A stretch of 42,022 nt of DNA from Oscillospiraceae bacterium (lineage in GTDB: Bacteria > Bacillota > Clostridia > Oscillospirales > UBA929), in contig JAIRTA010000002.1 in assembly GCA_031255175.1 (NCBI GenBank), positions 1 through 42,022 on the forward strand. The letters are read 5' to 3'. The translations under genes were made by a program, and so were the position numbers. Shown here one piece after another: positions 1-42,022 of this stretch (the stretch's first letter is position 1; the number at the start of each line of letters is the position of its first letter). The notes beneath the pieces were generated by a model. The model saw only the letters and a program-made list of their open reading frames with translations, was not told the origin of the DNA and did not search any database.

Positions 1-1
1 G

Positions 2-244
2 GTTGTGTTTACGGGCGCGAAGGACGATTTGCTCGAAAAGTACGTCCGTGTCACGGGCGCTCCGGAAGAGATCAATCCGGAACAGAGAAAACGCATCATC
101 GGCTACCGCAAGCACGGCACGGGGTTTGAGGGCCTGGTCGAAGACGCGCGCGTCCGCGAAATGCCGGTCTCTCTGCTGATCGAACCGACGACACTCGACG
201 AAATCATCACGTTTATGAATAGGGAGGCGAAGATCGATGCGTAA
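2..244 (+). CDS. ABC transporter ATP-binding protein, C-terminal fragment
   Basis: The reading frame is open from the window edge and ends at TAA 242-244, so only about 80 C-terminal residues are seen. Walker and signature motifs lie outside the window. The tail, ending LLIEPTTLDEIITFMNRE, resembles the end of ABC-2 type ATPases of the YtrB/EcsA kind. The stop overlaps the ATG of the next gene, a membrane permease, by 8 bases, which supports a translationally coupled ABC exporter operon. The substrate is unknown. The call rests mostly on this context and the typical acidic tail. Confidence 0.7.
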   Translation, partial: VVFTGAKDDLLEKYVRVTGAPEEINPEQRKRIIGYRKHGTGFEGLVEDARVREMPVSLLIEPTTLDEIITFMNREAKIDA

Positions 245-914
245 ATTGCCGGCGTTTGTCAAGCTGGACTTTGTCACCGCAAAGCCGTACCTAAAACCCG
301 TGGCTCTGCTCGTTTACGCCGCCGTCGCGGGGTTTCTCACGGTTCAGTCCGGCAACCTGCTGTCGGGAATCGGCGTCGGCCTGATGGTTGGCACGCTGAG
401 CCTCAGTTACCCGTTTGCCGTCGGCGAAAAGAGCAATATGGACGCCCTTTACATCGCCCTCGCCGTGAGCCGGCGCACCGTGGTGACAGGCCGGTATATT
501 TTTGTGCTGCTCGTGGATCTGTGCGCGGTGGTATTTTCCTGCCTGTTTTCGCTCGCGGCAAGCTTTATACTGCCGGGAATGGGTGTGAGCCTTGACACGG
601 GCGGCGCGTTCGCGGGGCTTGCGGTCCTCGCCGCGCTGTTTGTCTTGATTCAAACCATGCAGCTTCCGATATTTTTTAAGTTCGGCTACACGAAAGCGAA
701 AATAGCCAGCGTCATGCCCTTTGTCTTCATTATGGCGGTCACCGCGGCGGGTCTCGCGAGTTCTCCCGGCGGTTTGGCGGAGCGCATGTCCGCCGCCTTG
801 GCGTGGGCGGCGGACACACCCGCGGCGTATGTGCTCGCCTGTTTGGCGTTTTTGGCGTTTGTTTTCGCGTCGTATCGTCTCTCGCTCGCGTTTTATAAAA
901 GACGTGATTTTTGA
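237..914 (+). CDS. ABC-2 type transporter permease (ABC2_membrane_5-like)
   Basis: A 225-residue, very hydrophobic protein with about six predicted membrane segments, roughly at residues 18-36, 40-60, 85-110, 120-140, 155-175 and 198-218. It has a basic N-terminus (MRKLPAFVKLDF) and a basic C-terminus (FYKRRDF). The sequence around FAVGEKSNMDALYIALAVSRRTVVTGRY resembles the conserved loop of ABC2_membrane_5 permeases (the PmtB/PmtD type of peptide exporter), where a cytoplasmic loop follows TM2. It starts inside the stop region of the upstream ATPase gene, so the two subunits are likely made together. What it exports cannot be read from the sequence. If the recombinase downstream marks an element end, this operon may be element cargo. 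Confidence 0.75.
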   Translation: MRKLPAFVKLDFVTAKPYLKPVALLVYAAVAGFLTVQSGNLLSGIGVGLMVGTLSLSYPFAVGEKSNMDALYIALAVSRRTVVTGRYIFVLLVDLCAVVFSCLFSLAASFILPGMGVSLDTGGAFAGLAVLAALFVLIQTMQLPIFFKFGYTKAKIASVMPFVFIMAVTAAGLASSPGGLAERMSAALAWAADTPAAYVLACLAFLAFVFASYRLSLAFYKRRDF

Positions 915-956
915 TTTGGGGTTGTGTTGCGGGGGGTAGATGGGAGGTTGGATTGG

Positions 957-988
957 GGGGCGCACATGTGGGTGCGTCCCTTTTGTTG
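957..988 (+). terminator. Rho-independent terminator after the ABC operon
   Basis: A 9-bp stem (957-965 with 972-980, one G-T pair) with a 6-base loop is followed by TTTTGTTG. It ends the ABC exporter operon 43 bases after its stop codon. Confidence 0.7.
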
Positions 989-997
989 TGTGTATGG

Positions 998-1041
998 GGT
1001 GGTGGTTGGGTATAATATGCCAATAAATACCAATCACCACC
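998..1041 (+). promoter_or_regulatory. Probable recombinase promoter inside an imperfect inverted repeat
   Basis: A TATAAT hexamer lies at 1011-1016; the best -35 candidate upstream (TTGTGT, 986-991) has a poor 19-bp spacing. The -10 sits inside an imperfect inverted repeat: GGTGGTGGTTGGGTAT at 998-1013 pairs with ATACCAATCACCACC at 1027-1041, with one mismatch and one gap. This could be an operator or a recombinase binding site controlling the downstream pair of genes. Confidence 0.45.
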
Positions 1042-1078
1042 AATCATCGGTCGTCGGTTGGGAAAGGGAGGTCCTGTG

Positions 1079-1264
1079 ATGGATCGACGCGGGTACGCGC
1101 GGGTGTCTTTGCAGCGGGCGCTGAACAGGCGGATGTTGGAGACGGGGAAAATTTCTCAAAACAGGTACGCGATTGTCGAACGGGCGCTGCTTTCCCAATT
1201 GACAAGCCGGGGCGGCCGGGCTATAGTGGGAGAGGAGGAGGAGAGAGCGCCTTGGAACTGCTGA
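1079..1264 (+). CDS. Small SHOCT-like protein coupled to the recombinase
   Basis: A 61-residue protein. ATG 1079 is chosen because GGGAGG lies 9-14 bases upstream. The central part (LNRRMLETGKISQNRYAIVERALL) has the helix-turn-helix pattern of SHOCT-type modules (residues L, L..G.I, Y..., LL), in which a short pair of helices carries a G-I/K-I turn. Small proteins of this kind often precede large serine recombinases in Clostridia, where a role as accessory or directionality factor is plausible but not shown here. Its TGA overlaps the TTG start of the recombinase by 13 bases, so translation is probably coupled. Confidence 0.6.
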   Translation: MDRRGYARVSLQRALNRRMLETGKISQNRYAIVERALLSQLTSRGGRAIVGEEEERAPWNC

Positions 1265-2937
1265 AAATTCGGCGGCTGCTGGAGAGCGGCCGGAGTGTGT
1301 TTGACCTGCCGCTGCGGGTGGCCTATTACGCGCGCGTGTCCACCGACAAAGACGGCCAGCGCCATTCGCTGCACAACCAGATTGAGCACTACGACCGGTA
1401 CATTGAAGAAAACCCCAACTGGACGCCGGCCGGCCGCTATGTGGACGAGGGCGTGAGCGGCACCGGAGTCGCGAAGCGGGAGCAGTTTCTGCGCATGGTG
1501 GAGGACGCCCGCGCGGGCCGGTTCGACTTCCTGGTCACCAAGGAGATCAGCCGCTTTTCCCGCAACACGCTGGACTCCATCCGCTACACACAGGAGTTGT
1601 TGGCGCACGGTGTGGGCGTGCTCTTCGAGGCCGACAACATCTGCACCTTCTCGCCCGACGCCGAGTTGCGCCTTACGATCATGGCCAGCATCGCGCAGGA
1701 CGAGGTGCGGCGCACCGCCGAACGCGTGAAATTCGGTTTCAAACGCGCCGTCGAGCGGGGGCGCGTTTTGGGGGCCGACAACACGACGGGCTACCGCAAA
1801 AAAGACGGCGTGCTCACGGTCGACGAGGCGGGGGCGGCGCTTGTGCGCCGTGTGTTTGCGCAGTACGCGGAGGGCCGGTGCGGTCTCCGCCGGATCGCGC
1901 GGGATTTGCAGGCGGAGGGCTTTGTGGACGCAAAGGGGCGCATGTACTCCTACGCATCTCTGCATGGGATGCTGAAAAATCCGAAATACAAGGGCTACTA
2001 CTGCGGACGCAAGTACACGACGCTCGATTACCGCACGCACAAGGTGGCGCGGCTGGATGAGTCCGACTGGGTCCTGTACCGGGACGAGCGCATTCCTCCC
2101 CTGGTCTCGGAGGAACTGTGGGACAGGGCCAACGCGCTGCTGCGCGAGCGGGGCGCGCGTATGCGGGCGCACGCCGCCGCGTGCCAGTCGCGGTACCCTT
2201 ACAGCGGCAAACTGTTTTGCGGCGCGCACGGCGACGCCTTCCACCGGCGCGTGCACCGGAGCCGCCGGGGCGCGCGGGAGTGCTGGTACTGCCGGCAGTA
2301 CCGGCTGAAGGGGCGCGCGGGGTGCGACAGCCCCGCGGTTCACTCCCGGGAGCTGGACATCATCCTGGCCGACGTCTTGCACCGGGTCTTTGCCGACCGG
2401 GCGGAGGTGATCGACGGCCTGGCCGCGCTGTACGCCCAAACGCGGACGGACCGGAACCACGAGGCCGCGTGCGCCGCGCTGCGGACCCGGGAGCGTGCGC
2501 TGCGCGCGCGGCGCGACAAATTGCTGGAGCTGTATGTGGAGGGTGTCATCACAAAGCCGGAGTTTGCCGAGCGAAACGGCGAGGCCGGCGCGCAGCTTGC
2601 GGCGCTCACCGCCCGCGCGGCGGCGCTGGAGGCCGAAAGCCGGGCAGAGGCCGGGGAGGCCGGGCAGATCGAAACACTGCGCCGCGCCCTGGAGACGGAG
2701 TGGGCCGACGCCGCGCAAAACGGGTTGGGGGCCTGCTTGCTGGAGAGAGCCGTTGTCCGCAAAGCGGAGGCGCCGAACGCCGCGCGGCTGGAGCTCCGCC
2801 TTAAGACGGGCCAAACATGGCTCGCGGCGCTGGACCGAACCGGCCGCGGCCTTTCGCTCTGTGAGATCGGCATTTCACAGGCGCAGGTTTCCCGCCTTGA
2901 GAAAAACGCCTTCCAGCAGATCCGCAAAAATCTCTGA
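1252..2937 (+). CDS. Large serine recombinase with a sigma-G-like C-terminal tail
   Basis: A 561-residue site-specific recombinase. TTG 1252 is preceded by a strong GGAGGAGGAG stretch. The N-terminal resolvase domain (about 21-170) has YARVST with the nucleophile Ser30, then SRFSRNTLDSIRYTQELL and the long E-helix. A recombinase domain follows (about 175-290, YSYASLHGMLKNPKYKGYYCG). Next comes a zinc-ribbon region near 320-365 whose first pair is C-G-A-H rather than C-x-x-C, and a coiled coil near 400-490 typical of large serine integrases. The enzyme would cut and rejoin DNA at att sites. Residues 538-561, beginning EIGISQAQVSRLEK, match region 4.2 of the sporulation factor SigG and are unlike the preceding part, so the reading frame appears to run across an attachment junction into the 3' end of a host sigG gene. 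The catalytic part looks complete. Confidence 0.92.
   Translation: MELLKIRRLLESGRSVFDLPLRVAYYARVSTDKDGQRHSLHNQIEHYDRYIEENPNWTPAGRYVDEGVSGTGVAKREQFLRMVEDARAGRFDFLVTKEISRFSRNTLDSIRYTQELLAHGVGVLFEADNICTFSPDAELRLTIMASIAQDEVRRTAERVKFGFKRAVERGRVLGADNTTGYRKKDGVLTVDEAGAALVRRVFAQYAEGRCGLRRIARDLQAEGFVDAKGRMYSYASLHGMLKNPKYKGYYCGRKYTTLDYRTHKVARLDESDWVLYRDERIPPLVSEELWDRANALLRERGARMRAHAAACQSRYPYSGKLFCGAHGDAFHRRVHRSRRGARECWYCRQYRLKGRAGCDSPAVHSRELDIILADVLHRVFADRAEVIDGLAALYAQTRTDRNHEAACAALRTRERALRARRDKLLELYVEGVITKPEFAERNGEAGAQLAALTARAAALEAESRAEAGEAGQIETLRRALETEWADAAQNGLGACLLERAVVRKAEAPNAARLELRLKTGQTWLAALDRTGRGLSLCEIGISQAQVSRLEKNAFQQIRKNL
2863..2937 (+). other. 3' end of a sigG-like gene fused to the recombinase (putative attR)
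   Basis: These 25 codons encode EIGISQAQVSRLEK, then NAFQQIRKNL and a stop. Fourteen consecutive residues equal the B. subtilis SigG helix-turn-helix as I remember it, and the remainder has the same length and pattern as sigma-G C-termini. The preceding residues (TGRGLSLC) do not resemble sigma factor. The join near 2863 is therefore a candidate integration boundary, with the element to its left and sigG 3' sequence to its right. Whether a 5' sigG part lies upstream of the window is unknown. Confidence 0.6.
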
Positions 2938-2993
2938 GAGATCCAAAAATTTCCAATATCTTAAAAAACGCCACAGAAAGAGGAGGGGCCTTG

Positions 2994-4286
2994 ATGAACG
3001 GGACAAAGAAATACCGGTTTGAGACATTGCAGCTCCATGTGGGGCAGGAGGCGCCCGACCCCGCGACCGACGCGCGGGCGGTGCCGATCTACCAGACGAG
3101 TTCCTATGTGTTCAAAGACTGCGCGCAGGCCGCGGGCCGCTTTGCGCTGACGGAGGGCGGCAACATCTACACACGGCTGATGAACCCGACCTCCGACGTC
3201 TTCGAGCGCCGCATCGCGGCGCTCGAGGGAGGCGTTGGGGCGCTGGCCACGTCGTCCGGCGCGGCGGCCGCCGCGTACGCGGTCCAGAACATCGCCCGGG
3301 CGGGCGACCACATCGTGTCGGACAACGCGATCTATGGCGGTACATACAATCTGTTTGCCAACACGCTGCCCGACAGCGGGATCGAGACAACTTTTGTGGA
3401 CGGCGGCGACATCGCCCATTTTGAACAGGCCATCCGCCCCAACACAAAGGCCGTCTTCATCGAGAGCCTCGGAAACCCCAACTCGACGATCATCGACATC
3501 GGCGCGCTGGCGGAGATCGCCCACCGGCACGGGATCCCGCTGATCGTCGACAACACCTTTGCCACGCCCTACCTGCTGCGCCCCATCGAGCACGGGGCCG
3601 ACGTCGTCATCCACTCCGCGACCAAGTTCATCGGCGGGCACGGCACGTCCATCGGCGGCGTGATCGTGGACGGAGGCCGGTTTGACTGGGCGCAGAACGA
3701 CAAATTCCCCGGCCTGTCCCGGCCGAACCCGAGCTACCACGGCGTCGTGTTCACCGAGGCCGCCGGGGCCTTGGCGTATATCCTCAAAGTCCGTACGACG
3801 CTGATGAGAGATACCGGCGCGGTGCTCAGCCCCTTCCACTCCTTCCTGTTTTTGCAGGGGCTCGAAACCCTCTCTCTGCGCGTGGAGCGGCATGTGGCCA
3901 ACGCCCTGCGGGTCGTCGACTACCTCGCCGCGCACCCGAAGGTGGAGAGGGTCAACCATCCGAAGCGCCCGGACCACCGCGACCACGCGCTGTACGGGCG
4001 GTATTTCCCCAATGGCGGCGGTTCGATCTTCACCTTTGAGATCCGCGGCGGAGCGGAGACGGCCAAGCGCTTCATCGACCGGCTGACGCTCTTCTCCCTG
4101 CTGGCGAACGTGGCGGACGTGAAGTCGCTGGTCATCCACCCGGCGTCCACGACGCACTCGCAGATGAACGAGGAGGAGCTGCTGGCCTCCGGCATCAGGC
4201 CGAACACCATCCGCCTCTCCGTCGGTACGGAACACATCGACGACATCTTGGAGGACCTCGCCCAGGCGTTTGACGCCGTGGAGTGA
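2994..4286 (+). CDS. metY: O-acetylhomoserine aminocarboxypropyltransferase (O-acetylhomoserine sulfhydrylase)
   Basis: A 430-residue PLP enzyme of the Cys/Met metabolism family that makes homocysteine from O-acetylhomoserine and sulfide. ATG 2994 fits the AGGAGG at 2981-2986 better than the adjoining TTG 2991. Seen directly: the N-terminal [11 protein letters not shown] block, [16 protein letters not shown], the PLP aspartate block [11 protein letters not shown] and the Schiff-base lysine Lys211 in [11 protein letters not shown]. The C-terminal block [15 protein letters not shown], followed by [16 protein letters not shown], is typical for MetY. The length is normal. It pairs functionally with metA at 24089-25027, whose predicted product is O-acetylhomoserine. 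It lies 56 bases after the recombinase stop and converges with spoIID. Confidence 0.95.
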
Positions 4287-4298
4287 GGCGCCGCGCGG

Positions 4299-5408
4299 TC
4301 AGCGGTATGTTGTCAGCTGCGCGCCGGAATAGTAGCGGGCCAGGATCTCCTCGTAGGTGTGGCCCTGAAGCGCCAGGGCGCGGGCGCCGTATTGGCTCAT
4401 GCCGACGCCGTGGCCGTAGCCGACGGTGCGGAAGATCAGAGTTTCGCCGTCGGCCGAGACCTCAAAATTGGCCGAGCGCAGTTCGGCCGCCGCGCGCACC
4501 TGAGGGCCTGTCAGCGTCACGCCGCCCACCGGGATTGTGACGACCCCGCCCGAAGGGCTGCGCGTGGGCGTGCCGAACCAACCGGCGGGCGGGCCGTCCA
4601 GCTTTGCCTCGGGGGCCATCGCCCGCACGGCCGCGCGGAACGCGGCGGCCGGCAACTCGACGCGTCCGGCGTAGCCGGGCGCGTCCGTTTCGCCGGGGCT
4701 CTCCGCCGCCTGGAGGTAGGGGATGTCCGCGCCCCACACGTCGGCGGCGCGCTCCGTGCGGCCGCTGGAGATCGCGTGAAATACCGCCGAAATGGGCTGG
4801 GCGTCGTAGACGAGGATCTGGGCGTCGGTGTCGCGCACCGCGCGCGTCACGGCCTCGGCGGCGCGCGCCGCGCCGTCGCCCCAGCGGGCGAGGGCGTCCG
4901 CCCGCGGGAGATAGGCCTGGCAGTGCGCGTAGTTGTCACAGATGTCGGCGCCCTTGTGCGCGGCGGGCGGGCCGTTTGCCCCGCGCGCCGCGCGCTGTTT
5001 TGACACCGCGTTTGTCCGGGCCGCCACGCTCTGCGCGCGCAGGGCCTCCGTGGGGAAGTCGGCCGGCATCTCGGCCGCCAGAACGCCGAACAGGTACATA
5101 GACAGGCTCATCTCCTGCACCGTGTCTCCCACCAAGACGCGGATCTTATGCGTCTCGTCTCCGCCGCCCTCCGCCGGCGCGGCGGAGAGCGGCGCGGCCC
5201 CGGCGGACGGCCCTCCGCCGGCGGAAGGCGGGGCGTCGGGCCGGGGGAGGGGCGCGGTCAGGTTCGCGGCCGGGCCCGCCGCGGGCGGGCGCGGGTCCGG
5301 CACCAAGACGCCGTCGGCGTCCGCCGGCGCGCGCCGGCCGGCCGCGAGAAGCGGCAGCAGGAACAGTGTCAGCGTCAGCGCGGTGGTCAGCGCGAGAAAA
5401 CGTCTCAT
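4299..5408 (-). CDS. spoIID: Stage II sporulation protein D (SpoIID/LytB family)
   Basis: About 369 residues. ATG 5408 is preferred because AAGGTG lies 6-11 bases upstream; earlier in-frame TTG 5426 and ATG 5414 are possible but badly spaced. It has one N-terminal membrane anchor (residues 3-24), then a Pro/Ala/Gly-rich linker of about 60 residues, then the SpoIID domain. The domain carries GVLAAEMPADFPTEALRAQ with the catalytic-type Glu near 113, AHCQAYL, and the C-terminal GYGHGVGMSQYGA motif. SpoIID is a lytic transglycosylase that works with SpoIIP and SpoIIM during forespore engulfment. It is direct evidence that the host lineage sporulates. The 12-bp gap to metY shows no obvious terminator. 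Confidence 0.93.
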   Translation of the reverse strand: MRRFLALTTALTLTLFLLPLLAAGRRAPADADGVLVPDPRPPAAGPAANLTAPLPRPDAPPSAGGGPSAGAAPLSAAPAEGGGDETHKIRVLVGDTVQEMSLSMYLFGVLAAEMPADFPTEALRAQSVAARTNAVSKQRAARGANGPPAAHKGADICDNYAHCQAYLPRADALARWGDGAARAAEAVTRAVRDTDAQILVYDAQPISAVFHAISSGRTERAADVWGADIPYLQAAESPGETDAPGYAGRVELPAAAFRAAVRAMAPEAKLDGPPAGWFGTPTRSPSGGVVTIPVGGVTLTGPQVRAAAELRSANFEVSADGETLIFRTVGYGHGVGMSQYGARALALQGHTYEEILARYYSGAQLTTYR

Positions 5409-5456
5409 GGTCATCACCTTTTGCAAGTTTTTACAATTGATCTTTCATTATGAAGG

Positions 5457-5485
5457 TTGACAGCGCCTCTGTCTTGGAGTATACT
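5457..5485 (+). promoter_or_regulatory. Sigma-A type promoter for citrate synthase
   Basis: TTGACA (5457-5462), a 17-bp spacer and TATACT (5480-5485) form a near-consensus vegetative promoter. It would give a leader of about 200 nt before the citrate synthase start. Confidence 0.8.
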
Positions 5486-5572
5486 AAAGACAATGGAAGG
5501 AAGAAAGCCCCAATATCGCAGGCGTCTTGTCCGTTTTTATTCTTTGCAAAGACGGATCGAGGGGGAGGGCGC

Positions 5573-5725
5573 GTGAAATATACGATCTATCTTCCTTCAA
5601 TTTCAGAGGAAATGATCCGCGCCGCCGCGGAGGGCGTTTCGGCGCGGAGCGCAAGTTTTGATCTTGCGACCATCAGACAGAGAAGGGGTGTCCGCATTGG
5701 ATTTTTTGAACCGGGAGACCCATGA
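5573..5725 (+). CDS. Possible 50-residue upstream ORF before citrate synthase
   Basis: A GTG at 5573 follows GGGGGAGGG (5561-5569) closely and opens 50 codons beginning MKYTIYLPSISEEM. It runs 29 bases into the citrate synthase gene in another frame. I do not recognise the peptide. The purine-rich site and the overlap would suit a leader peptide or translational coupling, but the ORF is short and could be chance in GC-rich DNA. Confidence 0.3.
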   Translation: MKYTIYLPSISEEMIRAAAEGVSARSASFDLATIRQRRGVRIGFFEPGDP

Positions 5726-7058
5726 TTTTATCATGAGTGTATGCGACGCTTACGCGCGCTATAACCGGATCGACCCTGAGCATTACGCAAACTACCGCGT
5801 AAAACGGGGGCTGCGCAACGCAGACGGCACCGGCGTGCTGGCCGGCATCACCAAGATCGGCAGCGTGCAGGGCTATGTCATGCAAGACGGGGAACGGGAA
5901 CCGGCCGACGGCCGGCTCTACTATCGGGGGATCGACATCGCAGACCTCATCGAGGGGTTCAGCGGCGAAGGGCGCCTGGGGTTTGAGGAGACATGCTATC
6001 TGCTGCTCTTCGGCCACCTGCCCGCGTCCGCGCAGCTCGAGGCGTTTTCGGCCCTGTTGGAGGAGGCGCGCACGCTTCCGGACCACTTTACGGAGGATAT
6101 GATCTTCAAAGCGCCCAGCCCCGACGTGATGAACAAGCTGGCGCGCGCCATTTTGGCGCTCTATTCCTACGACCCGGAGCCGGAGAACCGCGAGCTGCCC
6201 AACGTGATGCGGCAGAGCCTCGAGCTCATCGCCCGCGTGCCGCTGCTCGTGGCCCACGCCTATTCGGTCAAGCGCCACTACTACGACCACGAGAGCCTGG
6301 TGGTGCACCACCCGAAGAAAGGGCTCTCCATCGCGGAGAATTTCCTGCACGGCGTGCGCCCGGACGGGCAGTTCTCGCCCGAGGAGGCGAGGCTGCTCGA
6401 CATCTGCATGGTGCTCCACGCCGAGCACGGCGGCGGCAACAACTCGGCCTTTGCCTGCCGGGTGCTGACGTCCTCGGGGACAGACACCTACGCGGCGCTC
6501 TCGGCGGCTGTGGGCAGCCTGAAGGGCCCCCGGCACGGCGGCGCCAACGCCAAGGTCATGGAGATGTTCTCCCATATCCGCGCCGGGGTAAAAGACTGGA
6601 AAGACGACGACGAGGTCGCGGCTTTTCTGACCCGCCTGATCCGCCGGGAGGCGGGCGACGGCAGCGGGCTCGTCTACGGCATGGGCCACGCCGTGTACAC
6701 AATCTCAGACCCGCGGGCCGTGATCTTAAAACGCTTCGCAAAGAAGCTGGCGGCAAAGAGCGGCATGTTGGAAGAATTTTTGCTCATGGAGGCCGTGGAG
6801 CGGATCACGCCGCGTGTCTTCGCGGAGACGAAGGGAGACACAAAAGTGATCTCGGCCAACGTGGACATGTACTCCGGCCTCGTGTATCAGATGCTCGACA
6901 TCCCGGAGGCGCTCTACACGCCGATCTTCGCCATCGCCCGCACCGTGGGCTGGTGCGCCCACCGCGTTGAGGAACTCGTCAGCGGCGGCCGCATCATCCG
7001 CCCCGCCTATCGCTCGGTGGTCTCCCGCAAACCCTATGTACCGCTGAAGGAACGCTGA
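5697..7058 (+). CDS. Citrate synthase
   Basis: A 453-residue enzyme that condenses oxaloacetate and acetyl-CoA to citrate. The start is TTG 5697 (DFLNRETHDFI), 8 bases after AAGGGG; this matches where clostridial citrate synthases begin, and the longer in-frame ATG at 5658 lacks such a site. Diagnostic blocks are LYYRGIDIADLI, VLHAEHGGGNNSAF, SLKGPRHGGANAKV and VYGMGHAVYTISDPRA, which include the expected active-site histidines, then ITPRVFAETKGDTK, NVDMYSGLVYQML and the CoA/substrate region ARTVGWCAHRVEE. It is the large Gram-positive type with an N-terminal extension. In anaerobes it feeds glutamate synthesis through a partial TCA path. A 2-methylcitrate synthase activity cannot be excluded. 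A strong terminator follows. Confidence 0.93.
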   Translation: MDFLNRETHDFIMSVCDAYARYNRIDPEHYANYRVKRGLRNADGTGVLAGITKIGSVQGYVMQDGEREPADGRLYYRGIDIADLIEGFSGEGRLGFEETCYLLLFGHLPASAQLEAFSALLEEARTLPDHFTEDMIFKAPSPDVMNKLARAILALYSYDPEPENRELPNVMRQSLELIARVPLLVAHAYSVKRHYYDHESLVVHHPKKGLSIAENFLHGVRPDGQFSPEEARLLDICMVLHAEHGGGNNSAFACRVLTSSGTDTYAALSAAVGSLKGPRHGGANAKVMEMFSHIRAGVKDWKDDDEVAAFLTRLIRREAGDGSGLVYGMGHAVYTISDPRAVILKRFAKKLAAKSGMLEEFLLMEAVERITPRVFAETKGDTKVISANVDMYSGLVYQMLDIPEALYTPIFAIARTVGWCAHRVEELVSGGRIIRPAYRSVVSRKPYVPLKER

Positions 7059-7069
7059 CGCGCGGAAAT

Positions 7070-7118
7070 AAGGCCCGTCCAAAAAAATTAGGTTTTTTTT
7101 GGACGGGCCTTGCTTTTT
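7070..7118 (+). terminator. Rho-independent terminator after citrate synthase
   Basis: A perfect stem, AAGGCCCGTCC plus a run of A (7070-7087), pairs with a run of T plus GGACGGGCCTT (7093-7111), and is followed by GCTTTTTT. The A/T flanks make it able to work in both directions. Confidence 0.9.
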
Positions 7119-7138
7119 TCATCAAAATTCAGTACAAT
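7110..7138 (+). promoter_or_regulatory. Promoter for ferredoxin-methyltransferase genes, overlapping the terminator
   Basis: TTGCTT (7110-7115), 17 bp and TACAAT (7133-7138). The -35 lies on the last bases of the terminator stem of the previous gene, so stop and start signals are packed together. Confidence 0.6.
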
Positions 7139-7220
7139 AAAGACAGTCCTCGGGGGCGGCGGCGTAAATGCCTTGCCTGGCGCCCCGGGCGATGATTTTA
7201 CGACAGAACGGAGGAGTTTT

Positions 7221-7391
7221 GTGGCTTATCATATCGACGAGGAGTGCATCAGCTGCGGCGCCTGTGAGCCGGAATGCATCGTGAACTGTATCTCCGCGGG
7301 CGACAGCACGTATGTCATCGACGAGGAAGCTTGCGTAGAGTGCGGCGCCTGCGCCGAGGTGTGCCCGGTGGGCGCGCCGAAGGCAAAGTAA
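7221..7391 (+). CDS. 2[4Fe-4S] ferredoxin
   Basis: A 56-residue clostridial-type ferredoxin, a soluble electron carrier. GTG 7221 lies 4 bases after GGAGGAG. Cysteines are at 9, 12, 15 and 19 in CISCGACEPEC and at 38, 41, 44 and 48 in CVECGACAEVCPVG, enough for two [4Fe-4S] clusters. Two details differ from the classic family: the proline normally following the fourth cysteine of the first motif is Ile20, and there is an extra Cys23 close by. These could tune the potential of one cluster. It is followed after 4 bases by the methyltransferase gene, probably on the same transcript. Confidence 0.93.
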   Translation: MAYHIDEECISCGACEPECIVNCISAGDSTYVIDEEACVECGACAEVCPVGAPKAK

Positions 7392-7395
7392 ACGC

Positions 7396-8088
7396 ATGGG
7401 AAACACAAAGGGGGCGGCCGGGTCCGCCCCTGTTTTTTATGTCCCCACGGAGTGCGTCCCGACGGAGACGATCGGCCCGTTTACGCTGTACCGGCCGCCG
7501 TCGCAGTTTCCGCTCGGGGCGGACAGTGTGCGCCTGGCCCGCTGGGCCGCGCCGAAGGCGGGCGAGAGGGTCTGTGATCTCGGTTGCGGCACGGGCGCGC
7601 TCATTTTGCTGCTGCTGGCGCGGCAGCCGAACCTCACGGCGGACGGGGTGGAGAACGACCCGGAGGCCTGCGCCTGGGCGCGCGCCGGGGTTTCGCGCTC
7701 GGGGCTTGCGGACCGCGTCCGCATCTGCGAGGGCGACTGGGCGGAGATCCGGCGTCTGCTGCCCGCGGGCGGGCACACGCTGGCCGTTTGCAACCCGCCC
7801 TATCACATTTTGGGGCATGGCCGGCCCGCGCGGACGCACACGGCGGCGCGCGCGGCGGAGGCCGACACGCCCGCGGCGGTGTGTGCCGCGGGTGCGTGGG
7901 TGCTGCAAAACGGGGGGCGTCTGGCTCTGTGCTGCCCGGCCGGCCGTCTGCCCGATTGGATGACGGCGGCGCGCGCGGCGTGTTTGGAACCCAAACGGCT
8001 GCACCTGGTCGGCCGGCCCGTTCGTCTGGCACTGCTGGAGGCCCGCAAACAGGCCGGCCCGGGGTTGGAGATCACGATGGAGGACTGA
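7396..8088 (+). CDS. TrmN6-like N6-adenine methyltransferase (tRNA1(Val) A37 type)
   Basis: A 230-residue SAM-dependent methyltransferase. Motif I DLGCGTG is at residues 61-67, an acidic motif II (GVENDPEA) follows, and the catalytic NPPY is at 133-136, the signature of amino-methylating enzymes acting on adenine or glutamine. The small single-domain form with N-terminal ETIGPFTLYRPPSQFPLGADSVRLA resembles the TrmN6/YfiC family that methylates A37 of tRNA1(Val). The start at ATG 7396 follows the ferredoxin stop by 4 bases, with only a weak AAGG site, so it may depend on coupling. Its stop lies 12 bases from the convergent Hpt gene. Confidence 0.8.
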   Translation: MGNTKGAAGSAPVFYVPTECVPTETIGPFTLYRPPSQFPLGADSVRLARWAAPKAGERVCDLGCGTGALILLLLARQPNLTADGVENDPEACAWARAGVSRSGLADRVRICEGDWAEIRRLLPAGGHTLAVCNPPYHILGHGRPARTHTAARAAEADTPAAVCAAGAWVLQNGGRLALCCPAGRLPDWMTAARAACLEPKRLHLVGRPVRLALLEARKQAGPGLEITMED

Positions 8089-8100
8089 CGCGCCGGTGCC

Positions 8101-8724
8101 TCAGACCGGCGGCTGCGCCTCTAAAAAGGCCTCCAATTCCACCTGCACCTGGTCGTAACTGAAGTCGGACACCAACGAGCCGATCCGTTGGATGAGGTCC
8201 TCGTGCGCCTGGTAGTGGAAGGCCGTCAGCGCCGTCATGGTCTGGCGCATCGCGGTGATGTCGTACTGCGCGGCGGCCTCAAGCAGCGCCCGGAGCGTGT
8301 CGCGGTCCGGCGCGGGGCGCAGTTCTTTCGGCGGCGCGTCGGGCTTTGCGCTCTCCGCCTCCGCCAAGCAGGCGGCGAGCCGCGTGAGCAGACAGTCCGC
8401 TTCGGCGAGAAAGACGTCGTGGCCGGCCGCGACGCCGGCGCGGTCGCCCGCCTTGGAGGCGATTTCCAGCGCCTCCGCCCTCTTGCCCAGGGAATCGGCC
8501 CCGACGCCGTAGCAGCTCCCCTTGATGCCGTGCGCCAGCACGGTGTACTCCCGGGTGGCCGGCTCGGCTTGGCGAAGATCGGAGAGATAGCGCGGGATAG
8601 ATTCGAGGAAAGAACGCAAGATCTGCAGGTATGTGTCCAGGCGGCCGCCAAAGCGCTTCAATCCGCCCTCTGTGTCGATGCCGTCGATGCGCAGGCGCGC
8701 CGCGCCGTCGGTGTCATTGTTCAT
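8101..8724 (-). CDS. Hpt-domain phosphotransfer protein
   Basis: A 207-residue protein whose first 115 residues form a histidine phosphotransfer domain: GGLKRFGGRLDTYLQILRSF, then EYTVLAHGIKGSCYGVGA with the phospho-accepting His65 and the usual HxxKG pattern. The C-terminal part (about 130-207) is a helical segment of unknown function, which could be a second, degenerate helical bundle. AGAGG lies 8 bases before ATG 8724. It is downstream of the FIST gene (76-base gap) on the same strand and divergent from the receiver-HD-GYP gene, so a phosphorelay between FIST-linked sensing and that receiver is a fair inference. No histidine kinase is in the cluster. Confidence 0.8.
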   Translation of the reverse strand: MNNDTDGAARLRIDGIDTEGGLKRFGGRLDTYLQILRSFLESIPRYLSDLRQAEPATREYTVLAHGIKGSCYGVGADSLGKRAEALEIASKAGDRAGVAAGHDVFLAEADCLLTRLAACLAEAESAKPDAPPKELRPAPDRDTLRALLEAAAQYDITAMRQTMTALTAFHYQAHEDLIQRIGSLVSDFSYDQVQVELEAFLEAQPPV

Positions 8725-8800
8725 ACCGGTACCTCTGAATCTTGATATTGAGATGAAGATCGAACGCGGAGGGCGCTGTGCGCCGGCCGCGAAAGAGGCG

Positions 8801-9973
8801 TCACAAAATGCAGATGGTTACGGAGATGTTTTGCAAGTTGTTGACGCTTCGGCCGTTCGGCAGCGTCGCCGGCACGATCTCCCCGCCGGAATAGACGAAG
8901 TGATGGGGGCCGGCCTCCGCGAGGAGTTCCGTCACACACGTATGCTCCACCATGTTGTTGATGCCAAGGGCCCAGTAGCGCGCCGCGCAGGAGTAGATCA
9001 GCATCCCGCGGCCCTGGGCCTGCGCCAGCGCATCCTTCAGAATGGCCCGCACCGTGGTCATGACCTCGTTCGGCCCCACATTGGCGATGCCCAGCGTGGC
9101 GCCGACCGGAATGCCGCCGCCGCACGCCACATAGCCCTCGGGCGTCGTGGCGACGCCGGCGCGGATCAGTCGGACGCCGTCTCGGGTCTCGATCACAAAC
9201 GAGATGGTTTCGAGGCTCGACACGCTGCCGTTTTCTGCCAGCCCGATCGATTCGAGGTAGCGGACCGCGGGCATGTTGTTTACGGTTTGCAGGATGTTGC
9301 GGTCCGCGGATGTGATGACGGCCTTTTGCCGCAGGATGTGTTCTTCCATTGTGATGTGCTTTTCCAGCGTGGCGATGCTGAGGAAGATCGGCTCCGCCGG
9401 GCCCATCACGGCCAGCACCACCAATGAATTTTTCCAATAATCTCCATTCATGAATGTGTACGCCTCGCGGAGGCCGAGGTCGTTGGAGATGGCGACGGCG
9501 CCGAAGGTGGGCAGATGGTTCGACGCGGCGTCCAAACGGTCGAGGAACTCGTCTCCGCTGATGGAGGCGATGAAGGGGACAAACGTGACCAGCATGGCGG
9601 GTTTTTCGCTTTGGTCCGCCAACAGGCGGTTGTAGAGGACGTCCACCTCGTCGCCCACCTTGTTCTCGACCGGCGCGGTGGCGCCGCACAGGAAGGACAC
9701 CTCATCGCTGGCCAGCACGGTTATCGTCAGGACGAGCGGTCCCATGACCCCGGGCACCTCCATGCTGATCGACGTACAGCCCACCAGATCGAAGGAGAGA
9801 CGCTCGTGCAGCGCCTTCACAACGCCCAGCTTCAAAAAGTCGGGGTGACAGTGCACGATCCCCACGCGCCAGCGCGGGAGTGTGTCCTCGGGGGGGAGCT
9901 GCGACAGAATTTCTTCGGTCGCGATGTCGACGTCGTCGATCTCCTCTGTGAAAGCCGTAAACAGTTTGATCAA
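8801..9973 (-). CDS. FIST-domain sensory protein (FIST_N plus FIST_C)
   Basis: A 390-residue cytoplasmic protein without membrane segments. The N-terminal half (VGIVHCHPDFLKLGVVKALHERL, FDLVGCTS, ...FVPFIASISGDEFLDRL, FGAVAISNDLG) and the C-terminal half (NNMPAVRYLESIGL, ...VATTPEGYVACGGGIPVGATLGIANVG, ...RGMLIYSCAARYWALG) follow FIST_N and FIST_C. FIST domains are proposed small-ligand sensors, perhaps for amino acids, and often sit with methyl-accepting, GGDEF or Hpt proteins. The start is TTG 9973, 6 bases after AGAGGTGAG. It has its own promoter (10049-10077). Confidence 0.88.
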   Translation of the reverse strand: MIKLFTAFTEEIDDVDIATEEILSQLPPEDTLPRWRVGIVHCHPDFLKLGVVKALHERLSFDLVGCTSISMEVPGVMGPLVLTITVLASDEVSFLCGATAPVENKVGDEVDVLYNRLLADQSEKPAMLVTFVPFIASISGDEFLDRLDAASNHLPTFGAVAISNDLGLREAYTFMNGDYWKNSLVVLAVMGPAEPIFLSIATLEKHITMEEHILRQKAVITSADRNILQTVNNMPAVRYLESIGLAENGSVSSLETISFVIETRDGVRLIRAGVATTPEGYVACGGGIPVGATLGIANVGPNEVMTTVRAILKDALAQAQGRGMLIYSCAARYWALGINNMVEHTCVTELLAEAGPHHFVYSGGEIVPATLPNGRSVNNLQNISVTICIL

Positions 9974-10048
9974 GCTTACTCACCTCTCGCATTCGCGCGG
10001 TGTCCGCGCGTATTTTTGACTGATTTTGTAAATATTTGCGCTTTTTTC

Positions 10049-10077
10049 ATTGTATGCTTGTTTTTTGGAAATTGCAA
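10049..10077 (-). promoter_or_regulatory. Promoter for the FIST-Hpt operon
   Basis: Read on the minus strand: TTGCAA (10072-10077), 17 bp, TACAAT (10049-10054). It fires away from the promoter at 10126, leaving 48 bp between the two -35 hexamers. Confidence 0.7.
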
Positions 10078-10125
10078 GGAGATGTGGCGCGCGGCCGGGC
10101 GTGCGGAGAAGCCGCATCAGGCCCA

Positions 10126-10154
10126 TTGACTTTTGACGGGAAATCGTTTACAAT
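10126..10154 (+). promoter_or_regulatory. Promoter for the receiver-HD-GYP gene
   Basis: TTGACT (10126-10131), 17 bp, TACAAT (10149-10154). It gives a leader of about 170 nt before GTG 10330. Confidence 0.75.
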
Positions 10155-10329
10155 AAAGCTAAGCTTATGACAGAACACGAGTAAATGATCGCCAAAAAGT
10201 TCCTCATATTTGCCGGGGAAATATCAAAGTGTGCGCAAACAGACCGGAAAAAGGTTCGAAAAAAGAACTTTTTGGATAAAGTTGGAGGTCGCGGCCCCGT
10301 GCTGCGGCGTACCCAAAGAGAGGCGGACC

Positions 10330-11415
10330 GTGAGCATGGAAGAGTCCTGGGACAGAGCGGTGGTTGTGGCGGTGGACGATGATCCAATCATTTTGCATTC
10401 GATCCTATCCGTCTTGCAGTCGGAATACAGCGTGCGTCCGTTTCCCTCCGGGGAGAGCGCGCTGAAATACCTGCGTAACAACCCGGCCGACTTGATTGTG
10501 CTGGACTACTACATGCCCGGGATGACGGGGCATGAACTGCTGTTGCTGCTGCAGGCCGACCCGGTGCTCAAGGAGATCCCCGTTATCTTCCTCACGGGCT
10601 CGACGGACGGGGACGGCGAGGCGGAAGCGTTGGAGATGGGGGCGTCGGATTATCTGCTCAAACCCATCCGGCCCAAGGCGCTGCTCACCCGTGTGCGTCT
10701 CCAGCTCGAACTGCAAAGGCACCGCCGGCATCTCGAATCGCTGGTGGACGAGAAAATGTACCAGCTCAGGCAGATCAATCGCCAGTTGGAGCTGCGCGAG
10801 CGGACCACAATGAACCTGCTGGCGCGCGCGAGCGACCTGCGCGACCCGGAGACGGGGACGCACGTCAACCGCACGACGGAATATGTCCGGATCATCGTGG
10901 CGGACCTGATGCTCCACCCGGTGCAGGGGTACGAACTCACGGTGGACGAGGGCTACGCGATTGTCGAGGCCGTCAAACTGCACGACATAGGGAAGATCGC
11001 GATGCCGGACAGCGTACTGCTGAAACCGGGCCGGCTGACGCCGGAGGAGTTTGAGATCATCAAGAAACACCCGATTTACGGTGAGGAGATGCTGCACGAG
11101 GCCGTGGAGGAGATGAGAGACGACCTGCTGCTGCTCACGGCGCGGGACATCGCGTTTGCGCACCACGAGAAGTGGAACGGTGCGGGCTACCCCCGCGGGC
11201 TCTCCGGCGCGGACATTCCCCTCAGCGCCCGCATCGCCGCCGTGGCGGACGTCTTCGACGCGCTCACATCCCAGCGGCCCTACAAGAAGCCCTTCCCGAC
11301 ACAGATGGCCTTCGACATCATCTACAAAGACGCCGGGGCCCATTTCGACCCCTACATCGCGCAGGTGGTTCAGCGCCACGAGCGGGATTTCGAACGCGTC
11401 GCGCGGGAGATCTAG
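10330..11415 (+). CDS. Response regulator with HD-GYP domain
   Basis: A 361-residue protein. GTG 10330 lies 6 bases after GAGAGG; ATG 10336 is the alternative. The receiver domain (about 8-125) has the acidic pair VDDDP, phospho-acceptor Asp59 in IVLDYYMPGMTG, and LTGS and KP for the switch residues. A coiled-coil linker (125-160) leads to an HD-GYP domain (about 165-360) with HDIGK at 218-222, HPIYGEEML, HHEKWNGAGYPRGLSG and ADVFDALTS. This is the RpfG-like layout; HD-GYP enzymes hydrolyse cyclic-di-GMP to GMP. All metal-binding positions I can check are present. It is divergent from FIST and Hpt, whose His65 could phosphorylate Asp59. No DNA-binding domain is present. Confidence 0.93.
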   Translation: MSMEESWDRAVVVAVDDDPIILHSILSVLQSEYSVRPFPSGESALKYLRNNPADLIVLDYYMPGMTGHELLLLLQADPVLKEIPVIFLTGSTDGDGEAEALEMGASDYLLKPIRPKALLTRVRLQLELQRHRRHLESLVDEKMYQLRQINRQLELRERTTMNLLARASDLRDPETGTHVNRTTEYVRIIVADLMLHPVQGYELTVDEGYAIVEAVKLHDIGKIAMPDSVLLKPGRLTPEEFEIIKKHPIYGEEMLHEAVEEMRDDLLLLTARDIAFAHHEKWNGAGYPRGLSGADIPLSARIAAVADVFDALTSQRPYKKPFPTQMAFDIIYKDAGAHFDPYIAQVVQRHERDFERVAREI

Positions 11416-11597
11416 GCGTTTTCATAAGGGAATCCCAATATACTTATCGAAAGACTTTCGTTTTTCAATGAGCGCGCCCGCGACGAAAAACCGGTCCCGA
11501 TACAGGTAAAAAATAGAAATTGCCCCCATAAGAAACACACCGCACACGGCCGCCGAAGGGCGGCTCCTGCGGCATTGCCGTGTTATATGTTCGAACA

Positions 11598-11643
11598 ACC
11601 CCCGCGACGGAGTCAGAAAAAATCCGTCTGCGGGGGTGTTTTC
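11598..11643 (+). terminator. Hairpin terminator downstream of the HD-GYP gene
   Basis: ACCCCCGC-GACGGA (11598-11611) pairs with TCCGTC-T-GCGGGGGT (11623-11637), with one bulged T, followed by GTTTTC. It is 180 bases after the stop codon. The T tract is short, so efficiency is uncertain. Confidence 0.6.
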
Positions 11644-11712
11644 ATGGAACAGAGGAGAGGTGTGACAGCAAAAAGCCGAACCGACAACCGCCGACTCGAC
11701 GCGGCAATCTGT

Positions 11713-11728
11713 AAAAAGCATACTTTTT
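11713..11728. promoter_or_regulatory. Palindrome AAAAAG-CATA-CTTTTT upstream of the GH3 promoter
   Basis: Perfect 6-bp arms around a 4-bp centre. A second copy with a 5-bp centre is at 11858-11874, so the pair brackets the promoter. It is a possible operator for a local regulator; no candidate regulator gene is adjacent. Confidence 0.4.
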
Positions 11729-11795
11729 TGATGCGCCGTTGGAGTTTCCCATGCCGACGTTCCTGTGCAAATATACAAAAAATAGAAACCATATC

Positions 11796-11824
11796 TTGAC
11801 TGTAGAAGCAATATGTAGTAAAAT
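11796..11824 (+). promoter_or_regulatory. Promoter of the GH3 glycosidase gene
   Basis: TTGACT (11796-11801), 17 bp, TAAAAT (11819-11824). It sits in an AT-rich stretch unlike the GC-rich surroundings. Confidence 0.8.
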
Positions 11825-11857
11825 GTATAATGTATTGCTTTATAGTATGCTTTTTGT

Positions 11858-11874
11858 AAAAAGTATATCTTTTT
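11858..11874. promoter_or_regulatory. Palindrome AAAAAG-TATAT-CTTTTT downstream of the GH3 promoter
   Basis: Perfect 6-bp arms around a 5-bp centre, 33 bases after the -10. It forms a pair with 11713-11728. It overlaps a second small dyad, CTTTTTGTAAAAAG, at 11850-11863. Confidence 0.4.
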
Positions 11875-12066
11875 AGGAGACGAAGGGGTGACGAGGGAGA
11901 GAGCGCGGACCGGCGGCCGGGTGTGTGTGCAGCGCACCCGGAAGCGGAGGAGAAGACCGGCGCGATTTGCTTACCACACCATGAGGCAAGAAAGGAGCCG
12001 AAAAACGCGAAAAATAGGAATGTCTGCGCACAAAAAACAAAAGTCCAAATATGAAAGAGGTCGAAT

Positions 12067-15000
12067 ATGAAAGGGTTTTTGAGAAAGACGCTGGCGCTGT
12101 GTCTGACGGCGGTGCTCCTGACGACGCAGATGTTTACATCTGTCATAGCGGTGGAGATCCCCGGATTTGCCGATTTGTCGCGGCAGGTCGCCGGTGAGGG
12201 CATTGTATTGCTCAAAAATGACAACGACGCACTGCCGCTGACCGATGCCGAGACGGTCTCTGTCTTCGGCAGACGCCAGATCAGCACGCTTTACTGCGGA
12301 AGTGGTTCCGGCGGCGAAGTGTACCCCAGTGTGAAGGTTTCAATCCTGGCGGGGTTGCGGGAACACCCCGGAATCCGGGTCAACGAACCGCTGGCACAGG
12401 CGTACGAAATCTTGAACCAGCAATCGCCCGGCACGGAGATGCCGTCTGACGCCGTTTTGAACGCGGCGGCCGCGGTCTCCGAAAAGGCCATTGTGGTCAT
12501 CGGCCGCACGGCCGGCGAAGGCAGCGATTTTCCAAATAATGGTAATGGATATCTGCTTTCCGACGCCGAGAAGACCATGCTTCAAAAAGTAAACGGCGCG
12601 TTTTCCAGCGTGATCATATTGCTCAACGTGAGCAATATCGTCGATTTGAGTTGGGTGGACAGTTACGAGAACATCGATTCGGTGCTCTTTGTGTGGCTTG
12701 GCGGCATGTATATGGGCAAGGCGGTCGCCGATGTTTTGTCCGGAAGCGTCACACCGTCCGGCAAAATGATGGCCACCGTGGCAAAAAGCTATGCCGATTA
12801 CCCAAGCGCCGCAAGTTTCGGTGCGTCGGCCGCCAACAACTACGTTGAGGACATCTTTGTCGGATACCGTTATTTTGAAACATTTGCGCCGGACAAGGTG
12901 GCGTATCCGTTTGGGTTCGGACTCAGCTACACAGATTTTGACATCACGACGAACGGCGTTTCCTGCGCGGATGGTCAGGTTCTTGTGGACGTCACCGTGC
13001 GCAACACCGGTGCCGTCAAGGGCAAGGAAGTTGTTCAGGTTTACTTCGGCGCGCCGCAAGGCGTTCTCGGCAAGCCCCTGAAGTCGCTTGCGGCATATGC
13101 CAAGACCGCGCTGCTGAAACCCGGGGACGCGCAGGATATCGCGATCGCTTTTGATATCAGCAACATGGCCTCTTATGACGATTCCGGAGAAACCGGCCAC
13201 AAATCGGCCTATGTGCTGGAAGCCGGCGATTATCAAATCTACGTCGGCAACTCGGTGCGTTCGGCCGCGCCGGTTGGCGCGTATCACCGGGAATCGCTGG
13301 AGGTTGTTCAGCAGCTCGAAGAGGTGATGGCGCCGGTCACCGCTTTTGACCGCATGGTCGCCGTCGAACGGGACGGCGATGTGGTCCCGGGGTCGGAACC
13401 CGTGCCGCTGGCCACTGTGAATCTGCGCGCGCGCATCGACGCACGCCGTCCGCAAGCCGTGGCGCAGACGGAGGACCGGGGCCACAAATTGGCGGATGTC
13501 TACAACGGCGCCGTCACGTTGGATGCGTTTACGGCACAGCTGACCACGGCGCAGATGTCGCGGCTCGCGCGCGGCGCCGGCGGTATGCAGAGCTCGGCGG
13601 GCAACCCCGGAAACGCCGGCGTCTACGGCGGTGTGGATGCGGCCTTGCGCGCTTACGGCATTGTGCCGGTCAGCGCCCACGACGGCCCCTCCGGCATACG
13701 CCAGCGTTCCAGCGACCCCAGCACGCTGATCCCCATTGGCACTATGCTGGCCTGCACATGGAACGAAGACCTGATCGAACTCTGCACACGGAACTTTGGC
13801 AGGGAACTGCGCCTCAACAACGTAGACGTATTGCTTGCCCCCGGCATGAATATCCAGCGCAACCCCCTCGGCGGCCGGAATTTTGAATATTTTTCCGAAG
13901 ATCCGTTGCTTTCGGGCACGATTGCGGCGGCCTTTACGCGCGGGGTGCAGTCACAGGGCATCGGCGTGTGTGTGAAGCATTTTACCGCAAACAACCAGGA
14001 AAACAATCGCAAACAGACCGATGTTCGCGTGTCGGAGCGCGCGTTGCGCGAGATCTACCTCAAAGGTTTTGAAATCGCCATCAGAACCGCCAAGCCGTAT
14101 ACCGTCATGTCGGCGTACAACAAGATCAACGGCGTATTCTGCTGCTACAATTACGACCTGATGACGACGGTTTTGCGCGGGGAGTGGGGCTGGGACGGCA
14201 TGGTGATGACCGACTGGAGCTTGCAGCCCGGAACAGACCCGACCAACGCCAACGTATCGGGGCACGCTTACCGTGTCCAGGCGCAGGAAGATCTGTTTAT
14301 GCCAGGTGACACCGGCAATTCGCCGACAAACGCCATCGAAACCTCCATTTCGTCCGGAACCGGACTTGCCCTCGGTGAGTTGCAGCGTTCCACAAAGAAC
14401 ATTCTAAACAGCGTCATGAAGACACCCAGATTTGCGCGGGACAATGGGCTGGATCTGTACGCGTATACCCCCGAAGCCCCCTACTTCAGCGTGGACATGG
14501 AAAAATCGGAATTTCCGCGGCTCACGGGCATCCTCATCGATGGGCAGGCGCTGGAATCGTTCAACCCAATGGTGCTCGATTACGAACTCTACACGCCCGC
14601 AGACGCCCTTGTGCCGGCGGTTGAGGCGACTGCCGACGCGGGTGTCACGGTGACGGTCACGCCGGACGCCGCGAATGGCCGCGTCGTCATCGTCCGGGCG
14701 GCCAATGCGCTTGAGGAAACCGAATACCGCGTGTTCTTCAGCGACAGGCCCGGGATCCCGCCTGCCGTGGACAACCCGATCTACGCGTATTTGGACAATA
14801 TCTATATCAACGGCAAAGCGATACCGGAGTTTTACACCACGGTCTTCAATTACAACTACACGCTGCCCGCCGATCAATGGCGTCCCGCCATTGCGGTTGA
14901 CGGGCGGGAGGATGTGAACACGGAGATCGTGTGGAATGACGCGGGCAAGAGCGCTTCCGTCATCGCGCGGTCGCCGCACCAGGCGCAGGAATACAAAATT

Positions 15001-17220
15001 TACTTTACACTGACGGCGAACACCCCGCCGCAGAGCGACGAGTTTGACGGCGATGCGCTGAAAGGCTTTTGGACGGCAAACAACGCCAACGCCAACATGG
15101 CCGTGGCCGACGGTTCATTGAACATCACGACCGAGAGCGGCGATTTGTACGGAAGCGCCGATTCACTTAAAAACTATGTGACGCAGTCGGCGAGCGGCGA
15201 TTGGTCGTCCGTCACGAAGATGTCGTTCAGCGAAAAACCCAAACAGCATTACCATCAGTTCGGCGTGATGCTCCAGCAGGACAAGGACAATTATGTCTTT
15301 TTCCAACTGGCGTATCATTCCAACACCGTAAAACTTCGGCTCACCCAGGAGGCGTCCGGGCAGAACAGCGTCAAAAAAGAGGTCACCGCGTCGTCAAACG
15401 CCGCTTTTGCGGCCATGACGGACACGCTCTACTTCAAGGTGGACAAATCCGGTGACGCGTACGGATTCGGCTTCAGCACAGACGGCGTCGTCTTTGAAGA
15501 CCTCGGCGTCACGGTCACGGCCGCCTACGCCGACCCGAAGTTCGCGCTTGTCAGTTCCAACGGAAACAACGTGAACATTGCGGCCATCCAAATCCGGTAC
15601 GATTTTGTCCGGTTCCAGGTCGCCGGTGCGGGGCCTTTCAGCGACGATTTTGAGGGGACAAAACTGCAGTCATTCTGGACCGCGCACAGCGCGGACGACA
15701 AGATGTCGCTTGCAGACGGCGCGCTGAACATCGTCACCCAGGGGGGCGACATTTATAACACGAACACGACGCTGAAAAATTACGTGTCACAGCCGGCCGG
15801 CGGCGACTGGACGTCCGTGACCAAAATCTCGTTTGCGCCGAAACCGAGTCAGCAGTATCATCAGCTCGGCGTTATGATCATGCAGGACGTCGGGAATTAT
15901 CTGCACTTCCGCTACGAGGTGCAAAGAGAACCGTCGGGCATCATCCGGCTGAATCAGGAGACAAACAATACATCCTCCAACAGGGAAAACATATCCGAAG
16001 GCGCGGTGCTCGCCGCCGTGACGGATACGATCTATCTGAAGGTGGTCAAGTCGAAAAGCGAATACAGCTTCGCGTTCAGCGCGGACGGCGTCACGTACCA
16101 GGCTCTGAACACGAAAATCACCGCGAGTTACGCCGCACCGAATTTTGTGCTGGCCGCCTGTAACGGGCAGGGGAAAGACGGCATTGCGCCGATTGTGGTT
16201 CGCTATGAAGAAGTGACATTCGAAAAGGCCGGACAGGCGGAGATACCCGTCGTTACGATTGCCGCGGAAGGATCCTCCCGGATCAAACTGGCCGAACAGT
16301 ACGTGCTTTTGGCGGGCGGGCTGATTCCTGAGGCGAGCAGTGATGTCGGCGGCGGCTATCATCTGGCGTATTCCGGCGGCGGGCGTTACGCGCTCTACAA
16401 CGTCGCTGTGGAACGCGCCGGTTATTATTCCGTCACCCCGCGTATATCCAGCGCCCGTGACGAGCTTGTACAGCTGGAATTCGTTCTGGAACGCAATGGC
16501 ATGGTTCTTGACTCGTTCATGAAACTCGGCGGGACCGGCGGCTGGAACAATTGGATTGATATGGAGCCCAAGACGGTGTACCTGCCCGCGGGGGAAGCCA
16601 AGCTGCGCCTCTATTACCGCACGGACGGGATCAATCTGAATTGGCTTGCGTTCAATCCGGTGGCGTCATACAGTGTCTCCGTTGACGGCGAATCGGACGC
16701 GGTCGCCATCGTCCCCGACAGGACGGAGAGCATAGCGGGGCAGACGGTCAGCTTCACCGTCACACCGGACGACCCGCGCCGCGACGTCGGCACGGTTTGG
16801 GCGACGGACGGCAACGGCGGTTCTGTCACCGTGCTGCGCCGCGCGGACGGCACGTATTACTTCGAAATGCCGGAGGACGATGTGACAATCGGCGCCTCGC
16901 TGGCAGACGCGTTCCTTGCGGCGCCAAGCGGCGTCGAGTTCACCGCGGACGGCTGTGTGGTGCGGATGCTGATCGAGAATGAAACGCAGACAGCAAGGCG
17001 CGGCGGGCTGTATCTGGCGCTGTATGACAGTGCGGGCAGGCTGGCCGCGCTGGATGCGCAGCCGTTTGACACGGAGGCGCGGGGCGGCAGCCAAACAGTC
17101 ACATGCCAGGTCTCCGGCATCCCCGGCGGGGCGTATGAGGCACGGCTGTTTATTTGGGACGGCGACCACACGCCGCTGATGCCGCCCTTTGACATCGGCG
17201 GGCATCTGTTCGATTTGTAA
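12067..17220 (+). CDS. Secreted multidomain glycoside hydrolase family 3 with swapped domain order
   Basis: A 1717-residue secreted enzyme. Signal peptide 1-28 (basic start, hydrophobic core, VIA end); AGAGG lies 7 bases before ATG. The GH3 domains are in reverse order. The C-type alpha/beta sandwich comes first (about 40-280, ending YPFGFGLSYTDF), then a fibronectin-like domain (285-400), then the catalytic barrel (about 488-770) with Lys637-His638 in VKHFTANNQE and predicted nucleophile Asp716 in MVMTDWS. This swap is known in some clostridial and ruminococcal beta-glucosidases. Two cadherin-like sandwiches follow (about 818-990), two copies of a roughly 200-residue concanavalin-like module (about 988-1188 and 1188-1391; shared FWTA, LKNYV, GDW(S/T)SVTK, YHQ(F/L)GVM), a CBM6/35-like domain (1394-1531) and a C-terminal sandwich. 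It likely trims beta-linked glucosides or xylosides outside the cell; the substrate is unknown. No SLH or sortase anchor was seen. Confidence 0.92.
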   Translation: MKGFLRKTLALCLTAVLLTTQMFTSVIAVEIPGFADLSRQVAGEGIVLLKNDNDALPLTDAETVSVFGRRQISTLYCGSGSGGEVYPSVKVSILAGLREHPGIRVNEPLAQAYEILNQQSPGTEMPSDAVLNAAAAVSEKAIVVIGRTAGEGSDFPNNGNGYLLSDAEKTMLQKVNGAFSSVIILLNVSNIVDLSWVDSYENIDSVLFVWLGGMYMGKAVADVLSGSVTPSGKMMATVAKSYADYPSAASFGASAANNYVEDIFVGYRYFETFAPDKVAYPFGFGLSYTDFDITTNGVSCADGQVLVDVTVRNTGAVKGKEVVQVYFGAPQGVLGKPLKSLAAYAKTALLKPGDAQDIAIAFDISNMASYDDSGETGHKSAYVLEAGDYQIYVGNSVRSAAPVGAYHRESLEVVQQLEEVMAPVTAFDRMVAVERDGDVVPGSEPVPLATVNLRARIDARRPQAVAQTEDRGHKLADVYNGAVTLDAFTAQLTTAQMSRLARGAGGMQSSAGNPGNAGVYGGVDAALRAYGIVPVSAHDGPSGIRQRSSDPSTLIPIGTMLACTWNEDLIELCTRNFGRELRLNNVDVLLAPGMNIQRNPLGGRNFEYFSEDPLLSGTIAAAFTRGVQSQGIGVCVKHFTANNQENNRKQTDVRVSERALREIYLKGFEIAIRTAKPYTVMSAYNKINGVFCCYNYDLMTTVLRGEWGWDGMVMTDWSLQPGTDPTNANVSGHAYRVQAQEDLFMPGDTGNSPTNAIETSISSGTGLALGELQRSTKNILNSVMKTPRFARDNGLDLYAYTPEAPYFSVDMEKSEFPRLTGILIDGQALESFNPMVLDYELYTPADALVPAVEATADAGVTVTVTPDAANGRVVIVRAANALEETEYRVFFSDRPGIPPAVDNPIYAYLDNIYINGKAIPEFYTTVFNYNYTLPADQWRPAIAVDGREDVNTEIVWNDAGKSASVIARSPHQAQEYKIYFTLTANTPPQSDEFDGDALKGFWTANNANANMAVADGSLNITTESGDLYGSADSLKNYVTQSASGDWSSVTKMSFSEKPKQHYHQFGVMLQQDKDNYVFFQLAYHSNTVKLRLTQEASGQNSVKKEVTASSNAAFAAMTDTLYFKVDKSGDAYGFGFSTDGVVFEDLGVTVTAAYADPKFALVSSNGNNVNIAAIQIRYDFVRFQVAGAGPFSDDFEGTKLQSFWTAHSADDKMSLADGALNIVTQGGDIYNTNTTLKNYVSQPAGGDWTSVTKISFAPKPSQQYHQLGVMIMQDVGNYLHFRYEVQREPSGIIRLNQETNNTSSNRENISEGAVLAAVTDTIYLKVVKSKSEYSFAFSADGVTYQALNTKITASYAAPNFVLAACNGQGKDGIAPIVVRYEEVTFEKAGQAEIPVVTIAAEGSSRIKLAEQYVLLAGGLIPEASSDVGGGYHLAYSGGGRYALYNVAVERAGYYSVTPRISSARDELVQLEFVLERNGMVLDSFMKLGGTGGWNNWIDMEPKTVYLPAGEAKLRLYYRTDGINLNWLAFNPVASYSVSVDGESDAVAIVPDRTESIAGQTVSFTVTPDDPRRDVGTVWATDGNGGSVTVLRRADGTYYFEMPEDDVTIGASLADAFLAAPSGVEFTADGCVVRMLIENETQTARRGGLYLALYDSAGRLAALDAQPFDTEARGGSQTVTCQVSGIPGGAYEARLFIWDGDHTPLMPPFDIGGHLFDL

Positions 17221-17232
17221 AATCTTTGTAAA

Positions 17233-17289
17233 ATCACATGCAAAAGAGCGCCCGGGCCGTGGTGATCCGGGCGCTCTTTTGCATGTGAT
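17233..17289. terminator. Very long perfect hairpin after the GH3 gene
   Basis: A 23-bp perfect stem (17233-17255 with 17267-17289) and an 11-base loop start 13 bases after the stop codon. The CTCTTTT within the right arm and AAAAGAG in the left arm allow termination from either side. Confidence 0.85.
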
Positions 17290-17343
17290 ATGGCGAAGCG
17301 AAACCACTGACGGCGGCGCCCCGCGGGAAGCAAAATGGGAAAG

Positions 17344-17549
17344 CTATCTCGCTTTGATCCATTTGACGATGTCCTCAAGCGGCGCGCTGTCGACATGTGC
17401 GCCCGCAACATAGTCGCCGGTTGTCGGGGTCATCATGGACGACGCTGTGAAGAAGTGGGTGAGGTTGTCGCACAGCCGGAATTCAAAATTGTCTCTGTCG
17501 CCGGCAAGCTGTTTGTAGCCTTCAAAATCCTTCTCCGGTGAAACCTGAA
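17344..17549 (-). pseudogene. C-terminal remnant of an alpha/beta hydrolase
   Basis: On the minus strand, about 65 codons ending at the stop near 17344 read like the tail of a dienelactone/DUF3887-type alpha/beta hydrolase. The visible blocks are EKDFEGYKQLAG, then FEFRLCDNLTHFF with the family's conserved catalytic-type His, then GAHVDSAPLEDIVKWI. The nucleophile and core of the enzyme are missing: upstream of about 17549 the frame runs into repetitive DNA. It is therefore a broken gene, truncated at its 5' side where a 21-bp tandem repeat now lies. Confidence 0.6.
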
Positions 17550-17575
17550 AATCACACGTTTGTATGCAGACACAA

Positions 17576-17638
17576 GACATACTACATGCTGTGTGTGACA
17601 TACTACATGTTGCATAGCACATACTATATATTGTGGGT
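17576..17638. repeat. Three imperfect 21-bp tandem repeats
   Basis: Units at 17576-17596, 17597-17617 and 17618-17638 share (G/C)ACATACTA(C/T)AT; the third is the most diverged. There are no spacers, so it is not a CRISPR array. It abuts the broken end of the hydrolase remnant. Confidence 0.75.
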
Positions 17639-17700
17639 GGTCATAAAACGCTCAAGTTCTCACACAGCCGCCCCCGTTGTGTCATGCCCGGCGCGGCGCG

Positions 17701-18852
17701 CTAAAACAGCGAGGGGAACCGCACGATGACCCAGGCGTAGCTCGCGACAAGGGCCGCGATGCCAACCGCCGTGCCGATTTTTACGGGCAGACGCGCGTAG
17801 TTGAGCCCGATATTGCCGCCAAACCGGTCCCCGACGAAACAGGCGGGGTCGTCGGGGTTGTGGTAGAACAGCCCCAAAGCCCAGTATTTGTCGTCGCTCA
17901 TGGCGTGGTTGCCCGCTGTGTCGCTGTTCGCGGCGGCGGTGATTTCCGGTGCGCTCACTTTGAGCAGTCCGCCGCCCTGTCCCGCTCTCACAGAGATGAT
18001 GCAGAGCAAAAGGCTCGGCACGAGGATGAGTCCCAAAATCAACCACATGGGCGCCGTAAACCCGACAAAGGCTGTCTGTAGGCTTAAAATCAAGAACGCC
18101 GCCGCAAGCGTCACCGCCAGGAACCCGATCCCGTGCCCCATAAGGCGGCGGTATTTTTTATGTTGCGCGAACGACTTCGCGGGTTCTCTGTGGTCTATTT
18201 GCAGCTTCGCCTTTTCGATGAGCACCCCTGTCAGCCACATGATCGCAACCATCGCAATGTTGAGGACGGATACAAACAGCACCGTGCCGAGCGATTTCGG
18301 AGACCATGCGTCAGGCTCCATATTAAAATTCCAGTGTGTCGGTATCGAGTCGGGCAGAGAGGGGTACCGCGCCAGCGCGATGGCGAACGACGCGAACACA
18401 AATATGATCGCCGCGATGTACCAAAAGTGCGGCATGGCGGACAGATTCCCGCGTGTGAAAGACGTCTTTGTGTCCGCGTATTTTGTCTCGGCCACGCGCC
18501 AGCCGAGCCGCGCTTTCAGTTTCAGCGCCTTTGCGTGATTCGGCACGAACGCGGCGAACTGGGCCGCCATGAGGGCAAACGGAGAGAACATCACGGCAAG
18601 CATCGTGTAATTCGGCGCGGCCATATATTGCCATACGGAGGCCGCGAGGACGATGACGCCGCCGGCCGTCGTGACGGTGACGTAGTTGCGTTTCAGCGCT
18701 TTCGCCTCGTCGGTGGCCTGCGCTTCCGGCGGCACCTTCACGCCAAACAGGAACGATTTGCGCGTCAGCAGCGGCACGACCGGCAGCAGCGCGCCGCAAA
18801 ACAACACCACACAAAGGTTCGTGATGAACAGGAACGCATGGAGTTCGCTCAT
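17701..18852 (-). CDS. DUF1648/DUF5808 multi-pass membrane protein
   Basis: A 383-residue protein with about eight hydrophobic segments. The DUF1648 signature RYPSLPDSIPTHWNFNMEPDAW is near 170, where membrane flanks follow an extracytoplasmic loop. The C-terminal part carries the DUF5808 motif DDKYWALGLFYHNPDDPACFV. Proteins of this build, related to SdpI-type immunity proteins, are usually co-transcribed with a small GntR regulator, as here: ATG 18852 overlaps the regulator's stop by 4 bases, with AAAGGAGGGG 8 bases upstream. A role in envelope or toxin tolerance is suggested by SdpI, but for this subtype function is not established. Confidence 0.85.
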   Translation of the reverse strand: MSELHAFLFITNLCVVLFCGALLPVVPLLTRKSFLFGVKVPPEAQATDEAKALKRNYVTVTTAGGVIVLAASVWQYMAAPNYTMLAVMFSPFALMAAQFAAFVPNHAKALKLKARLGWRVAETKYADTKTSFTRGNLSAMPHFWYIAAIIFVFASFAIALARYPSLPDSIPTHWNFNMEPDAWSPKSLGTVLFVSVLNIAMVAIMWLTGVLIEKAKLQIDHREPAKSFAQHKKYRRLMGHGIGFLAVTLAAAFLILSLQTAFVGFTAPMWLILGLILVPSLLLCIISVRAGQGGGLLKVSAPEITAAANSDTAGNHAMSDDKYWALGLFYHNPDDPACFVGDRFGGNIGLNYARLPVKIGTAVGIAALVASYAWVIVRFPSLF

Positions 18853-19232
18853 GAAATATCCCCTCCTTTGATTTTCCTGTAATTCCCGACGCAGATCTCG
18901 ACGAACGCGTTTTCATCGACGCAATGGCAGATAGCCTCCGCCGCGCACATCGTGAGCTTCTCCGCAAAGGCCGCGGATAGACCCCCGCGCGCCCCTCTCG
19001 GTGCGACGATCGCCGTGGTGCGCCTGTCCATGACAAGGTAGCCGTCACCGCGCAAGATGTCATAAGCCTTGTTGACCGTGTGAAAGTTTACCCCCAAGTC
19101 GGCGCCAAGGGCACGCGCCGACGGCAGCGCCTCGCCCTCCGCGAGCTGCCCCGACGCTATGCCAAATATAATAGTGTCGCGCAGCTGTTCATAAATCGGC
19201 TTCTCCGCGTAGGTGTCAATCTGTATCAGCAC
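18849..19232 (-). CDS. GntR-family repressor (YtrA-like, short)
   Basis: A 127-residue regulator. GTG 19232 (MLIQIDTYAEKPIYEQL) is chosen because GGAGGTG lies 6 bases upstream; the longer ORF up to 19364 has no site and poor sequence. The winged helix-turn-helix is at about 10-75 (IYEQLRDTIIFGIASGQL..GEALPSARALGADLGVNFHTVNKAYDIL..DGYLVMDRR). The C-terminal tail is short, as in YtrA-type members that have no large ligand domain. It probably represses its own operon with the DUF1648 gene through the palindrome over its promoter. Confidence 0.9.
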   Translation of the reverse strand: MLIQIDTYAEKPIYEQLRDTIIFGIASGQLAEGEALPSARALGADLGVNFHTVNKAYDILRGDGYLVMDRRTTAIVAPRGARGGLSAAFAEKLTMCAAEAICHCVDENAFVEICVGNYRKIKGGDIS

Positions 19233-19249
19233 TTGGCCACCTCCTATAT

Positions 19250-19289
19250 CTGTTATAGTTATTATATAACAGAAACGATATTTCGTCAA
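19250..19289 (-). promoter_or_regulatory. Promoter and palindromic operator of the GntR operon
   Basis: On the minus strand TTGACG (19284-19289), 17 bp and TATAAT (19261-19266). An inverted repeat CTGTTATA (19250-19257) / TATAACAG (19265-19272) covers the -10, the expected place for autorepression by the GntR protein. Confidence 0.8.
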
Positions 19290-19563
19290 GAGGATTTTGA
19301 AAATCTTTTTGTTGTCTCCGCATCGACGGTGGCGCGTCAAGATCATCCGAAGGCAACACCGCACAATGCCGATTGGGGATGAGGATTTACGCCGAACGGT
19401 GAAAAAATGCGCGGTGCTCCGATTTTCTTGCCGCGCCGGGAACCTGAATCAGACCGCCAGGCAGCGCCTGTCAGCCGGAATCAGATTCGCCAGCGCGAAC
19501 TGCATATGAAGCTTGGCCTCCTGTTTTCGTCGGCCTTTGTACCGCGTCTTGCGATAACCGAAC
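19290..19563. other. Intergenic stretch without recognisable gene
   Basis: No ORF with a ribosome site or family resemblance. It leads into a sigma-factor remnant and looks like decayed coding DNA. Confidence 0.4.
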
Positions 19564-19710
19564 AAGCAGGCGCAGTACATCGACGCCTATTTCTTCGAAG
19601 GCAAAAATTTGTCAGAGATCGCACGCGCGCATGGCGTAAGCAAGCAGCGTGTCGCTGTGGTGATCAAACGCGCTCTGACCAAGCTGAAGGATTTTCTGGA
19701 GCCCCTGTAA
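19558..19710 (+). pseudogene. Remnant of a sigma-70-type region 4 (helix-turn-helix)
   Basis: Fifty codons ending at TAA 19708-19710, with an in-frame TAA just before at 19555-19557 and no start. The peptide contains KQAQYIDAYFFEGKNLSEIA, then RAHGVSKQRVAVVIKRALTKL, a clear sigma-factor region 4 pattern (YF.G..LSEIA...GVS...V...I..A). Such short sigma-like proteins are common in clostridial mobile elements. Here only the last domain survives. Confidence 0.6.
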
Positions 19711-19836
19711 ATTCGTCTTGCTGCTGTCCCTCTGCGGACGGGGCTTTCGCTCCGACCGTAGCCTCGAACCGCCAATCTGCCGGACTTTCTCTCCGCTGAA
19801 AACAGCGTTGGCCAAGAAATTTTTCGAAATTCTCGT

Positions 19837-20523
19837 TCAAAACGTTGCTTTGTTTTTATTTAAATCCCCAGTAATCACCATTGCCGCGTGACTGATAAAA
19901 CGGTTATCCTCTCCCTCACGACCTTCGAGAAATACAGCGAATCCATGAGCGGCGCAGGCATTGAGCAGCTCACAGGCGGAAATTTCCTCTTCTGAGAGAT
20001 AGGCCGGAAACCCAACAAGCTCGGATGCGGGCATACTGAGGATATACCGGAACAACGGATCCTCCTCGTTGAACGCATCCGTTGCATCTGTGAGTCGATA
20101 GGCGGCATACACCGTCGGTTCACGCCCGTTGCGGATCGGCGGGAGGCCGCTACGGCTGAGGAAGATGGGATGTATCTCCTCTTTCGCCACAGCGTGATTG
20201 TATACATCATGCGCCTCGTCTTTGACATGAGATACTTGCAGCAATTTGCAATGATTTCTGGCACCCACCGCACTGACAAATTTAAAAAAACAGGACAAGT
20301 GATCGAGGGACATATCAAACATCGTTTCCGGAACAATGACATGAGATAGTTGAGAACCCGACACAAACATATGCGTCAAACAAATTTGAACAACAATCTC
20401 CCGCAGTGAGTTCTCCATATTATTCTTGGCAAGCACCTCATGGGAGTCGTCAGGATCTCTGGCTGTCCAAGCATATGGTTTGAGTATTTCCAACATACAG
20501 GTAGGATGAATTCTCTCAATCAT
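19837..20523 (-). CDS. Hypothetical protein of unknown function
   Basis: A 228-residue soluble protein with no signal peptide or membrane segments. I do not recognise its family. It is less GC-rich than its neighbours and rich in His, Cys and Glu. Visible features are repeated acidic-helical stretches (LSEEEISACELLNACAAHGF) and a tail EDNRFISHAAMVITGDLNKNK. ATG 20523 has only a weak upstream site. The gene lies between remnants of a sigma gene and a transposase and beside large hairpins, so it may be a recent arrival. It is uninterrupted over 228 codons, the main reason to call it a gene. Confidence 0.55.
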   Translation of the reverse strand: MIERIHPTCMLEILKPYAWTARDPDDSHEVLAKNNMENSLREIVVQICLTHMFVSGSQLSHVIVPETMFDMSLDHLSCFFKFVSAVGARNHCKLLQVSHVKDEAHDVYNHAVAKEEIHPIFLSRSGLPPIRNGREPTVYAAYRLTDATDAFNEEDPLFRYILSMPASELVGFPAYLSEEEISACELLNACAAHGFAVFLEGREGEDNRFISHAAMVITGDLNKNKATF

Positions 20524-20549
20524 GTGTCCAATTCCATTTCTATATCAAT

Positions 20550-20586
20550 TAGTGCTTGATTGCCGCAAAGCGGCAATCAAGCACTA
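20550..20586. repeat. Perfect 17-bp hairpin with AAA loop
   Basis: 20550-20566 pairs perfectly with 20570-20586 around an AAA loop. No T tract follows on the plus strand. It is 27 bases upstream of the start of the minus-strand orphan gene, so it is not that gene's terminator. It could be a mobile-element end or an RNA structure. Confidence 0.65.
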
Positions 20587-20593
20587 GAATTTT

Positions 20594-20610
20594 GGTTGTG
20601 TGGCACAACC
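20594..20610. repeat. Small hairpin GGTTGTG-TGG-CACAACC
   Basis: Perfect 7-bp arms and a 3-base loop, second of three consecutive hairpins in this gene-free stretch (20524-20973). Confidence 0.5.
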
Positions 20611-20621
20611 CCACTTTAGAG

Positions 20622-20675
20622 AATCGCTGAAAACTTCTGCCGGGTGCAGCGCCAGATATGAAGTTTTCAGCGATT
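20622..20675. repeat. 16-bp inverted repeat with 22-base loop
   Basis: AATCGCTGAAAACTTC (20622-20637) and its exact complement at 20660-20675. With the two hairpins before it, it forms a 126-base structured block. No coding sequence is present between 20524 and 20973. Confidence 0.65.
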
Positions 20676-20885
20676 TCCTTTATACAACCCAAAATCAAAA
20701 GAAATACTCACTTGAGCGCTCTGCCAATGTACTGTTGCTGAACCAATTATGGCTCAAATGATTAAGAAGCATATCTGACGATAGTCACATCGATTTTGTC
20801 AGGCAAGGCTTTTGACTTTTGAACCGATTGTCATTGTAACACAGGAAAAAGCATCTGTCAAGTCACTTGGTCACTTGATTGTGGT

Positions 20886-20933
20886 TCCAAAGTGATAATG
20901 TCACCATGTAGACTCCAAAGTGAAAATGTCACC
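20886..20933 (+). repeat. Two direct 20-bp repeats ahead of the transposase remnant
   Basis: TCCAAAGTGATAATGTCACC (20886-20905) and TCCAAAGTGAAAATGTCACC (20914-20933) differ at one base. Placed 40 bases before the broken transposase start, they look like an insertion-sequence end or transposase binding sites. Confidence 0.6.
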
Positions 20934-20973
20934 CTTCCCCGGAAGAGGGTGTAAAATCACAGATATGGAGGAC

Positions 20974-21218
20974 ATGATCACAATGACGAGGAAACAGATG
21001 GGGCGATACGGCGTTGTGCGCAAGGTGATATGCGGCGTCGTGACGGTCAAGGAAGCGGCCCAAGCGGGCTGCCCGAGAGGCAGGTCAAGCGACTCAAAAA
21101 GGCAGTGGAGGGAAACAGAGTCGGAGTCCTCACCCATGGGAACAGTAGTACAGACTTGGAGGACATCGCACAGGCAACCGTATACCGTTTCTCGCGGTCC
21201 GCGCGGATTTTGCGCTGA
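20974..21218 (+). pseudogene. Frameshifted N-terminal remnant of an IS1202/ISNCY-like transposase
   Basis: ATG 20974 opens MITMTRKQMGRYGVV, then KVICGVVTVKEAAQA. The reading then must shift frame near 21063 to continue GLPERQVKRLKKAVEGNRVGVLTHGN, up to a stop near 21218. Together these read as the N-terminal HTH of transposases that begin MTMT...EAA..LGLSERQV.RL....G...L.HGN. The DDE catalytic part is absent, so it is a dead fragment. The exact IS family is a judgement from this HTH pattern. Confidence 0.65.
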
Positions 21219-21275
21219 CGCTCACAGACGGCGTTTGGACAGTGGGCGAGCCGGAAAACGTGGTGAGGGTTTGAA

Positions 21276-21325
21276 AAAACAACGGCGAAACAGAGAAGGT
21301 AACCGCTCTGTTTCGCCGTTGTTTT
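21276..21325. terminator. Perfect 20-bp stem terminator
   Basis: 21276-21295 pairs perfectly with 21306-21325 around a 10-base loop, with A and T tracts on its outer sides, so it can act in both directions. A short plus-strand frame ending TGA 21272-21274 (…FALTLTDGVWTVGEPENVVRV) just before it may be the tail of a lost gene. Confidence 0.8.
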
Positions 21326-21395
21326 CAATTGTGTAAGACAAATCAGCGCGCGATCGCGCGGTAAAAAACGGGATGCCGGCCCATAGGCGGACAAC

Positions 21396-21432
21396 CCAAA
21401 AGGCTGTGCACGCCGTACGATACACAGCCCTT
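21396..21432 (-). terminator. Terminator downstream of secG
   Basis: On the minus strand AAGGGCTGTG (21423-21432) pairs with CACAGCCTT (21400-21408) with one bulge, followed by TTGGGTTG. It lies about 35 bases after the secG stop. Confidence 0.6.
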
Positions 21433-21465
21433 GAAGCAGCGCCCGCGTTTAGGCTTCGGCGGACC

Positions 21466-21723
21466 TTACGCCGCCGGAGGCGTCGTGGGGAAGAGGTTCA
21501 GCACCAGGGTTAACAGCAGGAACAGGGCGGCCACCCATTTGGTCACGCGGGCCAGACGGGCGTCCCAGGTGCGGGCCTTGTTTTTGGCCATGAAAGATTC
21601 GGCCGCGCCGGCGATGGCGCCGGACAGGCCGGAACGCTTGCCGGACTGCAACAGCACCACAGCGATCAGAAACAGCGATGTCAGGACCTGAACAATGGTG
21701 CTGACCAATTTAAGAGTTTCCAA
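21466..21723 (-). CDS. secG: Preprotein translocase subunit SecG
   Basis: An 85-residue protein. TTG 21723 follows AGGAGG by 9 bases. There are two membrane segments, residues 6-24 (VSTIVQVLTSLFLIAVVLL) and about 59-78, joined by a cytoplasmic loop with QSGKRSGLSGAIAGAAESF, the hallmark of SecG (GxxSG.. loop). It assists SecA-driven protein export through SecYEG. It stands as a single gene with its own promoter and terminator. Confidence 0.93.
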   Translation of the reverse strand: METLKLVSTIVQVLTSLFLIAVVLLQSGKRSGLSGAIAGAAESFMAKNKARTWDARLARVTKWVAALFLLLTLVLNLFPTTPPAA

Positions 21724-21815
21724 ACTAAAAACCTCCTGACATGGGATGGCGAACCTTCGCCCGGGCAGTGCGCGGCGCCGGGGCGAAGGCCCCTGTTTCG
21801 ACCGGCACAAATATA

Positions 21816-21844
21816 AATATATCATATAAAACACCGCTTGGCAA
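21816..21844 (-). promoter_or_regulatory. Promoter of secG
   Basis: Minus strand TTGCCA (21839-21844), 17 bp, TATATT (21816-21821), about 90 bases before the secG start. Confidence 0.7.
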
Positions 21845-21913
21845 GAGACAGAGCGGGCAGTTTGAAAGTTTTTGAAATATCCATTTTTTACCAATTTGCA
21901 GAACGCGGCGGCG

Positions 21914-22882
21914 TCACGTTGGCGGCGGCGCGGTGGCCGGCGCGACTTCCGCGCCGAGCAGGTACTTGGCGAAGGGGCTGGAGAGGGGGATCACCAGCGT
22001 GGAGCTGGCGCCCACCGTGAGGCGGTAGGTGTCCAGCAGGTTGTAAAACTCAAAGAAGGAGGGGGTGGCGCTGTAGGCCTCGTTGTAGATACGGGCGGCC
22101 TCGCTGTCGCCCTCGCCTTTTAAGATCTCGGCCTTGCGCGCGGCCTCCGAGGTGATGCCGGCGACCTCGCGGTCGGTCTTCGAGCGGATCTTCAGCGACT
22201 CCTCCTCGCCCACCGAACGGTACTGCGCCGACATGCGGGCGCGCTCCGTGATCATGCGGTTGTAAATGCTCTGGTAGTTTTCTTCCGGCAGGTCGGTGCG
22301 CTTGATGCGGATGTCGAAGACGTCCACGCCGAACGCGGCGCAGGCCGCGCTGACCGTGTGGTTGAGCTCATCCAGCATGACGCCCACCGCCGCCTTGTCG
22401 GTGATGAGGGTGGTGGACTGCATGGTGCCCACGTGGGTGTTCATGTAGGAATATAAATAGCTGTCGATGCGGCCGTACGCGTTTTGGATGTCGGAGACGC
22501 CCTTGTAAAAGCGCAGCGGGTTCACAATGCGCCACTGGGCGTTGTTGTCAAAGTAGATCTTCTTTTTGTCGGCCGTGATGACCTGCCGGGAGGGCGTGTC
22601 GTAGGCCAGCAGCATACTGGGGTACTTGATCACATGGTCGAGGAAGGGGACTTTCCACTTGAGTCCCGTGCCGGCGCGCACCGGGATGTGCGCCTCGCCG
22701 TCTTCGGCCAGTTGGTCAAAGAGTTCCTGCGAGGGCTCTTTGACATAGACGGCCTCAATGCGGCCGAAGCGCTGGATCAGCGCGGCCTCGCCCTCCCGCA
22801 GCTCGAAGAAACAGTTCAGCGAGACAATCAAGAGGAGGCACAACCCGACCGCCGGCAGGATCCATTTGATCTTCTTTTTCAT
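21914..22882 (-). CDS. hflC: HflC-like SPFH membrane protein
   Basis: A 322-residue protein. ATG 22882 is chosen because AAGGAG lies 9 bases upstream; upstream in-frame starts lack a site. One N-terminal anchor (about 5-25) is followed by an SPFH/prohibitin domain (VREGEAALIQRFGRIEAVYVKEPG-like region, GLKWKVPFLDHVIKYPSMLLAYDTP, ITADKKKIYFDNNAQWRI, FDIRIKRTDLPEENYQSIYNRM) and a C-terminal coiled coil (ERARMSAQYRSVGEEESLKIRSKTDREV). HflC pairs with HflK to form a ring that surrounds and modulates FtsH protease in other bacteria. hflK is immediately upstream on the same strand. Confidence 0.9.
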   Translation of the reverse strand: MKKKIKWILPAVGLCLLLIVSLNCFFELREGEAALIQRFGRIEAVYVKEPSQELFDQLAEDGEAHIPVRAGTGLKWKVPFLDHVIKYPSMLLAYDTPSRQVITADKKKIYFDNNAQWRIVNPLRFYKGVSDIQNAYGRIDSYLYSYMNTHVGTMQSTTLITDKAAVGVMLDELNHTVSAACAAFGVDVFDIRIKRTDLPEENYQSIYNRMITERARMSAQYRSVGEEESLKIRSKTDREVAGITSEAARKAEILKGEGDSEAARIYNEAYSATPSFFEFYNLLDTYRLTVGASSTLVIPLSSPFAKYLLGAEVAPATAPPPT

Positions 22883-22977
22883 GGCGCAAGGCTCCTTCCG
22901 AATCGTTACAATCATCAAACACAATCATCAAACACACTTCTGACACCTGAACCATCAATCATCAAGTCCGGGTTGTT

Positions 22978-23997
22978 TTACGAGGAAGGCTGTTGGGGCA
23001 GGACGGCCGACGGGCCGATGGGGAGGAATTTGACCGTTTCGCCGGACTCATCGACAAAATAGACGTTCTTCACGCGGGGCAGCACCTCGCGGATCATCTC
23101 CTGGTAGAGCCGCGTGCGCATGATGTCCGGGTAGGCGGCGTACTCCGCCTCGATGGCCTTGTAGCGCGACACGGCGCCCTCGGCTTCGTTGATGCGCCGC
23201 TGCTTGTAGGCCTCGGCATCGTTGACCAGCTTGACAGCCTCGCCGCTGGCGATGGGCAGGCGTTCGTTCTCGTACTTCATGGCCTCGTTGATCTTGGACT
23301 GCTGCTCCTCCTTCGCGGAGGAGACGTCCAAAAACGCCTCCCGCACCGGGTCCGGCGGCATGGCGTCCTGGAGTTGTACGCCGGTGATGAGAACCCCCAT
23401 CTCGTATTTGTCGCAGATCGCCTGCAAATCGGCCATGACCTCGCGCTGGATCTCGTCCTTACGGTCGGTCAGCACGTCGTCCAGCACATGCGAGGCCACA
23501 ACGCGGCGGTAGGCCGACTCCGCGATCACGCTCAACGTGGCCTCCGGCCGCTGCACCTTGAAGAGAAAGTTGTAGCTGTGATTGACCTTGTACAAGATCG
23601 CCCAGTCCGCGTTCACCAGATTTTCGTCGCCGGTCAGCATGAGGGATTCGCTCTCGATGAAATCCTCGGAGACCATCGGGGACGTGTTGAGGTAGGCGGG
23701 TTCGTTGCTGCGAAAGCCGAATTCCTGGCGGCGGATGCCCTCCACGTTGACGGCGTAGATCTGGTCCACAAAGGGCCACTTGAAGTGGAGACCGGGATTT
23801 TGCACCGTGGTGAGGTAACTCCCGAAGCGTGTGACGACGGCCTCCTCGCCGGCGTTCAGCGTATAAAAGCTGCCGACGCCCAAGACGGCCAGCACGACCA
23901 ACAGCACCGCCGGCGCCGCCGCGCGCCGGACCAGGCGTTTGATCCGCTCCCGCTGTTCGGCCGCGTTCGGCCCGGCGCCGAAATCAAATTGCGACAT
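22978..23997 (-). CDS. hflK: HflK-like SPFH membrane protein
   Basis: A 339-residue protein. ATG 23997 (MSQFDFGAGP) follows AAGGAGGG at normal spacing. It has a basic region, one membrane segment (about 26-45), then an SPFH domain with AGEEAVVTRFGSYLTTVQNPGLHFKWPFVD and LTGDENLVNADWAILYKV, and a coiled coil with EAYKQRRINEAEGAVSRYKAIEAEY. It is the expected partner of HflC (95-base gap). In Gram-positive bacteria its client is less clear. No ftsH is in the window. Confidence 0.9.
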   Translation of the reverse strand: MSQFDFGAGPNAAEQRERIKRLVRRAAAPAVLLVVLAVLGVGSFYTLNAGEEAVVTRFGSYLTTVQNPGLHFKWPFVDQIYAVNVEGIRRQEFGFRSNEPAYLNTSPMVSEDFIESESLMLTGDENLVNADWAILYKVNHSYNFLFKVQRPEATLSVIAESAYRRVVASHVLDDVLTDRKDEIQREVMADLQAICDKYEMGVLITGVQLQDAMPPDPVREAFLDVSSAKEEQQSKINEAMKYENERLPIASGEAVKLVNDAEAYKQRRINEAEGAVSRYKAIEAEYAAYPDIMRTRLYQEMIREVLPRVKNVYFVDESGETVKFLPIGPSAVLPQQPSS

Positions 23998-24088
23998 TGG
24001 AAAACCCTCCTTTTTAGAAGCCAATTACAAAAGCCAAATAAAAGCCAAATTGAAATCAAAACACAGCCCGCCCGGCGGCAAACAGCGG

Positions 24089-25027
24089 CTACGCCGGCGG
24101 CGGGGGATTCGCCGTCAGCGAGGTCAGATCGTACGGTGTGGACTGGTAGACGTAGTAATTCAGCCAGTTGCTAAACAGGAGATACGCGTGGGAGCGCCAG
24201 GTTTTGCGCGGGGCGCGGGCCGGGTCGTCGGAGGGGAAATAATTGGCCGGCGGCGCAATGGGCAGAGACCGCTCCACGTCCCGAAAGTATTCTTTAGCCA
24301 GTGTGTCCGCGTCGTATTCGGCGTGCCCGGTGACAAAGATGCGGCGCCCGTCGCGGCTGACGATCAGATAGATGCCGGCCTGCTCCGAGTCGGCCAGGAT
24401 CTCCAAACCCGGCACGGCCTCCACGTCCGCCCGGCGCACCTCCGTGTGGCGCGAGTGGGGGGCGCGGAATATGTCGTCAAACCCGCGCATCAGCGGGCGG
24501 CGGTTCTCCAGCACCCGGTGTTCAAACACCCCGAACGTCTTCTGCGGGAGCGTATATTTGGGGACGCCGTAGTGGTAATACAGCGCGGCCTGCGCCCCCC
24601 AGCAGATGTGGAAGGTGGAGTAGACGTTTTGTTTTGACCATTCCATAATCCGGCACAGCTCCGGCCAGTAGTCAACGGACTCGAAGGGGAGCAGTTCGAC
24701 GGGCGCGCCCGTGATGATCAGGCCGTCGAAACGGCGGTCGGCGACGGAATCGAATGTGGTGTAAAAAGAGAGCAGATGTTCCTCGGGAGTGTTCTTCGAC
24801 TGGTGGGATGAGGTCTTGAGCAGTTCCACCTCAATCTGCAGCGGCGTGTTGGACAGGCAGCGCAGAATCTGCGTCTCGGTGACCGCCTTGATGGGCATCA
24901 AGTTGAGGATGAGAAGCTTGAGCGGGCGAATATCTTGGTGGAGCGCGCGGTTTTCGGTCATGACGAAGATGTTTTCGCCCTCTAAAACGGCGCGCGCCGG
25001 CAGAGAATCGGAAATTTTAATAGGCAC
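24089..25027 (-). CDS. metA: Homoserine O-acetyltransferase (MetA family, Glu111 type)
   Basis: A 312-residue enzyme. GTG 25027 ([11 protein letters not shown]) lies 7 bases after GGGAGGTGG. Numbering from this start equals E. coli MetA: nucleophile Cys142 in HICWGAQ, and the His235/Glu237 pair in GHAEYD. Position 111 is Glu ([12 protein letters not shown]); in characterised members Glu111 selects acetyl-CoA while Gly111 selects succinyl-CoA. So the product is predicted to be O-acetylhomoserine, the substrate of MetY at 2994-4286. It is 40 bases downstream of the lipoprotein gene; no SAM or other riboswitch fits into that gap. Confidence 0.95.
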
Positions 25028-25067
25028 TGCGGGCCACCTCCCAGTGAGGATTATAGCAGAAGAATCG

Positions 25068-26261
25068 TCATCTGACAATGGCGGACTCGTCTTCGGGGGA
25101 TTGGATCAGCATGTCGTAGGTGTACTGCGTGGATTCGCAGCGCGGGACGCCGTCGGTGTTCCAGCGGGCTTGGGCGCGCATCTCCTCGTCCGTTTTTAAA
25201 AACCAGTCGTGCGTTCCCGCCGCGGCGTCGCCGGCCGCCGCCACATGGTACCAGTCGCCGTCCAACTGGATGACGTTCCAAATGAATTCCGTGTTGCCGC
25301 GCCAGCCGCGGACAATGCGGCATTGGATGCCGGACAGATCGCAGAGCCGCCGGTACGCGAGGGCGTAGCCGCCCGTCACGGCGTGCCCCTCCACCAGAGC
25401 GCTGTAGAGGTCGTCTTCCGCCTGGTCCCCGTTCAAAAGGGCCTGCGCCCCCTCCTCGTCGTAGGAGACGGCCGAGCGGAGCGCGTCGTACAGCCACAGC
25501 GCCGCGTAAGGCGGCGTCAAGTCCGTCGGCAGACCGGCGATCAGAGCTTGCAGCGCCGCCTCGGACGCCTCGACGCGCGCGCGCATCTCGTCCGGGTCGG
25601 CCGGGTAGGTGAAGGCCAATTCGGTGATGCGGGAAAAGCCGTTGCCGGCTTTGAAGTCGATGTCCGGCGGGTACAGGGAGACCGATACGGCGGGCAGCCC
25701 CACCGCCCGGGCCGGTTCGCGGTAGTAGAGATCCCGCGTCAGCACCGCCAAATCGGTGTCGGACGGCAAATACCCCACCTCCACCACCAGGTCGGACTGA
25801 AACGACTGGAGCGCGGCGTCGATCTCGTCGGTGAGCTCACGCACGTTGTTCACCTTGCGGATGTCCTCCTGGCGGCGGCCGGACCGGTAGGTGATGGTGA
25901 GCCGCAGCGCCGTGTACCCCGCGAGCGCCGTGTACTTGGGGGACATATAATCGACGAGGTAGGCGCCGACGGGCTCCTCGCGCATGATCTGCTGGCAGAC
26001 GCGGGAGACGTCGCGGTTGATGTTGCCCTGGTAGTTGTACAGCCGGATCTCGCCCAGTTCGCGCCTCTCCCGGATGAAGTCGATGATGTGCTGTTTGAGA
26101 TCGGACACGTTGTCGGCCCGCTCGAAGGAGAGCTCCTCCTGCGCGGGGGGATGATCCGGCGGGACGGAGATCCACCGGTACACGTAGTTGAACGTGTCTT
26201 TGCAGCCGGACGACAGGGCCATGACGCAGACGAGAAGACAGAGCGAAACGGTTCTTTTCAC
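25068..26261 (-). CDS. Lipoprotein with a degenerate transglutaminase-like domain
   Basis: A 397-residue lipoprotein. GTG 26261 ([13 protein letters not shown]) lies 8 bases after a GGGGG run; GTG 26270 is too close to it. Signal sequence with a lipobox-like LSSGC, lipidated Cys20. The N-terminal two-thirds contain two alpha/beta repeats ([17 protein letters not shown], ...[16 protein letters not shown]). The C-terminal part (about 270-375) has the transglutaminase-core layout, but the residues at the catalytic places are changed. The G-C-Q-G-Y-A type motif reads [15 protein letters not shown], the H-A-W-N motif reads [15 protein letters not shown], and the D-P-T-W position reads AAAGD. It is probably a non-enzymatic binding module on the outer membrane face. 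Function unknown. Confidence 0.8.
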
Positions 26262-26688
26262 GAAGGACACCCCCTTGCGCGCGGCTCGTCTCGGTGAGTC
26301 GTGCTGCTAATAGTGTCTCACATTTGGCGCCGGCGCGCAAGTGCCCCACCCGCGTTTTGGGCGAATTTGGAGCCGGAAAGAAAGGATTTGGGAAATGAAA
26401 TGAGAAATTACTTGAAAAATAGATGGCAGTCAGATATAATACTGACATGTTCACATGACGGCCCGGCGCCGCTCTGTACGGGTGTGCCCGGGGGTTTTGC
26501 CGTGTGAAGAAGTAAAAAATGCGCTGCCTGAAATTCCGCCGCTTGGGCAGCCGCTTGGGGCTCATCGGGCTCGCCCGCGGGGCGGGAAGTTCCCAAAGGT
26601 TTCGCGCGGGCGAAGGCCGGGAACAGGCCCGCCGGGCGTGTCCGCCTGTGAGCGGGAGACCGCGACGGCAGCGGTAGATGGACAAGAT
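26262..26688 (+). other. Gene-free region with the mbl promoter and a long leader
   Basis: 427 bases between divergent genes. A near-perfect promoter lies at 26412-26440. The following 250-nt leader can form a long hairpin, TTCACA...CGGC (about 26450-26463) with GCCGTGTGAA (about 26499-26508), and a GC-rich block with GCCCGC-GGG-GCGGG. I recognise no known riboswitch core in it. Confidence 0.5.
26412..26440 (+). promoter_or_regulatory. Promoter of mbl
   Basis: TTGAAA (26412-26417), 17 bp, TATAAT (26435-26440). Confidence 0.8.
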
Positions 26689-27720
26689 ATGTCGCTTTTC
26701 AATCGGGATGTGGGACTGGACCTGGGTACGGCGTCCATCCTTGTCTTCATCAAGGGCAAGGGGATCGTGCTGCGCGAACCGTCTGTGGTGGCGCTGGACA
26801 AAAACACAGGCAAACTGCTCAAAGTGGGCACGGACGCGCAAAAAATGCTGGGGCGCACGCCCGGTCACATCGTGGCCATGCGTCCGCTGCGCGAGGGCGT
26901 CATTTCGGACTACGATATGACCGAGCGCATGATCAAAGAATTTTTGAAAAAGGTGATGGGGTTTAGCATCTTCCGGCCGCGCATCGTGATCTGTGTCCCC
27001 AGCGGGATCACGGAGGTCGAGGAGCGGGCCGTCATCGACGCGGGCCTGCAGGCCGGCGCGCGCCGGGTCTACCTGATCGAGGAGCCGGTGGCGGCGGCGA
27101 TCGGCGCCGGGATCGACATCACAAAGCCGTGCGGCAACATGGTGGTGGACATCGGCGGCGGCACGACGGACATCGCGGTGATCTCCCTCTCCGGCATCGT
27201 CGAGTCGACCTCAATCAAGATCGCGGGAGACCAGTTTGACGAGGCCATTGTGAAATATATCCGCCGCAAGCACAATGTGCTGATCGGCGAGCGCAGCGCC
27301 GAGGATCTCAAGATGAGCATCGGCTGCGTCTATCCGCGCCCCGACGAGGTGGAGGTGGAGGTCAAGGGCCGCTGCCTGATGACGGGGCTGCCGCGCGTCT
27401 TCTCCGTCTCGTCGAGCGAGATGATCGAAGCGTTCGAAGAGGTCTCGACGCGCATTGTCGAGGGGATCCACAGCGTGCTGGAGCGCACGCCGCCGGAGCT
27501 TGTGGCCGACATCTCAACCAACGGCATTGTGATGACCGGCGGCGGCAGTCTGGTTTGGGGGTTCGACAAGCTCATCGAATCGAAGACGGGCATCGCCACC
27601 CATGTGGCCGACGAGGCCGTCTCCTGCGTGGCCTACGGCACCGGCAAGAGCCTCGAGTGGGTCAACGACATGCAAGACGGTACGATCAATCTCTCCCGCC
27701 GCAAGCAGATGCGAAGCTGA
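26689..27720 (+). CDS. mbl: Rod-shape-determining actin homologue (Mbl/MreB family)
   Basis: A 343-residue cytoplasmic actin-like ATPase. ATG 26689 (MSLFNRDVGLDLGTASILVFIKGKGIV) is the family start; the upstream site (GGTAGATGG) is weak. Nucleotide-binding blocks are visible: phosphate-1 VGLDLGTASI, phosphate-2 VVDIGGGTTDIAVISL and adenosine IVMTGGGSLVWGFDKL. The PSGITEVEERAVIDA region and EEPVAAAIGAGI are typical of MreB. The family forms membrane filaments that guide cell-wall synthesis. As a lone gene without mreC/mreD it is more likely the Mbl or MreBH type; I cannot separate these. Confidence 0.9.
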   Translation: MSLFNRDVGLDLGTASILVFIKGKGIVLREPSVVALDKNTGKLLKVGTDAQKMLGRTPGHIVAMRPLREGVISDYDMTERMIKEFLKKVMGFSIFRPRIVICVPSGITEVEERAVIDAGLQAGARRVYLIEEPVAAAIGAGIDITKPCGNMVVDIGGGTTDIAVISLSGIVESTSIKIAGDQFDEAIVKYIRRKHNVLIGERSAEDLKMSIGCVYPRPDEVEVEVKGRCLMTGLPRVFSVSSSEMIEAFEEVSTRIVEGIHSVLERTPPELVADISTNGIVMTGGGSLVWGFDKLIESKTGIATHVADEAVSCVAYGTGKSLEWVNDMQDGTINLSRRKQMRS

Positions 27721-27842
27721 GCGGGGCACCCCCTTTGCGGCCGCTTTGACAATGCGGAGGCCGCGGGGTGCTTTGCGGGTTTGTCCGAGTGCGCCGGCGC
27801 ACTTTCACAATAATATCTTCAAAATAAGGAGGAAACAGGGCG

Positions 27843-30473
27843 TTGAAGTATGTATATCTATTTTCCGAGGGCAACAGCCAAATGCGGGAACTGCTGGGCG
27901 GCAAGGGCGCGAACCTGGCCGAGATGACCGTGTTGGGTATGCCTGTGCCGCAGGGGTTCACCGTGACCACAGAGGCCTGCACCCGTTACTACGAGGACGG
28001 AGAGGTCATCGCCGACGAGATCCGGGCGCAGATCGACGAGTACCTGAAAAAACTCGAGGAGATCACCGGCAAAAAATTCGGCGATCTGGACAACCCGCTG
28101 CTGGTGTCGGTGCGGTCCGGTTCACGGGCCTCGATGCCGGGCATGATGGACACCATCCTCAACCTGGGGCTGAACGACCAAGTGGTGGAGGCGTTCGCCC
28201 AAAAGACCAACAACCCCCGCTTCGCTTACGACAGCTACCGCCGTTTCATCCAGATGTACAGCGATGTGGTCATGGAAGTCGGGAAGAAGTACTTCGAGGA
28301 GCTCATCGACAAGATGAAGGAGCAGCGCGGCGTCGTGCTCGACACCGAGCTCACGGCCGAAGATCTCAAAGAACTCGCAAACCAGTTTAAGGCCGAGTAC
28401 AAGGCCAAGCTGGGCCAGGACTTCCCCCAGGTGGCGAAGGAGCAGCTGCTGGGCGCCGTCAAAGCCGTCTTCCGCAGCTGGAACAACCCCCGCGCCATCT
28501 ATTACCGCCGCATGAACGACATCCCCTCGTCCTGGGGCACCGCCGTCAACGTGCAGAGCATGGTGTTCGGCAACATGGGCAACACGTCCGGCACCGGCGT
28601 CGCCTTTACGCGCAACCCCGCCACCGGCGAGAAGAAGCTCTACGGCGAATTCCTGATGAACGCCCAGGGTGAGGACGTTGTGGCCGGGATCCGCACGCCG
28701 CAGACGATCGACCAGCTTGCCCAGGTGATGCCCGCGGTGTACAAGCAGTTTGCGGACTACGCCGAAAAACTGGAGCGGCATTACCGCGACATGCAGGACA
28801 TGGAATTTACGATCGAAAACGAAAAGCTCTACATGCTTCAAACCCGCAACGGCAAGCGCACCGCCGCCGCCGCGCTCAAGATCGCCGTCGATCTCGTCGA
28901 TGAGGGCATGATCTCCGCGGACGAGGCTGTCTTAAAGGTGGAGCCGCGGCAGCTCGACGCGCTGCTGCACCCGCAGTTTGACGCCGCCGCGCTGAAGGCC
29001 GCGAAATCTGTGGCGCAGGGGCTGCCCGCCTCGCCGGGCGCCGCCGCCGGCGCCGTGTATTTTACCGCCGAGGACGCGACAAAAGCCGCGAAGAACGGCA
29101 AAGTCGTCCTCGTCCGCCTGGAGACGTCGCCCGAGGACATCGAGGGTATGAACGCCGCCCAGGGCATCCTGACCGTGCGCGGCGGGATGACGTCCCACGC
29201 CGCCGTTGTGGCCAGAGGCATGGGTACCTGCTGCGTGGCGGGCTGCGGCGCCATCAAGATGGATGAGGAGAACAAGTGCTTCCACGTCGGCGAACAGACC
29301 GTGCGCGAGGGAGATTGGATCTCCATCGACGGGTCCACCGGCCATGTGTACATCGGCGAGATCGCCACGGTGGAGGCGTCTCTCACCGGAGACTTCGGCC
29401 GCTTTATGGCCTGGGCCGACAAAAAACGCCGGCTCAGAGTCCGCACCAACGCAGACACCCCGCGGGACGCCGAACAGGCCGTCCGTTTCGGCGCCGAGGG
29501 CATCGGCCTCTGCCGCACGGAGCACATGTTCTTTGAGGGCGACCGCATCAAAGCCATCCGCGAGATGATCGTCTCCGAGACGGTCGAACAGCGCAAAGCG
29601 GCGCTCGAAAAATTGCTGCCGATGCAGCGGGGCGACTTTGAGGGCATCTTCGAGGCGATGGGCGAGCGGCCCGTCACGATCCGCTTCCTCGACCCGCCGC
29701 TGCATGAGTTCCTCCCCACGGCCGACGAGGACATCGCCGCGCTGGCAAAGGAGATGGGGATGGGAGAGAGCAAGCTCCGCCAGATCGTCGGCGATCTGCA
29801 CGAGCTCAACCCGATGTTGGGGCACCGCGGTTGCCGCCTCGCCATCACCTATCCCGAAATCGCCGAAATGCAGACCCGCGCGGTCATCGAGGCCGCGATC
29901 AACGTAAAGAAGCGCCTGGGCCTGAACATCGTACCCGAGATCATGATCCCGCTGGTGGGCATCGTCAAAGAGTTCAGCTTTGTGCGCGGCATCGTCGTCG
30001 AGGTGGCCGACCGGATCATCCGCGAGTCCGGCGTCGCCCTTGACTACCTGGTGGGCACGATGATCGAAATCCCCCGCGCCTGCGTGGTGGCCGACGAGAT
30101 CGCCAAAGAGGCCCAGTTCTTCAGCTTCGGCACGAACGACCTCACCCAGATGGGCTTTGGTTTCAGCCGCGACGACGTGGGCAAGATCTTGGGCTCGTAC
30201 TTCGACAAGAAGATTTTGGAATCCGACCCGTTCGCGCGCCTGGACCAGGAGGGCATTGGCAAACTGGTCAAAATGGCGGTGGAACTGGGCCGCAAGAGCC
30301 GCCCGGACATCAAACTGGGCATCTGCGGCGAACACGGCGGCGACCCGTCGTCCGTCGAGTTCTGCCACTTCGCCGGTTTGAACTATGTCTCCTGCTCCCC
30401 CTTCCGCGTGCCCATCGCCCGCCTCGCGGCGGCCCAGGCCGTGATTGCGGAGGAAAAAGCGAATAAAAAGTAA
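27843..30473 (+). CDS. ppdK: Pyruvate, phosphate dikinase
   Basis: An 876-residue enzyme interconverting pyruvate, ATP and Pi with PEP, AMP and PPi. TTG 27843 (MKYVYLFSEGNSQMRELLGGKGANLAEM) lies 9 bases after AGGAGG. The order is: ATP-grasp domain (1-340, with GGKGANLAEM and SVRSGSRASMPGMMDT), swivelling phosphohistidine domain with catalytic His452 in GGMTSHAAVVARGMG, and a C-terminal PEP/pyruvate barrel (about 510-876) with GIGLCRTEHMFF, VGTMIEIPRACVVADEI, FSFGTNDLTQMGFGFSRDD and the active-site Cys region GICGEHGGDPSSVEFC. Length and motifs are normal. In anaerobes it serves PPi-linked glycolysis or gluconeogenesis. A UUCG terminator follows. Confidence 0.97.
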   Translation: MKYVYLFSEGNSQMRELLGGKGANLAEMTVLGMPVPQGFTVTTEACTRYYEDGEVIADEIRAQIDEYLKKLEEITGKKFGDLDNPLLVSVRSGSRASMPGMMDTILNLGLNDQVVEAFAQKTNNPRFAYDSYRRFIQMYSDVVMEVGKKYFEELIDKMKEQRGVVLDTELTAEDLKELANQFKAEYKAKLGQDFPQVAKEQLLGAVKAVFRSWNNPRAIYYRRMNDIPSSWGTAVNVQSMVFGNMGNTSGTGVAFTRNPATGEKKLYGEFLMNAQGEDVVAGIRTPQTIDQLAQVMPAVYKQFADYAEKLERHYRDMQDMEFTIENEKLYMLQTRNGKRTAAAALKIAVDLVDEGMISADEAVLKVEPRQLDALLHPQFDAAALKAAKSVAQGLPASPGAAAGAVYFTAEDATKAAKNGKVVLVRLETSPEDIEGMNAAQGILTVRGGMTSHAAVVARGMGTCCVAGCGAIKMDEENKCFHVGEQTVREGDWISIDGSTGHVYIGEIATVEASLTGDFGRFMAWADKKRRLRVRTNADTPRDAEQAVRFGAEGIGLCRTEHMFFEGDRIKAIREMIVSETVEQRKAALEKLLPMQRGDFEGIFEAMGERPVTIRFLDPPLHEFLPTADEDIAALAKEMGMGESKLRQIVGDLHELNPMLGHRGCRLAITYPEIAEMQTRAVIEAAINVKKRLGLNIVPEIMIPLVGIVKEFSFVRGIVVEVADRIIRESGVALDYLVGTMIEIPRACVVADEIAKEAQFFSFGTNDLTQMGFGFSRDDVGKILGSYFDKKILESDPFARLDQEGIGKLVKMAVELGRKSRPDIKLGICGEHGGDPSSVEFCHFAGLNYVSCSPFRVPIARLAAAQAVIAEEKANKK

Positions 30474-30498
30474 ATAATTGGAAAATTGATTGCCCATC

Positions 30499-30528
30499 GA
30501 GGGAGACGGTTCGCCGTCTCCCTCTTTT
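30499..30528 (+). terminator. UUCG-loop terminator after ppdK
   Basis: An 11-bp perfect stem GAGGGAGACGG / CCGTCTCCCTC closed by TTCG, with TTTT after it. Its right arm end is shared with the left arm of the next hairpin (30522-30584). Confidence 0.9.
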
Positions 30529-30584
30529 CAGGCTGTCAAAAAGACAACGCGCCCGCATTGCCTTTTTTGACAGCCTGAAAAGAG
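30522..30584. terminator. 21-bp stem hairpin between convergent genes
   Basis: 30522-30542 pairs perfectly with 30564-30584 around a 21-base loop. Positioned right after the stop (30586) of the minus-strand ribbon-helix-helix gene, it can end that operon. On the plus strand it competes with the UUCG terminator for bases 30522-30524. Confidence 0.75.
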
Positions 30585-30585
30585 T

Positions 30586-30783
30586 TTATCCCGACTGGTC
30601 GGGCGTAAAGAGAGGACGCCCTTTTTTGCGGTGTTTTACACACTCCGACAGCAGGTATTCGATCTGCCCGTTGATCGAACGAAAGTCGTCTTCCGCCCAG
30701 GCCGCCAGATCCTTCCAAAGAGGGTCTGAGATGCGCAGAAGGATCTGTTTTTTCTGTTGTTTTTCGTCGCCGTACTTTGCCAT
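30586..30783 (-). CDS. Ribbon-helix-helix (Arc/CopG-like) DNA-binding protein
   Basis: A 65-residue basic protein. The core QILLRISDPLWKDLAAWAEDDFRSINGQIEYLLSECV has the ribbon (alternating ILLRI), helix A and helix B of Arc/MetJ-type regulators, including the typical S-I-N-G-Q-I-E turn. A basic tail (HRKKGRP) follows. ATG 30783 starts 1 base after the stop of the Band-7 gene, so the two proteins are made from one message. It probably binds the double TGATATCA palindrome over the operon promoter as an autorepressor; a toxin partner is not seen, so a toxin-antitoxin role is unlikely. Confidence 0.85.
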   Translation of the reverse strand: MAKYGDEKQQKKQILLRISDPLWKDLAAWAEDDFRSINGQIEYLLSECVKHRKKGRPLFTPDQSG

Positions 30784-30784
30784 T

Positions 30785-31816
30785 TTAGTAGAGCGAGCCG
30801 CTGTTCACGATGGGCTGTGCGTCCCTGTTGCCGCATAGGACGACGAGGAGATTGCTCACCATGGCGGCCTTTCTTTCTTCGTCCAGATGGACGATTTCTT
30901 TTTCGTTCAGCTTGGAGAGCGCCATTTCCACCATCCCGACGGCGCCGTCCACGATCATCTGGCGGGCGTCAACCACGGCGGAGGCCTGCTGGCGCTGGAG
31001 CATGGCGGCCGCGATCTCGGGCGCGTAGGCCAGGTGTGTGATGCGCGCCTCGACGATCTCAAGACCGGCGGTGTGGACCTTCGACTGGATCTCGTCTTTG
31101 AGTTTTCCGGCGATCTCCTGGCTGCTGCCGCGCAGGGATTTCTCGTTGTCTATGCCCTCGCCGGTGATGTCGTAGGGGTAAAGCCGCACCGTGTTGCGCA
31201 GGGCGCTGTCGCATTGGATCGACAGAAATTCGGTGTAATTGTCCACGTTGAACACGGCTTTCGCGGTGTTGGCGACCCTCCAGATGACGACGATGCCGAT
31301 GATGATCGGATTGCCGAGCAAGTCGTTGATCTTTTGCCTGTCGTTGTTCAGCGTCATTGTCTTGAGTGAGATCTTTTTCTTCCGGCTGAGGGTGAGGGTG
31401 GCGTTGAGCTGTGAGGCCTGGTCGCCGGTTTTGGCGGAGACGGTCTGCTCGGCCGCGAGACTTCCGGTCGTCGTGTTGCCCGAGGAGGGGTTGAACGCGG
31501 AGACAAACGGGTTGACGAAGAAAAATCCGGGCCCTTTTAACGTGCCGTAGTACTTGCCAAACAGCGTCAGCACCAGGGCCTCCTTTGGTTTTAAGATCTT
31601 GAGGCCGCAAAAAATCGTTGGGCAGACAAAACAGGCGACCACGAGAGCGCAGACGCCGAGCGCGATGCGGAGGGCCCAAAATCCCCACACGGAGAGACAC
31701 AGCGCGGCGATGAAAAGCAGGATGTTGAGGAGCATGACGCCCATCCCGCCCACGGACGGGGCGCGCTTCTCCTCCATGTTCGGGTCGTAAACGACGGCGT
31801 TTTCGTTCTTGTCCAT
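30785..31816 (-). CDS. SPFH/Band-7 domain membrane protein
   Basis: A 343-residue protein. ATG 31816 lies about 7 bases after AAAGGGG. An N-terminal cytoplasmic stretch is followed by two hydrophobic segments (about 24-45 and 46-68), then the Band-7 domain (LKPKEALVLTLFGKYYGTLKGPGFFFVNPF, ..KTMTLNNDRQKINDLLGNPIIIGIVVIWRV, ..LEIVEARITHLAYAPEIAAAMLQRQQASAVVDARQMIVDGAVGMVEMAL). It is of the kind that scaffolds membrane microdomains, distinct from HflK/HflC elsewhere in the window. It is co-transcribed with a small ribbon-helix-helix protein, an arrangement I believe recurs in Clostridia. Client proteins are unknown. Confidence 0.9.
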   Translation of the reverse strand: MDKNENAVVYDPNMEEKRAPSVGGMGVMLLNILLFIAALCLSVWGFWALRIALGVCALVVACFVCPTIFCGLKILKPKEALVLTLFGKYYGTLKGPGFFFVNPFVSAFNPSSGNTTTGSLAAEQTVSAKTGDQASQLNATLTLSRKKKISLKTMTLNNDRQKINDLLGNPIIIGIVVIWRVANTAKAVFNVDNYTEFLSIQCDSALRNTVRLYPYDITGEGIDNEKSLRGSSQEIAGKLKDEIQSKVHTAGLEIVEARITHLAYAPEIAAAMLQRQQASAVVDARQMIVDGAVGMVEMALSKLNEKEIVHLDEERKAAMVSNLLVVLCGNRDAQPIVNSGSLY

Positions 31817-31842
31817 TGTGCTACCCCTTTCTGATACTGTGA

Positions 31843-31881
31843 TGATATCATAATGATATCAGAAAAAGGTCTCGATGTCAA
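31843..31881 (-). promoter_or_regulatory. Promoter with twin TGATATCA palindromes (Band-7/RHH operon)
   Basis: Minus strand TTGACA (31876-31881), 17 bp, TATCAT (31853-31858). Two 8-bp palindromes TGATATCA at 31843-31850 and 31854-31861 (11-bp repeat, one helix turn) overlap the -10, an ideal binding layout for a pair of ribbon-helix-helix dimers. Outer CTGATA/TATCAG halves extend the dyad. Confidence 0.75.
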
Positions 31882-32005
31882 GAAAAAACCAAATATTTCA
31901 AAAAATGCGCGCCTTCGCGAAAGTTTTCCGTCACCGCGCAGCGAAAGACGGGACCTTTGCAGTCCAAATAATCCATATTTTGCCAATATGGCGCCGAAAT
32001 TCCGC

Positions 32006-32033
32006 TTGCGTTTCCCCCGATCCATGATATAAT
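32006..32033 (+). promoter_or_regulatory. Promoter ahead of the cobalamin riboswitch
   Basis: TTGCGT (32006-32011), 16 bp, TATAAT (32028-32033), placing the transcript start about 10 bases before the riboswitch P1 stem. Confidence 0.6.
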
Positions 32034-32044
32034 CGTTGGTAGAT

Positions 32045-32297
32045 TCTTTTTTTGTGGCCCCGCGGCCGCGTCACAGGGCGGCGGGGATGGACAAGGGAAC
32101 CGGGTGTGAATCCCGGATATGGCCGAGACATGCCTTTGCGCGGGCGGAGGCCCGCCCCGGCCATGCTGTGAGTGTACTGAATCGCGCGGCCCGTGATGAA
32201 AATCGGTCATTGGGAGCGATCCTGAGAAGGCTGGGCGCGCGGTGTCAAGGTCCGTTGGGCCTTGGGAAGGCACGAGTCAGAAGACCTACAAAAAGAG
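32045..32297 (+). ncRNA. Cobalamin (B12) riboswitch
   Basis: The leader holds the cobalamin aptamer core: AAGGGAA (32093-32099), CCGGGTGTGAATCCCGG (32100-32116), and a 3' block GGGAAGGCACGAGTCAG (32264-32280) followed by AAGACCTAC, matching the conserved GGGAA / GGTG-GAATCC / GGGAAGG / AGTCAG-AGACC elements. P1 can form between TCTTTTTTTGTGG (from 32045) and CCTACAAAAAGA (to 32297). It is followed by a terminator and controls the DUF4430-SLH gene; high B12 is expected to stop transcription. I did not fold the RNA computationally. Confidence 0.85.
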
Positions 32298-32343
32298 ACG
32301 CGTTGTTTTCGCGCGCTTTGTGCGCGGACAGGGCGCAACGGAT

Positions 32344-32384
32344 GGCTGTGACAGGGATATTGCTGTCACGGCCTTTTTGTTTTG
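32344..32384 (+). terminator. Riboswitch-controlled intrinsic terminator
   Basis: GGCTGTGACAG (32344-32354) pairs with CTGTCACGGCC (32363-32373), 8-base loop, followed by TTTTTGTTTT. It lies between aptamer and gene, the expected expression platform. Confidence 0.85.
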
Positions 32385-32440
32385 ACGGCGGGAGATCGGC
32401 TGTGCGGCGCGACGGATGACAAATTTTGAGGAGGTAGAGT

Positions 32441-34627
32441 ATGAAGAAACGGCAAAACAAGATCGTATCGATGCTGCTGGCCGCGCTGATGATTTTGGCC
32501 GGCTTCCCGGCGTCGACACTGCCGGCGGCGGCGCTGCCGGCGGAGAGCGGGACCGTTTTCGCGTCGGCCGCCGACGGGGCGGGCCTCGAGACGGCGGACA
32601 TTTTTCTCAGTGTCCAAGACGGCGGGTACATTGTGCCCAAGCAGGCGGCGACGGTCACGGCGGACCTGTCTGCGCGCTACGGCTACGAGGACGTCGAGGG
32701 AACCGTCTCCGGCCTGGACGCGCTGCTCAAGGCCCACCAGATCCGCTATGCGCTCACAAACGGCGCCTACGACGAGGCGGGCTTTGCCGCCTGGGTGCGC
32801 GGCGCCGTCACGGTGAGCGAACTGGGCTATGTCACCGCGGCCTTCGGAAAGAGCAAGCCGGATCTTTCGCTGCTGGTCGACGGGGAGATGCCGGGGGAAG
32901 ACGGCGTGGCGTTCGCCATCCCGGACATGCCGGTGGCCGGCGGCGACAATGTGGAATTTTTGATTTATCAAGATGCCGACGCGCTGGATTATTACACATG
33001 GTTTGAGGATGAAACGGGCAAAACGGAGGCCGTCACGGCGGCCGTCGGCGAAAATCTCACGCTGACGCTCAAAGGGGATATGCTGCTCACAATGATGTTC
33101 GGGCGGCCCCTTGACGGTGACAGAATCATCGACACCGGCGCTTGTGAAGATCTGCCCATCGTCACCCTCGACCCCGACACCGGCGCGCCGTCGCCCTTCG
33201 CGCCGGCGGTCACGGCCGACGAGGACGGCGCGTTTACGGTGCGCTTCGCCGAGCCCGGCACATACATCCTCTCCGCCCGGGGCGACGCCTATGCGGACAT
33301 CTTTGCCCCCTGGTGCGTCGTCACCGTCTTCTCCGACTCCGCCGCCGTTTCCAAGCTGGAGATCGGCGGCGGCTATAAGACGCAGTATGTGCTGGGGGAG
33401 GCCTTCAGCGCCGCCGGCATGGTGATCACCGCCACATTCAGCGACGGCGGCCGGAAGGTTCTCACCCACGGGGAGGTCGAATTCACCGGTTTCGACAGCG
33501 CCGTCAGGGGCGCCCAGACCGTCACCGTCCGGTACAAAACGGCGCAGGCGACTTTCAAGATCACGGTGCTCTACCCGGAGACGTCCGGGCCCGCGACCAT
33601 CAACGTGTATCTCACTCTCTACGGCGACACCGTCCACACGCCCCCTGAGGACGGCGGGCCGACCCATACGTTGCAGCACGGCGGTCTCACGCTGTGGATC
33701 CCCCGGAACACCGTCGTTACCGTCTCCCGCAACGCCACGGTCCTGGATGTTCTCGAAAAGGCGATGACCCAGGAGGGCCTGACGTGGGAGAACCCCAGCG
33801 GCCAGTATATCGCGTCCGTCACCAAAGACGGCGTGACGCTGGGCGGGGGTACCAACGGCGCGAAGTCGGGTTGGATGTATACGCTGAACGGCCGCGGCAC
33901 GCTCAACGGCGTCGCGGAGCAATACCTGGAGAACAACGACCGCATTGTGTTCCACTATACGGATGATTACGAGCTGGAGGAGGGGGGCGAATTCCTGAAA
34001 CCAGGCGGCGGGCAGACGGGCGCGACCGGCGGCGCCGAAGCGCCGTTCGCGCCGAAACCGCAGACGGATCCTTTCATCGACGTGACCGCCGGAAGCTGGT
34101 ACTATGAGGCGGTCGGCTACGTGCACGAAAACGACCTGATGCACGGTGCGGACGACGGCGTCTTCGACCCGGACGGACGCATGACGAGAGACGCGTTTGT
34201 CATGATGCTCCACCGCTACGAGGGCAAACCCGCCGTCGCGATGACCGCGGCGACAAGCGGATTCATCGATGTGGCCGACGGGATGTGGTACTCGGACGCC
34301 ATCTTCTGGGCCATTGAAAACGGGATCGCAAAGGGCTACGGAAGCGTCCGCTTCGGGCCGGTCCACTACATCAGCCGGGAACAGATCGCAATCATTTTGA
34401 TACGGTTTGCCCAAATGAAGGGGCACGGCACGGAGAGCAGGAGCGACCTCACCGTCTACGCCGACGCGGACAAAATATCCGACTGGGCGCAGGACGCCGT
34501 CCGCTGGGCCAACGCGGAGGGGCTGCTGCGCGGCCGCAGCGGGACAAGGCTGGCGGCGGACGAGGCCGCAACACGCGCCGAGGCGGCGATGTTGTTCATG
34601 CGCTTTGCCGAAATTTTGGCGCAGTAA
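32441..34627 (+). CDS. S-layer-anchored DUF4430 (transcobalamin-like) surface protein
   Basis: A 728-residue exported protein; GAGGAGGT lies 6 bases before ATG. Signal peptide about 1-31. Residues 40-300 are beta-rich and unrecognised. A bacterial Ig-like domain is at about 304-382 (VSKLEIGGGYKTQYVLGEAF...GMVITATFSDG). A DUF4430 domain is at about 386-510 (NVYLTLYGD, ATVLDVLEKAM, GWMYTLNG, ENNDRIVFHYTDDY); this fold is shared with the C-terminal domain of transcobalamin and intrinsic factor. Three S-layer homology repeats (about 544-598, 607-662, 670-726) anchor it to the wall. Because a cobalamin riboswitch controls the gene, a role in binding corrinoids at the cell surface is inferred. No transporter gene is adjacent. 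Confidence 0.88.
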   Translation: MKKRQNKIVSMLLAALMILAGFPASTLPAAALPAESGTVFASAADGAGLETADIFLSVQDGGYIVPKQAATVTADLSARYGYEDVEGTVSGLDALLKAHQIRYALTNGAYDEAGFAAWVRGAVTVSELGYVTAAFGKSKPDLSLLVDGEMPGEDGVAFAIPDMPVAGGDNVEFLIYQDADALDYYTWFEDETGKTEAVTAAVGENLTLTLKGDMLLTMMFGRPLDGDRIIDTGACEDLPIVTLDPDTGAPSPFAPAVTADEDGAFTVRFAEPGTYILSARGDAYADIFAPWCVVTVFSDSAAVSKLEIGGGYKTQYVLGEAFSAAGMVITATFSDGGRKVLTHGEVEFTGFDSAVRGAQTVTVRYKTAQATFKITVLYPETSGPATINVYLTLYGDTVHTPPEDGGPTHTLQHGGLTLWIPRNTVVTVSRNATVLDVLEKAMTQEGLTWENPSGQYIASVTKDGVTLGGGTNGAKSGWMYTLNGRGTLNGVAEQYLENNDRIVFHYTDDYELEEGGEFLKPGGGQTGATGGAEAPFAPKPQTDPFIDVTAGSWYYEAVGYVHENDLMHGADDGVFDPDGRMTRDAFVMMLHRYEGKPAVAMTAATSGFIDVADGMWYSDAIFWAIENGIAKGYGSVRFGPVHYISREQIAIILIRFAQMKGHGTESRSDLTVYADADKISDWAQDAVRWANAEGLLRGRSGTRLAADEAATRAEAAMLFMRFAEILAQ

Positions 34628-34664
34628 AGCACCCAAAGAATCTCACGGCGGATTTCGTCCGCCC

Positions 34665-34703
34665 AAGAGCCGCCAAGCTGAAAAAGCATGGCGGCTCTTT
34701 TTT
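34665..34703 (+). terminator. Terminator after the DUF4430-SLH gene
   Basis: AAGAGCCGCCA (34665-34675) pairs with TGGCGGCTCTT (34689-34699), then TTTT. Confidence 0.9.
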
Positions 34704-34775
34704 GGCTGTTGTCAAGCGGACAATATGGATGTGCTGCATTTTTATATCACTGCGAAAAAGTTCAGTCGCGACGCA

Positions 34776-34804
34776 TTGATTTTTGGGGAAGATAGGCATA
34801 TAAT
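34776..34804 (+). promoter_or_regulatory. Promoter for the VanZ-type gene
   Basis: TTGATT (34776-34781), 17 bp, TATAAT (34799-34804). The stretch 34704-35006 has no convincing gene; it holds this promoter and a leader of about 195 nt. Confidence 0.75.
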
Positions 34805-35006
34805 AAATGCATTGGTCGGGTTACGTCTCTTTGGGCTGCCGAGCGATACACCGCGATCGGTACATAATAAAGCTGACGGCCGGACTGACGCACTTGTGGG
34901 CTGCGGGGCGTATGGTATCCTGCCGGGCAGAAAAGATCATACTTTGTTTGACCTTTTTGAAAACAAAAATCTGCCGGCAAACAAGTAGGCAAAGGGGCGC
35001 CGAAGA

Positions 35007-36422
35007 ATGGATATTATTGGAATTATCACAGGGCTGTTGCCGTATGCAATCGCCGCGTTTGTATTGGTCATACTCGCGGCCGGGGCAATTTTGCTCGTTT
35101 ATTACATATACCGAAAAAGAGGCGGAGCGCGGACGATCCGCAAAAGTCAATTTTTGTCTTTCTTTCTCCTGCTGGGATGGTTTGTGGTGGTGATGGGCAT
35201 CACCACCTTTAGCAGAGGGGCCAATTATGCGGGCTGGTTCAATTTTCGCTTGTTCAGCGGCTATGTAAACGCATGGAACAATTGGTCGCTGAGCGAAGCG
35301 CAGCTTATTGTTTTTAATATGTTGATGTTTATGCCGCTTGGGTTCCTGCTGTATCTTCTCACAAAAAAACTGCGGCGGTTTTGGCCGGTGCTGTTTGTTT
35401 CTTCGGCTGTTACGGTGTCTATTGAGCTCTTCCAGATGCTGACCCGGCGCGGTATCTTTGAATTGGACGACATCCTTCACAACACGCTGGGAAGCATCGC
35501 AGGTTATTTTATCATAGCGGCGGTTCTGTCTTGTGCGGAAAAGCGCAAACTGCTTTTCAGACCGGTATTGAGGGCGCTGGCCATCCCTTTGGCGTTTGTG
35601 CTGCTTTTTTCGGGGGCGACCATCGTCTACCATGCGCAGGAGCTTGGGAATATGCCAATCGTCCCCGCTGTGCCGCAAAATATGAAGGGAGTTGTTGTGG
35701 AGAGCACGGTCGAATTTCCCGGCGCGGCAGACCCCGTCCCCCTTTACCACAACGACCATATCCGCAATATGGACTATATGAAGCAAATGGCGGCGCTGTT
35801 GGAAGACACTTTCGCGCTGCGGCGCGAGGCCGGTATCCGCATTGACGGTTCCAACCGCCAAATTGCTTACCGGGATGAGAGAGAAGAACAATACAATTAT
35901 ACGTTTTCGATGACGGACGGAAGCTGGAGTCTATCCCGTGACGGGTATTCGAACCGTACACTGTCCCCACAGGAAAGAGAAGAACAAACCGCCTTTTTTG
36001 AGCGGTGGTTGGGCGAGAACGGGTTGCTGCCGGACGACGCCGTATTTACGATGCAGGACGGTGATACTTTGCGTTGGGACGCGCCGGTTCAAGACGAAGG
36101 GGTGCCGGCTGATTATATGTCCGGACAAATCATGGTGACCCCATCTTCGGACGCCGATGTTCCCTCCAGTCTATGGTATTTCATTGCCGGGAATAAATTT
36201 GTTCGCACCACACCGGTCAGATCGCCCGCACAAGCATATGAAGCAATATTGGCCGGACAATTTAATCTGTACAACGACCTCGCACCGGGCGATACTGTCG
36301 AAATTGCCGCATATGAACTGAGGTACGTCTACGACACAAAAGGATACTACCGGCCCGCGTACTACTTTGTCGGGACGGTAAATGGGGAACCTTGGAGTTG
36401 TGAGATATCGGCGACGGCGTGA
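35007..36422 (+). CDS. VanZ-family membrane protein with an extracytoplasmic C-terminal domain
   Basis: A 471-residue protein; AAAGGGG lies 9 bases before ATG 35007. The first 200 residues have five or six membrane segments and the VanZ pattern (FNMLMFMPLGFLLYLL, AVTVSIELFQMLTRRGIFELDDILHNTLGSIAGYFI). A C-terminal, probably extracellular domain (about 215-471) contains alternating Tyr-rich strands (YNYTFSMTDGSWSLSRDGYS and the closing YYRPAYYFVGTVNG). VanZ of Enterococcus gives low-level teicoplanin resistance, but most chromosomal VanZ proteins have unknown roles. The last 80 bases are repeated at 37227-37312 downstream of the next gene. Confidence 0.85.
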   Translation: MDIIGIITGLLPYAIAAFVLVILAAGAILLVYYIYRKRGGARTIRKSQFLSFFLLLGWFVVVMGITTFSRGANYAGWFNFRLFSGYVNAWNNWSLSEAQLIVFNMLMFMPLGFLLYLLTKKLRRFWPVLFVSSAVTVSIELFQMLTRRGIFELDDILHNTLGSIAGYFIIAAVLSCAEKRKLLFRPVLRALAIPLAFVLLFSGATIVYHAQELGNMPIVPAVPQNMKGVVVESTVEFPGAADPVPLYHNDHIRNMDYMKQMAALLEDTFALRREAGIRIDGSNRQIAYRDEREEQYNYTFSMTDGSWSLSRDGYSNRTLSPQEREEQTAFFERWLGENGLLPDDAVFTMQDGDTLRWDAPVQDEGVPADYMSGQIMVTPSSDADVPSSLWYFIAGNKFVRTTPVRSPAQAYEAILAGQFNLYNDLAPGDTVEIAAYELRYVYDTKGYYRPAYYFVGTVNGEPWSCEISATA

Positions 36423-36427
36423 GATAT
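36342..36427 (+). repeat. 86-bp direct repeat, copy A (3' end of the VanZ gene)
   Basis: Matches 37227-37312 at 83 of 86 bases. Offset 885 bp. It bounds the AT-rich gene 36450-37208 on its left side. Two of the three differences are synonymous in the VanZ frame. Confidence 0.9.
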
Positions 36428-36449
36428 GATGCGTAAGGAGGCGTTCATT

Positions 36450-37208
36450 ATGAGCAGAAGAAAAAAATATCCGTTTCTGATTATTGGCATTATAATTCTT
36501 GTTATTGTTGGAACAACAATAGCTGTAAAATTTTATTTGTCCGCAAAAGAGCAAAAAGCCATACAAATTGCACAGGAATATCTGGTACAAAAATATGAAC
36601 AGGAAATGCGATACGAAAGTGTTAGATATTCTTGGATTGATCCAGCGATTTATCATGTTCATTTTTCGCTTGTGAGTAATCCGGATATGGCGATTGAGGT
36701 GATGGTTCAGGACGATCTTAGCTTAAGAGAGCCGCGCAGTTCTGGAGATTATGATTATATGCCAGACAATTACTATATCGCGTGCTTTGAGTTTGAAATG
36801 GGGAAATATTTTAGACCGGACACAAAAAGAATTTGGGGGGAGGGCGCGAGAACCCATGCTATGTTTTTCGACCCGGCGTTGTACGCTTTTGGAGTCCCTC
36901 ATGGATTAAACAACAGATTGACGTTAGAAGATATGGCGGCATTGGTCGATGATTATCATCTTGTTGTTAGGCCAAATGTGGATTTTGAGGATGAATTAAA
37001 AATGAGTGAAGCTGATAAAATTCTTGACTTTATTCAAACGGTACAAGGAGGCCTGTTCAAACCAAGCAGAATAAGTTTTTTGTACAATATACCAGAAACA
37101 AAGAACAATAAAGATGGCCTGATTAGCATAGGTTTTGATGATTGGATTGATATAAACATGGTTGAGCAAGTGATGAGAAGAATAGAAACGGAATTGGCAA
37201 ATGGTTAA
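36450..37208 (+). CDS. Membrane-anchored protein of unknown function (YfjL-like?)
   Basis: A 252-residue protein. ATG 36450 (MSRRKKYPFLIIGIIILVIVG) is chosen because AAGGAGG lies 8 bases upstream. There is one N-terminal membrane segment (about 8-28) and a 220-residue extracytoplasmic part with many Tyr, Asp and Asn residues (YEQEMRYESVRYSWIDPAIYHVHF). It recalls small Bacillus/Clostridium anchored proteins such as YfjL, but I cannot be certain. The gene is clearly AT-rich compared with its surroundings and sits exactly between two copies of an 86-bp repeat, a sign of recent insertion or duplication. Confidence 0.65.
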   Translation: MSRRKKYPFLIIGIIILVIVGTTIAVKFYLSAKEQKAIQIAQEYLVQKYEQEMRYESVRYSWIDPAIYHVHFSLVSNPDMAIEVMVQDDLSLREPRSSGDYDYMPDNYYIACFEFEMGKYFRPDTKRIWGEGARTHAMFFDPALYAFGVPHGLNNRLTLEDMAALVDDYHLVVRPNVDFEDELKMSEADKILDFIQTVQGGLFKPSRISFLYNIPETKNNKDGLISIGFDDWIDINMVEQVMRRIETELANG

Positions 37209-37226
37209 CGAAGAGACCAGCCACAG

Positions 37227-37312
37227 GGATACTATCGGCCCGCGTACTACTTTGTAGGGACGGTAAATGGGGAACCTTGGAGTTGTGAGATATCGGCGAT
37301 GGCGTGAGATAT
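37227..37312 (+). repeat. 86-bp direct repeat, copy B (remnant of a VanZ-gene tail)
   Basis: Second copy of 36342-36427, 3 mismatches, still open in the same frame but with no gene attached. Followed by a partial 19-bp repetition (GAGATATCGGSGAYGGC type). Confidence 0.9.
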
Positions 37313-37421
37313 CGGGGACGGCTTCCACTATGCCGCGCAACCACGGATTTACGCGTGAATATCAGGACACGGGGCTGATTCGCCGCGGGGGTGCGAGGGA
37401 AAAGGGACAATGGGTGGTTGA

Positions 37422-38072
37422 ATGAAAAAGATTCTTCTCGTCGAAGACGACGCAATGATCGCATCCGGGATTGTGTATGCCCTTGCGCAAGAGGGCTATG
37501 CCGTCACGCATGGCAGGACTGTCCGCGAGGCGCAAAACGCGACAACGGGAGCGCATTTCGACCTCGCGATTCTTGATATGCAACTCCCCGACGGCACGGG
37601 GTTTGATGTGCGTGAGACGCTGAAAAACACGGACACGACCGTGATTTTTCTTACCGTTGTTGATGACGAGGGCAACATGGTCAAAGCCTTTGACGGCGGC
37701 GCGGACGACTACATTACAAAGCCGTTCCGTTTGCGGGAATTCCTGGCGCGGGTGAAGCGCGTGCTGAACCGGAACAGCGCGGTGTCCGCGCTGACACTGG
37801 GCACTGTGACAATCGACGCGCGCGCGGGAAAGGCGTGCATCGCCGGGGTGCCGCTTGACCTGACCGCGCTCGAATACCGCTTGTTATTGACGTTTGCGAA
37901 CAACAAAGGGCGGATTCTTTCGCGTTCACAAATATTGGAACACATATGGGACGCGGCGGGCAGTTTTGTTGAGGACAACACGCTGACTGTCTATATCAAG
38001 CGGTTGCGGGAGAAACTCGGCGGTGCGGCCAACATCAAAACAATCCGGGGGCTTGGCTATCGTGCTGATTGA
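37422..38072 (+). CDS. OmpR-family response regulator
   Basis: A 216-residue regulator with receiver domain (1-120; acidic pair EDD at 8-10, phospho-acceptor Asp52 in LAILDMQLPDGTGF, Lys in ITKPF) and winged-helix output domain (about 125-215; LTALEYRLLLTFANNKGRILSRSQILEHIWD, TVYIKRLREKLGG, IKTIRGLGYR). Its stop overlaps the kinase start by 11 bases. With the ABC pair downstream it forms a Bce/Vra-like envelope-stress module. It probably acts at the three phased GTCAC motifs in front of the ABC operon. Confidence 0.95.
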   Translation: MKKILLVEDDAMIASGIVYALAQEGYAVTHGRTVREAQNATTGAHFDLAILDMQLPDGTGFDVRETLKNTDTTVIFLTVVDDEGNMVKAFDGGADDYITKPFRLREFLARVKRVLNRNSAVSALTLGTVTIDARAGKACIAGVPLDLTALEYRLLLTFANNKGRILSRSQILEHIWDAAGSFVEDNTLTVYIKRLREKLGGAANIKTIRGLGYRAD

Positions 38073-38886
38073 CAAAAGGGAAATTGTAAAGCTGTCCGCG
38101 GACATTCGCCGCGTTATCGACGGGCAGGACGTGGACTTCCGCGACAACCGCGAGGGCGTGTTTTCCATACTCAAAAACGATGTTCATACCCTCGCCAGTC
38201 TCAAAAGCGAACAGGTTGACGCGCTCAAACGAGACAAAGACGCGCTGAAAGACGCGATTGCGAATATTTCGCACCAGCTCAAAACACCGTATACATCGAT
38301 GATGATTATGGCGGACTTGCTCGAAAACGCGCCGCCCGACAAGCAAGCGGAGTTTATTGCGAACATCAGGACAGGGCTTGCGCGGACGGAATGGCTTGTG
38401 TCCGCGCTGCTCAAAATGGCGAGGCTGGACGCCGGCGTGGTGGAGTTTTCACGCAATCGCATACAGGCGGACACATTGGTTGGCCTTGCGCTTGAACCGC
38501 TTCAAATACTGCTCGATGTGAAAAATCAGACAGTGACGGCGAGCGGAACCGCAGAATGCATCTGCGATAAGCAATGGACCGTCGAAGCGCTGACAAATGT
38601 TCTGAAAAACGCCTCCGAACACGCGCCCGAGGGCGGCGAAATCCGTGTGAAATCCGGCGAAAATCCCATTTGCGCGTGGATTGGTGTGACGGACAGCGGC
38701 GCGGGCATATCGAACGCCGAAATCGCGAAGCTGTTCAAACGCTTTGAGGGATCCCGAAGCGGCGCGGGTTACGGAATCGGGCTGCCCCTCGCGCGCGCGA
38801 TTATGCGCGGGCAGAACGGCGATATTCAGATTGACGGCAAAAGCGCAACCGGCGGCGCGACATTTACGCTGAAATTCTATAAGTGA
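38062..38886 (+). CDS. Histidine kinase without membrane or sensor domain
   Basis: A 274-residue kinase; GTG 38062 overlaps the regulator stop. The ORF opens directly in the signalling helix (EIVKLSADIRRVIDGQDVDFRDNREGVFSILKNDVHTL), which in relatives follows two membrane segments. The dimerisation/phosphoacceptor helix has His71 in IANISHQLKTPY. The ATPase domain follows with the N box LTNVLKNASEH, G1 DSGAGIS, F box FKRFEGS and G2 GYGIGLPLARAIM. All catalytic blocks are intact, so it should phosphorylate the regulator, but from the cytoplasm. No transmembrane stretch is encoded upstream in any frame, because that DNA codes for the regulator. Confidence 0.9.
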   Translation: MLIDKREIVKLSADIRRVIDGQDVDFRDNREGVFSILKNDVHTLASLKSEQVDALKRDKDALKDAIANISHQLKTPYTSMMIMADLLENAPPDKQAEFIANIRTGLARTEWLVSALLKMARLDAGVVEFSRNRIQADTLVGLALEPLQILLDVKNQTVTASGTAECICDKQWTVEALTNVLKNASEHAPEGGEIRVKSGENPICAWIGVTDSGAGISNAEIAKLFKRFEGSRSGAGYGIGLPLARAIMRGQNGDIQIDGKSATGGATFTLKFYK

Positions 38887-38888
38887 CG

Positions 38889-38946
38889 AAACTGTCACTT
38901 TCAGACGCCAAAAAGTCACCGAACAGTCACTTAGGCTTGTTAGAAT
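38889..38946 (+). promoter_or_regulatory. Promoter with three phased GTCAC motifs (ABC operon)
   Basis: GTCAC occurs at 38894, 38915 and 38926 (steps 21 and 11, near whole helical turns), the first within ACTGTCACTT and the third within ACAGTCACTT. TAGAAT at 38941-38946 is a good -10 but no -35 is present, as expected for a promoter activated by a response regulator bound at -35 and above. Confidence 0.65.
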
Positions 38947-38978
38947 AATGCCATTGAAATGATTGGGGGGAAAAGTAA

Positions 38979-39662
38979 ATGGCAATACTGCAAGTCGAAA
39001 ACCTGACGAAGACTTACGGCAAGGGCGACACGACGGTCATGGCGCTGGACGGGGTTTGCTTCTGTGTGAAAAAAGGTGAATTCGTCGCGATTGTCGGCGC
39101 GTCGGGGTCGGGCAAATCAACACTCATGCATTTGATCGGCGGTGTGGACAGACCAAGCGGCGGCAATGTTGTCGTTGACGGCAAACCGATATTCGACATG
39201 AATGAAAGCGAACGGGCGATTTTTCGTCGCCGCAATATTGGGATTATTTACCAATTTTACAATCTGATTCCGACGCTCACCGCTGAGGAAAACATCATGC
39301 TCCCGCGCCTTTTGGACAACCGCATACCGGACGAAGCGAAACTGCGCTTAATACTTGAGACCACAGGGCTTGCCGACCGCGCGAAGCACCTGCCCCACGA
39401 GCTCTCCGGCGGTCAACAGCAGCGCGTGTCAATCGGACGCGCGCTCATCAACGACCCCGCGCTGATTCTCGCGGATGAACCTACGGGCAATCTTGACAGC
39501 AAGGTGAGCCGGGAGATAATCGACCTGCTGAAATTGTCGAACAAGAGGTACAATCAAACGCTGCTCATGATCACGCATGACGAGAGCATCGCCCTCCAGG
39601 CCGACCGCGTGATCACCCTCTCCGACGGGAAAATCATTCGCGACGAGGGGGTGAGGGCGTGA
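38979..39662 (+). CDS. ABC transporter ATP-binding protein (BceA/MacB type)
   Basis: A 227-residue ATPase. ATG follows GGGGGG. Walker A GASGSGKST (40-48), Q-loop YQFYNLIPTLTAEENIMLP, signature LSGGQQQR (142-149), Walker B LILADE (162-167) and H-loop ITHD are all present. This family powers FtsX-like permeases that remove or sense peptide antibiotics or release lipoproteins. Its TGA overlaps the GTG of the permease gene by 4 bases. Confidence 0.95.
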   Translation: MAILQVENLTKTYGKGDTTVMALDGVCFCVKKGEFVAIVGASGSGKSTLMHLIGGVDRPSGGNVVVDGKPIFDMNESERAIFRRRNIGIIYQFYNLIPTLTAEENIMLPRLLDNRIPDEAKLRLILETTGLADRAKHLPHELSGGQQQRVSIGRALINDPALILADEPTGNLDSKVSREIIDLLKLSNKRYNQTLLMITHDESIALQADRVITLSDGKIIRDEGVRA

Positions 39663-41470
39663 GACTCACACTTGCGTCGAGATTGGCGTTATCTCAACTG
39701 AAGATCAAGCGAACGCGCACCGCAATGACGCTTCTTGGCATATCACTCTCTACGGCGATGCTTGCGGCTGTGTACGGCTATGCCGAGAGCGCCAAAACGG
39801 CGATATATAACGCAATGGGGCGCAACCTCGGCTACCACGCTGTGATCCTTGCTGTGGGTGTCGTCCTGGGCGGGATCGTGATCACCGCGTCGATTGTTGT
39901 AGTTTCAAATTCGTTTCGGGTGAGCGCGGGCGAGCGAAGGAGACAGTTTGGCATACTGAAGAGCGTCGGCGCGACAAAGAAACAAATCGCTCAAATTATT
40001 TTGTACGAAGGGATTTTTTTGAGCGTCATCGGCATACCGGTTGGCATACTTGTCGGCCTGCTTGTGGAACTGCTCGGCACAACTGTAGTCACCGGTGCGT
40101 TCAGGGCATTGAGCGAGGATAACGTTCTCAACCTTGACGCCGCTTTCCCGTTTGTCGTAACGCCGTGGATGTTCGTCGTCGCGATAATCGCTTCGTTTGG
40201 GACGGTGTTGCTGTCGGCGTGGCTTCCCGCGCGAAAAGCAGCGAAAACGCCCGCGATTGACGCGATCCGTCAAAAGGGGGAAGTCAAGGCGACGGCAAAA
40301 TCTGTCCGCACATCAAAGCTGACACGCGTATTTTTCGGATTTGAGGGCGCACTTGCGGCCAAATCTCTGAAGCGCAGCCGCCGCAACTTTCGCGCAACGG
40401 TCGTGGCGCTGACAATCAGCATTGTGATGCTTATTGCGGCAAGCAGTTTTGGTACGCAGATAAAAGCGACGACAAATGTGGTCTGGCAGAATGTAGACGC
40501 GACTGCGGCAGGGCAGTATTATTCCAACATCGAACCGATAGACCCGGAAACGGTCAGGGGTGTGACGCGAAAACTGCGCGAATACCCCGGCGTTGAAATA
40601 TTCGGGGTCGGTGTGCGAAGTGAAAGCAACACCGTGTCATATATCACCGTGGACGACGATCATTACGCCAAACTATGTGAGGCAGTCGGCGTGCCGCCCG
40701 GCGCAAACATTCTTATCAATTACAGACAGGAAAGAGTTGATGGAAAATACAAGGTATCCGCCCCGCACTCGTTGGAAGAGGCGCGCGGGAAATACCCGGA
40801 TGTTCAGCTTGACGGGGAATTAAAAGGCGCAAGGGTGCCGGAAGAAATCAAGTTCTTTGCGACGACGGAACTGTGTCTGCTCGTGCCGGAATACGCGGCG
40901 AACAACTATTATTGGTTTGCGAACACACGGAACTCCGCCGCGTTTCGGGATTACTGTGAAAAAGTTTTGAAAGAACAGATATCCGTGCCCGAAGACAGCG
41001 AAATATGGTTGCATTCCTTTGATCTCAGCGGAGAAAGCAAAAATGTGAACACCATTGTAAACACCATCATGTTCTTTGTGTACGGCTTTGTCGGTATGCT
41101 GACGCTGATTGCTTTGACGAACGTAATCAGCACAGTATCGGCAAATGTGCGCTCGCGCTCCCGCGAGTTCGCGGTGTTGGAGAGCGTCGGAATGACGAAA
41201 GACGGGATCCGCAAAATGCTGAATCTTGAAAGCGTTCTCTGTTCGGCGAGATCGCTGACTTTGGGGCTGCCGTTGGGCGTTGCCGCGGCTTATATGGTAT
41301 ACAATGGCTTGGGCATCGCGGTGGAGTTTCCGTTTGAGTTCCCGTGGCTCGCGATGTTGGCCTGCGTGGCCGGCGTGTTCGCGGTGACGTGGCTGACAAT
41401 GCGCTTCGCCGCGAACCGGCTGAAAAGCGGCAACGTGATTGATGCCATTCGCAGTGCGGACGGGGTATGA
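39659..41470 (+). CDS. FtsX-like ABC transporter permease
   Basis: A 603-residue membrane protein. GTG 39659 overlaps the ATPase stop. It has two FtsX repeats: the first (about 60-200; VVVSNSFRVSAGERRRQFGILKSVGATKKQI) and the second (about 470-595; ISTVSANVRSRSREFAVLESVGMTKDGIRKML), with about eight membrane segments and a large extracytoplasmic region (about 265-455) between them. The loop after TM1 is short: TM1 (MTLLGISLSTAMLAAVYGY) is followed after about 30 residues by TM2. Paired with the ATPase and the two-component genes it suggests an export or detoxification function against envelope-active peptides; the ligand is unknown. Confidence 0.93.
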   Translation: MRLTLASRLALSQLKIKRTRTAMTLLGISLSTAMLAAVYGYAESAKTAIYNAMGRNLGYHAVILAVGVVLGGIVITASIVVVSNSFRVSAGERRRQFGILKSVGATKKQIAQIILYEGIFLSVIGIPVGILVGLLVELLGTTVVTGAFRALSEDNVLNLDAAFPFVVTPWMFVVAIIASFGTVLLSAWLPARKAAKTPAIDAIRQKGEVKATAKSVRTSKLTRVFFGFEGALAAKSLKRSRRNFRATVVALTISIVMLIAASSFGTQIKATTNVVWQNVDATAAGQYYSNIEPIDPETVRGVTRKLREYPGVEIFGVGVRSESNTVSYITVDDDHYAKLCEAVGVPPGANILINYRQERVDGKYKVSAPHSLEEARGKYPDVQLDGELKGARVPEEIKFFATTELCLLVPEYAANNYYWFANTRNSAAFRDYCEKVLKEQISVPEDSEIWLHSFDLSGESKNVNTIVNTIMFFVYGFVGMLTLIALTNVISTVSANVRSRSREFAVLESVGMTKDGIRKMLNLESVLCSARSLTLGLPLGVAAAYMVYNGLGIAVEFPFEFPWLAMLACVAGVFAVTWLTMRFAANRLKSGNVIDAIRSADGV

Positions 41471-41564
41471 TCCATCCCGTGCCGCCGCACCCAGCCCCGC
41501 CGGTGGCGGATTTGTCGGGTGCGGCGGGCCGTTCGCGGCCCTGGCAGCACAAAAATAAATTTTC

Positions 41565-41595
41565 TCCGTCGGCGTGCAACGTCCGGCGGATTTTT
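41565..41595 (+). terminator. Terminator after the ABC permease gene
   Basis: TCCGTCGG (41565-41572) pairs with CCGGCGGA (41583-41590, one G-T pair), followed by TTTTT. Confidence 0.65.
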
Positions 41596-41728
41596 CCGGT
41601 GTATATAGGTGAAGGCGCTTAGAACTGTGTTGTCAAGGGCACTTCGGATATTGAAGAAAGTTTATTTCTTGAGAAAAGTAAGAAATCAGAATCGTTGAAA
41701 GGTCGGTAATCGTTCAAAAGGTTAAACG

Positions 41729-41881
41729 CTAATACGACACGCCAAACCAATATATGGGAACTGGGCGGTCAATCTTGTCTGCCCACCACTCATAGTTGAA
41801 CTTTATACGATCCTTAAACATGGAGGCTTTTTCATCCAGGTTTAACTCGTCGGTATTATAAAAATGAATTTTCCAAATCAC
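41729..41881 (-). CDS. Possible 50-residue protein, unknown
   Basis: On the minus strand GTG 41881, 8-11 bases after GGAGAA, opens 50 codons with a coherent, charged and aromatic sequence (FYNTDELNLDEKASMFKDRI then KFNYEWWADKIDRPVPIYWFG) ending TAG 41729-41731. I do not recognise it. It begins 15 bases after the stop of the upstream ATP-binding protein gene, in the same direction and in AT-richer DNA, so it may be a genuine small gene or the start of a truncated one. The rest of 41596-41728 shows nothing. Confidence 0.4.
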   Translation of the reverse strand: MIWKIHFYNTDELNLDEKASMFKDRIKFNYEWWADKIDRPVPIYWFGVSY

Positions 41882-41896
41882 ATTAATACAGTTCTC

Positions 41897-42022
41897 CTAT
41901 GCCCTCACATACTTCTGGTTACGACTGTTCGGCTTGTCGGGAACGGTCATTTTAAGTTTTCCTGATTCAAGCAACGGAAGCAAGATGGTTTTGTTGAAAT
42001 GCTCATGGATTGTTATTCCGAT
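41897..42022 (-). CDS. C-terminal end of an AlbA/RecG-like ATP-binding protein (partial)
   Basis: Forty-one codons on the minus strand, open to the window edge and ending TAG 41897-41899. The peptide ITIHEHFNKTILLPLLESGK, then LKMTVPDKPNSRNQKYV, resembles the final winged-helix segment of Schlafen AlbA_2 / RecG-like ATP-binding proteins (…LLPLIE.GKL.MTIPDKP.S..Q.Y). The rest of the gene lies beyond the window. These proteins are common in mobile or accessory regions, and the base composition here is lower in GC than the core. Confidence 0.65.
   Translation of the reverse strand: MGITIHEHFNKTILLPLLESGKLKMTVPDKPNSRNQKYVRA

Follow-up and report, generated by a model that had tools for sequence, protein, structure and literature searches.

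The analysed window is a stretch of 42,022 nucleotides from an Oscillospiraceae bacterium (assembly GCA_031255175.1). It is contig C158 of a 2.5 Mb genome in 159 contigs, called G000 here. Near its left end lies a gene for a large serine recombinase, and the last codons of that gene belong to a different gene, that of sigma factor G. The features, with positions counted in the window, are as follows.

237..914, plus strand: ABC-2 type permease, upstream of the recombinase (Pfam PF13346).
1079..1264, plus strand: small ORF of 61 aa that overlaps the start of the recombinase; candidate accessory or directionality factor.
1252..2937, plus strand: large serine recombinase of 561 aa with a TTG start; the body, 1252-2862, is the recombinase proper.
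2847..2862, plus strand: P arm on the right of the att site, within the recombinase gene; it pairs with the left P arm 3' of the core on contig C72.
2861..2876, plus strand: shared recombination core GTGAGATCGGCATTTC (attR), which also ends the 5' half of sigG on C72.
2863..2937, plus strand: 3' end of sigG, 24 codons and a stop, the recognition-helix part of region 4.2 (NCBIfam SigG models).
2869..2870, plus strand: predicted crossover dinucleotide GG, bases 1 and 2 of the glycine codon in EIGIS and the centre of the attP symmetry.
2991..4286, plus strand: O-acetylhomoserine sulfhydrylase gene (TIGR01326), host flank on the 3' side of sigG.
4299..5426, minus strand: spoIID (TIGR02870, E 4.3e-84), a sporulation gene in the host flank.

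The 561-aa protein has the domain order of a large serine recombinase: a Resolvase catalytic domain (PF00239, 1.4e-30), then a Recombinase domain (PF07508, 1.9e-18) and a zinc ribbon (PF13408, 1.9e-7), all from Pfam. From position 2863 it continues as EIGISQAQVSRLEKNAFQQIRKNL, which matches SigG models at positions 231-253/254 (TIGR02850, E 8.5e-5; PRK08215, E 4.6e-5). The original prediction, made from the letters of the window, had said that the last 24 codons (2863-2937) encode sigma-G region 4.2, and both the coordinates and the description hold.

An ORF of 50 to 61 aa sits at the place of the small ORF in all 7 sigG-type loci for which upstream DNA could be read. The 61-aa version (1079-1264) has no family match above the cut-off in Pfam or NCBIfam. 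Given that it overlaps the recombinase gene, it would be co-expressed with it, and cannot alone time a reaction. The permease further upstream is probably chromosome rather than cargo. On the other side, the O-acetylhomoserine sulfhydrylase gene is the neighbour at this place in the related genome G003 too.

The rest of sigG is on another contig of the same genome. The 5' half lies on the minus strand of C72 (15406-16119), and matches TIGR02850 positions 2-239 with 397 bits. Its homology to SigG ends right after EIGIS; an unrelated tail of 30 residues and a stop codon come next, and pyrH and frr are found within about 130 bases 3' of this half. The 16-mer GTGAGATCGGCATTTC is common to both junctions, at 2861-2876 of the window and at 15419-15434 of C72. 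If the two parts are joined in silico at this core, the result is a canonical SigG ending in EIGISQAQVSRLEKNAFQQIRKNL. Up to a few residues, this is also how the intact SigG of relatives ends.

The sigG tail of the recombinase is not there by chance, since the same genome holds a truncated sigG that is cut at the same codon. The earlier reading was that the recombinase frame runs through attR into the sigG 3' end, and the piece that sigG lacks is indeed found as this tail. A 5' half cut at the predicted codon and a short core at both junctions had been named as things to look for, and both are there. G000 has no complete sigG, and the truncated 5' copy is present; this is the opposite of what had been named as speaking against the idea. 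What is found is what marks a skin-type arrangement: a sporulation gene is split, its parts end at a shared core, and one part is at a recombinase. On these sequences, it is very likely that sigG is a split gene and that this recombinase rebuilds it.

Judged by eye, the DNA immediately ahead of the sigG 5' half (L001 2387-3277, on C72) encodes a short AgrD-like peptide and a response regulator of the LytTR type. Such a pair beside the split sigG of G000 is a possible quorum-sensing locus.

The cut at this site of sigG is present in 13 genomes from at least three families, with both halves in 12 of the 13. These are G000, G002-G005, G017, G200, G258, G317 and G382, plus three named assemblies: Nt197P3bin103 (L182), Agathobaculum BRZ_BH__bin93 (L199) and Butyricicoccus Coassembly_mag_397 (L220). 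In G002 only the 5' half was seen. In the congeners of our genome (G002, G003, G004 and G005) sigG breaks off at the same codon, and the recombinases with the sigG tail are 91% (G003), 91% (G004) and 68% (G005) identical to that of the window. The two orthologues at 91% carry the same tail. G017, from another genus of the same family, has a matching recombinase with a tail at 51% identity. Outside that family, G200, G317, G382 and G258 have this pair of broken ends as well, as do the three named assemblies. At the level of sequence, the initial proposal is confirmed and also turns out to be broader, with 13 genomes and further target genes.

Most of these genomes are fragmented assemblies, and many are metagenome-assembled by name, which would suit a chimera assembled from unrelated contigs. 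Genomes of at least three families, from different projects, show the same two junctions. This recurrence contradicts a chimera, which we have rejected as next to inconceivable.

One contig from a virus collection, L266 (IMGVR_UViG_3300006045_000840, classed as viral, 10.8 kb), also has a recombinase with a sigG tail, at 7249-7323. A single contig of that size is too little to call the sigG-type recombinases phage genes, and the idea was dropped.

The core is part of a larger site. In attP, two arms pair around the core, and the centre of this symmetry is the same in 6 of 6 genomes tested. Out of 23 arm positions, 18 pair in G317, 17 in G005, 16 in G382 and 14 in G000. Among 500 shuffles none did as well for the first three genomes, and 5 did for G000. 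In G003 and G017 the symmetry is weak and does not exceed that of nearly all shuffles. Because the GG at the predicted crossover is not palindromic, the reaction should be directional.

The reading frame does not shift at the core, so recombination exchanges C-termini. The SigG tail on the attL side in G317 and L220 resembles the native C-terminus of the recombinase of G258, which is unfused: it has its own stop codon and a terminator-like stretch, and the sigG end is a separate downstream frame. When the SigG tail of G317 is compared with the native end of the G258 recombinase, 0 of 2000 shuffles are as good. The attL-side tails of the lineages are alike in steps, from G000 to G005, from G005 to G017, and from G017 to G317. 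It follows from the likeness to the G258 end that attP would sit in the last codons of the recombinase gene. The comparison supports the view that in most sigG members attP is inside the recombinase gene, and that tails are swapped between recombinase and SigG.

A tree of 108 relatives of the recombinase sorts by target gene. One large clade abuts sigK (the skin type), two clades abut spoIVA, and one abuts a SASP gene. Judged by this tree, the sigG recombinase is a member of the family that holds the skin-type recombinases of this order. The 12 sigG-type recombinases need one target change in the tree, against a mean of 11.6 after shuffling, with a support of 64. A single origin of these 12 is likely, but this is not firm.

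The tail could also be a fixed fusion, in which the sigma helix serves the recombinase as an added DNA-binding module and has nothing to do with rebuilding sigG. Conservation of the tail, in the genus and in G017, is what such a module would show. But in every one of these genomes it is this very piece that sigG is missing, the recombinase of G258 is unfused, and sigK-type and spoIVA-type relatives carry the ends of other genes at the same place. The truncated sigG contradicts the fusion, which was rejected as extremely improbable.

Related recombinases also sit at other genes. The sigK-type recombinases (L100-L108, L183-L253) abut either the 3' part of sigK or the reverse complement of its 5' part; among close relatives it is as if skin-type elements sit in both orientations. 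spoIVA is split in the same manner as sigG: related recombinases run into the C-terminus of SpoIVA (PF20439, E 1.3e-36) or lie right beside it. This is seen in G006 C14 (L162, L046), G007 C15/C36 (L045) and G009 C19/C58 (L044), and also in L252, L255 and others. The spoIVA parts of G006 are direct and about 5 kb apart.

SASP, like sigG, is a gene that acts in the forespore. It is cut near GGQMVKKM in G330, G324, G045, G179 and G051 (L261-L265), and the cut gene is the only PF00269 gene found in each of these five genomes. The apparent last residues of the SASP, IEAYENGLK, stand at the end of a related recombinase (L111-L117). In G007, G017 (L076), G317, G382 and G396 (L199), moreover, sigG is cut at another place, STYAVPMI/IGEIRRY, where the recombinase is of a different kind and has 458-461 aa. 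In G017, G317, G382 and G396 this leaves sigG in three pieces.

Another explanation of the split is that a selfish element landed in sigG, that sporulation was lost or is being lost, and that the pieces are remnants. Within the genus, the dN/dS of the sigG 5' half is 0.05-0.14, somewhat above the ~0.025 of intact sigG in a sister genus, which speaks for this view. Across four congeners, the 24-codon tail has 0 nonsynonymous versus 3-13 synonymous differences. When G000 is compared with G003, about 10 nonsynonymous differences in 87 sites are seen in the 40 recombinase codons before the tail (Fisher p 0.007 against the tail). By these measures, both halves of sigG and the recombinase are under purifying selection, and are kept as protein. 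The strength of this selection argues against decay, as do the open frames in the split genomes and the presence of spoIID, spoIVA and a sigF-like gene in G000. Decay is therefore very unlikely.

How the halves would come together depends on the orientation of the sites. In four genomes the sigG parts are direct, so excision would rebuild the gene: G200 (2.9 kb), G382 (22.8 kb), G395 (9.5 kb) and G396 (9.3 kb). The 2.9-kb segment of G200 holds little more than the recombinase, a small ORF and a complete SASP gene. In two genomes the parts are inverted on one contig, and inversion would rebuild the gene: G394 (9.6 kb) and G017, where the cores are ~86 kb apart and the interval holds chromosomal genes such as pnp and prmA (read by eye).

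In G000 itself, attR and attL are on separate contigs (C158 and C72). After attL in G000, G002, G003 and G004 comes pyrH, followed by frr-uppS-cdsA-dxr-rseP as far as each contig reaches; in G005 it is proA-proB (all named by eye). The original prediction had placed an excisable cargo to the left, including the ABC exporter. The data do not support such an element: in four genomes of the genus pyrH directly follows the sigG 5' half, with more housekeeping genes behind it, and these cannot be disposable cargo.

The sites of this genome could nevertheless be direct, with a circle that leaves at sporulation, as for skin, and re-inserts after germination. The intervening elements described in the papers cited here excise, and four relatives have direct sites. 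Against this, with direct sites here the stretch from pyrH to rseP would be excised, and essential genes would be lost from the germline chromosome in the forespore; two relatives moreover have inverted sites. We regard excision in this genome as doubtful. The argument from essential genes in a spore-forming lineage favours inversion, which is somewhat the more probable geometry in this genome. Two further lines of evidence do not help much: GC skew and gene strand bias give weak and contradictory signals on the relative orientation of the sites in the genus, and a comparison of gene order among relatives whose sigG is intact, meant to reveal the ancestral neighbourhood, showed no conservation of the genes around sigG.

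No rebuilt (ON) sigG was found in a search based on the recombinases of the sigG clade; 12 of 12 sigG-type loci are assembled in the split form. This bears on a further possibility, random phase variation. Here the recombinase flips sigG both ways in growing cells, and the fraction in the right state completes sporulation, a form of bet hedging. For the yin element in yabG, integrated and excised forms are known to occur together in one population (PMC10747680). Random flipping should however produce some ON loci, unless OFF is strongly favoured, and all 12 are OFF. We consider it unlikely. A switch tied to sporulation, rather than a random one, is the reading that probably applies.

The proposed mechanism places attP within the final codons of the recombinase gene and attB in region 4.2 of sigG. 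The assembled state would be the recombined, OFF state. SigG then lacks its recognition helix and wears the native tail of the recombinase, while the recombinase wears the last 24 residues of SigG. Recombination of attL with attR would, on paper, restore both genes exactly, so that in the ON state SigG and recombinase each regain their own tail. In this genus the joining would most likely happen by inversion of the chromosomal segment between the sites. From when SigG is needed, rebuilding would most likely take place at the onset of sporulation, in or before the forespore. Reversal may follow after germination, by recombination of attP with attB. For the Clostridioides difficile skin recombinase, CD1231, this last reaction has been studied: CD1231 alone integrates while CD1234 is needed for excision, and on opposed attB and attP sites, in a DNA inversion assay in E. 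coli, CD1231 was sufficient for attP x attB (PMC5025042).

As a whole, the explanation that sigG is a split gene under the control of its own large serine recombinase, one of the skin family, is likely to be correct. SigG and SASP act in the forespore, which is the germline, so the switch must be reversible or must keep its DNA. A more specific version can be offered tentatively. It is a reversible germline switch, in which inversion of a large chromosomal segment in the forespore, with essential genes inside it, turns sigG on and sigG is turned off again after germination. Tails would be traded at each flip, and the state of the DNA would set the form of the recombinase and with it the next direction.

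Genes split by recombination are not new in sporulation. The B. subtilis skin element (in sigK), SPbeta in spsM, vfbin in spoVFB and vrin in spoVR resemble the sigG case in that a sporulation gene is split by DNA with its own serine recombinase; those genes are rebuilt by site-specific recombination. The closest match is the skin element of C. difficile (sigK; CD1231, with the directionality factor CD1234; PMC5025042). There, too, a large serine recombinase is found at a split sporulation sigma gene, with inverted arms around a short core, and skin has been tested in E. coli with both orientations of the att sites. Skin, however, acts on sigK in the mother cell, leaves as an excised circle and has a separate directionality factor, whereas here the target is sigG, in the forespore. 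The sigG case also differs in having attP within the recombinase coding sequence, and in the inverted geometry of two relatives. Of the skin analogy first drawn for this locus, the recombinase family and the split gene stand; the target, now a forespore gene, and the sites inverted in two relatives do not fit.

The gin element in gerE of Bacillus cereus (PMC5595907) likewise has a serine recombinase and no phage genes in the intervening DNA, and its core is 9 bp. It differs in being 28.6 kb long, with three recombinases and a mother-cell gene as target; the sigG segment of G200 has 2.9 kb and holds a single recombinase with one small ORF and one SASP gene. In Clostridium botulinum, yabG is split by the yin element (PMC10747680), which resembles the sigG case in its skin-type recombinase at a sporulation gene, and which has a 14-bp repeat and a mixed population of forms. 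It was found in one strain, its recombinase follows the 5' half, and it is not known to involve a tail swap.

The literature assigns sigK, spsM, spoVFB, spoVR and gerE to the mother cell. That excision stays confined to this cell, which dies, has been taken to make such rebuilding safe, and is given as the explanation of how the element persists in the spore (PMC4191935, PMC6957869). SigG acts as the sigma factor of the forespore (PMC6957869, PMC4191935). A mother-cell target is common to the published cases without being a strict requirement, and by the SigG models the target here is a different one, namely sigG. Because sigG acts in the forespore, the argument from mother-cell confinement cannot hold for it. 

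Searches of the open-licence PMC literature turned up no paper in which sigG, spoIVA or SASP is a recombination target. Likewise, we know of no report of a germline developmental rearrangement at sigG.

For this organism, recombination is apparently needed to rebuild sigG before a cell can make spores. A split sigG would be an added control point ahead of the forespore programme. Split sigG and SASP break the mother-cell rule: the DNA has to be rearranged in the very cell line from which the spore arises. This raises a testable question, which is how a developmental DNA rearrangement is reset between generations. The data point to one recombinase family whose members have become specialists for at least four different sporulation genes of gut Clostridia, and to a case where recombination would exchange the C-termini of an enzyme and its target. 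There is also a practical side to this: gene callers will misread such genomes as being without sigG, spoIVA or SASP, and hence as non-sporulating.
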